DNA from: Thermoplasmata archaeon
GTDB lineage: Archaea; Thermoplasmatota; Thermoplasmata; Thermoplasmatales; Thermoplasmataceae
DNA length: 46,029 bases
Direction of reading: 5' to 3'
Assembly (NCBI GenBank): GCA_021818675.1
Contig: JAKATR010000039.1
Location: forward strand, 1 to 46,029
Shown: piece after piece, positions 1-46,029 of the stretch
How positions within the stretch are numbered: position 1 is the first letter of the stretch
Layout: every line of letters starts with the position of its first letter
The notes under the pieces: generated by a model
Told to the model about the DNA's origin: nothing
Databases searched by the model: none
The model's input: only the letters and a program-made list of their open reading frames with translations
Translations under genes and position numbers: made by a program

Positions 1-48
1 CAACTGTCGAAATAGATAGATATTATTATGACTAAATGATAAGGAGTC

Positions 49-384
49 ATGGCATCTTCGGATATTTTAAAAGAGATGATAGGCCAGTTCTCTGGGAACG
101 AACTGGTCAAGAAGGAAATAGCCAGCTTTGATAAAACCTTCCAGTTTTCCACCACGGAAGGTAAGGATTATTTTGTGACTGTTGCCAATGGCGATATTAA
201 ATTTGCTGATGGAAAAGCGCCCTCGGCCAGTGTAACTATAACAGGAAAGGATGAAGTGCTCTCAGATCTTTATTTGGGAAAGGCTGATCCAGTAATGTCC
301 TACATGTCAGGTAAGATAAAGGTTTCAGGAGACATAATGAGCGCCACCAAGATCATGGGGCTTTTGAAAAAATTGAAGAAGTGA
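49..384 (+). CDS. SCP2 sterol-carrier-domain protein
   Basis: A 111-residue stand-alone SCP2 (sterol carrier protein 2) domain, which in the family binds acyl chains or lipids in the cytosol. The C-terminal half has the family's typical ending, with the GKIKVSGD turn at about residues 88-95 followed by a short amphipathic helix rich in lysine. The start ATG has AAGGAG only 2 nt upstream, which is very close for a Shine-Dalgarno. A TATA-like AT-rich segment at about 15-27 would also fit a leaderless mRNA. The stop is 4 nt before the HAD/ECH start, so the two genes are probably co-transcribed. The pairing suggests the protein presents acyl-CoA or lipid substrates to the fusion enzyme; that link is inference. 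Confidence 0.8.
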   Translation: MASSDILKEMIGQFSGNELVKKEIASFDKTFQFSTTEGKDYFVTVANGDIKFADGKAPSASVTITGKDEVLSDLYLGKADPVMSYMSGKIKVSGDIMSATKIMGLLKKLKK

Positions 385-388
385 TTTT

Positions 389-2374
389 ATGGATTTTAAG
401 AAAATTACCGTAATCGGCGGAGGTATAATGGGAAGCGGAATAGCTCAGGTCATAGCTACTTCCGGTATTAATGTGACAGTGGAAGATGCTTTTAAAGAAG
501 CGTTGGATAAATCAAAGAAAACAATAACAGAAAGCTTGGGAAAGTTTGTGAAATCAGGAAAAATTTCTGAATCTGATTCCGCAACAATTCTATCAAGAAT
601 AAATTTCAGCAGTGATCTCAAAGAAGCTGTTTCAGGTTCCGATATTATTATAGAAGCAGTCCCGGAGATTCCAGATTTAAAGATTAAGATATTCAAGGAT
701 ATAGAAAAGTTTGCAAATGCTGAAGCCATTTTGGCAACGAACACCTCCAATATTAGAATTTCAGAGATTTCCGCGTCAATGAATGATCCAGGCAGGCTTG
801 TGGGAATGCATTTCTTTAATCCTCCTGTTATAATGAAACTTGTTGAAGTGATTAAAGGAGAAAAGACGCATGATAAGAATTTTGAGGGGATCTTTGAACT
901 GGTAAAAAAGATTGGAAAGGTTCCAATCAGGGTTTTAAAGGATACTGCCGGTTTTGTAGTAAACAGAATAAGTGCACCGGAATCCCTGTTCTTCTGCATG
1001 CTACTTCAGGAAGGAGTTGATTCACCAGCGTCTATAGATAATTTCGCCAAGTCACAGGCACTTCCCATGGGGCCATATGAACTGATGGATTATGTGGGTA
1101 TAGATACAGTTGTTCATTCTCTGGAATATTATTCGAAAACTCTTTCTCCAGATTATGGAAAATGTACGTATTATAATTCCATGATGAAGGATAACAAACT
1201 CGGACTAAAAACTGGGGAAGGATTCTACAGATGGGAAAACCGAAAAGCAGTTATACCTCAGACACAGGCATCAGATAAGGTTGAACTCATGGACATCCTG
1301 TGCCTGGAAGTCAATGAGGCGGTGAAGCTTATAGAAGATGGAGTTACAAGCCCTGATGATATTGAAACCGGAGTTAAACTTGGCATGAACAGGCCATTTG
1401 GACCAATATCTGTCGCTTCAGGGTTAACAAATTCAGAAATTAAAGAAAAGCTGGAAAACATTTCAAAGAAATTCAATATTTCAGTCTTTGAGCCGGCCAG
1501 AAGCATTAAGGAGGGGAAGCTAAAAGAAGTCCTGTCAGGAAAAGTCGAAAGAAAGGATACAAAGGCAAAGGAAGCTAAGCATTCAGAAACAGAGTTAAAA
1601 TCAGAAGGACTGATCTCAATAATAAGAGATAACAGAGTTGCCAGGCTGGAAATAAGGAATGGAAAAAACAACCTTTTGAATGCTGGCGTTCTCAATGAAC
1701 TTGAAAATGCAATTGATTTGCTTTGGAATGACAAGGAGATATATGTCATTGTTATTGCTGGTTCTGGAGAAGTTTTCTCAGCCGGAGCTGAATTGACACA
1801 GTTTATTCCTGGAGGAATTGATTTTGTTGAATATTCAAGAAAAGGTGAACGATTATTCAGAAGATTGTCAGAAATTCCAAAAATAACAATAGCAGAAATG
1901 AAGGGATATGTTTTAGGTGGTGGATTTGAGCTCTCGCTAAACTGCGATATCCGTGTATCAACACCAGAGACGGTGATTGGATTTCCGGAGGTTACAATTG
2001 GCTTACTGCCCGGTTGGAGCGGAACTCAAAGGCTTCCAAAACTCATTGGAATGTCAAGAGCCACTCACCTGATTCTTTCTGGAGAGAGATTCGATGGAAC
2101 TGCTGCATACAATCTCGGAATAGTTTCAAAACTCTTCCCCAAAGAAGAAATTAAGACTAAGACCATGGAATTCGCAAAAGACCTTTCTGAGAAAGTGTCT
2201 CCCATTGCTGCAGCACTTTCCAAGAGACTTATAAACAAAGGATCAGAAATGTCAATGGATAATGGCCTGGAGATGGAGGCCATATCAATGGGTCTCCTGT
2301 ATACGACAGATGATTTCAAGGAAGGAATTTCTGCCTTTGTACAAAAAAGAAAGCCGGATTACAAATTCAAGTAA
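389..2374 (+). CDS. 3-hydroxyacyl-CoA dehydrogenase / enoyl-CoA hydratase fusion
   Basis: A 661-residue bifunctional enzyme for two consecutive steps between enoyl-CoA, 3-hydroxyacyl-CoA and 3-ketoacyl-CoA. The N-terminal NAD-binding dehydrogenase has GGGIMG at residues 10-15 and GMHFFNP near residue 140. The C-terminal crotonase domain (about 410-661) has GGGFELS and GFPEVTIG. The two glutamates equivalent to the hydratase catalytic pair are both present, near residues 514 and 534, with the usual 20-residue spacing. The domain order is dehydrogenase first, the reverse of bacterial FadB/FadJ and the same as described archaeal crotonyl-CoA hydratase/3-hydroxybutyryl-CoA dehydrogenases. AGTGAT lies 3 nt before the ATG and overlaps the stop of the SCP2 gene. 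It could serve fatty acid oxidation, butyrate-type or amino-acid catabolism. Confidence 0.92.
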   Translation: MDFKKITVIGGGIMGSGIAQVIATSGINVTVEDAFKEALDKSKKTITESLGKFVKSGKISESDSATILSRINFSSDLKEAVSGSDIIIEAVPEIPDLKIKIFKDIEKFANAEAILATNTSNIRISEISASMNDPGRLVGMHFFNPPVIMKLVEVIKGEKTHDKNFEGIFELVKKIGKVPIRVLKDTAGFVVNRISAPESLFFCMLLQEGVDSPASIDNFAKSQALPMGPYELMDYVGIDTVVHSLEYYSKTLSPDYGKCTYYNSMMKDNKLGLKTGEGFYRWENRKAVIPQTQASDKVELMDILCLEVNEAVKLIEDGVTSPDDIETGVKLGMNRPFGPISVASGLTNSEIKEKLENISKKFNISVFEPARSIKEGKLKEVLSGKVERKDTKAKEAKHSETELKSEGLISIIRDNRVARLEIRNGKNNLLNAGVLNELENAIDLLWNDKEIYVIVIAGSGEVFSAGAELTQFIPGGIDFVEYSRKGERLFRRLSEIPKITIAEMKGYVLGGGFELSLNCDIRVSTPETVIGFPEVTIGLLPGWSGTQRLPKLIGMSRATHLILSGERFDGTAAYNLGIVSKLFPKEEIKTKTMEFAKDLSEKVSPIAAALSKRLINKGSEMSMDNGLEMEAISMGLLYTTDDFKEGISAFVQKRKPDYKFK

Positions 2375-2594
2375 TCCCAAAATTTTCATTGATGATTTTC
2401 ATCCGGGACATTAAGGTCAGAGAATGAAACAAAAAAACAGTGTTTCTTAAAAATTGTTTAAGCAAAGTTGTTGTTAGCGAATTTATCTATCGCACATGAT
2501 AAAATAGTTTGGAAATAACTCTGTCTTTTCAAATGCGTTAAAATAATACAATTTTTAAAATTATTATTGAAATTGGAATAGGTTTATGGAAATT

Positions 2595-3470
2595 TTAGTT
2601 AAACTCCCTCTTTTCAAATATAAATAAACCTAAGATCGTTGATATTATGAAATATCCTGCCATGATTATTAGACCCTCTGAGATTGTTGCATTGTATGTG
2701 GTTGTTGTAAGAGTGCGTCCATGCCCTAAGTGGGTCACAGTGGTTACAACATGCGCTGGAAATGGCACTGTAAAAATATTTGATATGATTCCCGAAGCAT
2801 AGGTAATGATGAACCATGGCTCAATTCCTACTAAACTCGAAATTAACAACTGGATCAAATTAAAAGCAAACAGGAAAAGGATGACCGTAATTATAATTGA
2901 ATAAGCGCTTGACTTAAAAAGAGAGCTGAAGAAGAATGCAAATCCAAGAACGGCTGCCAGGTATAAAATGGAAAATGCAAGCGATTCCCAGAGCTCATAT
3001 GGAATGCTGGCTCCAAAGTAATATACACCATTAGCTATGGTAATTGCAAGGAATATAATTATGATTAGAAACGATGCGATGAAAGAGGCTATCCATTTTC
3101 CTATATAGATGGATGATCGTCTTATTGGCCTGCTTGCAATGAAGAATCCGGTTTTGTTCTGAAATTCCCCAGATATGGAATCTCCTCCAAAGAAAATAGC
3201 GGATAGTATTATGATGAAGGTTATAGATTGCCCCACCCATCCACTGTAAAAGCTCAGAGATGAGGAGAGAAATGATTGTGGTCTGTAATATCCAATGATT
3301 CCTGTTAACAATAAATCTATTATTAATCCTATTATTAGAAGAATTAGAAATCTCCTTGAACGAAAATAGTTCAATATCTCAAATTTAGTAATGATAAATA
3401 GCTGATCTATGCTTCCCGGTATTTTTTTCTCCTGATTAATATCCACATTCATAGTTTCCATATCAATCAC
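2595..3470 (-). CDS. ABC-2 type transporter permease
   Basis: A 291-residue membrane protein with a short cytoplasmic N-terminus and about six hydrophobic segments (first near residues 43-62, last near 265-285), typical of ABC-2 permeases that export drugs, lipids or peptides. The chosen start is GTG: AAGGAG lies 5 nt upstream and the GTGA overlaps the TGA stop of the upstream ATPase gene. ATG codons lie a few residues downstream as alternatives. Together with the ATPase at 3467-4435 it forms a complete two-gene ABC exporter, each protein presumably dimeric. The substrate cannot be read from the sequence. Confidence 0.85.
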   Translation of the reverse strand: MIDMETMNVDINQEKKIPGSIDQLFIITKFEILNYFRSRRFLILLIIGLIIDLLLTGIIGYYRPQSFLSSSLSFYSGWVGQSITFIIILSAIFFGGDSISGEFQNKTGFFIASRPIRRSSIYIGKWIASFIASFLIIIIFLAITIANGVYYFGASIPYELWESLAFSILYLAAVLGFAFFFSSLFKSSAYSIIITVILFLFAFNLIQLLISSLVGIEPWFIITYASGIISNIFTVPFPAHVVTTVTHLGHGRTLTTTTYNATISEGLIIMAGYFIISTILGLFIFEKREFN

Positions 3471-4435
3471 AATGTCTCCTTTATCAAATTCAAATAGGTA
3501 TCCTCCAATCGTGTAGAAGAACTCTTAAACCCCACAAGACCAATCTGCATTCCTGCTAGAGTTGCAAGTATGTATTCCTGACTTTTTAATCCCCCGGTAT
3601 ATTTGATCTTTACGGTACGTGAATCTAATTTTTCAACTGAAACAATTCCGTCTATGCGTGAAATTTGACTGTTGATTGATTCATCAATGGCCCTTGAAAA
3701 CTGAGCTTCTGCGGAATCATCCACCGTTGAAAACTTATCGGTAATTTCTTCCAGCGGCCCATAAGCCAGCAGTTTACCATGGTCAATCATTGCAACCTCA
3801 TCACAGACATCTGCAACTTCATTCAGAAGGTGAGAACTCATGAAAATTAGCCTGTCCTTCTTCTTCAGTGATTTTACTATATCACGAACTTCAGCCATTC
3901 CCCTTGGGTCCAGACCGCTGGTTGGTTCATCGAGTAAAATTATGGATGGATTCCCAATAAGTGTTGAAGCAATATTTACCCTTTGTTTCATACCCTTTGA
4001 AAATTTTCCAACACTTTTATCGAGCCAATCTGTCATCTTAACCTCAGCTACTACCTCTTCTATCTGTGATGACCTTTCGCTTCTGGGTACCCCTCTTAAT
4101 TCTGCAACTAAACTTAGTGCTTCCCGTACTGTCATTGAAGGATATATCTCCGGAGTTTCTATAAGGGCAGAGCAGTCTGAAAGCGCTTTTTTCTTATTTT
4201 GTTGAACATTAATTCCATTAATAATCGCCTGCCCGGAAGATGGCCTGATTAAATCGGTGAATATCTTCAAAGTTGTTGTTTTTCCAGCGCCATTTGGTCC
4301 CAGAAATCCTACACACTTTGATCCAGATAAATTCAGATTGAGATCTGAAAGAGCGGTAAAAGACCCGTATTTTTTTGTTAAATTTATTGCCTCTATTACA
4401 TTGTCATCCAATTTTCCAACCTCGTATACTGCCAT
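3467..4435 (-). CDS. ABC transporter ATP-binding protein
   Basis: A 322-residue ABC ATPase powering the permease encoded just downstream. Walker A GPNGAGKT is at residues 46-53, followed by the signature FSKGMKQRV and the Walker B/D-loop region IILLDEPTSGLD. About 80 extra residues follow the nucleotide-binding domain, as in CcmA/NatA/DrrA-type exporter subunits. The reading frame is open further upstream to 4492, but those 19 residues do not resemble the family. The ATG at 4435 gives an N-terminus close to the usual one, so it is preferred. The gene diverges from tRNA-Thr. Confidence 0.92.
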   Translation of the reverse strand: MAVYEVGKLDDNVIEAINLTKKYGSFTALSDLNLNLSGSKCVGFLGPNGAGKTTTLKIFTDLIRPSSGQAIINGINVQQNKKKALSDCSALIETPEIYPSMTVREALSLVAELRGVPRSERSSQIEEVVAEVKMTDWLDKSVGKFSKGMKQRVNIASTLIGNPSIILLDEPTSGLDPRGMAEVRDIVKSLKKKDRLIFMSSHLLNEVADVCDEVAMIDHGKLLAYGPLEEITDKFSTVDDSAEAQFSRAIDESINSQISRIDGIVSVEKLDSRTVKIKYTGGLKSQEYILATLAGMQIGLVGFKSSSTRLEDTYLNLIKETL

Positions 4436-4502
4436 ATAATTAATCAATATAAATCGTTTTTCGATATTTCGATCCTGCAAGGCATATATCATAGGATGAA
4501 AG

Positions 4503-4513
4503 TTTAATTAATA
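4503..4513 (+). promoter_or_regulatory. TATA-like box of tRNA-Thr
   Basis: The AT-only run TTAATTAATAA is centred about 26 nt before the first base of the tRNA, the usual TATA-box position in archaea. Assigned from position and composition only. Confidence 0.45.
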
Positions 4514-4534
4514 ATGAAATATCATCCCATGAGC

Positions 4535-4607
4535 GCCACTGTAGCTCAGGTGGTAGAGCAGCTGACTTGTAATCAGCAGGTCGGGGGTTCAAATCCCTCC
4601 AGTGGCT
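4535..4607 (+). tRNA. tRNA-Thr (anticodon UGU)
   Basis: A complete 73-nt cloverleaf. The acceptor stem GCCACTG/CAGTGGC is perfect, U8-A9 precede a GCTC/GAGC D-stem, and the anticodon stem GCTGA/TCAGC carries loop CTTGTAA, so the anticodon is UGU. The variable loop is 5 nt (AGGTC), and the T-arm GGGGG-TTCAAAT-CCCTC has one G-U pair. The discriminator base is U and CCA is not encoded. There is no intron. A short T-run follows directly. Confidence 0.97.
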
Positions 4608-4613
4608 CTTTTT
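4608..4613 (+). terminator. T-rich terminator after tRNA-Thr
   Basis: CTCTTTTTG immediately follows the discriminator base. A run of T after a gene is the common archaeal termination signal. Weak but well placed. Confidence 0.4.
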
Positions 4614-4641
4614 GAACCCCGCGTGGTAAAATCAAATTAAG

Positions 4642-5835
4642 TTATTTCTCAAAGTAGTCTTTTTTGAAGTGGTACTTGAAGAGCCATTCGTAGTGACCAT
4701 GGAGGGATCCCCAGTAAATTTTTTCCATTGCTTTCTTTTCCATGTAATTCATGGTTGACGGTTCTATTTTTTCCACTGGTCTATCATATGTTCCTACGAC
4801 GAATGTTGCTTTGTGGAAACCTGTCTCCATGGAACATTGCGTCCTCCCCGTAAATTTTATTTTTTGTTCCGTACCCGTAATCTCAGCTGCAATGTTATTG
4901 GCCACAACTATCCCCTCAAGGTGGGCTTCGACTCCAGCCTTCGATATTGGAATATTTGTTGTATCTCCAATGGCAAATCCATTGTCATAGGTTGTGATAT
5001 GAAGATCCTTTTTGTCTACCTTAACCCACCCATCTTCATCAGACATCTCTGAACCCTTAAGAAATCCAGCTGGTTTATGGGGAGGAGTGAGGAACAGATA
5101 GTCATATTTCAAAGTCTCACCTTCCAGCGATGTGAGTTCCTTTTTTTCTGCGTCTACCGTATCTGTATTGAAAGCGGTAATGCTTTCTATGTCCCTTCTC
5201 TCGTACATGGGTTCTATTACTTCATTTATTGATTCCGCGGAGTAGATTCTAGTGAATGGTGTAATATAAACTATTTCAACGTCATCTCTAATTCCTCTCT
5301 TCCTGAAGTATTCATCGAGCATAAACGCAGATTCGTTTGGTGATGGGGGACATTTATAAGGCAATCCTCCTATTCCAACCACAATTTTACCAGACTTTAT
5401 TGATGAAATTCTGTTATAGATCAAACTTGCGTTATACGCATCAGTATGAAAGTCCATATTTGCCTGTTTCAGACCATCAATCTGCTCATAGTCAGGTGAA
5501 GAACCTGTGGATATTATGATATAGTCATAATTGATCTTCTCGCTGCTGCCCTCAGTTTTTACATACCTGTCTGCCAGATCTACCTTCTCCACATTGTCAT
5601 AGACCATTTTCACACCTGTGGAAACAAGTTTTTTCACCGGTCTCCTGATCTTTGATGGATCGGTTCCTCTGAATGCAACTTCCAGATATCCTGGCTGAAA
5701 TTCCTGTTCTCTTTTTTTATCGAACAGAGTTATGGTTACTTCGCCATTCTTAATTTCCTTTGACAGATCCTTTGCCAGTTTGCTTGAGGTTATGAGACCT
5801 CCAGCGCCGCTTCCTATAATTGCTATATTTTTCAT
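4642..5835 (-). CDS. Sulfide:quinone oxidoreductase family flavoprotein
   Basis: A 397-residue FAD-dependent reductase of the SQR / flavocytochrome-c-sulfide-dehydrogenase group, expected to oxidise sulfide to sulfane sulfur and pass electrons to membrane quinone. The FAD-binding GSGAGG is at residues 8-13, and a second NAD/FAD signature around ISTGSSPDY. Only two cysteines are present, C162 (KCPP) and C334 (TQCSMETG), matching the redox pair conserved in SQRs; the third cysteine of many SQRs (near 128) is absent. The C-terminal tail is aromatic and basic, as in membrane-attached SQRs. Start: ATG at 5835 preceded by GGTGAT and 4 nt. The GTG inside that GGTGAT is in frame but is probably the ribosome site, not the start. 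Last gene of the sulfur operon. Confidence 0.85.
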   Translation of the reverse strand: MKNIAIIGSGAGGLITSSKLAKDLSKEIKNGEVTITLFDKKREQEFQPGYLEVAFRGTDPSKIRRPVKKLVSTGVKMVYDNVEKVDLADRYVKTEGSSEKINYDYIIISTGSSPDYEQIDGLKQANMDFHTDAYNASLIYNRISSIKSGKIVVGIGGLPYKCPPSPNESAFMLDEYFRKRGIRDDVEIVYITPFTRIYSAESINEVIEPMYERRDIESITAFNTDTVDAEKKELTSLEGETLKYDYLFLTPPHKPAGFLKGSEMSDEDGWVKVDKKDLHITTYDNGFAIGDTTNIPISKAGVEAHLEGIVVANNIAAEITGTEQKIKFTGRTQCSMETGFHKATFVVGTYDRPVEKIEPSTMNYMEKKAMEKIYWGSLHGHYEWLFKYHFKKDYFEK

Positions 5836-5844
5836 TTTTATCAC

Positions 5845-7290
5845 CTATGGGTTTGGATGGGCAATTTTTTTGTTCATGTCTCTGAAATAATGGTATATGG
5901 TAATGGCAAGCCCAAGTGCCATTACAATTATTCCCGCAATTACCATTACTTCTCCCTCTTGTGTAATCAGCGGAGAAGCCACTTTGATCAGATATTTTGA
6001 GTTGGCACTTATGCTTTCCAACCCTATTGCCACCAGAATTAACCCAAATATAACTGAAAATGCTGATTGTTCAATCAGTCCACTGTGTGCCTTGCTTTTC
6101 TTCCCCTGTGTTTTTGTCTTTTTCTCCTTAGAGGCAAAGGCTGAACTGAGAAATATATATACAAAGTAGCCTGCGATACTTCCCAGAATTATGCCAACTG
6201 TGAAAACCAGCCCAAAAAGTGAAAGCCCGGCCAGTCCACTCCAGAAACCCCCTACACTGCATCCCTGAGCAATTCTTGCCCCGATTGCAATTATTATTCC
6301 TCCTGCGAATCCTATTGACAGATCTCCAATTTTGCTTGCAGATCCTGAAGGTAGACGAATTTTGAACGTGCCCCTTGCCATTGAGAATATTGCAGAACCT
6401 GCAATTATCATCAGGATGAAAAAGGAGAATGCACTAATAACAGGGATTGTTTGATACCAGTTATTTGAAACTCCGCTACCACCGAGATATAACCCAAAAG
6501 GAGAAAGCAAATATTGTGAGAAAAGAGCAACAGGTGTTGTGACCCCAAGATAGTTAAATGAATGCCCTGCTGCAAAGATAAATGACGCAATCATTGCAAG
6601 GGAAAATACTGTGCCAATGAAATATGGTGAATTCAAAATGGCCTTTGATCCGCTTGCTACAGATTTTCCTGCACTTGCCAGCCTCCTCTTCCTCAATGTC
6701 AGGGAAACCCATAAGATGGAAAGGAAGAAGAGAATTCCAATAATCGCAGCGCCAGCCGAAGCTGGTATGCCAGGTAGAATGTTTGGAACATAATTTAGGG
6801 AACTTCCGTTGGCAACATTCCCGGTTCCATTATACTTCCACCAGTAGGAAAGGTTCATCCAGTTGAAAAGTGGGAATGCAAAAATTATTGAACCAAGAGC
6901 CAGCCCAAGTAACTCCACCCAGTTTACAACATAACCTGAACCTGATTTCCAGAGCATTCCCACCATGCAACCCTGTCCCAGCATCATGCCGAAACCAAAG
7001 ATGAATGATCCAAGGAGTGTAAACCATCCTGCACCTGGCAGGAATGCGTATGCGTCAATGACAGGAACTGCGCCGATTGCCACCAGTACGCCTGTGCCCA
7101 GTGCAGAAACTGCAATGCTAATCAGTATGATCTCATATATACTACTGTATCTTAGTCCCATAACCTGATGAGTTGCGATTACCATGCAATAGGTTTTTTT
7201 CTCAGCGTATCCTCCGAACAGGAAGCCAAGTATGGCATAAAATATAACTGCCAAAATTGGTGCATATATTAGAAGAGGGATTGCTGCCAT
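5845..7290 (-). CDS. YeeE/YedE (TsuA-like) sulfur transport membrane protein
   Basis: A 481-residue polytopic protein made of two repeated halves. Each half carries the conserved cysteine motif of the YeeE/YedE family: GQGCMVG with C108 and AQGCSVGG with C344. A third cysteine, C35, lies near the first membrane segment. In the characterised relative TsuA, three cysteines form a relay that moves thiosulfate across the membrane. The start ATG is preceded by GGCGAT and 4 nt. It lies between TusA and SQR genes in one minus-strand operon, which supports a role in importing thiosulfate or another reduced sulfur compound. Two long polar linkers (about 200-218 and 378-395) are lysine- and serine-rich. 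Confidence 0.87.
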   Translation of the reverse strand: MAAIPLLIYAPILAVIFYAILGFLFGGYAEKKTYCMVIATHQVMGLRYSSIYEIILISIAVSALGTGVLVAIGAVPVIDAYAFLPGAGWFTLLGSFIFGFGMMLGQGCMVGMLWKSGSGYVVNWVELLGLALGSIIFAFPLFNWMNLSYWWKYNGTGNVANGSSLNYVPNILPGIPASAGAAIIGILFFLSILWVSLTLRKRRLASAGKSVASGSKAILNSPYFIGTVFSLAMIASFIFAAGHSFNYLGVTTPVALFSQYLLSPFGLYLGGSGVSNNWYQTIPVISAFSFFILMIIAGSAIFSMARGTFKIRLPSGSASKIGDLSIGFAGGIIIAIGARIAQGCSVGGFWSGLAGLSLFGLVFTVGIILGSIAGYFVYIFLSSAFASKEKKTKTQGKKSKAHSGLIEQSAFSVIFGLILVAIGLESISANSKYLIKVASPLITQEGEVMVIAGIIVMALGLAITIYHYFRDMNKKIAHPNP

Positions 7291-7303
7291 ACATATCGCC
7301 TTC

Positions 7304-7540
7304 CTATGACTTCTTACCTGTTACTCTGATTGTAATTTCGAAGGCGTTTTCAACATCTTTCGAACCTACAAACTCGTTTTTAGTTCTCTCGCACCATGCC
7401 TTTGAATCTGGAACTGCTCCCGGATCGTTTGCAACCAGAATGATCAGATCGCCATTCTGGGCCTTTTTATAGGCTCTAATGAGATCTGTAATAGGCCCTG
7501 GACACGCTGTTCCTCTACTATCCACATTTAATGTTGTCAT
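7304..7540 (-). CDS. TusA/SirA-family sulfur carrier protein
   Basis: A 78-residue TusA-like protein. The defining CPGP motif is at residues 13-16, with C13 the expected persulfide-carrying cysteine. A second cysteine (in AWCERTKN) lies mid-protein. TusA proteins pass sulfane sulfur between partners such as DsrE, rhodanese or Hdr-type enzymes. Start: the ATG at 7540 is preceded by GAGGTGAG and 4-5 nt. An in-frame GTG within the ribosome site would add three residues (7549) but is unlikely. The SD overlaps the stop of the DsrE-like gene, indicating tight co-translation. Confidence 0.9.
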   Translation of the reverse strand: MTTLNVDSRGTACPGPITDLIRAYKKAQNGDLIILVANDPGAVPDSKAWCERTKNEFVGSKDVENAFEITIRVTGKKS

Positions 7541-7550
7541 TTTTCTCACC

Positions 7551-7967
7551 TCATAGCGTAATTATCTGATTCTCGGCTGACTGAATCATAAAATTGGTTG
7601 CCCCCACAATATCCTCGACCATTGGATCAAGGTCCTTTTTCTGAATGTTTAAGGCACTGGACATTAGCGAACAGACATATACCTTAACATCGCCGTCTTT
7701 GACGGAATTTTGGAGAAGTTCATGCCATCCCTCAAACTTTATTTTTTGTAGGCCATCTCTAAGCTGCTTCATATAGCCCTCGAAACCCTTTGGTACTATT
7801 GGCTCTTTCTTATACCCATCTTTAAGAAATAGAGGAAGCGCTGTTCCTGTAACAAATATTCTCAATGGCATCCCCAGATTTACCGCTGTCTGGGTCAACA
7901 CTCCGAGCATGACCATTTTCTCCTCCGTTCCCGTGGAAATAACTATTGATACCCCTTTATCTGTCAT
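7551..7967 (-). CDS. DsrE/DsrF-like sulfur-relay protein
   Basis: A 138-residue DsrE-fold protein. An N-terminal beta strand and loop (VSIVISTGTEEK) is followed by the hydrophobic core and a cysteine at residue 99 in VYVCSLMSS, the position of the sulfur-carrying cysteine in DsrE-type proteins. It is the first gene of the operon with TusA, YeeE and SQR. DsrE and TusA proteins of acidophilic sulfur-oxidising archaea are known to exchange thiosulfonate or sulfane sulfur. Start: ATG at 7967, with GATGAT 4 nt upstream; a second ATG at 7976 lies inside that site. A TATA-like GATATATTATTA is about 23 nt before 7967. Confidence 0.85.
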   Translation of the reverse strand: MTDKGVSIVISTGTEEKMVMLGVLTQTAVNLGMPLRIFVTGTALPLFLKDGYKKEPIVPKGFEGYMKQLRDGLQKIKFEGWHELLQNSVKDGDVKVYVCSLMSSALNIQKKDLDPMVEDIVGATNFMIQSAENQIITL

Positions 7968-7983
7968 CTTAATCATCTCTTTG

Positions 7984-7995
7984 TAATAATATATC
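7984..7995 (-). promoter_or_regulatory. TATA-like box of the sulfur operon
   Basis: On the minus strand GATATATTATTA is centred about 23 nt before the ATG at 7967, as expected for an archaeal TATA box with a very short leader. Assigned from composition and spacing. Confidence 0.45.
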
Positions 7996-8263
7996 TCAAG
8001 GATAACAATAAATTCAACACCTTATTTGTAAGGCTTAAGAGTGTGACAAATTTGTTCTCGTAATAAGACAATAATAGCCTTGCATACTTCATAAATATAT
8101 ATCGTTTATTCGACATATTAACAAAGTAATATAAAGACGTCATACCTTATCGTCATGCATAGTGCCCTGATTCTGATCGAAAATATTTTCAAAAATCTAA
8201 ATAAAAAGTGGAACTTTTTCCCATCGTACTGATTTTGTTTAAGGTAAAGAAAAATTTACTTTT

Positions 8264-8274
8264 CTATTTATTAG
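8264..8274 (+). promoter_or_regulatory. TATA-like box of the mer operon
   Basis: CTATTTATTAG is centred about 27 nt before the ATG at 8295, with no recognisable Shine-Dalgarno in between. This fits a leaderless archaeal transcript. Confidence 0.45.
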
Positions 8275-8294
8275 CACAGAATAACTTTGTTGTC

Positions 8295-8528
8295 ATGGAT
8301 CAGAAAGAAGTAAAGCTGAGAATATACGGGATGACGTGCGACGATTGTGTTGTAAATGTTACCAGAGCCCTTAAGGAACAGCCCGGGGTTATTGATGTTA
8401 AAGTTTCTTTGAAGGATGGTGCTGGCGTTGTCAATGTAAATCCTGATGAAGTAAAACCACAGGAACTTCTCAGAAACAAAGTTTTTGTTAAGCCCTCACA
8501 CTATAAGGCAACGCTAGTGGAAGATTAA
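8295..8528 (+). CDS. Heavy-metal-associated (HMA) domain metallochaperone
   Basis: A 77-residue single HMA domain. The metal-binding motif GMTCDDC is at residues 12-18 with C15 and C18. In other mer systems a MerP-like or fused HMA domain binds Hg(II) and delivers it to MerA; here it is a separate cytosolic protein with no signal peptide. The ATG at 8295 gives a normal HMA N-terminus. Upstream in-frame codons back to 8208 encode a hydrophobic stretch unlike the family and overlap the promoter. Its stop is 14 nt before the merA start. Confidence 0.87.
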   Translation: MDQKEVKLRIYGMTCDDCVVNVTRALKEQPGVIDVKVSLKDGAGVVNVNPDEVKPQELLRNKVFVKPSHYKATLVED

Positions 8529-8542
8529 GGAGGCTGGATATT

Positions 8543-9982
8543 ATGAACAGTGAAATACAGACGTTTGATCTGATCATACTTGGAAAGGGAGCTGCTGCAT
8601 TTTCAGCAGCTATTAAGGCCTCAGAGATCAGTAATGGAGAGATGAAAATCGCAATGATTGGCATGGGACCACTTGGAGGGACCTGTGTAAACGTTGGTTG
8701 TGTTCCATCCAAGTACCTTCTGGAGGCTTCCCACGCCGTTTTCAAACCTGAGCACCCTAAAATGGAGGGCATTTTTGAAACGCCCATAAAACACGATTTT
8801 TCCAGAATTATGAAAGGCTTAAGGAACTATGTCAGTCATGCAAGAGATGTAAAGTATTCAAAAGTTATAGAGAGTTACCAGAATGTCAAAGTAATTGAAG
8901 GGCTTGGAAAATTTGTGGACAGAAAAACAGTAATGATTACTAACGCAGATGGGAAGGAATTATCAAGAATTTCCAGTTCAAACATATTGATCGCAACAGG
9001 TTCGACTCCCACTTCCCCTAATATTGAAGGGCTCTCCCATACTGGATACCTTACCAGCAATACGCTATGGGATATTGAAGAATTACCTGAATCGATTGCA
9101 ATAATAGGTGGAGGGGCAATTGGACTTGAAATGGGACAGGCGTTGCTGCATTTAGGTTCGAAGGTTGTTGTTATAGAAGCTCTTGATTCACTGCTTCCGC
9201 AAACAGAACCTGAAATAGGAAGTTCCCTGAAAACTTTGCTTGAAGCAGAAGGGATGAAATTTTACCTCAGAGCAAGGGTCAATGCAGTTAAGAAAACTGC
9301 GAGTGGAAAAACGTTGGAAGTCCTTACACACAGAGGAAAAGAAAGTGTTGATGTGAAGGAGATCATTGTTGCCACGGGTAGAAAACCGAATACTGAGACT
9401 TTGAATCTGGAAGCTGCCGGCGTGAAAACAGATCCCAGAGGCCTTATTATTACATCCCCAACCATGAAGACGTCTGCACCGGGCATTTACGCCGCAGGGG
9501 ATTGTGTTTCAAAGAAGATGTTCCTTGAAACCCTGGCTGCAAGAGAAGGAGTAATTGCTGCCAGCAACATGTTTGGGGAGGAATTGAAAATTGATTATGA
9601 ATCATCTACATGGGCGGTTTTTACAAGTCCACAGGTAGCAGGAGTGGGAATGACTGAGAATGAATTTTCGAAGACTAACGGCTCATGTTCGTGTAGACTA
9701 TTTTCCCTGTCAAATCTCACAAAGGCTAGTATAATGGGGGAAACAGAAGGTATCATAAAGATCACAGTCGATCCAAGAGATAATAGAATTGCCGGGATGC
9801 ATATAATGGCGCCAAATGCCACTGATATAATTACTGAAGGCGCCTACGCTGTGAAAAATGGATATACCATTGATGATATTATATCCACAAGCCACATATT
9901 TCCCTCAATATCAGAAGGTATAAAGCTTGCTGCCCAATCCTTCATAAGAGACCTGTCGAAAATGGCATGCTGTGTGGAGTAA
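8543..9982 (+). CDS. merA: Mercuric reductase
   Basis: A 479-residue flavoprotein disulfide reductase, expected to reduce Hg(II) to Hg(0) with NAD(P)H in the cytosol. The redox-active pair is in GGTCVNVGC (C48, C53). A second dinucleotide signature IIGGGAIGLE and the FAD motif ending in YAAGDC follow, then the dimerisation domain. The decisive feature is the C-terminal cysteine pair (C476, C477; MACCVE), which receives Hg(II) in MerA and is missing from lipoamide dehydrogenase. The enzyme lacks its own N-terminal HMA domain; the preceding gene supplies one. A strong AGGAGG lies 9 nt before the ATG. Confidence 0.95.
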   Translation: MNSEIQTFDLIILGKGAAAFSAAIKASEISNGEMKIAMIGMGPLGGTCVNVGCVPSKYLLEASHAVFKPEHPKMEGIFETPIKHDFSRIMKGLRNYVSHARDVKYSKVIESYQNVKVIEGLGKFVDRKTVMITNADGKELSRISSSNILIATGSTPTSPNIEGLSHTGYLTSNTLWDIEELPESIAIIGGGAIGLEMGQALLHLGSKVVVIEALDSLLPQTEPEIGSSLKTLLEAEGMKFYLRARVNAVKKTASGKTLEVLTHRGKESVDVKEIIVATGRKPNTETLNLEAAGVKTDPRGLIITSPTMKTSAPGIYAAGDCVSKKMFLETLAAREGVIAASNMFGEELKIDYESSTWAVFTSPQVAGVGMTENEFSKTNGSCSCRLFSLSNLTKASIMGETEGIIKITVDPRDNRIAGMHIMAPNATDIITEGAYAVKNGYTIDDIISTSHIFPSISEGIKLAAQSFIRDLSKMACCVE

Positions 9983-9987
9983 TAGCT

Positions 9988-10374
9988 ATGGAAGAAGATC
10001 AAGTAATTTCGAAATACCAGTTTGCTGAAACTATTGAAATTCTAAGAAAAGCCATAGAAGATAATGGTCTCAAGGTGGTTTCATTCATTGATGCAAGAGA
10101 AAACCTGAAAAAAATCGGCGCTAATATTGGAGGGAATTCTATACTGGAGGTCTTCCATCCAAAGTTTGCTCTTGAAGTCCTTCAGCATGATCTGAAAGCG
10201 GGTATCGTTCCTCCCTTGAGAATTTATGTTTATGAGGATGGCAATAAAACAAAGGTAGTTGCGCAAAGTGCATCGAAGCTGTTTGAACCTTTCACCGGAC
10301 TTGGAGATCTTGCCAGACGGATTGATCGCATGATTCAATCCATAACGAGCTCAGTGACATCCTCCCCCAGCTAA
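9988..10374 (+). CDS. DUF302 family protein with IS-derived tail
   Basis: A 128-residue protein matching the DUF302 pattern: a helical N-terminal part, then HPKFALEVLQHDLKAGIVPPLRIYVYED (residues about 52-80, quoted in part) followed by a variable tail. The family's function is not established; some members sit beside metal and redox genes. It is the third gene of the mer cluster: ATG at 9988, with GGAG 8 nt upstream inside the end of merA. The last eight or so residues and the stop codon are encoded by the inverted terminal end of a tnpB-type element (from about 10354), so the native C-terminus has probably been replaced. The tail is short and low-complexity (serine/threonine), so function may be unaffected. 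Confidence 0.72.
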   Translation: MEEDQVISKYQFAETIEILRKAIEDNGLKVVSFIDARENLKKIGANIGGNSILEVFHPKFALEVLQHDLKAGIVPPLRIYVYEDGNKTKVVAQSASKLFEPFTGLGDLARRIDRMIQSITSSVTSSPS

Positions 10375-10385
10375 CGCAGAGGGCT
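10354..10385 (-). mobile_element. IS200/IS605-type right-end remnant
   Basis: Read on the minus strand, GGGAAGCCCTCTGCGTTAG is followed by CTGGGGGAGGATGTCAC. The pattern of GAAGCCC, a loop, GGGGGAGG and ATGTCAC just after a tnpB stop codon is the usual right end (and guide-RNA 3' region) of IS200/IS605-family elements, as I recall it. It overlaps the 3' end of the DUF302 gene on the plus strand. No matching left end was seen in this window. Confidence 0.5.
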
Positions 10386-10535
10386 TCCCGTTTCAGTGAC
10401 CGGAGTTTCCATTGCTGACAGATCTCCAATCTCCACGAGCTTAAACCTTGAAAGATTCTGATTTTATTGAATCTTCAACTATGTTTTGGCAGCAAACTAA
10501 CGGGAATGCGATCGTGTCGGTCCAGTCCAGGTTCA
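10371..10535 (-). pseudogene. tnpB (IS605 OrfB) C-terminal remnant
   Basis: On the minus strand the frame ending at the TAG at 10371-10373 reads LVEIGDLSAMETPVTETG plus SPLR, the characteristic tail of archaeal TnpB proteins. Going upstream, in-frame stops appear near 10466, and another frame carries GLDRHDRIPVSLLPKHS, which looks like a mutated form of the conserved GxxxDRDxNAAxNIL helix near the end of TnpB. At least one frameshift and missense decay are therefore present, and nothing of the transposase core remains. It marks an old insertion beside the mer operon. Confidence 0.55.
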
Positions 10536-10654
10536 AAAGCAAGGTTATATTACGTTTTTATGTACTTTCATAATATATAACAGGTTATGGAATTGTAAGC
10601 ATTGCCTGAATAAGAATAAGAAGATGATTGAGTGTTTACTCGCCGTTTAATCCT

Positions 10655-11071
10655 TTATTCCAGGTCCATAAAACTGTGCAAAATATGGCTGTACCCTGAA
10701 AGTTCCCATAGCTGTTCCCTTAAGCGATCCCTATCTGGCTTTTCCTTCAGCAATTCGAGTATGCTTGAATCCCATTTTTCAATGTCATTTTTGAAATTTC
10801 TTACGATTTTCGAAGCGTCTGGATGAGAGAGAATAGGAGCATTGGTATTTCCAGTAAGTGCACACATTTGCACAAATCTGGCCAGGGCAAGATCCAGAAA
10901 ATAGAATTTCTCCATATCTATGACAAGGTATATACCCTCTGTCTCTCGATACATGAATATATCTGATCCCCTTGGCAGTTCCATGTATTTTTCCCATTTG
11001 ACTCCTGTAAGGTAATCCTCGGGAAATTTCTTGAAGCCAATCCTTTGTTTGAGATCATCCCACTCTATCAT
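10655..11071 (-). CDS. Conserved hypothetical protein, 138 aa
   Basis: A soluble 138-residue protein not recognised as a known family. It is rich in acidic and aromatic residues, with no signal peptide or membrane segment. The centre (YRETEGIYLVIDMEKFYFLDLALARFV, about 42-68, quoted in part) looks like two beta strands and a helix. The C-terminal third is charged and helical. Start: ATG at 11071 with GGAGGG 6 nt upstream; an in-frame GTG directly before it is an alternative. The stop of the phosphoesterase gene lies 14 nt upstream, so the two form an operon, which is the only functional hint. Confidence 0.65.
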   Translation of the reverse strand: MIEWDDLKQRIGFKKFPEDYLTGVKWEKYMELPRGSDIFMYRETEGIYLVIDMEKFYFLDLALARFVQMCALTGNTNAPILSHPDASKIVRNFKNDIEKWDSSILELLKEKPDRDRLREQLWELSGYSHILHSFMDLE

Positions 11072-11085
11072 CACTTACCCTCCAC

Positions 11086-11772
11086 TTACCCATAATATGA
11101 AAGCAGCTTTTCAAGAATAACATTATCTTTAACCAATTCCTTAAGCAGTTTTTTAACTTTTTCATTTTCGTATTTGAAGCGATGAAATTCCAGAGTATCC
11201 CTATCCAGATCCATAATCACATATGATGGGGCAGGATTACCATCCCTTGGCATTCCACAGCTTCCCGGGTTAATAATCCTTGCCTTGTATAGTGCTGGAA
11301 AATGTGTATGCCCTGACATAATCCATGAAAATCTCTTCAGGTTCGGATCTTCGGCTATGCGTTCCATTTCTTTTCCATAGGTGTATTCAAAGAGATTATC
11401 GTATGGAGAACCATGCATCATAAGGCAGCGAACCCCATCTAACTCAATGTCTGTTTTGATTTTAAATGTGTTAAGAATATCTTTAGAGGATTTATCCAAT
11501 AATTTGTTTGTGATATTTTCCATGGTATAAAGGGCAATATCTAAGGTCTTTGGACTGCACTTCGGATCCGCACCATAAAGAACTGCATTATCATGATTTC
11601 CCATGATTCTATGTTTCACGTTGTCTTTGATCCATTGAAGCGTATCAACAGGTTGAGGACCATAATTAATAGCATCTCCCAAAAAAATTACCTCATCATA
11701 TTGTTCAATTTTATCCAACTCTTTTAGGGCTTCGTAATTTGAATGTACGTCAGAAATTATAAGCAATTTCAT
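11086..11772 (-). CDS. Calcineurin-like metallophosphoesterase (YfcE/MJ0936 type)
   Basis: A 228-residue phosphoesterase with all family metal motifs in order: SDVHSN (D8, H10), GDAINYG, GNHD near residue 59, a mid-protein MHGSPYD, and GHTHFPA. The two-metal centre hydrolyses phosphodiesters or nucleotides; small archaeal members act on cyclic nucleotides or model substrates, and the physiological substrate is unknown. The start ATG directly precedes KLLIISDVH, which leaves no room for a longer natural N-terminus. It is followed by the unknown 138-residue gene. Confidence 0.88.
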   Translation of the reverse strand: MKLLIISDVHSNYEALKELDKIEQYDEVIFLGDAINYGPQPVDTLQWIKDNVKHRIMGNHDNAVLYGADPKCSPKTLDIALYTMENITNKLLDKSSKDILNTFKIKTDIELDGVRCLMMHGSPYDNLFEYTYGKEMERIAEDPNLKRFSWIMSGHTHFPALYKARIINPGSCGMPRDGNPAPSYVIMDLDRDTLEFHRFKYENEKVKKLLKELVKDNVILEKLLSYYG

Positions 11773-11795
11773 ATTTCTAAATGTTCTCCAACGAT

Positions 11796-12254
11796 TTACG
11801 ACTTTACCTTGCGATTTTTCTGTACATCATAACGGCTGGAAAATCTGAGATAAAAGGAAGAGAGAAAATATCCTGAAAGTGCTGATATTAATATGTAACC
11901 GATGTCAATTATGTCTCCCTTAAATGGATATATTAAGACAAAGAATAGTCCAAAAATTATTCCAAGAACTATTCCGCGCTTTCCCGGGCTTAATTTTCCA
12001 AAAAGTTGTCCAGTTCTCTCAAATATTAAGGAGATAATTATTCCTCCCATCAGACCTAATATTATAAGTGCAATAACAAGTACAAAGGCAAATGTTTGAA
12101 AAGATGGTGCTGGTGATGTTCCGCTGGAATTCAAAAAGGATGTTACCTGACTCCGGTTAAGAGATAGGATCAGGTAGGAAAAGAATCCAGTAAAGACCCC
12201 CCAAAAGCCGCCTGATAATATACCGGCTCTGAACAGACTTCTCGAAATGGCCAT
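11796..12254 (-). CDS. Small polytopic membrane protein, 152 aa
   Basis: A 152-residue protein with four predicted membrane segments (about residues 12-30, 47-74, 92-110 and 117-135) and a basic C-terminus, giving an inside-positive end. No family recognised. It is encoded upstream of the phosphoesterase on the same strand, with a 23-nt gap, so co-transcription is possible. The start ATG follows a 5-bp inverted repeat flanking a TATA-like TTTTATAAT. Confidence 0.6.
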   Translation of the reverse strand: MAISRSLFRAGILSGGFWGVFTGFFSYLILSLNRSQVTSFLNSSGTSPAPSFQTFAFVLVIALIILGLMGGIIISLIFERTGQLFGKLSPGKRGIVLGIIFGLFFVLIYPFKGDIIDIGYILISALSGYFLSSFYLRFSSRYDVQKNRKVKS

Positions 12255-12339
12255 TAACGCTTAAGACGAAGATGGCTTTTATAATTTGCTAAGCCGCAAA
12301 ATTTAGTAATGTTTACAATGATGAGACACATCTTGCATT

Positions 12340-12870
12340 ATGTTTACCGGGAGAGGAGACAAAGGTGAAACCGATACGGGAACGGGCCAACGTGTGAACA
12401 AGGGATCCCCAATAATCGACCTCGAAGGAGACCTTGATGAACTGAATTCCTTCGTTGGATTTGCCAGGTCCATTTCCAGATGGAACGATATAAAAGGTGA
12501 TCTTGAAGCAGTTCAGAGAGATCTTTTCACAGTAGGCGAGCATGTAACATTAAAAGGAAGAAAGAGGATCATTACCGATGACAGGGTCACATGGCTTGAG
12601 GATAGAATTGCTCAATATAGTAAGGAGTTTGGAAAGGTAACATTGTTTGTTCTTCAGGGAGGTTCACAGGAAGCATCGTCATTGCACATAGCCAGAACAG
12701 TTTGCAGGAGAGCAGAGAGAGATTTGACAAGAATAGCAGCAGAAAGAGAGATCGATAAGGCTGTACAGGGATATATGAACAGGCTTTCAAGTCTATTCTT
12801 CTATCATGCCCTTGTCTCCAATAAGAGGCTTGGTGTCGAAGAAGAAATATGGCCCTTAAAGTATCCGTGA
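12340..12870 (+). CDS. Cob(I)alamin adenosyltransferase, PduO type
   Basis: A 176-residue enzyme that transfers the adenosyl group of ATP to cob(I)alamin to make coenzyme B12. The N-terminal TGRGDKGETDTG is the ATP-binding loop of the PduO class, and RTVCRRAERDL near residues 112-122 is its hallmark active-site helix. A Thermoplasma member of this family has a solved structure. The product is the cofactor needed by the class II ribonucleotide reductase at 19.5 kb. The start ATG at 12340 gives the standard MFTGRGDKG N-terminus. The 3' end overlaps the convergent hydrolase gene by 15 nt. Confidence 0.92.
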   Translation: MFTGRGDKGETDTGTGQRVNKGSPIIDLEGDLDELNSFVGFARSISRWNDIKGDLEAVQRDLFTVGEHVTLKGRKRIITDDRVTWLEDRIAQYSKEFGKVTLFVLQGGSQEASSLHIARTVCRRAERDLTRIAAEREIDKAVQGYMNRLSSLFFYHALVSNKRLGVEEEIWPLKYP

Positions 12871-13548
12871 ACCGAGAGATTTTGGAAGAGATTTCTCTTC
12901 TGCCGCATATTTGAATATTGTGTTGACCATTTTTTCCCTTCTGATCGTGGTCGGTTCCCCATGGCCCGGATATACTTTATAATCTTCACCGATCTTCCAC
13001 AGTTTCCAAAGGCTTTCAACCATGTCTGTCTCAGAACCGCCTACATCTATTCTCCCTATACCACCGGCAAACAGGGTGTCTCCTGTCATCAGATTCCTAT
13101 CAAAGGAGAATATGGTACTTCCCGGGGTATGACCCGGATATTCATTTCCATCAATATCTATTTCACCAATTCTAATGGTAATATGCCCCATGAAGGTTTG
13201 ATCCGGGGAAGGTGCCTTGAAGACAGCTCCATGGATAAATTCTCCTATGAGCTTTTCTGATTCCCTCATGATAGGAACTTCCTTAGAACTTATTATGAAT
13301 TTAGCATTGAACTGTTTTTTTAGCTCATCTGCTGCGAGAACATGATCAAAGTGACCGTGTGTGGCAAGGATATATTTGGGTGTGAGCCTGGATTCCTTAA
13401 TGTAATTAATAATAAGTTTACTGTTTCCTCCCGGGTCCATTATAGCACATTCCCCTGCACTTCCAATTATGTAGCAGTTAGTCATAAGCTGACCAACAGT
13501 TATCTTTTTTAACGACACCATTCCGGGCATTGAATAAATATCATCCAT
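12856..13548 (-). CDS. Metallo-beta-lactamase fold hydrolase (glyoxalase II-like)
   Basis: A 230-residue hydrolase with the metal-binding motif THGHFDH (H64, H66, D68, H69), then YPGHTPGS, MTGDTLF and YPGHGEPT, which supply the remaining ligands. Members hydrolyse glutathione-type thioesters or oxidise persulfides; the length fits the glyoxalase-II-like branch rather than RNase Z or beta-CASP enzymes. Without glutathione in archaea the substrate is open. The ATG at 13548 is preferred to the TTG at 13554, because a TATA-like ATTATAATACT lies about 21 nt before it. Divergent from PDO, so a thiol-related role is possible (inference). Confidence 0.85.
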   Translation of the reverse strand: MDDIYSMPGMVSLKKITVGQLMTNCYIIGSAGECAIMDPGGNSKLIINYIKESRLTPKYILATHGHFDHVLAADELKKQFNAKFIISSKEVPIMRESEKLIGEFIHGAVFKAPSPDQTFMGHITIRIGEIDIDGNEYPGHTPGSTIFSFDRNLMTGDTLFAGGIGRIDVGGSETDMVESLWKLWKIGEDYKVYPGHGEPTTIRREKMVNTIFKYAAEEKSLPKSLGSRIL

Positions 13549-13678
13549 TGGCAAATAAAGATTAGTATTATAATCAATTCAGAAAAAAACGGGTTTTCCC
13601 GCAGGAATATTCTGGCAAGTGCGATCCTGATATTTTACTCTAATCTTTGAACGTTTACCCTTAATTCTAATAACTAAA

Positions 13679-13690
13679 ACTTAAATAAAC
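13679..13690 (+). promoter_or_regulatory. TATA-like box of the PDO gene
   Basis: ACTTAAATAAAC is centred about 24 nt before the ATG at 13708. No Shine-Dalgarno is visible, which fits a leaderless mRNA. Confidence 0.45.
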
Positions 13691-13707
13691 GGGTATGATG
13701 ATATACA

Positions 13708-14367
13708 ATGCCACTGATTAATGATGAATACCGAAAGCTTTTGACCAGTGAATTCCAGAAAATACTGGTTCACGATGTTAAACTGATTGTTTTTATCAAG
13801 GAGGGGGAAGATTGTAAATATTGTGCAGAGACCGTTACCCTCTGCAATGAACTCACCGAACTCAATAAAAAAATAACCTGTGAAGTTATAAAAGAAAATG
13901 ACCCTCTTGTTTCAAAATACAATATAGAGAGATACCCGGCAATTATAGTAACCGGAAATGGGATAGAGGATAGCAGGGTAAGATACTATGGAATTCCTTC
14001 CGGTTATGAATTCGGAACTCTGATTGAAGATATTGAAGAAGTATCAAGGGCAAAGAAAGAGATTGATGAAAAAGCCCTTGCAAAAATCTCCACAATCAAC
14101 AAACCCATCAAAATAAAAGTATTCGTAACTCCAACATGCCCATATTGCCCAAGAGCCGTAAAAATAGCTCACAAATTTGCAATAGCAAATCCAAACATCA
14201 TAGGAGAAATGATTGAAACTCACGAATTTCAGGAGGATGCGACCAGGTTTGGGGTATCAAGCGTGCCGCACATAGTCATAAATGATGATGTGCAATTCGT
14301 TGGTGCTTTGCCAGAGGAGGAGTTTGCAAATAATGTCCTTGAAGCGTTCAATAAGATGAATCAGTAA
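13708..14367 (+). CDS. Protein disulfide oxidoreductase (two thioredoxin folds)
   Basis: A 219-residue PDO built of two glutaredoxin-like domains, the archaeal cytosolic thiol-disulfide exchanger. The N-terminal domain carries CKYC (C36, C39) and the C-terminal one CPYC (C144, C147); both active sites are intact. Each domain has the cis-proline loop: RYPAI near residue 77 and SVPHI in the C-terminal domain. PDOs maintain intracellular disulfides and reduce peroxiredoxins or RNR-type enzymes in thermophiles and acidophiles. Confidence 0.93.
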   Translation: MPLINDEYRKLLTSEFQKILVHDVKLIVFIKEGEDCKYCAETVTLCNELTELNKKITCEVIKENDPLVSKYNIERYPAIIVTGNGIEDSRVRYYGIPSGYEFGTLIEDIEEVSRAKKEIDEKALAKISTINKPIKIKVFVTPTCPYCPRAVKIAHKFAIANPNIIGEMIETHEFQEDATRFGVSSVPHIVINDDVQFVGALPEEEFANNVLEAFNKMNQ

Positions 14368-14410
14368 ATTCATCATCAGGTCGTTTCAAATTGGAATAAC
14401 CTTTATTTTC

Positions 14411-14572
14411 TCAGTCGTCCTTTTTTATAATAACATATACCTTTTTTCCAATGAATTCCTTTGGACACGTTACTTTGGCGCCTGATCCAAATTTTGTAAC
14501 CGTTTTTTCCATATAAGCCTGAATATTTTTCACGGTGAGTTCATTTTCTTCCTTGATTTCTACCTTTTTCAT
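14411..14572 (-). CDS. DUF2080-like transposon-associated small protein, 53 aa
   Basis: A 53-residue reading frame. It begins MKKVEIKEENELTVK and ends with TKFGSGAKVTCPKEFIGKKV then YVIIKKDD. The pattern of a glycine-rich turn, a strand, (V/C)PKE(F/Y/W)IGKKV and a final hydrophobic strand is that of DUF2080 proteins, recalled as small archaeal proteins often found beside transposases and possibly an AbrB-like DNA-binding fold. No transposase gene is adjacent here, although a tnpB remnant lies 4 kb away. A TATA-like TAATAGATATA is about 23 nt upstream of the ATG. It converges with PDO. Confidence 0.6.
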   Translation of the reverse strand: MKKVEIKEENELTVKNIQAYMEKTVTKFGSGAKVTCPKEFIGKKVYVIIKKDD

Positions 14573-14750
14573 ATTATGTTAATTGAAGGTATATCTATTA
14601 CTTTTCGTTTTTACGGAGAACGGAATATCTGATTTATAATCAAACTTTAAAATTACAGTTTGGAATCATTGGAATGGTATGGAGAATTTATCAATACCAT
14701 TGAAAATCTTAAAAGAAAAGATCAAATATATGCATAATCTACTCTCTTAA

Positions 14751-15140
14751 ATGGAAGCTGAGGAAATAAGAAACATGATTGCCATGGCCAGGAAGAGAAG
14801 ATGGTTCTTAATAACCGGTATTATTTTATGGATAACCTCGAGCGTCATTTTCGCATATTCTGTGTTAGATACAACAACGATTCCAATCTATCAGGGAAAT
14901 GGAAGATACATAAATAACAGAGTTCCTCTATTGGATTCAAACCCGCTTCTATATTATGGAACTTTTTTTCTCTTATTGGGAATAGCAACAGCTTTTGTGG
15001 CGATATCACAGCGTTACATGAGAAGTGCAATACTGCTCTACATTAAAAAACCCATAACAGATATTTCATATAATGAATATATGAATGCGAAGGGAAACAT
15101 CCTGAAATGGATGAAAGAGGGAGTTCCGGAATATGTGTGA
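14751..15140 (+). CDS. Small membrane protein, 129 aa
   Basis: A 129-residue protein with two predicted transmembrane helices, at about residues 22-42 (ITGIILWITSSVIFAYSVL) and 66-87, separated by a polar extracytoplasmic loop containing YQGNGRYINNR. The N-terminus is basic (ARKRRW), giving an inside orientation, and the C-terminal 40 residues are cytoplasmic. No family recognised. It stands alone between two intergenic gaps, with no operon partner. Confidence 0.55.
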   Translation: MEAEEIRNMIAMARKRRWFLITGIILWITSSVIFAYSVLDTTTIPIYQGNGRYINNRVPLLDSNPLLYYGTFFLLLGIATAFVAISQRYMRSAILLYIKKPITDISYNEYMNAKGNILKWMKEGVPEYV

Positions 15141-15280
15141 TATTTCCAGCAGAATGGTTATAAAAACTGTCGCTAAAGGTTTACAATAAATTCGTTGATC
15201 TCAATATTCTTTTTTCATGTAAGATCTAAAATTGCACCGGAATGATCCCTCACGATTAATAGATAAGATAAAATCAATGT

Positions 15281-16387
15281 TTGAGCTTTGAGATAAAATT
15301 GCCCACGATAGAAGACCGTATAAAGGAAATAGAACAGGAGATAAAAAAGACAAAGTATAACAAGGCCACTGAGAGCCACATAGGTCTCCTGAAAGCAAAG
15401 ATGGCAAGGCTCCAGCTGGAGGCTGAGAGCCATAAGAAATCGGGAGGTGGATCAGGGTTTTCTGTTCCAAAGACCGGGGATGCCACTGTTGCCCTTGTTG
15501 GATATCCAAATGTGGGAAAGAGCAGTCTTGTAAATGCCATGACACACAGCGGTAGTGAAGTTGGAAATTTTGCTTTCACCACATTAAGAGTAATTCCCGG
15601 AATCCTGAAGTATAAAGGCTGCCAGATTCAGATTCTGGATCTCCCAGGAATCATTGAGAATGCTTCTTCAGGTTCAGGAAGAGGCAGAGAGGTTCTTGCA
15701 ATAGTCAGGAATGCAGATCTGGTACTACTGGTTACAGATAATGAAGCAAAGGGAATGGATAAGATAATAGAGGAACTGAGAAAAGTCGGCATAGTTTTGA
15801 ATAGAAAGAGAAAGAATATCTCGATGAAAAGAGCCAATACTGGAGGTATAAGAATCAGGAAACCAAAGTCTTTGAACCTGCCTGAGGAGCAGATTAAAGC
15901 TATTGCCAAAGAGTTTAAAATTACCAATGCTGAGTTGTATATCCGTGAATCAGTTGATTCCGATGATCTCATTGATTTCTTCAGGGGAAATGTTGTGTAT
16001 CTTCCAAGCATGATTGCTGTGAATAAGATCGATCTTCCTCACGATGAGTCAAAGATAAGGGAATTGAGCTCTTTTGGAAAGATTGCAGAAGTGTCTGCAT
16101 CAACTGGCAAGGGTGTGGAAGAGTTAAAAGAAATGATTTACCAGTCACTGAGCCTCGTCAGGGTTTTTCTCAGAGATAAATCTGGAAAGATCGACTACGA
16201 ACGCCCGCTGGTACTTACGGAAGGAACAACGGTCAGAGACGTTTGCAGAAATATAAGCAGGGAAATGCTGGTATCTTTCAAATATGCCATTTTAAGGAGC
16301 GATCGAAGTAAGGTGAATGATATGAGAGTTGGTCTTGAATATTCAGTGGCGGATGGAGATATAATAACCATTGTTAGCAGAAATTGA
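15281..16387 (+). CDS. DRG-family GTP-binding protein with TGS domain
   Basis: A 368-residue GTPase of the Obg/DRG group, thought to act in translation or ribosome function. After a helical N-terminus matching DRG proteins (EIEQEIKKTKYNKATESHIG, about 17-36), it has G1 GYPNVGKSS (74-82), the G2/G3 region with DLPG, G4 NKID and G5 VSASTGKG. A C-terminal TGS domain covers about 295-368. There is no ATG near the family start: the frame begins at TTG 15281, with a second TTG at 15299. An ATG at 15277 is out of frame and closes after four codons. The true start is therefore a TTG or unresolved. Convergent with the threonine ammonia-lyase gene. Confidence 0.93.
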   Translation: MSFEIKLPTIEDRIKEIEQEIKKTKYNKATESHIGLLKAKMARLQLEAESHKKSGGGSGFSVPKTGDATVALVGYPNVGKSSLVNAMTHSGSEVGNFAFTTLRVIPGILKYKGCQIQILDLPGIIENASSGSGRGREVLAIVRNADLVLLVTDNEAKGMDKIIEELRKVGIVLNRKRKNISMKRANTGGIRIRKPKSLNLPEEQIKAIAKEFKITNAELYIRESVDSDDLIDFFRGNVVYLPSMIAVNKIDLPHDESKIRELSSFGKIAEVSASTGKGVEELKEMIYQSLSLVRVFLRDKSGKIDYERPLVLTEGTTVRDVCRNISREMLVSFKYAILRSDRSKVNDMRVGLEYSVADGDIITIVSRN

Positions 16388-16409
16388 AATTCTTCCCAAT
16401 AAACACAGT

Positions 16410-16436
16410 AATTTCACATAGATGAAATGTGAAATT
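16410..16436. terminator. Hairpin between convergent DRG and threonine ammonia-lyase genes
   Basis: A perfect 10-bp inverted repeat, AATTTCACAT (16410-16419) and ATGTGAAATT (16427-16436), with a 7-nt loop. It spans the last codons of the threonine ammonia-lyase gene and lies 22 nt beyond the DRG stop, where both transcripts end. Probably a bidirectional termination or 3'-end structure. Confidence 0.45.
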
Positions 16437-17646
16437 TATAACCAAGATCTCCAAGCTTTTTGAGAAGAATCTCCAGATGATCTGCATCCCTGAGGTTAAT
16501 GCTGAATGTTATGCTTTGATATCCTGGTGGCGTGTCATAACTGAGATTATCAACCTCAGCATGGAAAATGTTGCCTCCGGTTGATGATATTGTTGAGGTT
16601 ATGGCCTGCAGTGTGCCTGGACGGTCAGGAATTTTACATTCTATCCTGACAAGCCCCTTATCTTTCTCCATTGCTTTGTATATGATCTTTGATAGCAGGA
16701 GAAGATCAATATTTCCGCCTGATGCAACACCTACAGTCTTTTTTCCCTGGAGGTCTACCTTCTGTTCCATTATGGCAGCCAGTGGAGACGCTGCAGAAGG
16801 CTCCACCAGGATCTTATGGCGCTCCAGGAGCTTAAAAAGGGCATAAGCCATTGATTCATCAGATACCGTCACGAGTTGATCAACGTATTTCCTGATCATT
16901 TCAATATTCAGCGTTCCCGGATTCTGAACTGAAATACCATCTGCAATTGTGAATCCTTTGTTGCTTACTGTATATTCCCCTCTCTTAATCGTCTCAACCA
17001 CGGAATCACAGTTCTCCGATTGTACCCCAATAATTTTGATCTTCTTGTTCATTGATTTTACAGCCTTTGCTATGCCAGAAATCAGACCTCCTCCGCCCAC
17101 GGGAACTATTATATTTTCCACATCCGGATGCTTTTCAAGTATCTCGAGCCCAATGGTACCCTGCCCTGCAATTATCCATCTGTCGTTGAAGCCATCAATG
17201 AACGTCCTGCTTTCTATCTGTGCCAGACGTTTTGCCTCCTTAAAAGCCTCAGCATAAGAGTTTCCATATAAGATTACTTCAGCCCCGTAAGCCTTAACCG
17301 CATTTATTTTGGCACTTATTGTGTATGATGGCATAACAATTTTAGAGGATACTTTTGCTATGCGAGCAGCATAGGCGACTCCCTGTGCATGATTTCCCGC
17401 ACTACAGGCTATGACTCCATCTCTTTGTTCCCCCGGAGTTAGTTTTGAGATTTTGAATAAGGCTCCTCTTGTTTTAAATGATCCTGTTTTTTGAAAATTT
17501 TCCAGTTTAAAATAAATGGGAGCGCCATAAGCATTGGAAAATGTGGAAGAACATTCAACAGGGGTCGAAAAAATCTTTCCTTTGAGGTATTCCTGAGCCT
17601 CCATAATGTCTTCAATGGTAGGCTCCATTAGATTTTCGTCTGACAT
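16414..17646 (-). CDS. ilvA: Threonine ammonia-lyase with C-terminal ACT domain
   Basis: A 410-residue PLP enzyme converting threonine to 2-oxobutyrate and ammonia. The PLP lysine is K58 in KTGSFKTRGA, and the phosphate-binding glycine loop is VPVGGGGLISG near residues 180-190. A regulatory ACT domain fills about 330-410 (KGLVRIECKIPDRPGT onward). The length and single ACT domain resemble the shorter class (TdcB / archaeal type) rather than the two-ACT biosynthetic enzyme. Serine may also be a substrate. It could feed isoleucine synthesis or threonine catabolism; the CoA-linked genes nearby make catabolism plausible. Confidence 0.9.
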   Translation of the reverse strand: MSDENLMEPTIEDIMEAQEYLKGKIFSTPVECSSTFSNAYGAPIYFKLENFQKTGSFKTRGALFKISKLTPGEQRDGVIACSAGNHAQGVAYAARIAKVSSKIVMPSYTISAKINAVKAYGAEVILYGNSYAEAFKEAKRLAQIESRTFIDGFNDRWIIAGQGTIGLEILEKHPDVENIIVPVGGGGLISGIAKAVKSMNKKIKIIGVQSENCDSVVETIKRGEYTVSNKGFTIADGISVQNPGTLNIEMIRKYVDQLVTVSDESMAYALFKLLERHKILVEPSAASPLAAIMEQKVDLQGKKTVGVASGGNIDLLLLSKIIYKAMEKDKGLVRIECKIPDRPGTLQAITSTISSTGGNIFHAEVDNLSYDTPPGYQSITFSINLRDADHLEILLKKLGDLGYKFHISSM

Positions 17647-17786
17647 ATAACTATATCCTCTTCGTGAATATTAATCAATTTCCTATTTTTGATGCGCCTG
17701 AGAAAAATTTCTATTTGGATGATCATTGACTATTATCCGAAACTCTTTGAATGTTCTAATAATTAAAACATTGTCTGAAAGAAGAA

Positions 17787-18407
17787 TTAGATTATTAATT
17801 CCTTTTCAGTTATTTTTCGTATATCTGAAATAAGATCCCGTACATTCTCATTGAAAAGACGCATTTTTAACTTTTCCGATTCCACGAATTTTTCATCTTT
17901 TAAGGATTTCAAATTGATCATAACATTGAGCAAAACTGACTCAATGGCCGCATTGCTGAGATAACCTGCTGCAGCGGCATCTGTTATGGCGTTTTTATTT
18001 CCGATCTGACATAGTCTTTTGGATAATTCCATGGTTTTATAACAAAGCTGCGCTGTTTTCCACGGGACAGATATTGCTACTTTCATTGTTCTGTTAATTT
18101 CATTATCCCTGTGTCTTTTATTATCTTCACTATCTTTGGGAAGCTTCCTTGCATCCATCATTGCGTTGAAAGCCTTTTCATCATCATCCATCAATGATTC
18201 AAACTGGTTTGCGTAATTCAGTGCCTTCTGACTAAGCCTATCTATCTCATCCTGAACAGCCTCATAGTTCTTTTTTCCTCTTGTCAATGATGTAACCATT
18301 GAGCAGAGAGAACTTGAAATTACACCAACGAAAGCACTTGCCGATCCTCCGCCGGGCGCTGGTTTTGGCGATGCCAGATCCTCCATAAACGTGTTATAAT
18401 CTTTCAT
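17787..18407 (-). CDS. Formimidoyltetrahydrofolate cyclodeaminase
   Basis: A 206-residue cyclodeaminase, equivalent to the C-terminal half of animal FTCD. It converts 5-formimino-THF to 5,10-methenyl-THF and ammonia. The N-terminal signature SPKPAPGGGSASAF is at about residues 9-22, followed by an all-helical fold. The ATG at 18407 overlaps the upstream TGA as ATGA, so translation is coupled to the formimidoyltransferase. An upstream ATG at 18416 would overlap more and is less likely. The pair completes the last steps of histidine degradation through formiminoglutamate, or an equivalent one-carbon entry route. Confidence 0.9.
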   Translation of the reverse strand: MKDYNTFMEDLASPKPAPGGGSASAFVGVISSSLCSMVTSLTRGKKNYEAVQDEIDRLSQKALNYANQFESLMDDDEKAFNAMMDARKLPKDSEDNKRHRDNEINRTMKVAISVPWKTAQLCYKTMELSKRLCQIGNKNAITDAAAAGYLSNAAIESVLLNVMINLKSLKDEKFVESEKLKMRLFNENVRDLISDIRKITEKELII

Positions 18408-19303
18408 TGATCCCATACCTTCTTTTCAAATATCTGGTTACTCTTGAATCCGTTGAGTCTTAGATAATACTTTGCACTTTCAATAATGGCATCCATTGGA
18501 GTGAGCCCTACTATTTCAGATTCTGCTATCTCAAATCCAAATCTTTGTGATTCCATCCTTACCAGCTCATACGCTCTGTAAATTGGTGTCTTTTTGTAAT
18601 TGGTGAGATTCATTGATATCTGAACCATTTTTTTGTCTTCAAGGTAAAATGCAAGCGCCTTAACAAATGTTAGACCCCCATCCTTCGCTCTAAGTGCCTT
18701 TGCGATCTTCTTTCCGGATTCTATATCCTGAGTCCTGAGATTTACGTTATAAGCAATTAGGAAATCTCTTGCTCCTATTATTGAGGCACCTGCGGTACCA
18801 ACTTCCTGTGGCCCAAAATCAGGCTTCCACTGCTCTTTATGAATTTCGTTCCTGATCTGTTCGTACTGAAAATTTTTATTTCTTATGTTTTCAAGACTCT
18901 TCCTCCATTCTATTTTTGCAGCTTCACCATATAAATAAACAGGAATTCCAAGCTCATTTGCTACCCTGGCTCCAAGCTCATTTGCCAGATCAACACATTT
19001 CTTAATATCCACGCCTGATACAGGTATGAAAGGAATCACGTCTGATGCCCCAAATCTTGGATGCTCTCCCCTGTGATTTTCTAGATTAATTAAACGCGAT
19101 GCCTCCCTGATTCCTCTGAATGCGCCCTCCACAACAATATCCTCACTTCCAATAAAGGATATTACGCACCTGTTGTGATTGGCATCTTTTTCCTGATCAA
19201 GAAGCTTTATTCCTTTTACTGATAGAATTGCGTCTATGATCTTTGAAATCACTTCATCATTTTGGCCCTCGCTGAAATTTGGTACACATTCAACTATACC
19301 CAT
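18404..19303 (-). CDS. ftcD: Glutamate formimidoyltransferase
   Basis: A 299-residue enzyme that transfers the formimino group from N-formimino-glutamate to tetrahydrofolate. The N-terminus MGIVECVPNFSEG, with the following DANHNRCVISFIG segment and HPRFGASDVIPFIP near residues 80-93, is typical of FtcD. The start ATG has no Shine-Dalgarno, suggesting a leaderless message. A perfect 15-bp palindrome lies about 30 nt upstream. The cyclodeaminase follows with an ATGA overlap. No hutH/U/I genes are in this window. Confidence 0.92.
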   Translation of the reverse strand: MGIVECVPNFSEGQNDEVISKIIDAILSVKGIKLLDQEKDANHNRCVISFIGSEDIVVEGAFRGIREASRLINLENHRGEHPRFGASDVIPFIPVSGVDIKKCVDLANELGARVANELGIPVYLYGEAAKIEWRKSLENIRNKNFQYEQIRNEIHKEQWKPDFGPQEVGTAGASIIGARDFLIAYNVNLRTQDIESGKKIAKALRAKDGGLTFVKALAFYLEDKKMVQISMNLTNYKKTPIYRAYELVRMESQRFGFEIAESEIVGLTPMDAIIESAKYYLRLNGFKSNQIFEKKVWDQ

Positions 19304-19332
19304 GAGCTTGTATATTATTCAAAGATAAAGCC

Positions 19333-19347
19333 CTAATCATTGATTAG
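19333..19347. promoter_or_regulatory. Palindrome upstream of ftcD
   Basis: CTAATCATTGATTAG is a perfect palindrome (7-bp arms, 1-nt centre) 30-44 nt before the ftcD start, just outside the expected TATA box, in the region shared with the divergent RNR gene. Candidate operator; the binding protein is unknown. Confidence 0.4.
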
Positions 19348-19402
19348 TTATGGGTATCTGCATTATTTATGAATATTTTCTAACTCATAAAAATACTATG
19401 TA

Positions 19403-19437
19403 AACAGGTCTGATAACATAAAATTAACAGGTTTGAT
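19403..19437. promoter_or_regulatory. Direct repeats upstream of the RNR promoter
   Basis: AACAGGTCTGAT (19403-19414) and AACAGGTTTGAT (19426-19437) are 11/12 identical and spaced 23 nt, about two helical turns. They end directly before an AT-rich TATA candidate, AAATATTAAAATA (19439-19451). The arrangement suits a regulator binding one face of the DNA upstream of the RNR gene. Confidence 0.4.
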
Positions 19438-19496
19438 GTAAATATTAAAATACACCCAATTACTAAACATGTTTACCGAGATTATTGGTGAGAATA

Positions 19497-21815
19497 TTGA
19501 TTACAAGAATGATAAAAAGAGATGGAAAAGAGGTTTCATTCGAACCGGACAAAATTACAAGGGCAATTTACAAGGCAATGTTGTCTGTCAAAATAGGAAG
19601 CATGAAAGATGCTGAGCTTCTAACTCAAAAGGTTGTTGCTTCACTTTCAAATGATTTTACCATGCCAACTGTTGAGCAGATTCAGGACAGGGTTGAAAAT
19701 ATTTTAATGAGCACGGAGATAGATGGAAGAAAATTCAGTGAAGTTGCCAAGTCCTACATACTTTACAGGGAGAGAAGGAGAACAATAAGGCTTGAAAAGG
19801 AAAGGATGGGAGTAAAGGATGATCTCAAGCTTTCACTGAATGCCATAAAGGTGCTTGAATCCAGATATCTGATCAAGGATCAGGAGGGTAAGATTATAGA
19901 AACTCCTGGTCAGATGTTCAGGAGGGTTGCCGAACACGTTGGTATCATTGATGCAGTATACGATTATATATCATATGAAAAAACAGGGAAATTACCAGAA
20001 GGAGCCACAAAACTTTCTTCCATTTCAGAAACCCAGCTATCCGTATTGAAATCTTCATTTTCCAAACTCGCTGAGGAGAAGGGAATAAAGGGCTCGTTTG
20101 AAGAGTTCCTCGATTTTCTGTATACCAAGGGAACTGTTGCCCCTAAGACAATTGATGAATTTGAGGAAATGATGACCAGTCTGGAATATGTTCCCAATTC
20201 CCCGACTCTTATGAATGCAGGTGCACCGCTGGGTCAGCTCTCTGCTTGCTTTGTGTTGCCTGTGGGTGATAGTATTCCCGAAATCTTTGAGGCAGTAAAA
20301 TACACCGCAGAAATACATAAATCAGGTGGCGGTACCGGTTTTTCATTCTCGAGATTGAGATGCAAGGATGACATAGTTGGATCAACAAAGGGAGTGGCCT
20401 CGGGTCCAGTTTCATTCATGAAAATTTTCGATACAACCACGGAAGTCATAAAGCAGGGTGGAAAGAGAAGAGGAGCAAATATGGGGATATTGAGGTACGA
20501 TCATCCTGATATAATGGATTTCGTAATGAGCAAAGATTCAGAAAATTCCCAGTTAAGAAACTTCAATATTTCAGTTGGCCTGGATGAGGTTTTCTTTGAA
20601 AAACTTGATAAAGATGACTATATCGAACTGAAGAACCCGCACAGTGGGAAGACAGTAAGAAGAATGAAGGCTTCTGCACTCTGGGACGCCATCGTGGCCC
20701 AGGCATGGAAGACTGCAGATCCCGGTTTGATATTCCTTGATGAAATAAACAAGAAGAATACGGTTAAACACCTTGGCGATATTGAGGCTACAAACCCTTG
20801 CGGCGAACAACCGCTAATGCCCTATGAATCATGTAACCTTGGCTCAATAAATCTTGCCAGGTTTGTTGAAAAAGGAAAACTGAATTTTGACAAGCTTAGG
20901 AAGGTTATCAAGCTCTCTGTGAGATTTCTAGACAATGTAGTTGATGCGAACAATTTCCCCGTGGATAAAATCGAGATCATGACAAGAAAGACCAGGAAGA
21001 TCGGATTGGGGTATATGGGATTCGCCGACATGCTAATAAAACTGAAAATAGCCTACAATAGTGGAGAAGCACTTGATATCGGTGAAAGAGTGATGGAATT
21101 CCTTCAAAATGAGTCCCATGATGAATCGGAAAGATTGGCTAACGAAAGAGGCGTCTTCCCGGGATGGGCAGGATCATATTGGGAAAGCGTTGGGAGAAAG
21201 ATGAGAAACTCCACGACAACCACAATTGCCCCAACGGGGACCATATCAATAATTGCGAACTGTTCATCATCCATTGAGCCCATATTTGCCATAGCGTTCA
21301 TGCGGCATGTTTTGAACGGACAGGAGCTCATTGAAATGAATCCTCTCTTCGAAGAAACACTTCATGACTATGACCTTTATTCCAAAGGGTTAATGGAGCA
21401 GGTTGCAAGAACTGGGAATCTTAAAGGTACTGATCTTCCCGATGAAATTAAGAAGATATTTGTAACAGCACAGGAAATAGATCCTGAATGGCATGTTCTT
21501 ATGCAGGCAACTTTCCAGAGATTCTGTGATTCGGGGGTCTCAAAAACCATTAATCTTCCCTCAACGGCAACACAGGAGGATATTGCTAAAGCATACCGTA
21601 TGGCCAAAGATCTTCATTGCAAGGGGATTACCGTTTACAGAGATCACAGCAAGAGTGAACAGGTTCTCTACGCAGGTTCTGAAGAACCGGTAAAAGAGGA
21701 AAAGATACCGGCTCCACTGGAATCATTGCCATCTGAGGATACTCTGCCCGAAGAGTTCATAAAACTGGAAGCAACGTTTGACCCAGCGTGTCCTGACGGA
21801 AAGTGCGATCTCTGA
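19497..21815 (+). CDS. nrdJ: Adenosylcobalamin-dependent (class II) ribonucleoside-diphosphate reductase
   Basis: A 772-residue ribonucleotide reductase making deoxyribonucleotides. It has an N-terminal ATP-cone (about 5-95; [17 protein letters not shown], quoted in part), the barrel with LSACFVLPV near residue 250 holding the first redox cysteine, the finger-loop NPCGEQ near residue 436 with the thiyl cysteine, and the C-terminal shuttle CPDGKC. The whole catalytic domain is on one chain with no NrdB or activase gene nearby, as in class II. Start: TTG at 19497 has GGTGAG 4 nt upstream, the same spacing as at other starts here. An ATG at 19509 is the alternative, and the in-frame GTG at 19488 lies inside the ribosome site. 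The cobalamin adenosyltransferase at 12.3 kb supplies the cofactor. Confidence 0.94.
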
Positions 21816-21816
21816 T

Positions 21817-22128
21817 ATGGGGGACGATGAAATTAGAGAGGAGGGTTTGTCCAGAATGCTTCTCTCCGAATCTCAAATTTTTTTTAAAAAGGATCCGTTG
21901 CGGCACATTCTCAGCTATTCACTGGCCAGAGATAATAGGTTTTTGGAATCTGGAGTTTTTCTGAAACCCAAATACGTCCATGAGTTTCTCGATATGCTGG
22001 AAAAAGAAGTTTTAGCCAGATTTCCAATTGCGAAAATTGATTTTAGCCAGTTTGAGAGCTCCTTCTATAATGATTTTTTTGTGGAGATAAGAAAAATAGC
22101 TATAAATTTGCTCAGTAAAATAAATTAA
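21817..22128 (+). CDS. Small hypothetical protein downstream of RNR, 103 aa
   Basis: A 103-residue soluble protein, predicted mostly helical and acidic at the N-terminus (MGDDEIREEG), with an aromatic-rich middle. No family recognised and no cysteine motif. The ATG follows the RNR stop by a single nucleotide, so it is translated from the RNR mRNA. The frame is open further upstream inside nrdJ but that part is a shadow. The tight linkage suggests an RNR-related function, unproven. Confidence 0.6.
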   Translation: MGDDEIREEGLSRMLLSESQIFFKKDPLRHILSYSLARDNRFLESGVFLKPKYVHEFLDMLEKEVLARFPIAKIDFSQFESSFYNDFFVEIRKIAINLLSKIN

Positions 22129-22130
22129 CT

Positions 22131-22152
22131 CTCTAAATATATCTATTTAGAG
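22131..22152. promoter_or_regulatory. Perfect inverted repeat in the 22.1-kb gene gap
   Basis: CTCTAAATA (22131-22139) and TATTTAGAG (22144-22152) are perfect 9-bp arms around TATC, starting 2 nt after the upstream stop and ending 2 nt before the TTG of the next gene. It could be an RNA hairpin controlling readthrough or translation, or a DNA operator: its AT-rich core also resembles a TATA box. Confidence 0.45.
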
Positions 22153-22154
22153 AA

Positions 22155-22646
22155 TTGACACTAGAAGAGCTTGTAGATAAAGAGATAATGGTAGAATTAA
22201 ATAGTCTTGGCATCAAGAGGATAGGAACTCTGGACAGCTTCGGCGATAACGGCATAGTTTTAAAAAAAGGAGATGAAAAATATTTTATTCCATGGCGTTC
22301 CATACTGACATTGAGATTAAAAAAAGAGGGGGATGAAGAATTCAACCCACATCTGGAGATCGATGATGCAGATAAGGAAAGCTTCTTTGGAAGCATCTTT
22401 TTCATCATATCAATAACAATTATGTCGGCACTGGTAACCTTTATAATTTATGCAAGTTTTATAAATTCATCCAATCTTGGGATTCCGAAAACAATAGCTT
22501 CAGCCATTGGTGGTCCATTCATAATTGTTGGATTCTTTGGAACTTTTGTTTCCTTTCTTATTGGAAAGACAAAGCTTGCCCTGCTTATGATCATAATTAT
22601 TTTTGTGGGCGCCCTTTTATACATAGTATATTTTGGCGTTTTATAG
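22155..22646 (+). CDS. Membrane protein with N-terminal LSm/SH3-like domain
   Basis: A 163-residue protein. Residues 1-60 read as a five-strand LSm-like (small beta-barrel) domain: a short helix, VDKEIMVELNSLG, IKRIGTLDSFGDNGIVLKKG and IPWRSILTLRLKK, closely following the Sm pattern of a G-x-L-x-x-x-D-x-x-G-I-V-L core ending in a final IPWxxI strand. This is pattern recognition, not a database match. About 75-160 contain three hydrophobic segments, so the domain is membrane-tethered and faces the cytoplasm. The start TTG keeps the first strand intact; the next ATG (22188) would remove part of it. It follows the RNR gene pair after a hairpin. Confidence 0.6.
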   Translation: MTLEELVDKEIMVELNSLGIKRIGTLDSFGDNGIVLKKGDEKYFIPWRSILTLRLKKEGDEEFNPHLEIDDADKESFFGSIFFIISITIMSALVTFIIYASFINSSNLGIPKTIASAIGGPFIIVGFFGTFVSFLIGKTKLALLMIIIIFVGALLYIVYFGVL

Positions 22647-22876
22647 ATAGACCTATTTTTGTAAGTTTACTTCATAATTCCTCCCAGGCATATGATTCTA
22701 TAACTGGCATTCAATGTGTTAATTCATATTTGTATCACCAAGGTATTGAACATTGGAATTACAGAAACCTTTTAGCGGAATATGGGACGATGCGTCTTTA
22801 GTTTTATGAAAAGCTTATTAATCCAGTGATTTAAAGTGTAAATGCCTCATAAATTGCGATTTTGTCATGGAGTGAG

Positions 22877-22892
22877 AAAATTAATTATGTAA
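22877..22892 (+). promoter_or_regulatory. TATA-like region of tRNA-Leu
   Basis: AAAATTAATTATGTAA lies 22-37 nt before the tRNA, covering the normal TATA position. The 230 bp upstream of it contain nothing I could recognise. Confidence 0.4.
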
Positions 22893-22913
22893 TGGGCAAT
22901 CACGACCTTAGAA

Positions 22914-22998
22914 GCAGGGGTTGTCGAGATTGGTCAAAGGCGCCAGATTGAGGGTCTGGTTCCGTAGGGATACGCGGGTTCAAATCCCGTCCCCTGCA
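22914..22998 (+). tRNA. tRNA-Leu (anticodon GAG)
   Basis: An 85-nt class II tRNA. Acceptor stem GCAGGGG/CCCCTGC with discriminator A, anticodon stem CCAGA/TCTGG with loop TTGAGGG (anticodon GAG), a long variable arm (TTCCGTAGGGATACG region) and a T-arm with TTCAAAT loop. No intron and no encoded CCA. Confidence 0.96.
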
Positions 22999-23022
22999 TA
23001 GTTCTCCCACAAATTTTTTTGG

Positions 23023-24198
23023 TCATAGAAAATCAAGAGCCTCTTTCATATCCTCTATGAGATCTTCTGCATCTTCTATTCCACATGAAAATCTTACCAG
23101 CCCATCGTTAATTCCAATTTTTTCCCTTTGTGCCTTCGGCATTGATGAATGTGATGTGTCGATGGGAAGCGTTGCCAGCGACTCAACCCCGCCCAGACTT
23201 GGAGCAGGTGTTATATATCTCAACTTGCCCAGAAACTTTCTTGCCTGATCAACGCCACCCTTAATTTCAAAAGACAGCATTCCTCCATAGCCCTTCAGAT
23301 TCCTTTTAGCAATTTTATGATATGGACTGGAATCAAGACCGGGATAAAAGACGCTCTCAACCTTTCCATTTTCTTCCAGAAATTTTGAAATTTTCATGGC
23401 GTTTTCATTTTGTCTTTCCACCCTCAGACCTATTGTCTTCATTCCTCTGGAAATAATGTAAGCCTGTGTTGGATCCAGAACTGGCCCAAGGTTCTTCCTC
23501 ATATCAAATATAGCACCGGGATCATCATTTGTTCCAAGGAACCCGCAGATCGCATCAGAATGCCCGGAGATATATTTTGTTCCGCTGTGAACTACATAAT
23601 CAGCCCCAAGAGCAAGAGGGTTTTGATTTACCGGGGATGCAAATGTTGCATCGATTGCCAGTTCAGTATCTGTGTCCTTGCATAAGGATCCCAGAAGTTG
23701 AATATCTGTGACCATATCCGTTGGATTTGTAATAGATTCCGCATAAATCATGTCATAATCAGACGCCTTGAAAGAGCCCTCGTTAAGAGTGTTGGTATCC
23801 ATAAATGTTACATCAATTCCACTCTCCATAAGCTTGTTGAGGAAGTATGAGTATGTTTGTCCATATAGCTCTGAAGCTGATAGAAGCTTCATCCCCCTTT
23901 TCAATTTTGACATTGCGAGACAGGAAATTGCAGACATCCCTGACGAAAACGAAATCCCAAATTCAGCACCTTCAATTGCGGCATATTTTTGTTCCAGTGA
24001 GTTGACAGTGGGGTTTCCCCATCTCGAGTAAATGTATGGCTTGCCCGTGGATGGATCATTTATTGCTCCGCTTTCATAGTTCGGATAGATAAATGTGGCA
24101 TTTTGAAAAATAGGGGTAACGACGTTTCCAAACTCTTTTATTTTAAGTTCCCCGGCTGACACTGCTCTTGTGTTTATTCCACCATTCTTTTCTACCAT
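23023..24198 (-). CDS. Cystathionine gamma-lyase/synthase family PLP enzyme
   Basis: A 391-residue gamma-family PLP enzyme of methionine/cysteine metabolism (cystathionine gamma-synthase or -lyase, methionine gamma-lyase, or O-acylhomoserine sulfhydrylase). The PLP lysine is K208 in HSGTKYISGH. Other conserved points are YSRWGNPT near residue 57, SSGMSAI near 85 and ATLPIDTSHSSMP toward the C-terminus. Sequence alone does not settle the reaction. The ATG at 24198 gives the family N-terminus (INTRAVSAGE); a GTG 30 nt further upstream is less convincing. No sulfhydrylase-partner genes lie adjacent. Confidence 0.87.
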   Translation of the reverse strand: MVEKNGGINTRAVSAGELKIKEFGNVVTPIFQNATFIYPNYESGAINDPSTGKPYIYSRWGNPTVNSLEQKYAAIEGAEFGISFSSGMSAISCLAMSKLKRGMKLLSASELYGQTYSYFLNKLMESGIDVTFMDTNTLNEGSFKASDYDMIYAESITNPTDMVTDIQLLGSLCKDTDTELAIDATFASPVNQNPLALGADYVVHSGTKYISGHSDAICGFLGTNDDPGAIFDMRKNLGPVLDPTQAYIISRGMKTIGLRVERQNENAMKISKFLEENGKVESVFYPGLDSSPYHKIAKRNLKGYGGMLSFEIKGGVDQARKFLGKLRYITPAPSLGGVESLATLPIDTSHSSMPKAQREKIGINDGLVRFSCGIEDAEDLIEDMKEALDFL

Positions 24199-24335
24199 AG
24201 AAATGAATTCAATGCTGCTGAATAACACTTTCTAGAAAATTACCATTAAAATCGCAGGGGAGATTTTATAACCCTTACGAAACCTTCGTTTCCACATATT
24301 TTCGAGTTTGAAATCAGAGAAACAAAGCATTCCCC

Positions 24336-24956
24336 TCATTGAAGCGAACCAATGCTCTTCTTTATACCTGCCATTGCGCATTCCAGCACCTTGTTTCTGG
24401 GAAGACTGGCATCACATATTTGGTAGCTCTTTGATAAAATCTTATGATCAATAGCTATTCTATATGCATCATAAACTGAATGGAGATATTCTTCGTTTTC
24501 GAACATTTCGTATTGGTGGTTTCCCATCTTCCTCTGCATAAATTCCTTTGGATCAAGATCAAGGTATATTGTGAGGTCTGGCACCAACCTCACGATACTC
24601 AGAACGTTTTCCATCCATTTTATCCATGATTTGTTATCTTCAAAATTATTCCTGAGCAGCGTTCCCTGATATGCAAATGTAGAAAGTGAGTAGCGATCGC
24701 ATATAACAATGTTGCCCATATCCAATTGTCTCCTTATTTCATTGGAGTGTTCAATTCTGTCTTTGAGAAATAGAGATAACAGCAAAAGAGGTTCATCCCG
24801 ACCAGCCCTGTCAAGAATTTCCTTATTGACCGTGAATTTATCTGTGGGCTCATACGTTCTATATACCCTGTAATCGTAAGAAGAGAGGGATTTCTCAATT
24901 GAGCTGGCTAAAGTACTCTTCCCCGATCCATCTATTCCCTCTATGGCGATGAACAT
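24336..24956 (-). CDS. tmk: Thymidylate kinase
   Basis: A 206-residue kinase phosphorylating dTMP to dTDP. The P-loop GIDGSGKST is at residues 7-15, the DRYSLSTFAYQG (DRX) motif near 91-102, and a lid region follows (PKEFMQRKMGNHQYE). The length matches the family. A TATA-like ATATTATTTTATGG lies on the minus strand upstream of the ATG. It is a single gene, upstream of the PLP enzyme on the same strand with a 137-nt gap. Confidence 0.92.
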   Translation of the reverse strand: MFIAIEGIDGSGKSTLASSIEKSLSSYDYRVYRTYEPTDKFTVNKEILDRAGRDEPLLLLSLFLKDRIEHSNEIRRQLDMGNIVICDRYSLSTFAYQGTLLRNNFEDNKSWIKWMENVLSIVRLVPDLTIYLDLDPKEFMQRKMGNHQYEMFENEEYLHSVYDAYRIAIDHKILSKSYQICDASLPRNKVLECAMAGIKKSIGSLQ

Positions 24957-25290
24957 GATTAATTGGAGAGATAGAACACCATAAAATAATATTCTATAGT
25001 ATGACTCTATGACAAAATGCGATATTCGTTTAGCACCCTAACATCGCCTATAGTTCCAATATACTTCTTCAAAAAACACACGCCACGTGATGGTAAAGGC
25101 CACTTATGTCCAAGGGCCGTATAGTACTGTTAATCTTCAGTAAATTAATCTAAAAGTATTGTCATTAACAAGGGAAAAATAATTAGTTTACACCTATTTT
25201 ACACAACATATGTTATTCTATATATCATATATATACTATTAAGAAAATCTATAAGTATTGACTGGAATTTTATAGTTGATGGTGACATCA
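24957..25290. other. Divergent promoter region between tmk and the MFS gene
   Basis: 334 bp without a gene. It contains a strongly AT-rich tract (25212-25245, with repeated TATATA elements) that probably holds the MFS promoter, and the tmk promoter at the other side. A GGCC-rich patch (25099-25122) stands out in composition. No RNA gene or repeat recognised. Confidence 0.45.
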
Positions 25291-26793
25291 ATGGAAAATA
25301 ATAATATATTAGGAGGACTGGATAACTCCGGTTTAAAACGGGGCCATGTCAAGACAATGATTGTGGCTGGAATGGGTTTCTTCACAGATGCCTATTTACT
25401 GTTCGTTCTTACCGTGGCGAGTCCAATATTAGCCTCAACGTATGGATTTAACCTGGAAGCAATAAAAGGTACAACAAATTTTCTCGGTTTCCAGTTTCTT
25501 AATATCCAGATAATAGAGGGCCTCATATCTTCAGCAGTACTGTTTGGAGCATTTGTGGGAGCAATGGTATTTGGGCATATTGGAGATAGATACGGAAGAA
25601 AGAAAATCTACGGTCTGGAATTAGGCATAATGATTATATTTACACTTCTCTCCGCTGTTTCTATCAATTACACTATGCTCATAATAACAAGATTCATTGT
25701 GGGAATTGGTGTCGGAGGAGACTACCCAATAAGTTCAACCATTATGAGCGAGTATTCAAGCAGTAAACACAGGGGAAAATTGGTAAGTATGGTCTTTGCA
25801 ATGCAGGGTTTCGGTCTGATATCAGGTGCTCTTGTGGGTCTTGTATCAATATACTTACTGCCAATAGCAGATTCATGGAGAGTGATGCTCGCTTTTGGTG
25901 CAATACCGGCAATTTACGTGGTATACCTGAGAAGAAAGTTATTGGAAACACCAAGATTTTCATTACAAGTTGAAGGAAACAAGGCGGCAGCAGAAAAGGC
26001 AATATCAACAATAACAGGTTTAGGTGCTGATTCAGTTGACCAGCCCATAACAAAGGTAAAGAAATTGAGCAGCAACGATTATATGCATTCTCTGAGAAAA
26101 TATCTTATCTTTATACTGGGAACAACAATTTCCTGGTTCATATTCGATATGGCATTTTACGGAACAACCTTAAACAATGGCTTCATACTTCAACAAATAG
26201 GATATGGCTCCTCTGCCTCCCTTAAAGGAACCATCTTCAACGTTGCAATTGGCGATATAGTTTTGGCAGGAGCATTTGCATTACCAGGATACTGGATAGC
26301 CGTGGGATTGATAGACAAAGCCGGAAGAAGACTCCTGCAATGGGTAGGTTTCGCAGTTATGGCTGCAGCATATATAGTACTGGGTTTGGAATATTCATTC
26401 CTTGAAACGAACATTGATCTCTTCATTATGGTCTTTGGAGTGTCGTATTTGTTTGGGAATATAGGACCAAACACAACTACATTTATACTTCCTACAGAAC
26501 TATTTCCAACAAACATAAGATCTACAGCCCATGGTATTGCAGCCTCAATTGCAAAACTTGGAGCAGGAATATTCACATTCCTTTTTCTGATTTTGGGAAA
26601 AGCACTTGGAAATGGTGGTGAATTCATGCTACTTGGAGCAATGGCAATCATAGGAGCAGTTGTAACATTGTTGACAATCCGTGAAACAAAGGGATTGAGT
26701 CTGGAAATATCCTCAGAAGAACCTTCAGAGGGAGTATGGGATTTCAAGCCGAATCAGCCAGCATCTATAGAACCAGCAACAAAGAGTCGGTAA
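25291..26793 (+). CDS. Major facilitator superfamily transporter
   Basis: A 500-residue 12-TM transporter of the MFS, closest in pattern to phosphate:H+ symporter and sugar/aromatic-acid porters. The first helix has GMGFFTDAYLLF, and motif A GHIGDRYGRKK lies between helices 2 and 3 at about residues 104-114. GVGGDYPISSTIMSEY follows helix 4. The N-terminal tail (20 residues) and C-terminal tail are cytoplasmic. Start: the ATG at 25291 has GGTGA with a 5-nt spacer. Upstream TTG/ATG codons at 25276 and 25279 lie in or before the ribosome site. Substrate not determinable. Confidence 0.88.
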   Translation: MENNNILGGLDNSGLKRGHVKTMIVAGMGFFTDAYLLFVLTVASPILASTYGFNLEAIKGTTNFLGFQFLNIQIIEGLISSAVLFGAFVGAMVFGHIGDRYGRKKIYGLELGIMIIFTLLSAVSINYTMLIITRFIVGIGVGGDYPISSTIMSEYSSSKHRGKLVSMVFAMQGFGLISGALVGLVSIYLLPIADSWRVMLAFGAIPAIYVVYLRRKLLETPRFSLQVEGNKAAAEKAISTITGLGADSVDQPITKVKKLSSNDYMHSLRKYLIFILGTTISWFIFDMAFYGTTLNNGFILQQIGYGSSASLKGTIFNVAIGDIVLAGAFALPGYWIAVGLIDKAGRRLLQWVGFAVMAAAYIVLGLEYSFLETNIDLFIMVFGVSYLFGNIGPNTTTFILPTELFPTNIRSTAHGIAASIAKLGAGIFTFLFLILGKALGNGGEFMLLGAMAIIGAVVTLLTIRETKGLSLEISSEEPSEGVWDFKPNQPASIEPATKSR

Positions 26794-27453
26794 AATCTGA
26801 CTAACCAAATTTAAAATCATTTTTCTCCATAGTATTCTTTTGAACTCATTTATTACATTTTAAATTTTAATTCATATATTGTTTAGAAACGGCAATTTCT
26901 GATTTGCCACAAGAATGGTTATCACAAGTCGTTTAAATTAGCAGAACAAAGTCAAGGTGCAATTATAACATTGGATTTTGACGGTGTACCTTCTATTTTT
27001 AGCTCACTTTCGCATGTATATTTTATCAAAAATAACTTTTCATTGAAAACTGTTTACCAGATCCATGACGCTTTACCAGTAAAGGAGATAGTGAAATGCT
27101 TGATGATTTTCTCATAATCGCTATTCGTAACGTTCAAGGCTCTCAGTGGTTTTTCGCATTAATTTGTGTTTCTGTTGAAATTTCTTCTCTCTATTCCTGC
27201 TTGCCTTATTCCAGTATATCTGATCAATGGGAAAATGGGCTATCTGATATGGTCATCCCTATGAAACCCATGAAATGAACGATCATAATATAAAAGAATT
27301 GGTTTGAAACCTTAGTGAAATTACTGATCAGATAGAATGTAATTATCGAATGAATAAATTGGTATTCACTGAAAATGAGTGATAAGAAGAAAATCCCCTT
27401 AATCAATGTGGAAAGTCAGGCACAGCAAGTTACAAAATTAATTTCATAGGCAA
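26794..27453. other. 660-bp gap with possible decayed coding sequence
   Basis: No intact gene. On the plus strand a frame from about 26962 reads GAIITLDFDGVPSIFSSLSH and continues through two stop codons (near 27115 and 27160) into a hydrophobic stretch. A different frame near 27275-27380 reads YETHEMNDHNIKELV, a stop, then NLSEITDQIECNYRMNKLVF. These look like fragments of one or two former genes but match no family I recognise. Two 60-residue open frames here (one on each strand) have no coding character. The region also holds a small GGCAA/TTGCC hairpin near 26891. Confidence 0.35.
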
Positions 27454-29097
27454 TCAAATTTTTTGTTGATGCCTTGGACCCTTTTTGGATAGCCCTAATC
27501 TCCAGTTAAGGAATATTGCCCGATCCATTTCAGTTATGGCCTGAGAGACCTTTGGTCTGAATTCCATCATATCCATAATATCTCTTTCAATGTCAACCCC
27601 AGGGGCAATTTCAACAAGGGTTAGGCTTCCTGAGATAAGCTTGAATACAGCTCTTTCCGTTATGTAAGTAATCTCTTTCTTTCTTCCGTCCATTTGATTT
27701 GTAGAGAAAAGTATCTTGTAGGGGTTCTTTACAAACTTCTTCCCACCCTCACTTACTATTTTCAATCCATCCATGGTTACTTTAATATCAGGTTTACCGG
27801 AAGTAAAAGCACCTGCAAAAATGATCCTGGGTGACCCTGACACTATGACTGGAAATCCTCCGGGACCAGTTATTTTATCTGGAAGTGAAGATGGATTTAC
27901 ATTCCCTGATGGATCAACCTCCATGAACCCCAGTACTGCCAGATCGATCATACCTCCTTCATAGAGAGTGAACTGATCCGGAAGAGGGATTATGGCAAAT
28001 GGCCCCATTGAAAGTCCAAAATCTGAACCTTTCAGAGGTACACCTCCCCATGGTCCTGCTTCAACTGTTGAATAGACATAGTCTTTCAACCCCTCATCAT
28101 TTAGCACAGCCGGCACTTCCGCAGGCATACCTACTCCAAAATTTACGATTATTGGGCCCTTTTTTTCTGCTATTACACTGGCAACTTCCTGAGCAGTTCT
28201 CCTTATAATCACATCCCTGAATGTTAAATCACCCGATGGTTCTCTTTTTGGAGGATCTGGGGGGATTATGGTCCCGGAGATGCCGGGATTGAATTCAAGA
28301 TTCCCTCCCTGCCATGAATACATTTCCGGAGAAATTACAATATAATCTATTAGTGGTCCTGGAACGTGTACAGATTTGGGATTCATTGTCCCGAACTTTG
28401 CAATTCTTTCCACCTGAGAAAATACCAGTCCCTTATTGGGAAGTGCTTTAGCAGCCTGTGCCATTGGAAATATGCTTCCATAAATTCCCTCTTTTTCCAT
28501 GCTCATGTTCCCTATTTCATCTGCAGTTGTCCCTCTGATTAGTGAAAAATCAGGTTGTGGCCCCTTGAAGAATATAAATTCATGACCATCAATAGTTATA
28601 ATTTCCTGTCTAAACCTCTTTCTTTCCTTAGCCATTTCATTAAGATTAGATCCTGATTCCCTTGGATCAAGAAACGTTCCAAGCCCAACTCTAGTAATAA
28701 GCCCCGGTCTTGAGGCGGATATCTCCCTGAGCCAGTGGGCAACTGTTCCAATGCTTGCAGTATAGCCCTCTATTCTATTTTCTCTCACGATCTTCTCCAT
28801 CCATGGAGTGAAGGCGAGAAAAGGTGACAGTATTCCTGACAAGAAGCCAAAATTTTCTGATTCATACATTTTCCTGGCTATGATGTCAAGCCCTCTACCC
28901 GGGGAACCAGGCGAACTGTCTGAAATAAGAAAAAGATTTGCCGGGTGTCCTGTTTCCTCATAAGTTTCAAATAGTTTCAAAAGAAGATATTCTGGGGAAG
29001 TTGATAGATTGAAACCGGAAACTGCAAATGAAGAACCGTCCTTGATTTTTGTGAAAACAAATTTGAGGTCACGTTCTTCCTTAATTATATGAGTCAT
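27454..29097 (-). CDS. Acyl-CoA:carboxylate CoA-transferase (family I)
   Basis: A 547-residue single-chain CoA-transferase with fused alpha and beta halves, of the propionate/acetate CoA-transferase type. The catalytic glutamate is E346 in STVEAGPWGG; it forms the glutamyl-CoA thioester. The oxyanion-type motif GVGMPAEVP lies about 30 residues before it, and an ISGTI(I)PPDPP linker joins the halves. Substrates are short-chain acyl-CoAs and acids. With the HAD/ECH fusion and EtfBA elsewhere in the window it fits short-chain acyl-CoA fermentation or oxidation, though the specific acid is unknown. Start ATG has no upstream competitor. Confidence 0.85.
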   Translation of the reverse strand: MTHIIKEERDLKFVFTKIKDGSSFAVSGFNLSTSPEYLLLKLFETYEETGHPANLFLISDSSPGSPGRGLDIIARKMYESENFGFLSGILSPFLAFTPWMEKIVRENRIEGYTASIGTVAHWLREISASRPGLITRVGLGTFLDPRESGSNLNEMAKERKRFRQEIITIDGHEFIFFKGPQPDFSLIRGTTADEIGNMSMEKEGIYGSIFPMAQAAKALPNKGLVFSQVERIAKFGTMNPKSVHVPGPLIDYIVISPEMYSWQGGNLEFNPGISGTIIPPDPPKREPSGDLTFRDVIIRRTAQEVASVIAEKKGPIIVNFGVGMPAEVPAVLNDEGLKDYVYSTVEAGPWGGVPLKGSDFGLSMGPFAIIPLPDQFTLYEGGMIDLAVLGFMEVDPSGNVNPSSLPDKITGPGGFPVIVSGSPRIIFAGAFTSGKPDIKVTMDGLKIVSEGGKKFVKNPYKILFSTNQMDGRKKEITYITERAVFKLISGSLTLVEIAPGVDIERDIMDMMEFRPKVSQAITEMDRAIFLNWRLGLSKKGPRHQQKI

Positions 29098-29219
29098 GTA
29101 TTGTTATTCACCACCAAGATGTAAATGTTTAGGCTTAATCTTCAACCATTATGCATAGAATACAATTTTACACAATGCTGAACGATGTGTGAGTTGAAAT
29201 TAATCTCTGTTTTTAAAAC

Positions 29220-30104
29220 TCACTTAGTTGTAACTATAATTTCATCGGCCATGAAAAGAATGGTATGCTCGGCCTGAGATATCATAGCCCCGCTATGCTC
29301 TTTGAGTACTGGGAACTGTGATATCTGTTTCTTTCCCATCATCCTCTTAAGATATGCGGAGTGATCCGGGACTAAGCTGGTAATCCACCTTTCTGCAAAG
29401 GGTAGCATATTGAATGCCCCATACACTGGATCTCTTTTATCCTGTTTTGTCCCGCTCATTATGTAAATATTGCCACCGGGGCCGTTATGGATCATCCCAA
29501 TTCCTGTGGATGAGAATGGCTCTATTGCAATGACTGTTCCCGGCGTTATGGTTGCTCCATTTCCATCATCATAATTTGGAATGAAAATTCTTGAATGCAG
29601 ATCGAAGCGATTTATCCCGTGGCCACCAAGATTCTTTACAGGCTTAAACCCCATGGAGTTGATCTTATCGCCAATGACCTTTCCAATTCGTCCAATTGGA
29701 ATATTTGGCCGCAATACTTTCAAGGCAGCCTCGAGAGCTTCTCTTGAAGAATCAATGAGATTTGAATAATTTCCAGTTCCTCCAACCTCAACGGTTGCGG
29801 CATTGTCTGAGATGAATCCATCTACCTGTGCACCTATATCCACTTTAACCAGATCACCTGTTTTGAATGTTTTTTTATCGTTAGGTGAAGGAGTATAATG
29901 TGCCGCTTCATGATTGATGGACAGGTTCAGTGGAAACGAAGGCTGGGCGCCTTCCTGCCTGATGAAGTTCTCCGTCTTTTCAGCAACATCAAGAAGAAGT
30001 GCTCCAGGTTCAACAAGCGTCTGGGCGAATTCAAGAGCCGCTTTACCAATTTTCCCCGCTTTGAGAATGCAGGATTTTTCGTATGGATCCATATTATGGG
30101 TCAT
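29220..30104 (-). CDS. map: Methionine aminopeptidase, type II
   Basis: A 294-residue metallopeptidase removing initiator methionine. The five metal ligands are present in order: D in VDIGAQVDG, D in SDNAATVE, H in LGGHGINRF, E in IEPFSSTG and E in AEHTILF. The type II insertion is present, as in all archaea. Start: the ATG at 30104 has a TATA-like AAATAAATTAA about 29 nt upstream, which suits a leaderless transcript. TTG 30119 and ATG 30092 are alternatives. Divergent from the SDR gene. Confidence 0.92.
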   Translation of the reverse strand: MTHNMDPYEKSCILKAGKIGKAALEFAQTLVEPGALLLDVAEKTENFIRQEGAQPSFPLNLSINHEAAHYTPSPNDKKTFKTGDLVKVDIGAQVDGFISDNAATVEVGGTGNYSNLIDSSREALEAALKVLRPNIPIGRIGKVIGDKINSMGFKPVKNLGGHGINRFDLHSRIFIPNYDDGNGATITPGTVIAIEPFSSTGIGMIHNGPGGNIYIMSGTKQDKRDPVYGAFNMLPFAERWITSLVPDHSAYLKRMMGKKQISQFPVLKEHSGAMISQAEHTILFMADEIIVTTK

Positions 30105-30152
30105 GATCTGTTCGGACAAAATCCTTTTTAATTTATTTTGTTAACCGTTTTG

Positions 30153-30161
30153 TTTATTTAA
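30153..30161 (+). promoter_or_regulatory. TATA-like box of the SDR-QueA-like operon
   Basis: TTTATTTAA is centred about 24 nt before the ATG at 30181, without a Shine-Dalgarno. This fits a leaderless first gene. Confidence 0.45.
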
Positions 30162-30180
30162 TGTGGCAACATGATAATCT

Positions 30181-30870
30181 ATGGATAATAATGTAAAAAG
30201 AAATGAACAGATGAACAATAAAACGGTTCTCATAACTGGAGGTACATCTGGATTAGGCAGAGCCTGTGTGGATGTTTTCCTTGAAGCTGTGTGGAATGTG
30301 GCAACCTTTGGAAGGAGATTTAACATAATTTCAGAGATGAGAGATGTGTATAGAAATAAAAATCTCATTGCAGAGGTCTGTGATTTACGTATTTCAAATC
30401 ATCTGGATAGTGTCCTTGATATTTTTCATAAAAATTTTGGCAAATTTGATGCAGTCATCCTTAATGCAGGGGAACTTGGAAAGACCCCGCTTATCAATTC
30501 GTCTGATCTGGAACTGAATGATTTCAGATCTGTGTTCGAGACCAATTTTTTTGGAAACCTCTCATTAATAATGAAAGTAGTGAGGAATCAGACTAAAGGA
30601 AACGCCATATTTGTTCATATTACTTCAGATGCTGGCTCAACCCCATATCCAGGGTGGGGGCCATATGGCTCTTCCAAAGCTGCAATGGATTTTCTATTGA
30701 GGATAATGCAGCTCGAAGAGGGGAAGACCGGAAAAAGATTTATTTCGTTCGATCCCGGTGATATGAATACTGAAATGCACCGCTTGGCCCTCCCGGATGA
30801 TGCCCCTGAAAATCTGAAAGATCCATATGACTCAGCCAGAGAGTTACTGGATGTAGTTGAGAGGCGATGA
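30181..30870 (+). CDS. Short-chain dehydrogenase/reductase
   Basis: A 229-residue NAD(P)-dependent oxidoreductase with the cofactor loop TGGTSGLG at 19-26 and the catalytic YxxxK at Y162-K166 (YGSSK), preceded by the serine in ITSDAGS. The NAG motif (LNAGELG) is near residue 95. R-rich FGRRF after the second strand suggests NADPH preference. Its last codons overlap the start of the QueA-like gene as ATGA, so the two are translationally coupled. Substrate unknown; the partner hints at nucleoside or sugar chemistry (inference). Confidence 0.88.
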   Translation: MDNNVKRNEQMNNKTVLITGGTSGLGRACVDVFLEAVWNVATFGRRFNIISEMRDVYRNKNLIAEVCDLRISNHLDSVLDIFHKNFGKFDAVILNAGELGKTPLINSSDLELNDFRSVFETNFFGNLSLIMKVVRNQTKGNAIFVHITSDAGSTPYPGWGPYGSSKAAMDFLLRIMQLEEGKTGKRFISFDPGDMNTEMHRLALPDDAPENLKDPYDSARELLDVVERR

Positions 30871-31913
30871 TGTTGTACCATAATTCACTCTATTTTAATT
30901 CAGAAAAAACTGAAAATGTCCCAAGAGAGATTCTGGGAAAGAACAGGAGTTCTGTTAAGCTGGCAGTTGCGAAGATAAGAACTGGTGAAGTTCCCCTGTA
31001 TCCAGACTTTACCTATGTCAGTGAAATCCTGGAAAAGGGAGATCTGCTCATATTTAATGACAGCCTGATGCTGCCCTCTTCTCTTTGGGCTAAGGAGATT
31101 TCAAGCGGGAAAGAGTGCAGGATTCATATTGGCCAGCCCACAGGTAAAGATAAATTTCTTGCTGAGATTAGACCAAGATCTGATTTTCGCAATATTTCCA
31201 ATGAGACCCAGTTTTCAATATTAGGTACAGAGATAATTGGCAGTGTCTTAGAGCGAAACAGAGAATTTCCGAGATATGTTGAAATGACTTTTTCCAATCT
31301 TAATGAAGATATGCAAAAATTCCTCATTAAGAAGGGGAGCCCCATTTTTTATGAAGGTATAACAACGGCTTTTGATTATACTTATTACAAAAACGTTTTC
31401 CAGACAAAACCAGGATCTTCAGAATATCCCTCAGCCTCAAGACCATTCAATGATGAGATTTTAAGCGTATTGACAAAGAAAGGAATTCAAATGTCAACAA
31501 TTACATTGCACTGCAATCTGGCATCGCTGGAAAGAATGGAATTTCAAAATTCAAATGTTCTTCTTCCTGAATTTTATAATGTGGGAAATGAAACAGTAGA
31601 AAGGGTGGAAAATGCTGTTGCTTCTGAAAAGCGAGTTATTGCGGTTGGCACCACTGTGGCAAGGGCGATTGTTTCATCATGCAATGGTGGCATCCTTAAG
31701 AGTTCCAGTGGAATCACAAAGTTAAAGATAGGCTCTGACACCGATATATACCCTCTTTCAGGCATAATAACCGGAGTACACGATCCGGACAGTTCACATA
31801 ACGATCTGCTCTCAGCATTTACTGGGGATCAAATGACAATGCCATTAAACGCAATGACTTCAGCATTTAAACTTGGAGGCCATGAATTTGGAGATTCTGT
31901 GGCAATAATTTAA
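30867..31913 (+). CDS. Divergent QueA-like (tRNA ribosyltransferase-isomerase family) protein
   Basis: A 348-residue protein of the QueA family, which in bacteria transfers the ribosyl part of S-adenosylmethionine to 7-aminomethyl-deazaguanine in tRNA. The overall pattern is clear: GDLLIFNDSLMLPSSL (about 50-65), a mid-domain insertion, KRVIAVGTTVARAI near residue 260 and IITGVHDPDSSHNDLLSAF near 310. Several motifs differ from bacterial QueA as I recall them: the VIPARL arginine is replaced (MLPSSL), THVGxGTFxPV reads TLHCNLASLERM, and the TNFHLPxST loop reads TGVHDPDSS. Archaea are not expected to make queuosine, so the substrate is probably different. Coupled to the upstream SDR. Confidence 0.75.
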   Translation: MMLYHNSLYFNSEKTENVPREILGKNRSSVKLAVAKIRTGEVPLYPDFTYVSEILEKGDLLIFNDSLMLPSSLWAKEISSGKECRIHIGQPTGKDKFLAEIRPRSDFRNISNETQFSILGTEIIGSVLERNREFPRYVEMTFSNLNEDMQKFLIKKGSPIFYEGITTAFDYTYYKNVFQTKPGSSEYPSASRPFNDEILSVLTKKGIQMSTITLHCNLASLERMEFQNSNVLLPEFYNVGNETVERVENAVASEKRVIAVGTTVARAIVSSCNGGILKSSSGITKLKIGSDTDIYPLSGIITGVHDPDSSHNDLLSAFTGDQMTMPLNAMTSAFKLGGHEFGDSVAII

Positions 31914-31915
31914 TA

Positions 31916-31936
31916 ATTTATTTTTCCGAAATAAAT
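31916..31936. terminator. Hairpin between convergent QueA-like and regulator genes
   Basis: ATTTATTT (31916-31923) and AAATAAAT (31929-31936) form a perfect 8-bp stem with loop TTCCG, just after the QueA-like stop, between two convergent genes. Probably a shared 3'-end or termination structure. Confidence 0.4.
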
Positions 31937-31957
31937 GTATTTTGGATTGCCTGTTTC

Positions 31958-32599
31958 CTAATACCTGTCCTGAAACTTAATCACAAATCTGCAGGTTTTG
32001 GCACCTGAAATGATTCTGTGCGTTGATTCGATTTCTGCACCTAACAGATTTTGAAAGAGTTCCCTTTCTGAATTGCAGGCCTCTGAATACTTTTCCGAAA
32101 TCTGGAGAATAGGGCAGTTATATTCACAGAGTTCAAATGTCCTTTCTGATAATTTTTTGATTTCCGCCATGTAGCCGTCGGAATTTCTCAGGGTTCTCAA
32201 GTTTTCTACCTGAAGGCTCTCATCCATTGGCTCAATTGCTTTCCTGTATTCTTCCAGGATTTTTGCAGATCTTAAATGCAGAATTTCTGAAACTCCTTCT
32301 ATCCCCAGATTTTTCTCCACGTACTCCAGAGCTTCCAGAGCTATCGATGAATAAGACTTGGGAAGTACGCTATGACCCTTTTCAGTTATGAACACCTTGC
32401 AAACAGGTCTGCCTTTCCCGGATGGAACATAGGTTCTTTCCAGCATCCCTTCTCTTTCAAGCTCTGCTATGTGCTTTAAAACTGCAGCCTTTGATATTCC
32501 TAAAATCTTACTGAGCTCACTGAGTGACGGCTCTCCATTCCTCTTTACTGTTAAAAGCAGTTTTGTTTTTGGAGACGATTCTGAATAGAGCCCCTTCAC
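31958..32599 (-). CDS. SufR-like winged-helix regulator with cysteine cluster
   Basis: A 213-residue transcription factor. The N-terminal winged helix (about 10-75) has LSELSKILGISKAAVLKHIA as the helix-turn-helix and a wing ending GKGRPVCKVFITEKG. The C-terminal third has cysteines C158, C162, C175 and C203 plus H194 within HRIISGAKTCRF. C162-x12-C175 and the HxxxGxxxC ending match the iron-sulfur binding pattern of SufR-type repressors; one of the usual SufR cysteines is missing. It probably senses Fe-S or redox state. The GTG at 32599 is chosen because TTTATTAA on the opposite strand is a TATA-like box 23 nt upstream; a TTG at 32614 is the alternative. Divergent from the Rieske-EtfBA operon, its likely target. 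Confidence 0.78.
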   Translation of the reverse strand: MKGLYSESSPKTKLLLTVKRNGEPSLSELSKILGISKAAVLKHIAELEREGMLERTYVPSGKGRPVCKVFITEKGHSVLPKSYSSIALEALEYVEKNLGIEGVSEILHLRSAKILEEYRKAIEPMDESLQVENLRTLRNSDGYMAEIKKLSERTFELCEYNCPILQISEKYSEACNSERELFQNLLGAEIESTHRIISGAKTCRFVIKFQDRY

Positions 32600-32612
32600 C
32601 CTACAATATTTC

Positions 32613-32631
32613 AACAGGTTTATTAACTGTT
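32613..32631. promoter_or_regulatory. Dyad flanking the regulator's own TATA-like box
   Basis: AACAG (32613-32617) and CTGTT (32627-32631) are perfect 5-bp arms around GTTTATTAA, which contains the TATA-like box of the SufR-like gene on the minus strand. Short, but its placement suggests an autoregulatory operator. Confidence 0.35.
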
Positions 32632-32640
32632 TCGTGAATT

Positions 32641-32699
32641 ATTTACCGGCCATTACAGATAACTGGATAAACGACGTCGAACTTGCTTCACCGGTAAAT
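32641..32699. promoter_or_regulatory. Long-spaced 9-bp inverted repeat between regulator and Rieske gene
   Basis: ATTTACCGG (32641-32649) and CCGGTAAAT (32691-32699) are perfect inverted copies separated by 41 nt. A CGACGTCG palindrome (32672-32679) lies close to the centre. Could be paired operator half-sites allowing looping or an element controlling both divergent promoters. Confidence 0.4.
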
Positions 32700-32774
32700 C
32701 ATTTTATAATTTTATCATTGAACGATTTAGGTTTAGATTTTGTACCTGTATTTGTTTAGCTTCTTTACTTCTTG

Positions 32775-32810
32775 TTTAGAACAACGATAACAATTTATAA
32801 CAGTTCTAAA
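32775..32810 (+). promoter_or_regulatory. Promoter and operator of the Rieske-EtfBA operon
   Basis: TTTAGAAC (32775-32782) and GTTCTAAA (32803-32810) are perfect 8-bp inverted arms, 20 nt apart. Between them lies the TATA-like TTTATAA (32794-32800), centred about 23 nt before the ATG at 32820. A protein bound to the dyad would cover the TATA box, so repression is the simplest reading. Confidence 0.5.
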
Positions 32811-32819
32811 TTTGAAAAG

Positions 32820-33137
32820 ATGAACTGGTATAAGGTTGGAAAAACAAACAGCTTGAAAGAAGGAGATATTGCAAAGGTTAAGGTCGGCAGTATGGAAATC
32901 ATAATTATGAATGTCAAGGGAAACTATTATGCTACTTCTCATTTATGCACCCATGAGGATTATGATCTGGCTGAGGGCTTTATTGATGAGGGAACGTTAA
33001 TCTGCCCTAACCACTTTGCAACCTTCAATCCTAAAACGGGAGAAGTAATAAGCCCTCCAGAAGGCTCAGGAGATATAGAACCCCTAAAGTCTTTTAAAAC
33101 AAAGGTTGAAAACGGAGAAATTTTGGTCGAAGCCTAG
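32820..33137 (+). CDS. Rieske-type [2Fe-2S] ferredoxin
   Basis: A 105-residue soluble Rieske protein. The cluster ligands are C43-T-H45 and C62-P-N-H65, with the typical 16-residue spacing. The extra disulfide cysteines of respiratory Rieske proteins are absent, so it resembles the ferredoxins of dioxygenases and related electron-transfer chains. No signal or membrane segment. The ATG at 32820 suits a leaderless transcript. The etfBA start follows its stop with no gap, suggesting that the ferredoxin works with the electron-transfer flavoprotein. Confidence 0.9.
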   Translation: MNWYKVGKTNSLKEGDIAKVKVGSMEIIIMNVKGNYYATSHLCTHEDYDLAEGFIDEGTLICPNHFATFNPKTGEVISPPEGSGDIEPLKSFKTKVENGEILVEA

Positions 33138-34859
33138 ATGAAAATATTAGTTCTGGCAAAACAGGTGCCTGACGTTAACAAGGTATCCTTTGATGCGTCA
33201 ACTGGCAGGATCATACGAGAAGGTGTTCCGCTTTCCATAAATTCATTCGACAAGAAGGCTGTTGAGGAATCAATCCGAATCAAGGAAAAGCTTGGTGCGG
33301 AAGTGACCGTGGCAACAATGGGTCCTCCCCAGGCGTCTGATATCCTTAATGAATCCCTTAAAATGGGCGTTGACAGGGGAATCCTGATTACAGACAGACA
33401 ATTCGGAGGTGCTGACACATGGGCCACATCAAAGATCCTTTCAAGGCTCATCGAGATTGAGAGGCCCAATATTGTCCTGTGCGGAAAATATTCCCTGGAC
33501 GGCGAAACTTCTCAGGTGCCGCCACAGATTGCACGTTTTTCTAAATACTCACTGGCAACATCGGTTTCTTCCATAGAGTTTCCTGAATCCGGACATCTGA
33601 TTCTCGAGAGGGAGACCGAAAAGGGCATAGAAAAAATAGATGTTTCAATGCCCATTGTGATTTCTGTTTCTGAAAAGATAAACAAAGCCAGAAAAATACC
33701 CGAAGGAACACCGGACATGCGGGACAAAATCATAACTATGAATGCTAAAGACCTTGCAATAAACATCAATGGTCAGGCCGATTCATTAACCATAGTTTCT
33801 GGAACGGAAAGTGTTAAGAGCTCCAGAAATCCGAAATTCATTAATGTTGATGAAGCCGTTAAAATGATTCAGGAATCTGGGATAAAGGCTTCAAAGGAGA
33901 TTGCATCCTTTGAAAAGTTATCATTGGGAGATCACAAGAATGGTAAATCAGTTCTTGGAATAGCAATTGATTCACCCGAAGTTTCAATTGAAATCGCCGC
34001 AGAGCTTAGCAGGATAGCTATAAGAGAAGGCTTTAATGTTTCAATTGCCGGCAATATTGAACCGGATTCCCTTAAAGGGCTTTCATGCAATAATTATTAT
34101 TATATCAGGAGCAAAAGAAATGATGAACTCACAGAGGAACTCATATCCCTTATGAGTAAGATAAAGCCCGAGTTTGTGATTTTCCCTTCCACTGTAAATG
34201 GAAGAGAGGTCTCTGCATCCATCAGTGCTGCCTTGAATCTTGGATTGACTGCAGACTGCATAAAAATTTCATACGAAAATGGAAAACTTGTTCAGTTTAA
34301 ACCGGCTTTTGGAGGAGGAATAGTGGCAAGGATAATTTCGAAAACCAAACCAGAAATGGCCACGGTAAGACCTGGGATTCTGCAGAAAGGCATTAAGGAG
34401 AAACCCTTCAGTACAGTTGAAATAACCCCTTCTGGTAAATCATACGTTAAAGAAATAAGTTTTACACCTGTTTCTGAAGAATTCAAACCGCTCTCTGGAT
34501 GTGATATTGTCATAGGAATAGGTATGGGAGCAAGATCCAGAGAATTGATTGGGAAAGTAGTTAATATAAGCAACCGCTTGGGGGCGGCAGTGGCTGCAAC
34601 CAGACCTGTCGTTGATATGAAACTTTTACCGAGACAACAGCAGGTAGGTCTGACCGGCATTGCAATATCTCCTGATCTCTACGTTGCAGTGGGTATTTCG
34701 GGCCATGACAATCATCTTGTTGGATTGAGATATGCCAAAAAAATACTTGCTGTGAATAAAGATCCAAATGCTCCAATATTTAAATCAGCCGATTATGGGG
34801 TAGTTGTGGATTCCACTGACTTCATAACAGCACTTGAAAAGCTCATAAACCCACAGTGA
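33138..34859 (+). CDS. etfBA: Electron transfer flavoprotein, fused beta-alpha
   Basis: A 573-residue fusion. The beta (EtfB) part covers about 1-215 (ILVLAKQVPDVNKVSFDAST; SINSFDKKAVEESIRIKEKLG, quoted in part) and the alpha (EtfA) part about 250-573. The FAD-binding end of EtfA is clear: GIGMGARSRELIGK, AAVAATRPVVDMKLLPRQQQVG and ISGHDNHLVG near residues 455-540. It accepts electrons from acyl-CoA or other flavin dehydrogenases. It starts directly after the Rieske stop, and no EtfQO gene follows. In FixABCX-type systems a ferredoxin-like FixX accompanies Etf; a Rieske protein may play that role here (inference). Confidence 0.92.
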   Translation: MKILVLAKQVPDVNKVSFDASTGRIIREGVPLSINSFDKKAVEESIRIKEKLGAEVTVATMGPPQASDILNESLKMGVDRGILITDRQFGGADTWATSKILSRLIEIERPNIVLCGKYSLDGETSQVPPQIARFSKYSLATSVSSIEFPESGHLILERETEKGIEKIDVSMPIVISVSEKINKARKIPEGTPDMRDKIITMNAKDLAININGQADSLTIVSGTESVKSSRNPKFINVDEAVKMIQESGIKASKEIASFEKLSLGDHKNGKSVLGIAIDSPEVSIEIAAELSRIAIREGFNVSIAGNIEPDSLKGLSCNNYYYIRSKRNDELTEELISLMSKIKPEFVIFPSTVNGREVSASISAALNLGLTADCIKISYENGKLVQFKPAFGGGIVARIISKTKPEMATVRPGILQKGIKEKPFSTVEITPSGKSYVKEISFTPVSEEFKPLSGCDIVIGIGMGARSRELIGKVVNISNRLGAAVAATRPVVDMKLLPRQQQVGLTGIAISPDLYVAVGISGHDNHLVGLRYAKKILAVNKDPNAPIFKSADYGVVVDSTDFITALEKLINPQ

Positions 34860-34868
34860 AAATATGAG

Positions 34869-35504
34869 TTATTCCCAGTAATATGGCGGATAAGGAGGCT
34901 CCCTGTAATAGTAATTGTTGGAACCTCTATCCTTTTCCCTTAGTTGGATATAAATTCCAGAGACGAATGCGAGAATTGCAAGCAACTGGGCTATTATAGA
35001 AGACAGTCCGAGGTTATACAGGGCGAACCAGATAGCTATTGCTCCAAGTATGGCTGCAATATAGATAATGAGCCTTTTGTTGAAAAAATAGGCAATGCCG
35101 AATATGACAACAGCCAATAGTCCGGCAATTATGAGATTTATCCCCAGAATGACGTAAAGAGCTATGAAACCTGCGAAAGCCAGAGAAGCTGATATCAATA
35201 TTCTGACAAAGAATAGCATCAGAATTGCACCCATAACTGCTCCAATAGCCAGTATGAGATATACCGGCGAATTTGTGATGCTTAAAAGTGATGCCACATA
35301 GAGTGCAATAATAAATCCAATATAAGCTCCAAGAGCACCAAATATGAGCATCCAGCTTTCACTCCCCCTATAAACAAGAGCAATTCCAATTAGAAGAAGT
35401 ATGATAAGCACCGTACTTCTTGAATAGCCAAGAAAGCTGTGCTGGAAATCAAGCAACTTCAATAATGCCGCGAGAATTCCAGAACCAGAACCAGCTGTAC
35501 TCAT
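34869..35504 (-). CDS. Polytopic membrane protein with Tyr/Pro-rich tail
   Basis: A 211-residue protein with about seven hydrophobic segments (from about residue 29 to 190) and nearly no loops, in the style of DUF4203/TM7SF3-like proteins. The C-terminal 22 residues are cytoplasmic: a charged REKDRG followed by NNYYYREPPYPPYYWE, unusually rich in tyrosine and proline. Function unknown. It follows the FHA gene after 42 nt on the same strand, so the FHA domain may recognise a phosphorylated partner in the same pathway; that is speculation. Confidence 0.6.
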   Translation of the reverse strand: MSTAGSGSGILAALLKLLDFQHSFLGYSRSTVLIILLLIGIALVYRGSESWMLIFGALGAYIGFIIALYVASLLSITNSPVYLILAIGAVMGAILMLFFVRILISASLAFAGFIALYVILGINLIIAGLLAVVIFGIAYFFNKRLIIYIAAILGAIAIWFALYNLGLSSIIAQLLAILAFVSGIYIQLREKDRGSNNYYYREPPYPPYYWE

Positions 35505-35546
35505 CCTAAGATTATTTGAGCTATATTATTAAATTGTTTGGAAGAA

Positions 35547-35888
35547 TTAATCCGACCTTAATTTCAGTGTAACTGCTTTTGCAAGTATTATTTCGTCTGA
35601 TAAAAGGAGTTCTGTCTCACCCTTTTTTCCCGTTATATCTATGGCCTGTCCGTCCCTAATTAACCAGGTGCCGTTTTTACTTGGTTTAAAATCCTCGATG
35701 TAGAGACGACCTTCTCTGGGCGTGATCCTTATGTGTTCCCTGGAAATAGAGGCTGCCTTCAGCTTTTCAGTTATTAAAGGTTCAAGCTGTTCCCTCCCAA
35801 TAATAACTGGGGCATTTCCTATCTTTGCTATTGTTTTGTCTCCCTTCACTATGCGAATTTCAGCTCCTCCTGAATCATTTTTCTCCAT
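35547..35888 (-). CDS. FHA domain protein
   Basis: A 113-residue protein that is essentially a single forkhead-associated domain, a phosphothreonine-binding module. The conserved core is present: IGRE near residue 35, SREH near 56-59, and the KNGTW loop near 79-83. It has no kinase or other domain. Start: ATG at 35888, with AAAGGTG about 9 nt upstream. The frame is open to a GTG at 35960, but that extension is basic and unlike the family. Downstream of the cyclase gene and upstream of the membrane protein. Confidence 0.8.
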   Translation of the reverse strand: MEKNDSGGAEIRIVKGDKTIAKIGNAPVIIGREQLEPLITEKLKAASISREHIRITPREGRLYIEDFKPSKNGTWLIRDGQAIDITGKKGETELLLSDEIILAKAVTLKLRSD

Positions 35889-36011
35889 TAACCTGTGCAC
35901 CTTTAGTCTAGGAATAATGATTCTTTTCTTAAGTTTTTGCCAAACCTTGCTCCTGTGCACTAATGAAAATAGTGTTTAATTTTAATTTCCCTTCATAGTG
36001 GAGGTTACCGT

Positions 36012-36638
36012 TTATTGGAGTAAAATCACCCTGCATGGGGAAGCATCTGCGGATATGTTCAATGGGAGTGCTACCATTACATATTCCCCTGGTTCTACAC
36101 TTCTGAGGTCAAGGGCTTCTATTACGGTTATTCCCTGTCCTAAAAGTATCCAGTGTGCATCAGGTTCCTTGAAATTATATTGATCTATGGACAGATAATC
36201 GATTCCAATGAGTTTTATGTGCCTTTCTAAAATGGCTATTGCTGCCTCCTTTGATATAAAGGAAAAGTTTTCTCTGAAGGCTCCAGAATAGTTTTCTGCT
36301 GTTGTTTTAAACAAAACTCTTTCGCAATCGTCCGATGGGACATCTTCAGGCTCCACATTTTTTCCCCTGATTTGAACAACCTTAACAGGACCAACAAGAT
36401 TTGATATGGGTATCTCATCTAGCTTGAATCCATTTTCAAGCATGTGGTATGGAGCATCTATATGAGTGCCGGTGTGGCTTCCCAGGGTAATTTTACTTAT
36501 TTTGATGTAGGGCTTAACATCATTCTTAACCTGCTCAATATTTAGAGTTGGATCTCCTGGATAAATTGGAGTGGAATCATTAAGCTTCCATGTAATATCC
36601 TGTATTTTTGAAAACTTCCAGTTTGATTGACCCGCCAA
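36012..36638 (-). CDS. Cyclase-family (kynurenine formamidase-like) metal-dependent hydrolase
   Basis: A 208-residue hydrolase with the family metal motif HTGTHIDAPYH (H55, H59, D61, H65), which binds Zn or Mn in arylformamidases and isatin hydrolases. Start: TTG at 36638, one nucleotide after the Nob1 stop; GGTGGA lies 5 nt before it. The same frame is open to 36809 within nob1, but those codons are a shadow of that gene. The substrate is unknown; formyl-kynurenine or another amide/cyclic compound are possibilities. Confidence 0.82.
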   Translation of the reverse strand: MAGQSNWKFSKIQDITWKLNDSTPIYPGDPTLNIEQVKNDVKPYIKISKITLGSHTGTHIDAPYHMLENGFKLDEIPISNLVGPVKVVQIRGKNVEPEDVPSDDCERVLFKTTAENYSGAFRENFSFISKEAAIAILERHIKLIGIDYLSIDQYNFKEPDAHWILLGQGITVIEALDLRSVEPGEYVMVALPLNISADASPCRVILLQ

Positions 36639-36639
36639 T

Positions 36640-37200
36640 TTATTCCACCTTCCTGAATCGAACCACCTTGTGGCCGCAGATCCTGCATTCCTTGATGTTT
36701 TCTTCATATATCTTTCTGCAGCCCCTGCATCTAAAAGACCACTGAATTTCATTTTTGATTGGTTCGATCCCGCATGGTTCAAACTCAATACCCATTGTCT
36801 TTGCCACATTTTGCATGGAATAGTCGTTGGTAATTATCTTGCCATTGCTTTCAAGCGCAACTGCCAGAACCTCAATGTCAGTCTCACTGAGGTATTTGAG
36901 ATCGCCAGTGATTTCAGCCTGCTCCCTGATCTTCACTATACTGCTTTCTTGTGGTTTAACCACTTTTAACATTTCTTCCTGCTCTCTTAAAATCCTTGCC
37001 GCTTTTCCCTTTGCTATCTCCCATAATACCATTGATGGGACAATAATATTTTCTTCAAGGAGATTTACTGAACCGGTAAGGATTGCAGAGGTGTCTGGAA
37101 CTAAAAATTTTTTCCCTTTAGTTCCTTCTTGCTTATTCTCTTTTTCCAGTTTATTGCCTCTCCTGAATTGATACGTAAGACTTTGGCCCTCTTTCACCAA
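36640..37200 (-). CDS. nob1: Ribosome maturation endonuclease Nob1
   Basis: A PIN-domain nuclease with a C-terminal zinc ribbon (CRGC...CRICG), the enzyme that cuts the 3' end of 16S pre-rRNA in archaea. The PIN core begins with the catalytic Asp in VPDTSAIL; other acidic residues lie in WEIAKG, ETDIEVLAVA and TNDYSM. The stretch before residue 33 is lysine-rich and poorly defined. The start is uncertain: GTG/TTG codons at 37197/37200 overlap the citrate synthase gene by about 50 nt, and there is no ATG before the domain. A CTG 7 nt after AGGAGAGG, shortly after the citrate synthase stop, is a possible but unusual start. Confidence 0.88.
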   Translation of the reverse strand: MVKEGQSLTYQFRRGNKLEKENKQEGTKGKKFLVPDTSAILTGSVNLLEENIIVPSMVLWEIAKGKAARILREQEEMLKVVKPQESSIVKIREQAEITGDLKYLSETDIEVLAVALESNGKIITNDYSMQNVAKTMGIEFEPCGIEPIKNEIQWSFRCRGCRKIYEENIKECRICGHKVVRFRKVE

Positions 37201-38308
37201 CGTAAAGTGCTTTCGGTCTGAAAAGTTTGTTATTTTGCAGATATTCTATGGATCTTGCGGTCCAACCGGATATTCTTCCAAGAGCGAATATGGGTGTGAA
37301 TATCTCAGGGGAAAGCCCCATTGAATAGTATATCATTCCTGAGTAGAAATCCACATTTGGAAAGATTCCCTTTTCTCCGAGCTTGTTTATCATGATTTCC
37401 TCCACCTTGTTTGCTGTCTCAAAAATATTTTTCTTATCCGATTTTTCAGATATATATGCCGCATATTTTTTGAGTATTTTCGCCCTTGGGTCATATACCT
37501 TGTATACTCTGTGCCCAAAACCCATTACCTTCTCCTTCCTGGCAACCATTGCTTCGAGAAACGGTCCTGCCCTATCGGGAGTACCAATATCCATAATCAT
37601 TTTCAATGCCCTTTCATTGGCTCCGCCATGAAGCGGCCCCTTTAATGTGGAAATGGCAGATGTTGTGGCAGAATAAATATCTGCAAGCGTTGATATGGTA
37701 ACGAGAGAAGAAAATGTAGAAGCATTCATTCCATGATCGGCGTGAAGCATTAAAGCAGTATCCATTATTTTGGTCTCCACCGAATCTGGATTTCTTCCAA
37801 GTGCATAATAAAGAAAACTGCCTGCATACGACAATTCACTCTTTGTTTTAATTATGTCTTTTCCCTGAATAGTTCTATGAATTGCTCCTACAATGGCAGG
37901 CATTTTTGCTGTTATTGAAATTGCGATTCTCCTCTGATTTTCAATGGAACTATCTGACTCCTGTGGATCATAGGATGCCAGGTTAGAGATGACAGTTCTA
38001 AGGGTAACCATTGGATGAGCCTTTTTTCCAAACTTTTCAATTATCTCATATGTATTTTCTGGTACCTCTGAATGAAGTTTCAATTTATCCAAATAATCCT
38101 TCATTTCCTTTCTGTTTGGGAGTTTTCCATTATTGAGTAAATACGATACCTCTTCATAGTTTGAGTTATCGCAGAGAGTTGTAATATCATAACCTCTGTA
38201 AACTAATCGGCCTTCCTGCCCATCAACAAAACCAATTTCTGTTTCCGCAGCTATGACGCCTTCGAGGCCCTTTGCATACGTATTGTTTTGTCCACTAGAA
38301 CTTTCCAT
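37151..38308 (-). CDS. gltA: Citrate synthase
   Basis: A 385-residue short-type citrate synthase that condenses acetyl-CoA and oxaloacetate (some archaeal ones also make methylcitrate). Catalytic residues are visible: the HGGANE histidine in GPLHGGANERAL, the second histidine in GFGHRVYKVYDPRA and the aspartate in NVDFYSG. The C-terminal GRISGWTARSIEYL binding segment is intact. The ATG is preceded by AAGGAGA at 7 nt. It follows the degenerate acyl-CoA-synthetase-like gene after 75 nt and overlaps nob1. Confidence 0.95.
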   Translation of the reverse strand: MESSSGQNNTYAKGLEGVIAAETEIGFVDGQEGRLVYRGYDITTLCDNSNYEEVSYLLNNGKLPNRKEMKDYLDKLKLHSEVPENTYEIIEKFGKKAHPMVTLRTVISNLASYDPQESDSSIENQRRIAISITAKMPAIVGAIHRTIQGKDIIKTKSELSYAGSFLYYALGRNPDSVETKIMDTALMLHADHGMNASTFSSLVTISTLADIYSATTSAISTLKGPLHGGANERALKMIMDIGTPDRAGPFLEAMVARKEKVMGFGHRVYKVYDPRAKILKKYAAYISEKSDKKNIFETANKVEEIMINKLGEKGIFPNVDFYSGMIYYSMGLSPEIFTPIFALGRISGWTARSIEYLQNNKLFRPKALYVGERGPKSYVSIQERQ

Positions 38309-38383
38309 AAATAATCTCCTTGATCTCTAATCGAAAGATGATAATTAAACCTTGACCGAAATAATAAGGACTTCATGTTAATT

Positions 38384-39979
38384 TTACAACAACTTCCATA
38401 TGAGTTCCAAAATGGGAGTACCGGACATGCTTCTGGGAATGGACTCAACAATTCGGATCTCACTTTCCCTGATAAATCTGGGGAACCAGAACGCTAAAAC
38501 TTTAGAAATGTCTGTTGCAGTTATTTTTGATGAATCGCTTTCAATAAGAATTATATTGGATCTTTCACTTCTTTTCTCCTTTGTAATCAGGACAGCACCT
38601 TTCACACCTGTCTCCGTTCTTAACTGAGATTCGACCTCTAATGATAGACCGTTGACATATATTTCTGAACCTCCGGATTCAAATGTTTCTTCCTCAAGCT
38701 CTACTCGGTCCACGATCAGTTTTCCATGAACGATGACCCTGTTCTCATCAGGAGTGATTTCTTCATCCATTTCTGTCTTTTCAAAAAACCGGCACACCTG
38801 ACTTCCTGATATGGAAATCTGGTTAGTTTCACCATTTGCTTCAGCTGGTTTTCCTGTTAGCCCGGAAAAGAGAGATCCGTCTGATAGCGGATGTGAACTT
38901 ATATCTACAGATTCCAGCGAGCATATTGGTGTGCTTATCCTTCCATTAATCTTTATTCCGGTAACCCTGGTCTTGAGTCCTGAAAAAATCTCAGAAATCA
39001 TGAAATTGTTTCTGTGCGACTGTATAAGAACCAGATGTTTTGGTTTATACCTTCGGGTATATTTCATAAGTGTGTCGAAATTTTCGTGTACGTAATTCTC
39101 AAGTATTACAATTTCAGGCTGAAACCATTTTACAAGCTTTGCCATGCCATTACGATTTTCAGGGGCATCAAAAATTATGCAATTGCCTTTTAATAAAGGA
39201 AATAAAATGCCAATGGTTATTGCAGCTACAGAATAAGTTTCGCACTCCATAAGAAATTTTTCTGCTCCATTATTATTTCTGAAGAGATTTCCTTCATTTT
39301 TAATTGCGCTCATAATATTAAAATATGTAAATCTGGCAAGATCAGTCTTTTTATCCCCGGATTTAACAACCCTCTCTATGAAAAAATCCGTGATAGGGTC
39401 AATGGTTTCCTCTCCTGTCACTTCAGAATAACAAAGCCCTTCGAAAATATTCGAATTCACTCTGGTTTTCTGTTTCATTAATTCTGGTGTTCTGATTCCA
39501 AATTGCTTTCTGTTTCTTGGTGTTAAAAATTCATTGGTTGAAACCTGTATCTTGAAAATTTCAGATGAGATGTTTTTTTCATATTTATTCAAAAGACCAT
39601 CAGGAGCAATGATACCAGATGGACTTGTCTTTGAGAGCACATCCAGAAAAGTCTTCTCCGGGACATAAGGTTCCAGTGGTATTGCGATGGTTCCGATCCT
39701 TGACATTGAAAGCAATGCTATGGTGTAAGGGAGCCCCGGCGGCAGTGCTATTAAAACCTTATCCCCTTTCTTGATCGAAAACAGCTTTTTGATTCCTGAC
39801 GAAAATGATTCCACAAAACGAAGCAACTTTGCATAGCTGTATACCTGTCCACCAAAAATGATGGCTGCGCTGCTGGGCTTTTTGAGGCTAACCTTCCTGA
39901 ATTGCCCAAAATAATCTCCCCCTTCATCATCTGTGAAGGTGTTTTCCTTTATTTCAACCGTGTCAGTGTTTTCTCCCAA
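38384..39979 (-). CDS. Degenerate acyl-CoA synthetase-like (ANL) protein
   Basis: A 531-residue protein with the N-terminal fold pattern of AMP-forming acyl-CoA synthetases (KPSSAAIIFGGQVYSYAKLL and KGDKVLIALPPGLPYTIALLSMSRIGTIAIPLEP, about 34-103, quoted in part). The central ATP-binding loop TSGTTGxPKG is absent, and the C-terminal catalytic lysine motif PRxxSGK reads PRSMSGTP, with the Lys lost. The middle is poor in recognisable ANL motifs. The gene has no internal stop and normal composition, so it is a maintained reading frame rather than a dead gene. It may bind acyl-adenylate, CoA or another ligand without catalysis. TTG at 39979 is the likely start; no ATG is near. Between nnr and citrate synthase. 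Confidence 0.65.
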   Translation of the reverse strand: MGENTDTVEIKENTFTDDEGGDYFGQFRKVSLKKPSSAAIIFGGQVYSYAKLLRFVESFSSGIKKLFSIKKGDKVLIALPPGLPYTIALLSMSRIGTIAIPLEPYVPEKTFLDVLSKTSPSGIIAPDGLLNKYEKNISSEIFKIQVSTNEFLTPRNRKQFGIRTPELMKQKTRVNSNIFEGLCYSEVTGEETIDPITDFFIERVVKSGDKKTDLARFTYFNIMSAIKNEGNLFRNNNGAEKFLMECETYSVAAITIGILFPLLKGNCIIFDAPENRNGMAKLVKWFQPEIVILENYVHENFDTLMKYTRRYKPKHLVLIQSHRNNFMISEIFSGLKTRVTGIKINGRISTPICSLESVDISSHPLSDGSLFSGLTGKPAEANGETNQISISGSQVCRFFEKTEMDEEITPDENRVIVHGKLIVDRVELEEETFESGGSEIYVNGLSLEVESQLRTETGVKGAVLITKEKRSERSNIILIESDSSKITATDISKVLAFWFPRFIRESEIRIVESIPRSMSGTPILELIWKLL

Positions 39980-40011
39980 TAAAGTTCAAATATCAAACTG
40001 CTTAAAACAGT

Positions 40012-41430
40012 TTACATTTCTTTGATTTTCGATCTGATTTCATCCATTTCCATAAATACCTGTGGTATTTCCCTCACCATATCATCGATGCCAAACCATA
40101 CTTTTTGGCGATTCATGCATCTTTCACCTGCCCTCTTGCATACAAATGATGCCATCGAACATGCCCTAAGGATTGGAACCTTCCTGCCGATCAAACCGGC
40201 AAGGAATCCTGCAAGAAGGTCTCCAGTTCCACCCATCGTCATTCTGGAATTCCCTCCATTTCCCAATATAGTTGTAGTTCCGTCGGTAATTATATCTGTT
40301 GGCCCCTTTAGAAATATAGTTATTCCCAGCTTTTTTGCCGCTGATTTTGCGTTCTCCAGGGTCGGTTCCTTTCCGGTCAACTTTTTAAATTCGCCTTTAT
40401 GAGGTGTTATCACAATCTCTTTGCCCAACGAACCTTTACCCTGTTTCCCTAATATATTAATAGCTGATGCGTCCAGCACTATTGGAACATTTACCGCTTC
40501 CATGATTTTCTCCATTATTGATATTTCATAATCACTATCTCCCATTCCAGGTCCCATCAGGATACAGTCATCTTTCAGTATCTCTTCCATAAAATATTCA
40601 TTTTCTTCACAATTTTCAAGCATGGTAGTATAAATTTGTGATCCAACAACCGAATAATTTCTGCTGTTTGAAAATATCTTTACAAGATCAGGAGAAGTGG
40701 AATGCGCTCCCATTGATGCTATTAAAGCTGATCCATGATATTTCCAGCCTGCAACAATAGCTATTTTTCCGTTCATACCCTTATGAGAGTTCTTATGAGC
40801 AAATGGAAAAAATAGAATGTCGCCCGGCCCGGTTTCATATACTAAATTTTGATCGATTCCTATATTTTTAGTTATTATATCTCCACTATTCTGAGAATCC
40901 ATTGTATCCTTCACAAATGTGAAAGTAACTGTCCTGGAAGGTTTAACGGCAAGAGATGATCCAAGTCCAGAAGGAACATCCACAGATAAAACAGGTTTTC
41001 CAGAGCCGTTAATTTTTCTGATTACAGATGCCAGAGGTTCCTTAATTTCTCCATGAAACCCTGTGCCAAAAATTGCATCAATAATCAAATCAGCCTTAGA
41101 AAGAACTGAATCAATTTCCTGAATTCCAAAAACCTTTCCTTTCCATCCTGAGATTAAACTTTGGATAAATGCCGATTTAATGTGACCTATTTCACTGGTT
41201 AATACAAGAGCAACATTATTCTCTTTCTGTAAAATTTGGGCAGCGACCATACCATCTCCTCCATTATTGCCACCTCCACAAATAATAACTATATTCAATT
41301 TATTTCCATAGTATTCACTTGCGCTATGTGCAACAGCAGCACCAGCATTTTCCATTAGTCCCTTCATTTCTCCATACCTGTAAAAATAATTAATATCCAG
41401 CCTGCTTGAATCAATTAGCTCAGTGAACAT
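40012..41430 (-). CDS. nnr: Bifunctional NAD(P)H-hydrate repair enzyme Nnr
   Basis: A 472-residue fusion that repairs damaged NAD(P)H. The N-terminal epimerase (YjeF_N, about 1-205) has CGGGNNGGDG at 51-60 and VDVPSGLG near 160. The C-terminal ADP-dependent dehydratase (ribokinase-like, about 220-472) has ITPHKGEF near residue 355 and the catalytic GGTGDLLAG near residues 400-410. Bacterial and archaeal proteins are usually fused this way. ATG start without a Shine-Dalgarno but with a TATA-like sequence upstream. Confidence 0.92.
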   Translation of the reverse strand: MFTELIDSSRLDINYFYRYGEMKGLMENAGAAVAHSASEYYGNKLNIVIICGGGNNGGDGMVAAQILQKENNVALVLTSEIGHIKSAFIQSLISGWKGKVFGIQEIDSVLSKADLIIDAIFGTGFHGEIKEPLASVIRKINGSGKPVLSVDVPSGLGSSLAVKPSRTVTFTFVKDTMDSQNSGDIITKNIGIDQNLVYETGPGDILFFPFAHKNSHKGMNGKIAIVAGWKYHGSALIASMGAHSTSPDLVKIFSNSRNYSVVGSQIYTTMLENCEENEYFMEEILKDDCILMGPGMGDSDYEISIMEKIMEAVNVPIVLDASAINILGKQGKGSLGKEIVITPHKGEFKKLTGKEPTLENAKSAAKKLGITIFLKGPTDIITDGTTTILGNGGNSRMTMGGTGDLLAGFLAGLIGRKVPILRACSMASFVCKRAGERCMNRQKVWFGIDDMVREIPQVFMEMDEIRSKIKEM

Positions 41431-41753
41431 AAATATGATATTACTTCTGGAAATAAGAATGATCCCTCCAATTAATGAGATGTGTTTGCTTCAAAGAAAT
41501 TGTCTAAACCAATTATTTTTACGCCATTTGTGTTCATTTATTTCTTTGTGAATGCATACTGACTATGCTTTGTATGAAAACGAAGAACGATAACCTGGTT
41601 TGACGCAATGATCTCTATGATATTCAATTTTGAAACTGTTTAAAACTTCCCAGAATAGTAAACCGGATAAGATGTATTGATAACAGAATAAACCCTTAGC
41701 TAATTTCTAATTTTCTCACTGCAAAATATACTCTTTATTGCAGCTAAATAACG

Positions 41754-41763
41754 TTTAAATATA
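41754..41763 (+). promoter_or_regulatory. TATA-like box of the ZIP-like gene
   Basis: TTTAAATATA is centred about 24 nt before the ATG at 41783 and directly abuts the palindrome 41765-41782. Confidence 0.45.
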
Positions 41764-41764
41764 G

Positions 41765-41782
41765 TGTAAGGATTTCCTTACA
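41765..41782. promoter_or_regulatory. Perfect 18-bp palindrome at the ZIP-like gene start
   Basis: TGTAAGGATTTCCTTACA has perfect 8-bp arms around TT. It ends at the base before the ATG and begins right after the TATA-like box, covering the probable transcription start. This is the position of a repressor operator; metal-dependent regulators of the DtxR/MntR type bind dyads of similar size. Confidence 0.55.
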
Positions 41783-42535
41783 ATGTATAAATTGCTTATA
41801 ACACTCCTTTTATCGGCAATAATGGGATTTTCAATATTTTTTACGTTTCCACTAATAATGGCAAAAAACCTTGGAGAAAAAAAGGTAAGGATCTTAAGTT
41901 CCGTTGCAGTTGGAATCATCATATTCCTTATTGCAGACGTATTTTCAGACGCTTCAACAATCATATATGGCAATTCAGCCAATGGAGGTTACATATCATC
42001 TCCTTTTTATGATCTGGTGTTTTTTGTTTCCCTTGCAGTTGGATTTTTTATAATTTTCATAGCTGAGGGAAACGGAAAGAGACAATCTTCCAAGTTAAGG
42101 CTATCATTTTTTATAGCTTTGGGAATAGGTTTTCAGAATTTAACGGAAGGGATGGTTTTTGGTGCTGACAATCTTAACATAGGACTTGTAGGAGTCACAC
42201 TGGTTATTCTGGTTGGTTTCATTCTTCAGAATATAACAGAGGGCTTTCCTATTGTATCTCCATTTCTTGGAGAGAAGAAAAAGAATGGCAAAACAATTCT
42301 TGGTTTACTCTTTATTGGTGGTTTTCCTACAATTCTTGGAGGAGGCATTGGCTACTTCTATAACTCAAATACCTTTGATCTCGTATTTGATGGTTTAGCG
42401 ATAGGAGCAATGTTTTATGTTGTTATTCCAATTCTTAAACATCTTATCAAAGATCAGGATCCTGCAATGACAAGAATTGTTTATCTTAGTGCTTTTACAG
42501 GCTTTCTCCTGGGTTTTCTTGTGAATTTGATCTGA
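41783..42535 (+). CDS. ZIP-family metal transporter, Gln-substituted
   Basis: A 250-residue polytopic protein with about eight membrane segments, matching the ZIP (GufA/ZupT) layout. The two metal-binding helices carry FQNLTEG (Q118, N119, E122) and LQNITEG (Q149, N150, E153). In ordinary ZIPs both positions start with His (HNxxEG), so this protein has lost both metal-binding histidines while keeping Asn and Glu. It may prefer a different ion or work weakly. No histidine-rich loop between helices 3 and 4. Controlled by the palindrome at its start codon (inference). Confidence 0.75.
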   Translation: MYKLLITLLLSAIMGFSIFFTFPLIMAKNLGEKKVRILSSVAVGIIIFLIADVFSDASTIIYGNSANGGYISSPFYDLVFFVSLAVGFFIIFIAEGNGKRQSSKLRLSFFIALGIGFQNLTEGMVFGADNLNIGLVGVTLVILVGFILQNITEGFPIVSPFLGEKKKNGKTILGLLFIGGFPTILGGGIGYFYNSNTFDLVFDGLAIGAMFYVVIPILKHLIKDQDPAMTRIVYLSAFTGFLLGFLVNLI

Positions 42536-42537
42536 TA

Positions 42538-42568
42538 AAACCATTAGTTTGTAAATAAACTATGGTTT
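42538..42568. repeat. Imperfect inverted repeat downstream of the ZIP-like gene
   Basis: AAACCATTAGTTT (42538-42550) and AAACTATGGTTT (42557-42568) pair with one bulged base across a 6-nt loop, directly after the ZIP-like stop. Probably a 3'-end hairpin. Confidence 0.4.
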
Positions 42569-42581
42569 CCATATTATGGAA
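42567..42581. promoter_or_regulatory. 15-bp palindrome between the ZIP-like gene and glnA
   Basis: TTCCATATTATGGAA has perfect 7-bp arms around a single T. It lies about 115 nt before the glnA start and adjoins the preceding hairpin. It may be part of a termination structure or a regulatory site for glnA. Confidence 0.35.
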
Positions 42582-42667
42582 GCAATGTTGCTTAATATGG
42601 TCATGATGTTTTGTCATTAATTTTTATAAATTTTTATCTTTTTTTTGCCTTTATGATTAGATAAAAG

Positions 42668-42677
42668 CATATATTTG
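42668..42677 (+). promoter_or_regulatory. TATA-like box of glnA
   Basis: GCATATATTT is centred about 23 nt before the ATG at 42695. A T-rich run (ATCTTTTTTTTGCC, near 42640) further upstream could terminate the preceding transcript. Confidence 0.5.
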
Positions 42678-42694
42678 AATGATCATACCAGTTT

Positions 42695-44029
42695 ATGGAA
42701 GATCAGGTAAAGGAAGAGTTGGACAGACTAAAGAAGGCGGATGTGGAGTTTCTGCAGCTTCAGTTTACGGATATCGTAGGTAGCGTTAAAACGCTAACTG
42801 TGCCAAAAAACAGATTTGAAGATGCTTTAAATGAAGGTGTAGTGTTTGATGGGAGTTCCGTTGCCGGTTATGCACAGATCGAAGAGTCCGATATGAGAGC
42901 GGTTCCAGAATTTTCCACGTTTGCAGTCCTTCCATATTCAGGTCAGACAGGAAAGCTTGCAAGATATATTTGCAATGCTTATTCTCCAGATGGAAAGAGA
43001 TTCCATGGTGATCCAAGATTCGTCCTTGAGAAACTCTTAAAGAAACTCTGGGATCAGGGACAGGAATTTTTTGTTGGCCCTGAATTTGAATTCTTTCTCT
43101 TCAAGAGAGATGCAAGTGGGAATCCCACAAGTGAACCCAGTGACTTCGGCGGATATTTTGATAATACCCCCATGGACCTGTCAAGTGAAGTGAGGCAGGA
43201 AATACTTACTGATATGCGAACACTGGGTTTTGAACCTGAGGCAGCGCATCATGAAGTTGCCTATGGTCAGCAGGAAATTGACCTGAGATATGCTCCTGCA
43301 CTGTTAATGGCCGACAGAATTTCCATACTGAAAAGCATAATAAAAAACGTAGCTCAGACTCATGGGCTCTATGCATCTTTTATGCCAAAACCTCTCAATG
43401 GAGTGAATGGATCTGGGATGCATATACATCAGAGCATAATGCTCAAGGATCAAAAGAAGAATCTCTTCTATGAAGATAAGGAAAAATTCGGAATGAGTAA
43501 AATGATGAGAAATTATCTCGGGGGGATATTGCAGAATGTTTCTCAAGGATCTGCAGTTTTAGCTTCATGGGTAAACTCTTATAAAAGATTGATACCGGGA
43601 TATGAGGCTCCGGTTTATATTTCATGGGCAAACAAAAACAGAACAGCCCTTGTGAGAATTCCTGCGGGAGAAGGGATGAGAAAAAGAATGGAACTCAGAT
43701 GTCCGGATCCTGCTGGAAATCCATATCTCCAGTTTGCCACCATCCTTGGTATGGGCCTGGACGGTATTAAAAGGGGGTTGGAACCTCCTGAACCTGTTGA
43801 GAAGGACATATTCCACATGACTCCAGAGGAAAGGAAGAAAATTGGTGTATATGCCATGCCAGAAAGTCTTGGGGAGGCATTACATCATATGAGGGAGAGT
43901 AAATTGATGAGAGAAATACTTGGAGACCATGTGTATGAGAATTTTCTCACGGTAAAGCAGAAAGAATGGGATGCTTTCCGATCACATGTTATGGAATGGG
44001 AAGTACGGAGATATCTCCCCATTCTGTGA
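42695..44029 (+). CDS. glnA: Glutamine synthetase, type I
   Basis: A 444-residue glutamine synthetase. Conserved elements in order: the N-terminal VVFDGSSVAGY, FVGPEFEFFLF near 130, the metal- and glutamate-site NGSGMHIHQS near 233-242, NRTALVRIPAG near residue 315, and the C-terminal MELRCPDPAGNPYLQFA. The length fits the GSI-alpha class. A TATA-like box is 23 nt upstream. The gene overlaps nothing; the Tsr3 start follows 7 nt after its stop. Confidence 0.96.
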   Translation: MEDQVKEELDRLKKADVEFLQLQFTDIVGSVKTLTVPKNRFEDALNEGVVFDGSSVAGYAQIEESDMRAVPEFSTFAVLPYSGQTGKLARYICNAYSPDGKRFHGDPRFVLEKLLKKLWDQGQEFFVGPEFEFFLFKRDASGNPTSEPSDFGGYFDNTPMDLSSEVRQEILTDMRTLGFEPEAAHHEVAYGQQEIDLRYAPALLMADRISILKSIIKNVAQTHGLYASFMPKPLNGVNGSGMHIHQSIMLKDQKKNLFYEDKEKFGMSKMMRNYLGGILQNVSQGSAVLASWVNSYKRLIPGYEAPVYISWANKNRTALVRIPAGEGMRKRMELRCPDPAGNPYLQFATILGMGLDGIKRGLEPPEPVEKDIFHMTPEERKKIGVYAMPESLGEALHHMRESKLMREILGDHVYENFLTVKQKEWDAFRSHVMEWEVRRYLPIL

Positions 44030-44036
44030 TGTCACA

Positions 44037-44549
44037 ATGCCAAGTGAAAATAAAACCCCTCAAATATTTTTTATTTACCTTTTTCAGGACGACCCCAAGA
44101 AATCCACTATGAAAAAACTTGAACGATTCAATATGGCCAGGAGGGTAGACAGAGGGAAGGCATCAAAATCGCTGGTATTGACAGTATCCTCTTCTCAATA
44201 TCTTATGAATGCAGATCGAGATCTAATCCTTGAGAGAGGAATCACCGCTATAGAGGGTTCATGGAAGCAAAATGATCTCATGGGTGAAACAAAATTCAGA
44301 TACGGCAGAATTCTTCCACCTCTGCTGGCCTCAAATCCTGTAAATTACGGAAAATGGAATCTCCTTTCTTCCGTGGAGGCAGTAAGTGCATCTCTGATCA
44401 TAACCGGATTCCGGGACCTTGCAGAACAGCTTCTTTCTAAGTTTTCATGGGGGCATTCGTTTATTTCTCTCAATATGGAGATTTTGGAGGAATATTCAAA
44501 ATGCAAATCAGAGGACGATATAAAGAAGGTCGTGGATACCATTGCCTGA
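44037..44549 (+). CDS. tsr3: 16S rRNA acp-transferase Tsr3 (DUF367)
   Basis: A 170-residue protein of the DUF367/Tsr3 family, which adds the 3-amino-3-carboxypropyl group from S-adenosylmethionine to a modified uridine of small-subunit rRNA. Typical motifs are MARRVDRGKASKSLVL near residues 33-48, a D-rich segment followed by GITAIEGSWKQND, and the RILPPLLASNPVNYGK stretch. ATG at 44037 with GTGAT 6 nt upstream, shortly after glnA. The frame is open back into glnA, but only as a shadow. Confidence 0.88.
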   Translation: MPSENKTPQIFFIYLFQDDPKKSTMKKLERFNMARRVDRGKASKSLVLTVSSSQYLMNADRDLILERGITAIEGSWKQNDLMGETKFRYGRILPPLLASNPVNYGKWNLLSSVEAVSASLIITGFRDLAEQLLSKFSWGHSFISLNMEILEEYSKCKSEDDIKKVVDTIA

Positions 44550-44554
44550 TTTCC

Positions 44555-45961
44555 TTATTCGTTCCTGACCCATTTCCCATTGGACAATTCCCAGATACCG
44601 TTTGTCCATTTTTCAAAGAACTTTCTGAAACCGTTTCTCATTTCTTCAGGCGTTCGGCTAAAGGTTTCACTTTCTCCTGGCATTAAGTGAATGCCTTCCA
44701 CATGATTATTTATTCGTTTTGATTCGGACAAAAATTGTTTCAGGTAATAAAGTTCGTCTGGGTCTAACCTCATTTTTGCATGCTCAACTTCTCTCATTAA
44801 TGATTCCGTGTCTTTCTCGTAATGCACTATGGATGGATCGCCTTCAGCATTTTCAATGAACATCCTTACTCCAAGACACTTGGTACATTTACCACATGGA
44901 ATAATGGTTCCTTTCACACTCTTACAGGAATGGCATGATCTTTGAAGACTATAGAGATCAGGAAATTCTTTTATGAGAGCCTTTTCGATAACAGAGCCAA
45001 ATACCGGATATACAATTGACCATAAACTTGAGTTTATTCCTTTTAATTCCATGAATTTGTTAAATGCCAGTGCAAAGTCCCATGTCTGATCATAAACTCC
45101 AAAGTAATGGTCGATCCCTTTGTAACTTTCCATTGCTGTAGGGTCATCAAATTCATTTCCCATGATCATATTTGAAATGCCATGTTTATAAACAAATGGC
45201 AGGGAAGCCAGAAGATATACGGGAAAAATAAAGAGCTGAATCGGATAAGAATCGGCTTTCCTTTCAATCTGCTTCTTATCCATTATATCCATGTTTCTCA
45301 GGATTTTTTTATAATAACGGTCTGTATTAGACCATACTTTCATCACGTCAAGTCCCATATTTTTGAAATGATAATATGAGGTTTTTGCAGGAAGCCAGTG
45401 TGCACCGGATTCATTGTAAAAAAATGGCTTTACATCGTAATTCATCTGTCTCATTATTCCCATGGACAGAAGACTTTCCTTTCCACCGGATGAAGAGATC
45501 ATAACACCTCCTTTGCCCTTTACTTCTTCACGATCATTTTCAATAATATTGTCAGCAACTATAACTGTATCACCCTCTGCGGTATGCGGGTTTATCTCAT
45601 CTTCATATGGAAGATATTGACGTTTGAAAAATTCATATCTTCTCCTGCAGATTGAGTTAACGAATACCTCAATGTTATTGATTCTGACCATTTCCCTGAG
45701 GAAATCAACATCATTCCGTGTTACCGGAAAATCAAGTATGAGTTCCTTGGAAAAAAATGAGAAGTTTATGGCGGAGCCGGTCATAGCAAGACCTGCCAAG
45801 TTTTTATTGCTTACTATTTTTTGGTTGTATGAGAATATTTCTTCAAATGAAAATGACTCGTTGCCTTTCATTTTCAGCGTTCCTTTGGATCCATGATCCG
45901 TGATCTTTTCTGGCGTTATGGTTATGCTGTCAAAGCATCTTACCCTATGAGAATATGACAT
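44555..45961 (-). CDS. PP-loop ATPase-like protein with QueC-like cysteine cluster
   Basis: A 468-residue protein. The PP-loop (ATP pyrophosphatase) motif SSGGKES is at 157-163. A C-terminal cluster SCHSCKSVKGTIIPCGKCTK continuing CLG (about 341-363) matches the zinc-binding SC-x(n)-PCGKCxxC motif of QueC (7-cyano-7-deazaguanine synthase). Unlike QueC (about 220 residues) it has a 150-residue N-terminal domain and a 100-residue C-terminal extension. The PP-loop reads SGGKES instead of SGGxDS. Likely activates a carboxyl or nucleoside substrate by adenylation. The ATG has AAGTGAG 5 nt upstream. Function otherwise unknown. Confidence 0.7.
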   Translation of the reverse strand: MSYSHRVRCFDSITITPEKITDHGSKGTLKMKGNESFSFEEIFSYNQKIVSNKNLAGLAMTGSAINFSFFSKELILDFPVTRNDVDFLREMVRINNIEVFVNSICRRRYEFFKRQYLPYEDEINPHTAEGDTVIVADNIIENDREEVKGKGGVMISSSGGKESLLSMGIMRQMNYDVKPFFYNESGAHWLPAKTSYYHFKNMGLDVMKVWSNTDRYYKKILRNMDIMDKKQIERKADSYPIQLFIFPVYLLASLPFVYKHGISNMIMGNEFDDPTAMESYKGIDHYFGVYDQTWDFALAFNKFMELKGINSSLWSIVYPVFGSVIEKALIKEFPDLYSLQRSCHSCKSVKGTIIPCGKCTKCLGVRMFIENAEGDPSIVHYEKDTESLMREVEHAKMRLDPDELYYLKQFLSESKRINNHVEGIHLMPGESETFSRTPEEMRNGFRKFFEKWTNGIWELSNGKWVRNE

Positions 45962-46029
45962 AATTTCTCACTTCCAACAACAAAATATTCAGTGTTCTAT
46001 CAGGGCAATTACATATTTAACCGATTTGC

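Follow-up and report, generated by a model that had tools for sequence, protein, structure and literature searches.

A predicted DtxR/IdeR-type operator of variant sequence at a ZIP-like transporter gene of a Thermoplasmata archaeon

We propose that a short dyad lying directly before a ZIP-like transporter gene serves as operator for a DtxR-family metalloregulator with three domains, a member of what we term clade B whose gene lies at another locus of this genome; from sequence comparison we put the probability of this reading at roughly 0.87. The dyad's sequence would make it a variant among DtxR/IdeR-type operators, and its role is probably to repress manganese or iron uptake. It lies in a 46,029-nucleotide stretch of DNA from an acid-loving archaeon (the window), and the genome to which the window belongs (G000) is a 1.42-Mb metagenome-assembled genome (MAG), 84% complete. 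The comparisons covered 117 genomes from its order (Thermoplasmata, near E-plasma).

Results

A preliminary description of the window had pointed to a flawless 18-bp dyad between a TATA-like box and a start codon, in a span (41754-41782) that comprises the TATA box and the dyad (Table 1). The placement is exact, with the ATG following at 41783, and the 8-bp arms match each other perfectly; the central TT, however, is asymmetric, so that the symmetry extends to 16 of the 18 positions. Symmetry alone is not significant here, since about 2.2 perfect dyads with 8-bp arms and a 2-nt gap are expected per Markov-shuffled window and one was observed. For the exact dyad word, 0.05 matches are expected when up to three mismatches are allowed, and the pattern TWAGG-n4-CCTWA occurs once in the window, at the dyad itself. 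The significance of the dyad rests on its conservation among related genomes.

Table 1. Features discussed in the text. Positions without a genome or locus prefix are those of the window.
Feature	Position	Strand	Basis
TATA box TTTAAATA of the ZIP-like gene	41754..41761	+	Sequence; identical TATA box and identical TATA-to-box spacing in relatives' ZIP promoters
Predicted operator dyad TGTAAGGATTTCCTTACA (TGTAAGG-ATTT-CCTTACA, core GTAAGG-n4-CCTTAC)	41765..41782	.	Sequence; conservation within the genus; copies in relatives
ZIP-like divalent-metal transporter, 250 aa, predicted target	41783..42535	+	ORF; Pfam Zip match; homologues
Clade B three-domain DtxR-family regulator of the window's genome	G000:C49:17366-18016	-	Homology
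Tandem GTAAGG boxes, genus g4	L105, L106, L107 1501-1565; L157, L158 1501-1546		

The ZIP-like protein matches the Pfam Zip family with an E-value of 5.4e-05 and 23 bits, below the curated cut-off of 35.1, and searches against PDB and NCBIfam returned no match; the closest named relatives are Thermoplasmatales archaeon E-plasma and the Thermoplasmata MAG LSA5.bin89. Gln replaces the usual first His in both ZIP signature motifs (QNLTEG, QNITEG), a change that the homologues share and that may alter metal selectivity. With the TATA centre ~26 nt from the ATG, we infer that the transcript is probably leaderless, its predicted start falling near 41783.

Homologues of this gene are present in 42 of the 117 genomes. 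Across the four species read in the window's genus the box is identical, except for one end base in one species, and always adjoins the ATG; conservation does not extend to the DNA immediately before the promoter. Over the order as a whole, an AGG-n4-CCT dyad stands upstream of nearly every ZIP homologue read, against ~0.03 expected per 160 nt, and outside the window's genus its commonest form is AATTAGG-n4-CCTAATT.

The perfect GTAAGG-n4-CCTTAC box was found in 30 of the 117 genomes, a reversed-pattern control being much rarer, and nearly all such sites lie directly before genes for Nramp, ZIP or MFS transporters. Two genomes (G072, G044) carry an intact window-type box before both the ZIP and the Nramp gene, and in a third (G047) a GTCAGG variant precedes both. 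The sites of G065 and G116 fall inside open frames and are probably chance occurrences. At the metal-uptake genes the box overlaps the promoter or the start, as predicted from the TATA box; its distance to the ATG ranges from 0 to ~130 nt, and that from the TATA box clusters at 8 or 16 nt (42 sites). The MFS transporter recurs as a predicted member of the metal regulon (L155, L104-L108, L110, L120, L162), and shows weak similarity to sugar/aromatic-acid symporters. In genus g4, GTAAGG boxes stand in tandem pairs at the MFS and Nramp promoters, with a spacing of 49 or 30 bp, an arrangement that suggests two regulator dimers.

These copies in relatives bear on the proposal, made in the preliminary description, that the same dyad be sought at other metal genes of the genome. 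A scan of the window's own genome found no second copy within one mismatch, and weaker dyad-like matches there were no more frequent than those of the reversed control; the site is single in this MAG, so that the absence of other occurrences, which the preliminary description named as counting against its reading, holds literally there, but the box recurs in relatives before Nramp, ZIP and MFS genes. The relatives offer an explanation for the lone copy: an Nramp gene, the other main target, was found neither in the window's assembly nor in G070 and G071, all three having the ZIP site only.

In the regulator tree, the order's DtxR proteins with three domains fall into clade A (92/97) and clade B (97/99), apart from a short paralogue of ~140 aa. 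The regulator of the window's genome contains the Fe_dep_repr_C metal-binding and dimerisation domain (PF02742, E 2.7e-17, above the cut-off), and gives weak scores to the MntR and DtxR models of NCBIfam. Clade B includes the IdeR of Thermoplasma acidophilum, whose structure has been solved (PDB 4o5v, 4o6j), and matches it at 1e-49. The perfect GTAAGG box is present in 27 of 29 clade-B genomes and 3 of 88 others (Fisher 6e-21, a value that ignores shared ancestry); the two clade-B genomes without a perfect box both have one-mismatch sites, and three genomes have the site only. One genome (G066, L110), 99% complete, has a perfect box before an MFS gene, and neither a clade A nor a clade B regulator was found in it.

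Clade A shows a corresponding association with the other form of the box. It is present in 25 of the 28 genomes that bear ATTAGG-n4-CCTAAT (Fisher 1.8e-07), and in several genomes this sequence lies just upstream of the clade A gene itself. Two genomes in which no three-domain DtxR regulator was found (G051, G056) have no box at ZIP; the exceptions are G036 and G037, where clade A is present and ZIP lacks a box. The ZIP box of G109 is degenerate, and in that genome ZIP directly follows the clade A dtxR gene (L060 1312-2774), a neighbourhood that ties this regulator to ZIP. Three genomes with both clades (G085, G086, G091) have a ZIP gene with a TTAGG box and, beside the clade B gene, an Nramp gene with a GTAAGG box; this within-genome contrast is not exposed to shared ancestry as the counts are.

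The suggestion in the preliminary description of a DtxR/MntR-type operator of a metal regulon thus finds support at the level of sequence, in the ZIP-like gene, the DtxR-family regulator of the genome, the boxes at relatives' transporter genes and the co-occurrence of box and regulator. It should also be considered that the box might be bound by a different metalloregulator, either the short DtxR paralogue, which is likewise present in many genomes, or a Fur/NikR-type protein. We regard this as unlikely, as the short paralogue was not found in G000, G072 or G047 (the last 96% complete), all of which have such boxes, and is widespread where GTAAGG boxes are absent. The AGG-n4-CCT spacing is, moreover, that of DtxR half-sites, and in many genomes a GTAAGG site adjoins the clade B gene, often lying between it and an adjacent Nramp gene.

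Less probable still is a function of the dyad as RNA, in the form of a hairpin at the mRNA start, masking the start codon or sensing a ligand. The sequence does form a 7-bp stem closing a 4-nt loop (z -2.45), but the TATA box just upstream places most or all of the dyad before the predicted start, and GTAAGG/CCTTAC is kept as a word, with no compensatory pairing changes, at varying places relative to the ATG; on position and word conservation the hairpin was rejected. A functionless chance palindrome, for which the roughly two such dyads expected per window and the single genomic copy might speak, is to a good approximation ruled out by comparison, since word, place and target class are conserved across genera and the box co-occurs with one regulator clade.

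Discussion

The clade B operator reading suggests a mode of action. With Mn2+ or Fe2+ sufficient in the cytoplasm, a metal-loaded regulator dimer would form and place one recognition helix into each GTAAGG half-site, at the AGG-n4-CCT spacing. In that position, immediately past the TATA box and spanning the predicted start of transcription, it would keep RNA polymerase from being recruited or from escaping. When metal is short the dimer would come off, and the ZIP-like importer would be made. The 8- or 16-nt spacing from the TATA box puts the box between TATA and start, or over the start, which is the usual site of archaeal repressors that block RNA polymerase. Nramp and ZIP as targets make Mn2+ or Fe2+ the likely sensed metal. 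It is not readable from the ligand residues, because Met occupies the DtxR Cys102/MntR Glu99 position in both clades; in the regulator of the window's genome the DtxR-10/MntR-8 position is Asp, residue 102 is Met and residue 98 is Asp.

How the two clades might tell their boxes apart can be considered in the light of bacterial IdeR, in which Ser37, Pro39, Thr40 and Gln43 contact bases, with Pro39 facing positions 3 and 4 of CCTAA and Gln43 facing the cytosines (PMC10317159). Arg38-Gln39 and Asp43-Glu44 are invariant among the 29 clade B proteins; in clade A, residue 39 is Pro or Ala and residue 43 is usually Glu. The A- and B-boxes differ at position 4 (CCTAAT versus CCTTAC) and at the outer base. 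We infer that residues 39 and 43 may cause this difference, perhaps through a recognition code that need not be simple, as the Pro39 contact at position 4 has been termed unspecific (review PMC10317159).

GTAAGG-type ZIPs are nested as a single group (86/71) among the TTAGG-type ZIPs in the ZIP tree, adjoining the genus that holds both regulators. Clade A was not found in the window's genus or a neighbouring genus (g1 and g3, three genomes at 96% included), where ZIP carries the B-box. The simplest reading, for which these data offer moderate support, is that ZIP changed hands once, from A to B, and that A was lost, but because g1 and g3 are not sisters in the regulator tree, two events or gene transfer could also be responsible. 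We therefore favour, with some reservation, a natural change of specificity within the DtxR family, in which A (Pro/Ala39, mostly Glu43) would read ATTAGG and B (Gln39, Asp43) GTAAGG, side by side in some genomes, and ZIP, on the loss of A in the window's lineage, would have passed from A to B through a small number of operator changes.

Operators of this type are already known. The actinobacterial IdeR/DtxR box (TTAGGTTAGSCTAACCTAA; PMC10317159) shares with the window site inverted half-sites with an AGG/CCT core, overlap with promoter or start, metal genes as targets and a DtxR-family regulator. The window site, at 18 bp, does not fit the canonical 19-bp word: its half-site is GTAAGG rather than TTAGG, it has an archaeal TATA promoter, unlike the actinobacterial box, and it amounts to one dimer's worth of sequence (AGG-n4-CCT), where the actinobacterial consensus would imply two overlapping dimer sites. 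It is on half-site, length and dimer number that we call it a variant and not a canonical IdeR box. Nramp is a classic target of MntR. Asp8 of the MntR of B. subtilis and B. halodurans is matched by an Asp in the clade B regulator, which unlike MntR has three domains and Met in place of Glu99.

The present comparison assigns the operator to the clade of T. acidophilum-type IdeR, predicts a target set and pairs two proposed specificities, A and B. No report of the operator of T. acidophilum IdeR was found in the non-subscription literature searched, nor any prior description of the GTAAGG box. For this IdeR, of the same clade as the window genome's regulator, the comparison supplies a predicted operator and targets (Nramp, ZIP and an MFS transporter), and in genus g15, which we take to be Thermoplasma because its sequence resembles the PDB entry, a GTAAGG box precedes the Nramp gene. 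The paired regulator and operator variants, some within one genome, make DtxR-family recognition and the rewiring of regulons testable with short oligonucleotides.

Elsewhere in the window, the minus strand encodes a 468-aa protein (44555-45961) with no Pfam or NCBIfam match and a CxxC...CGKCTKC cysteine cluster.
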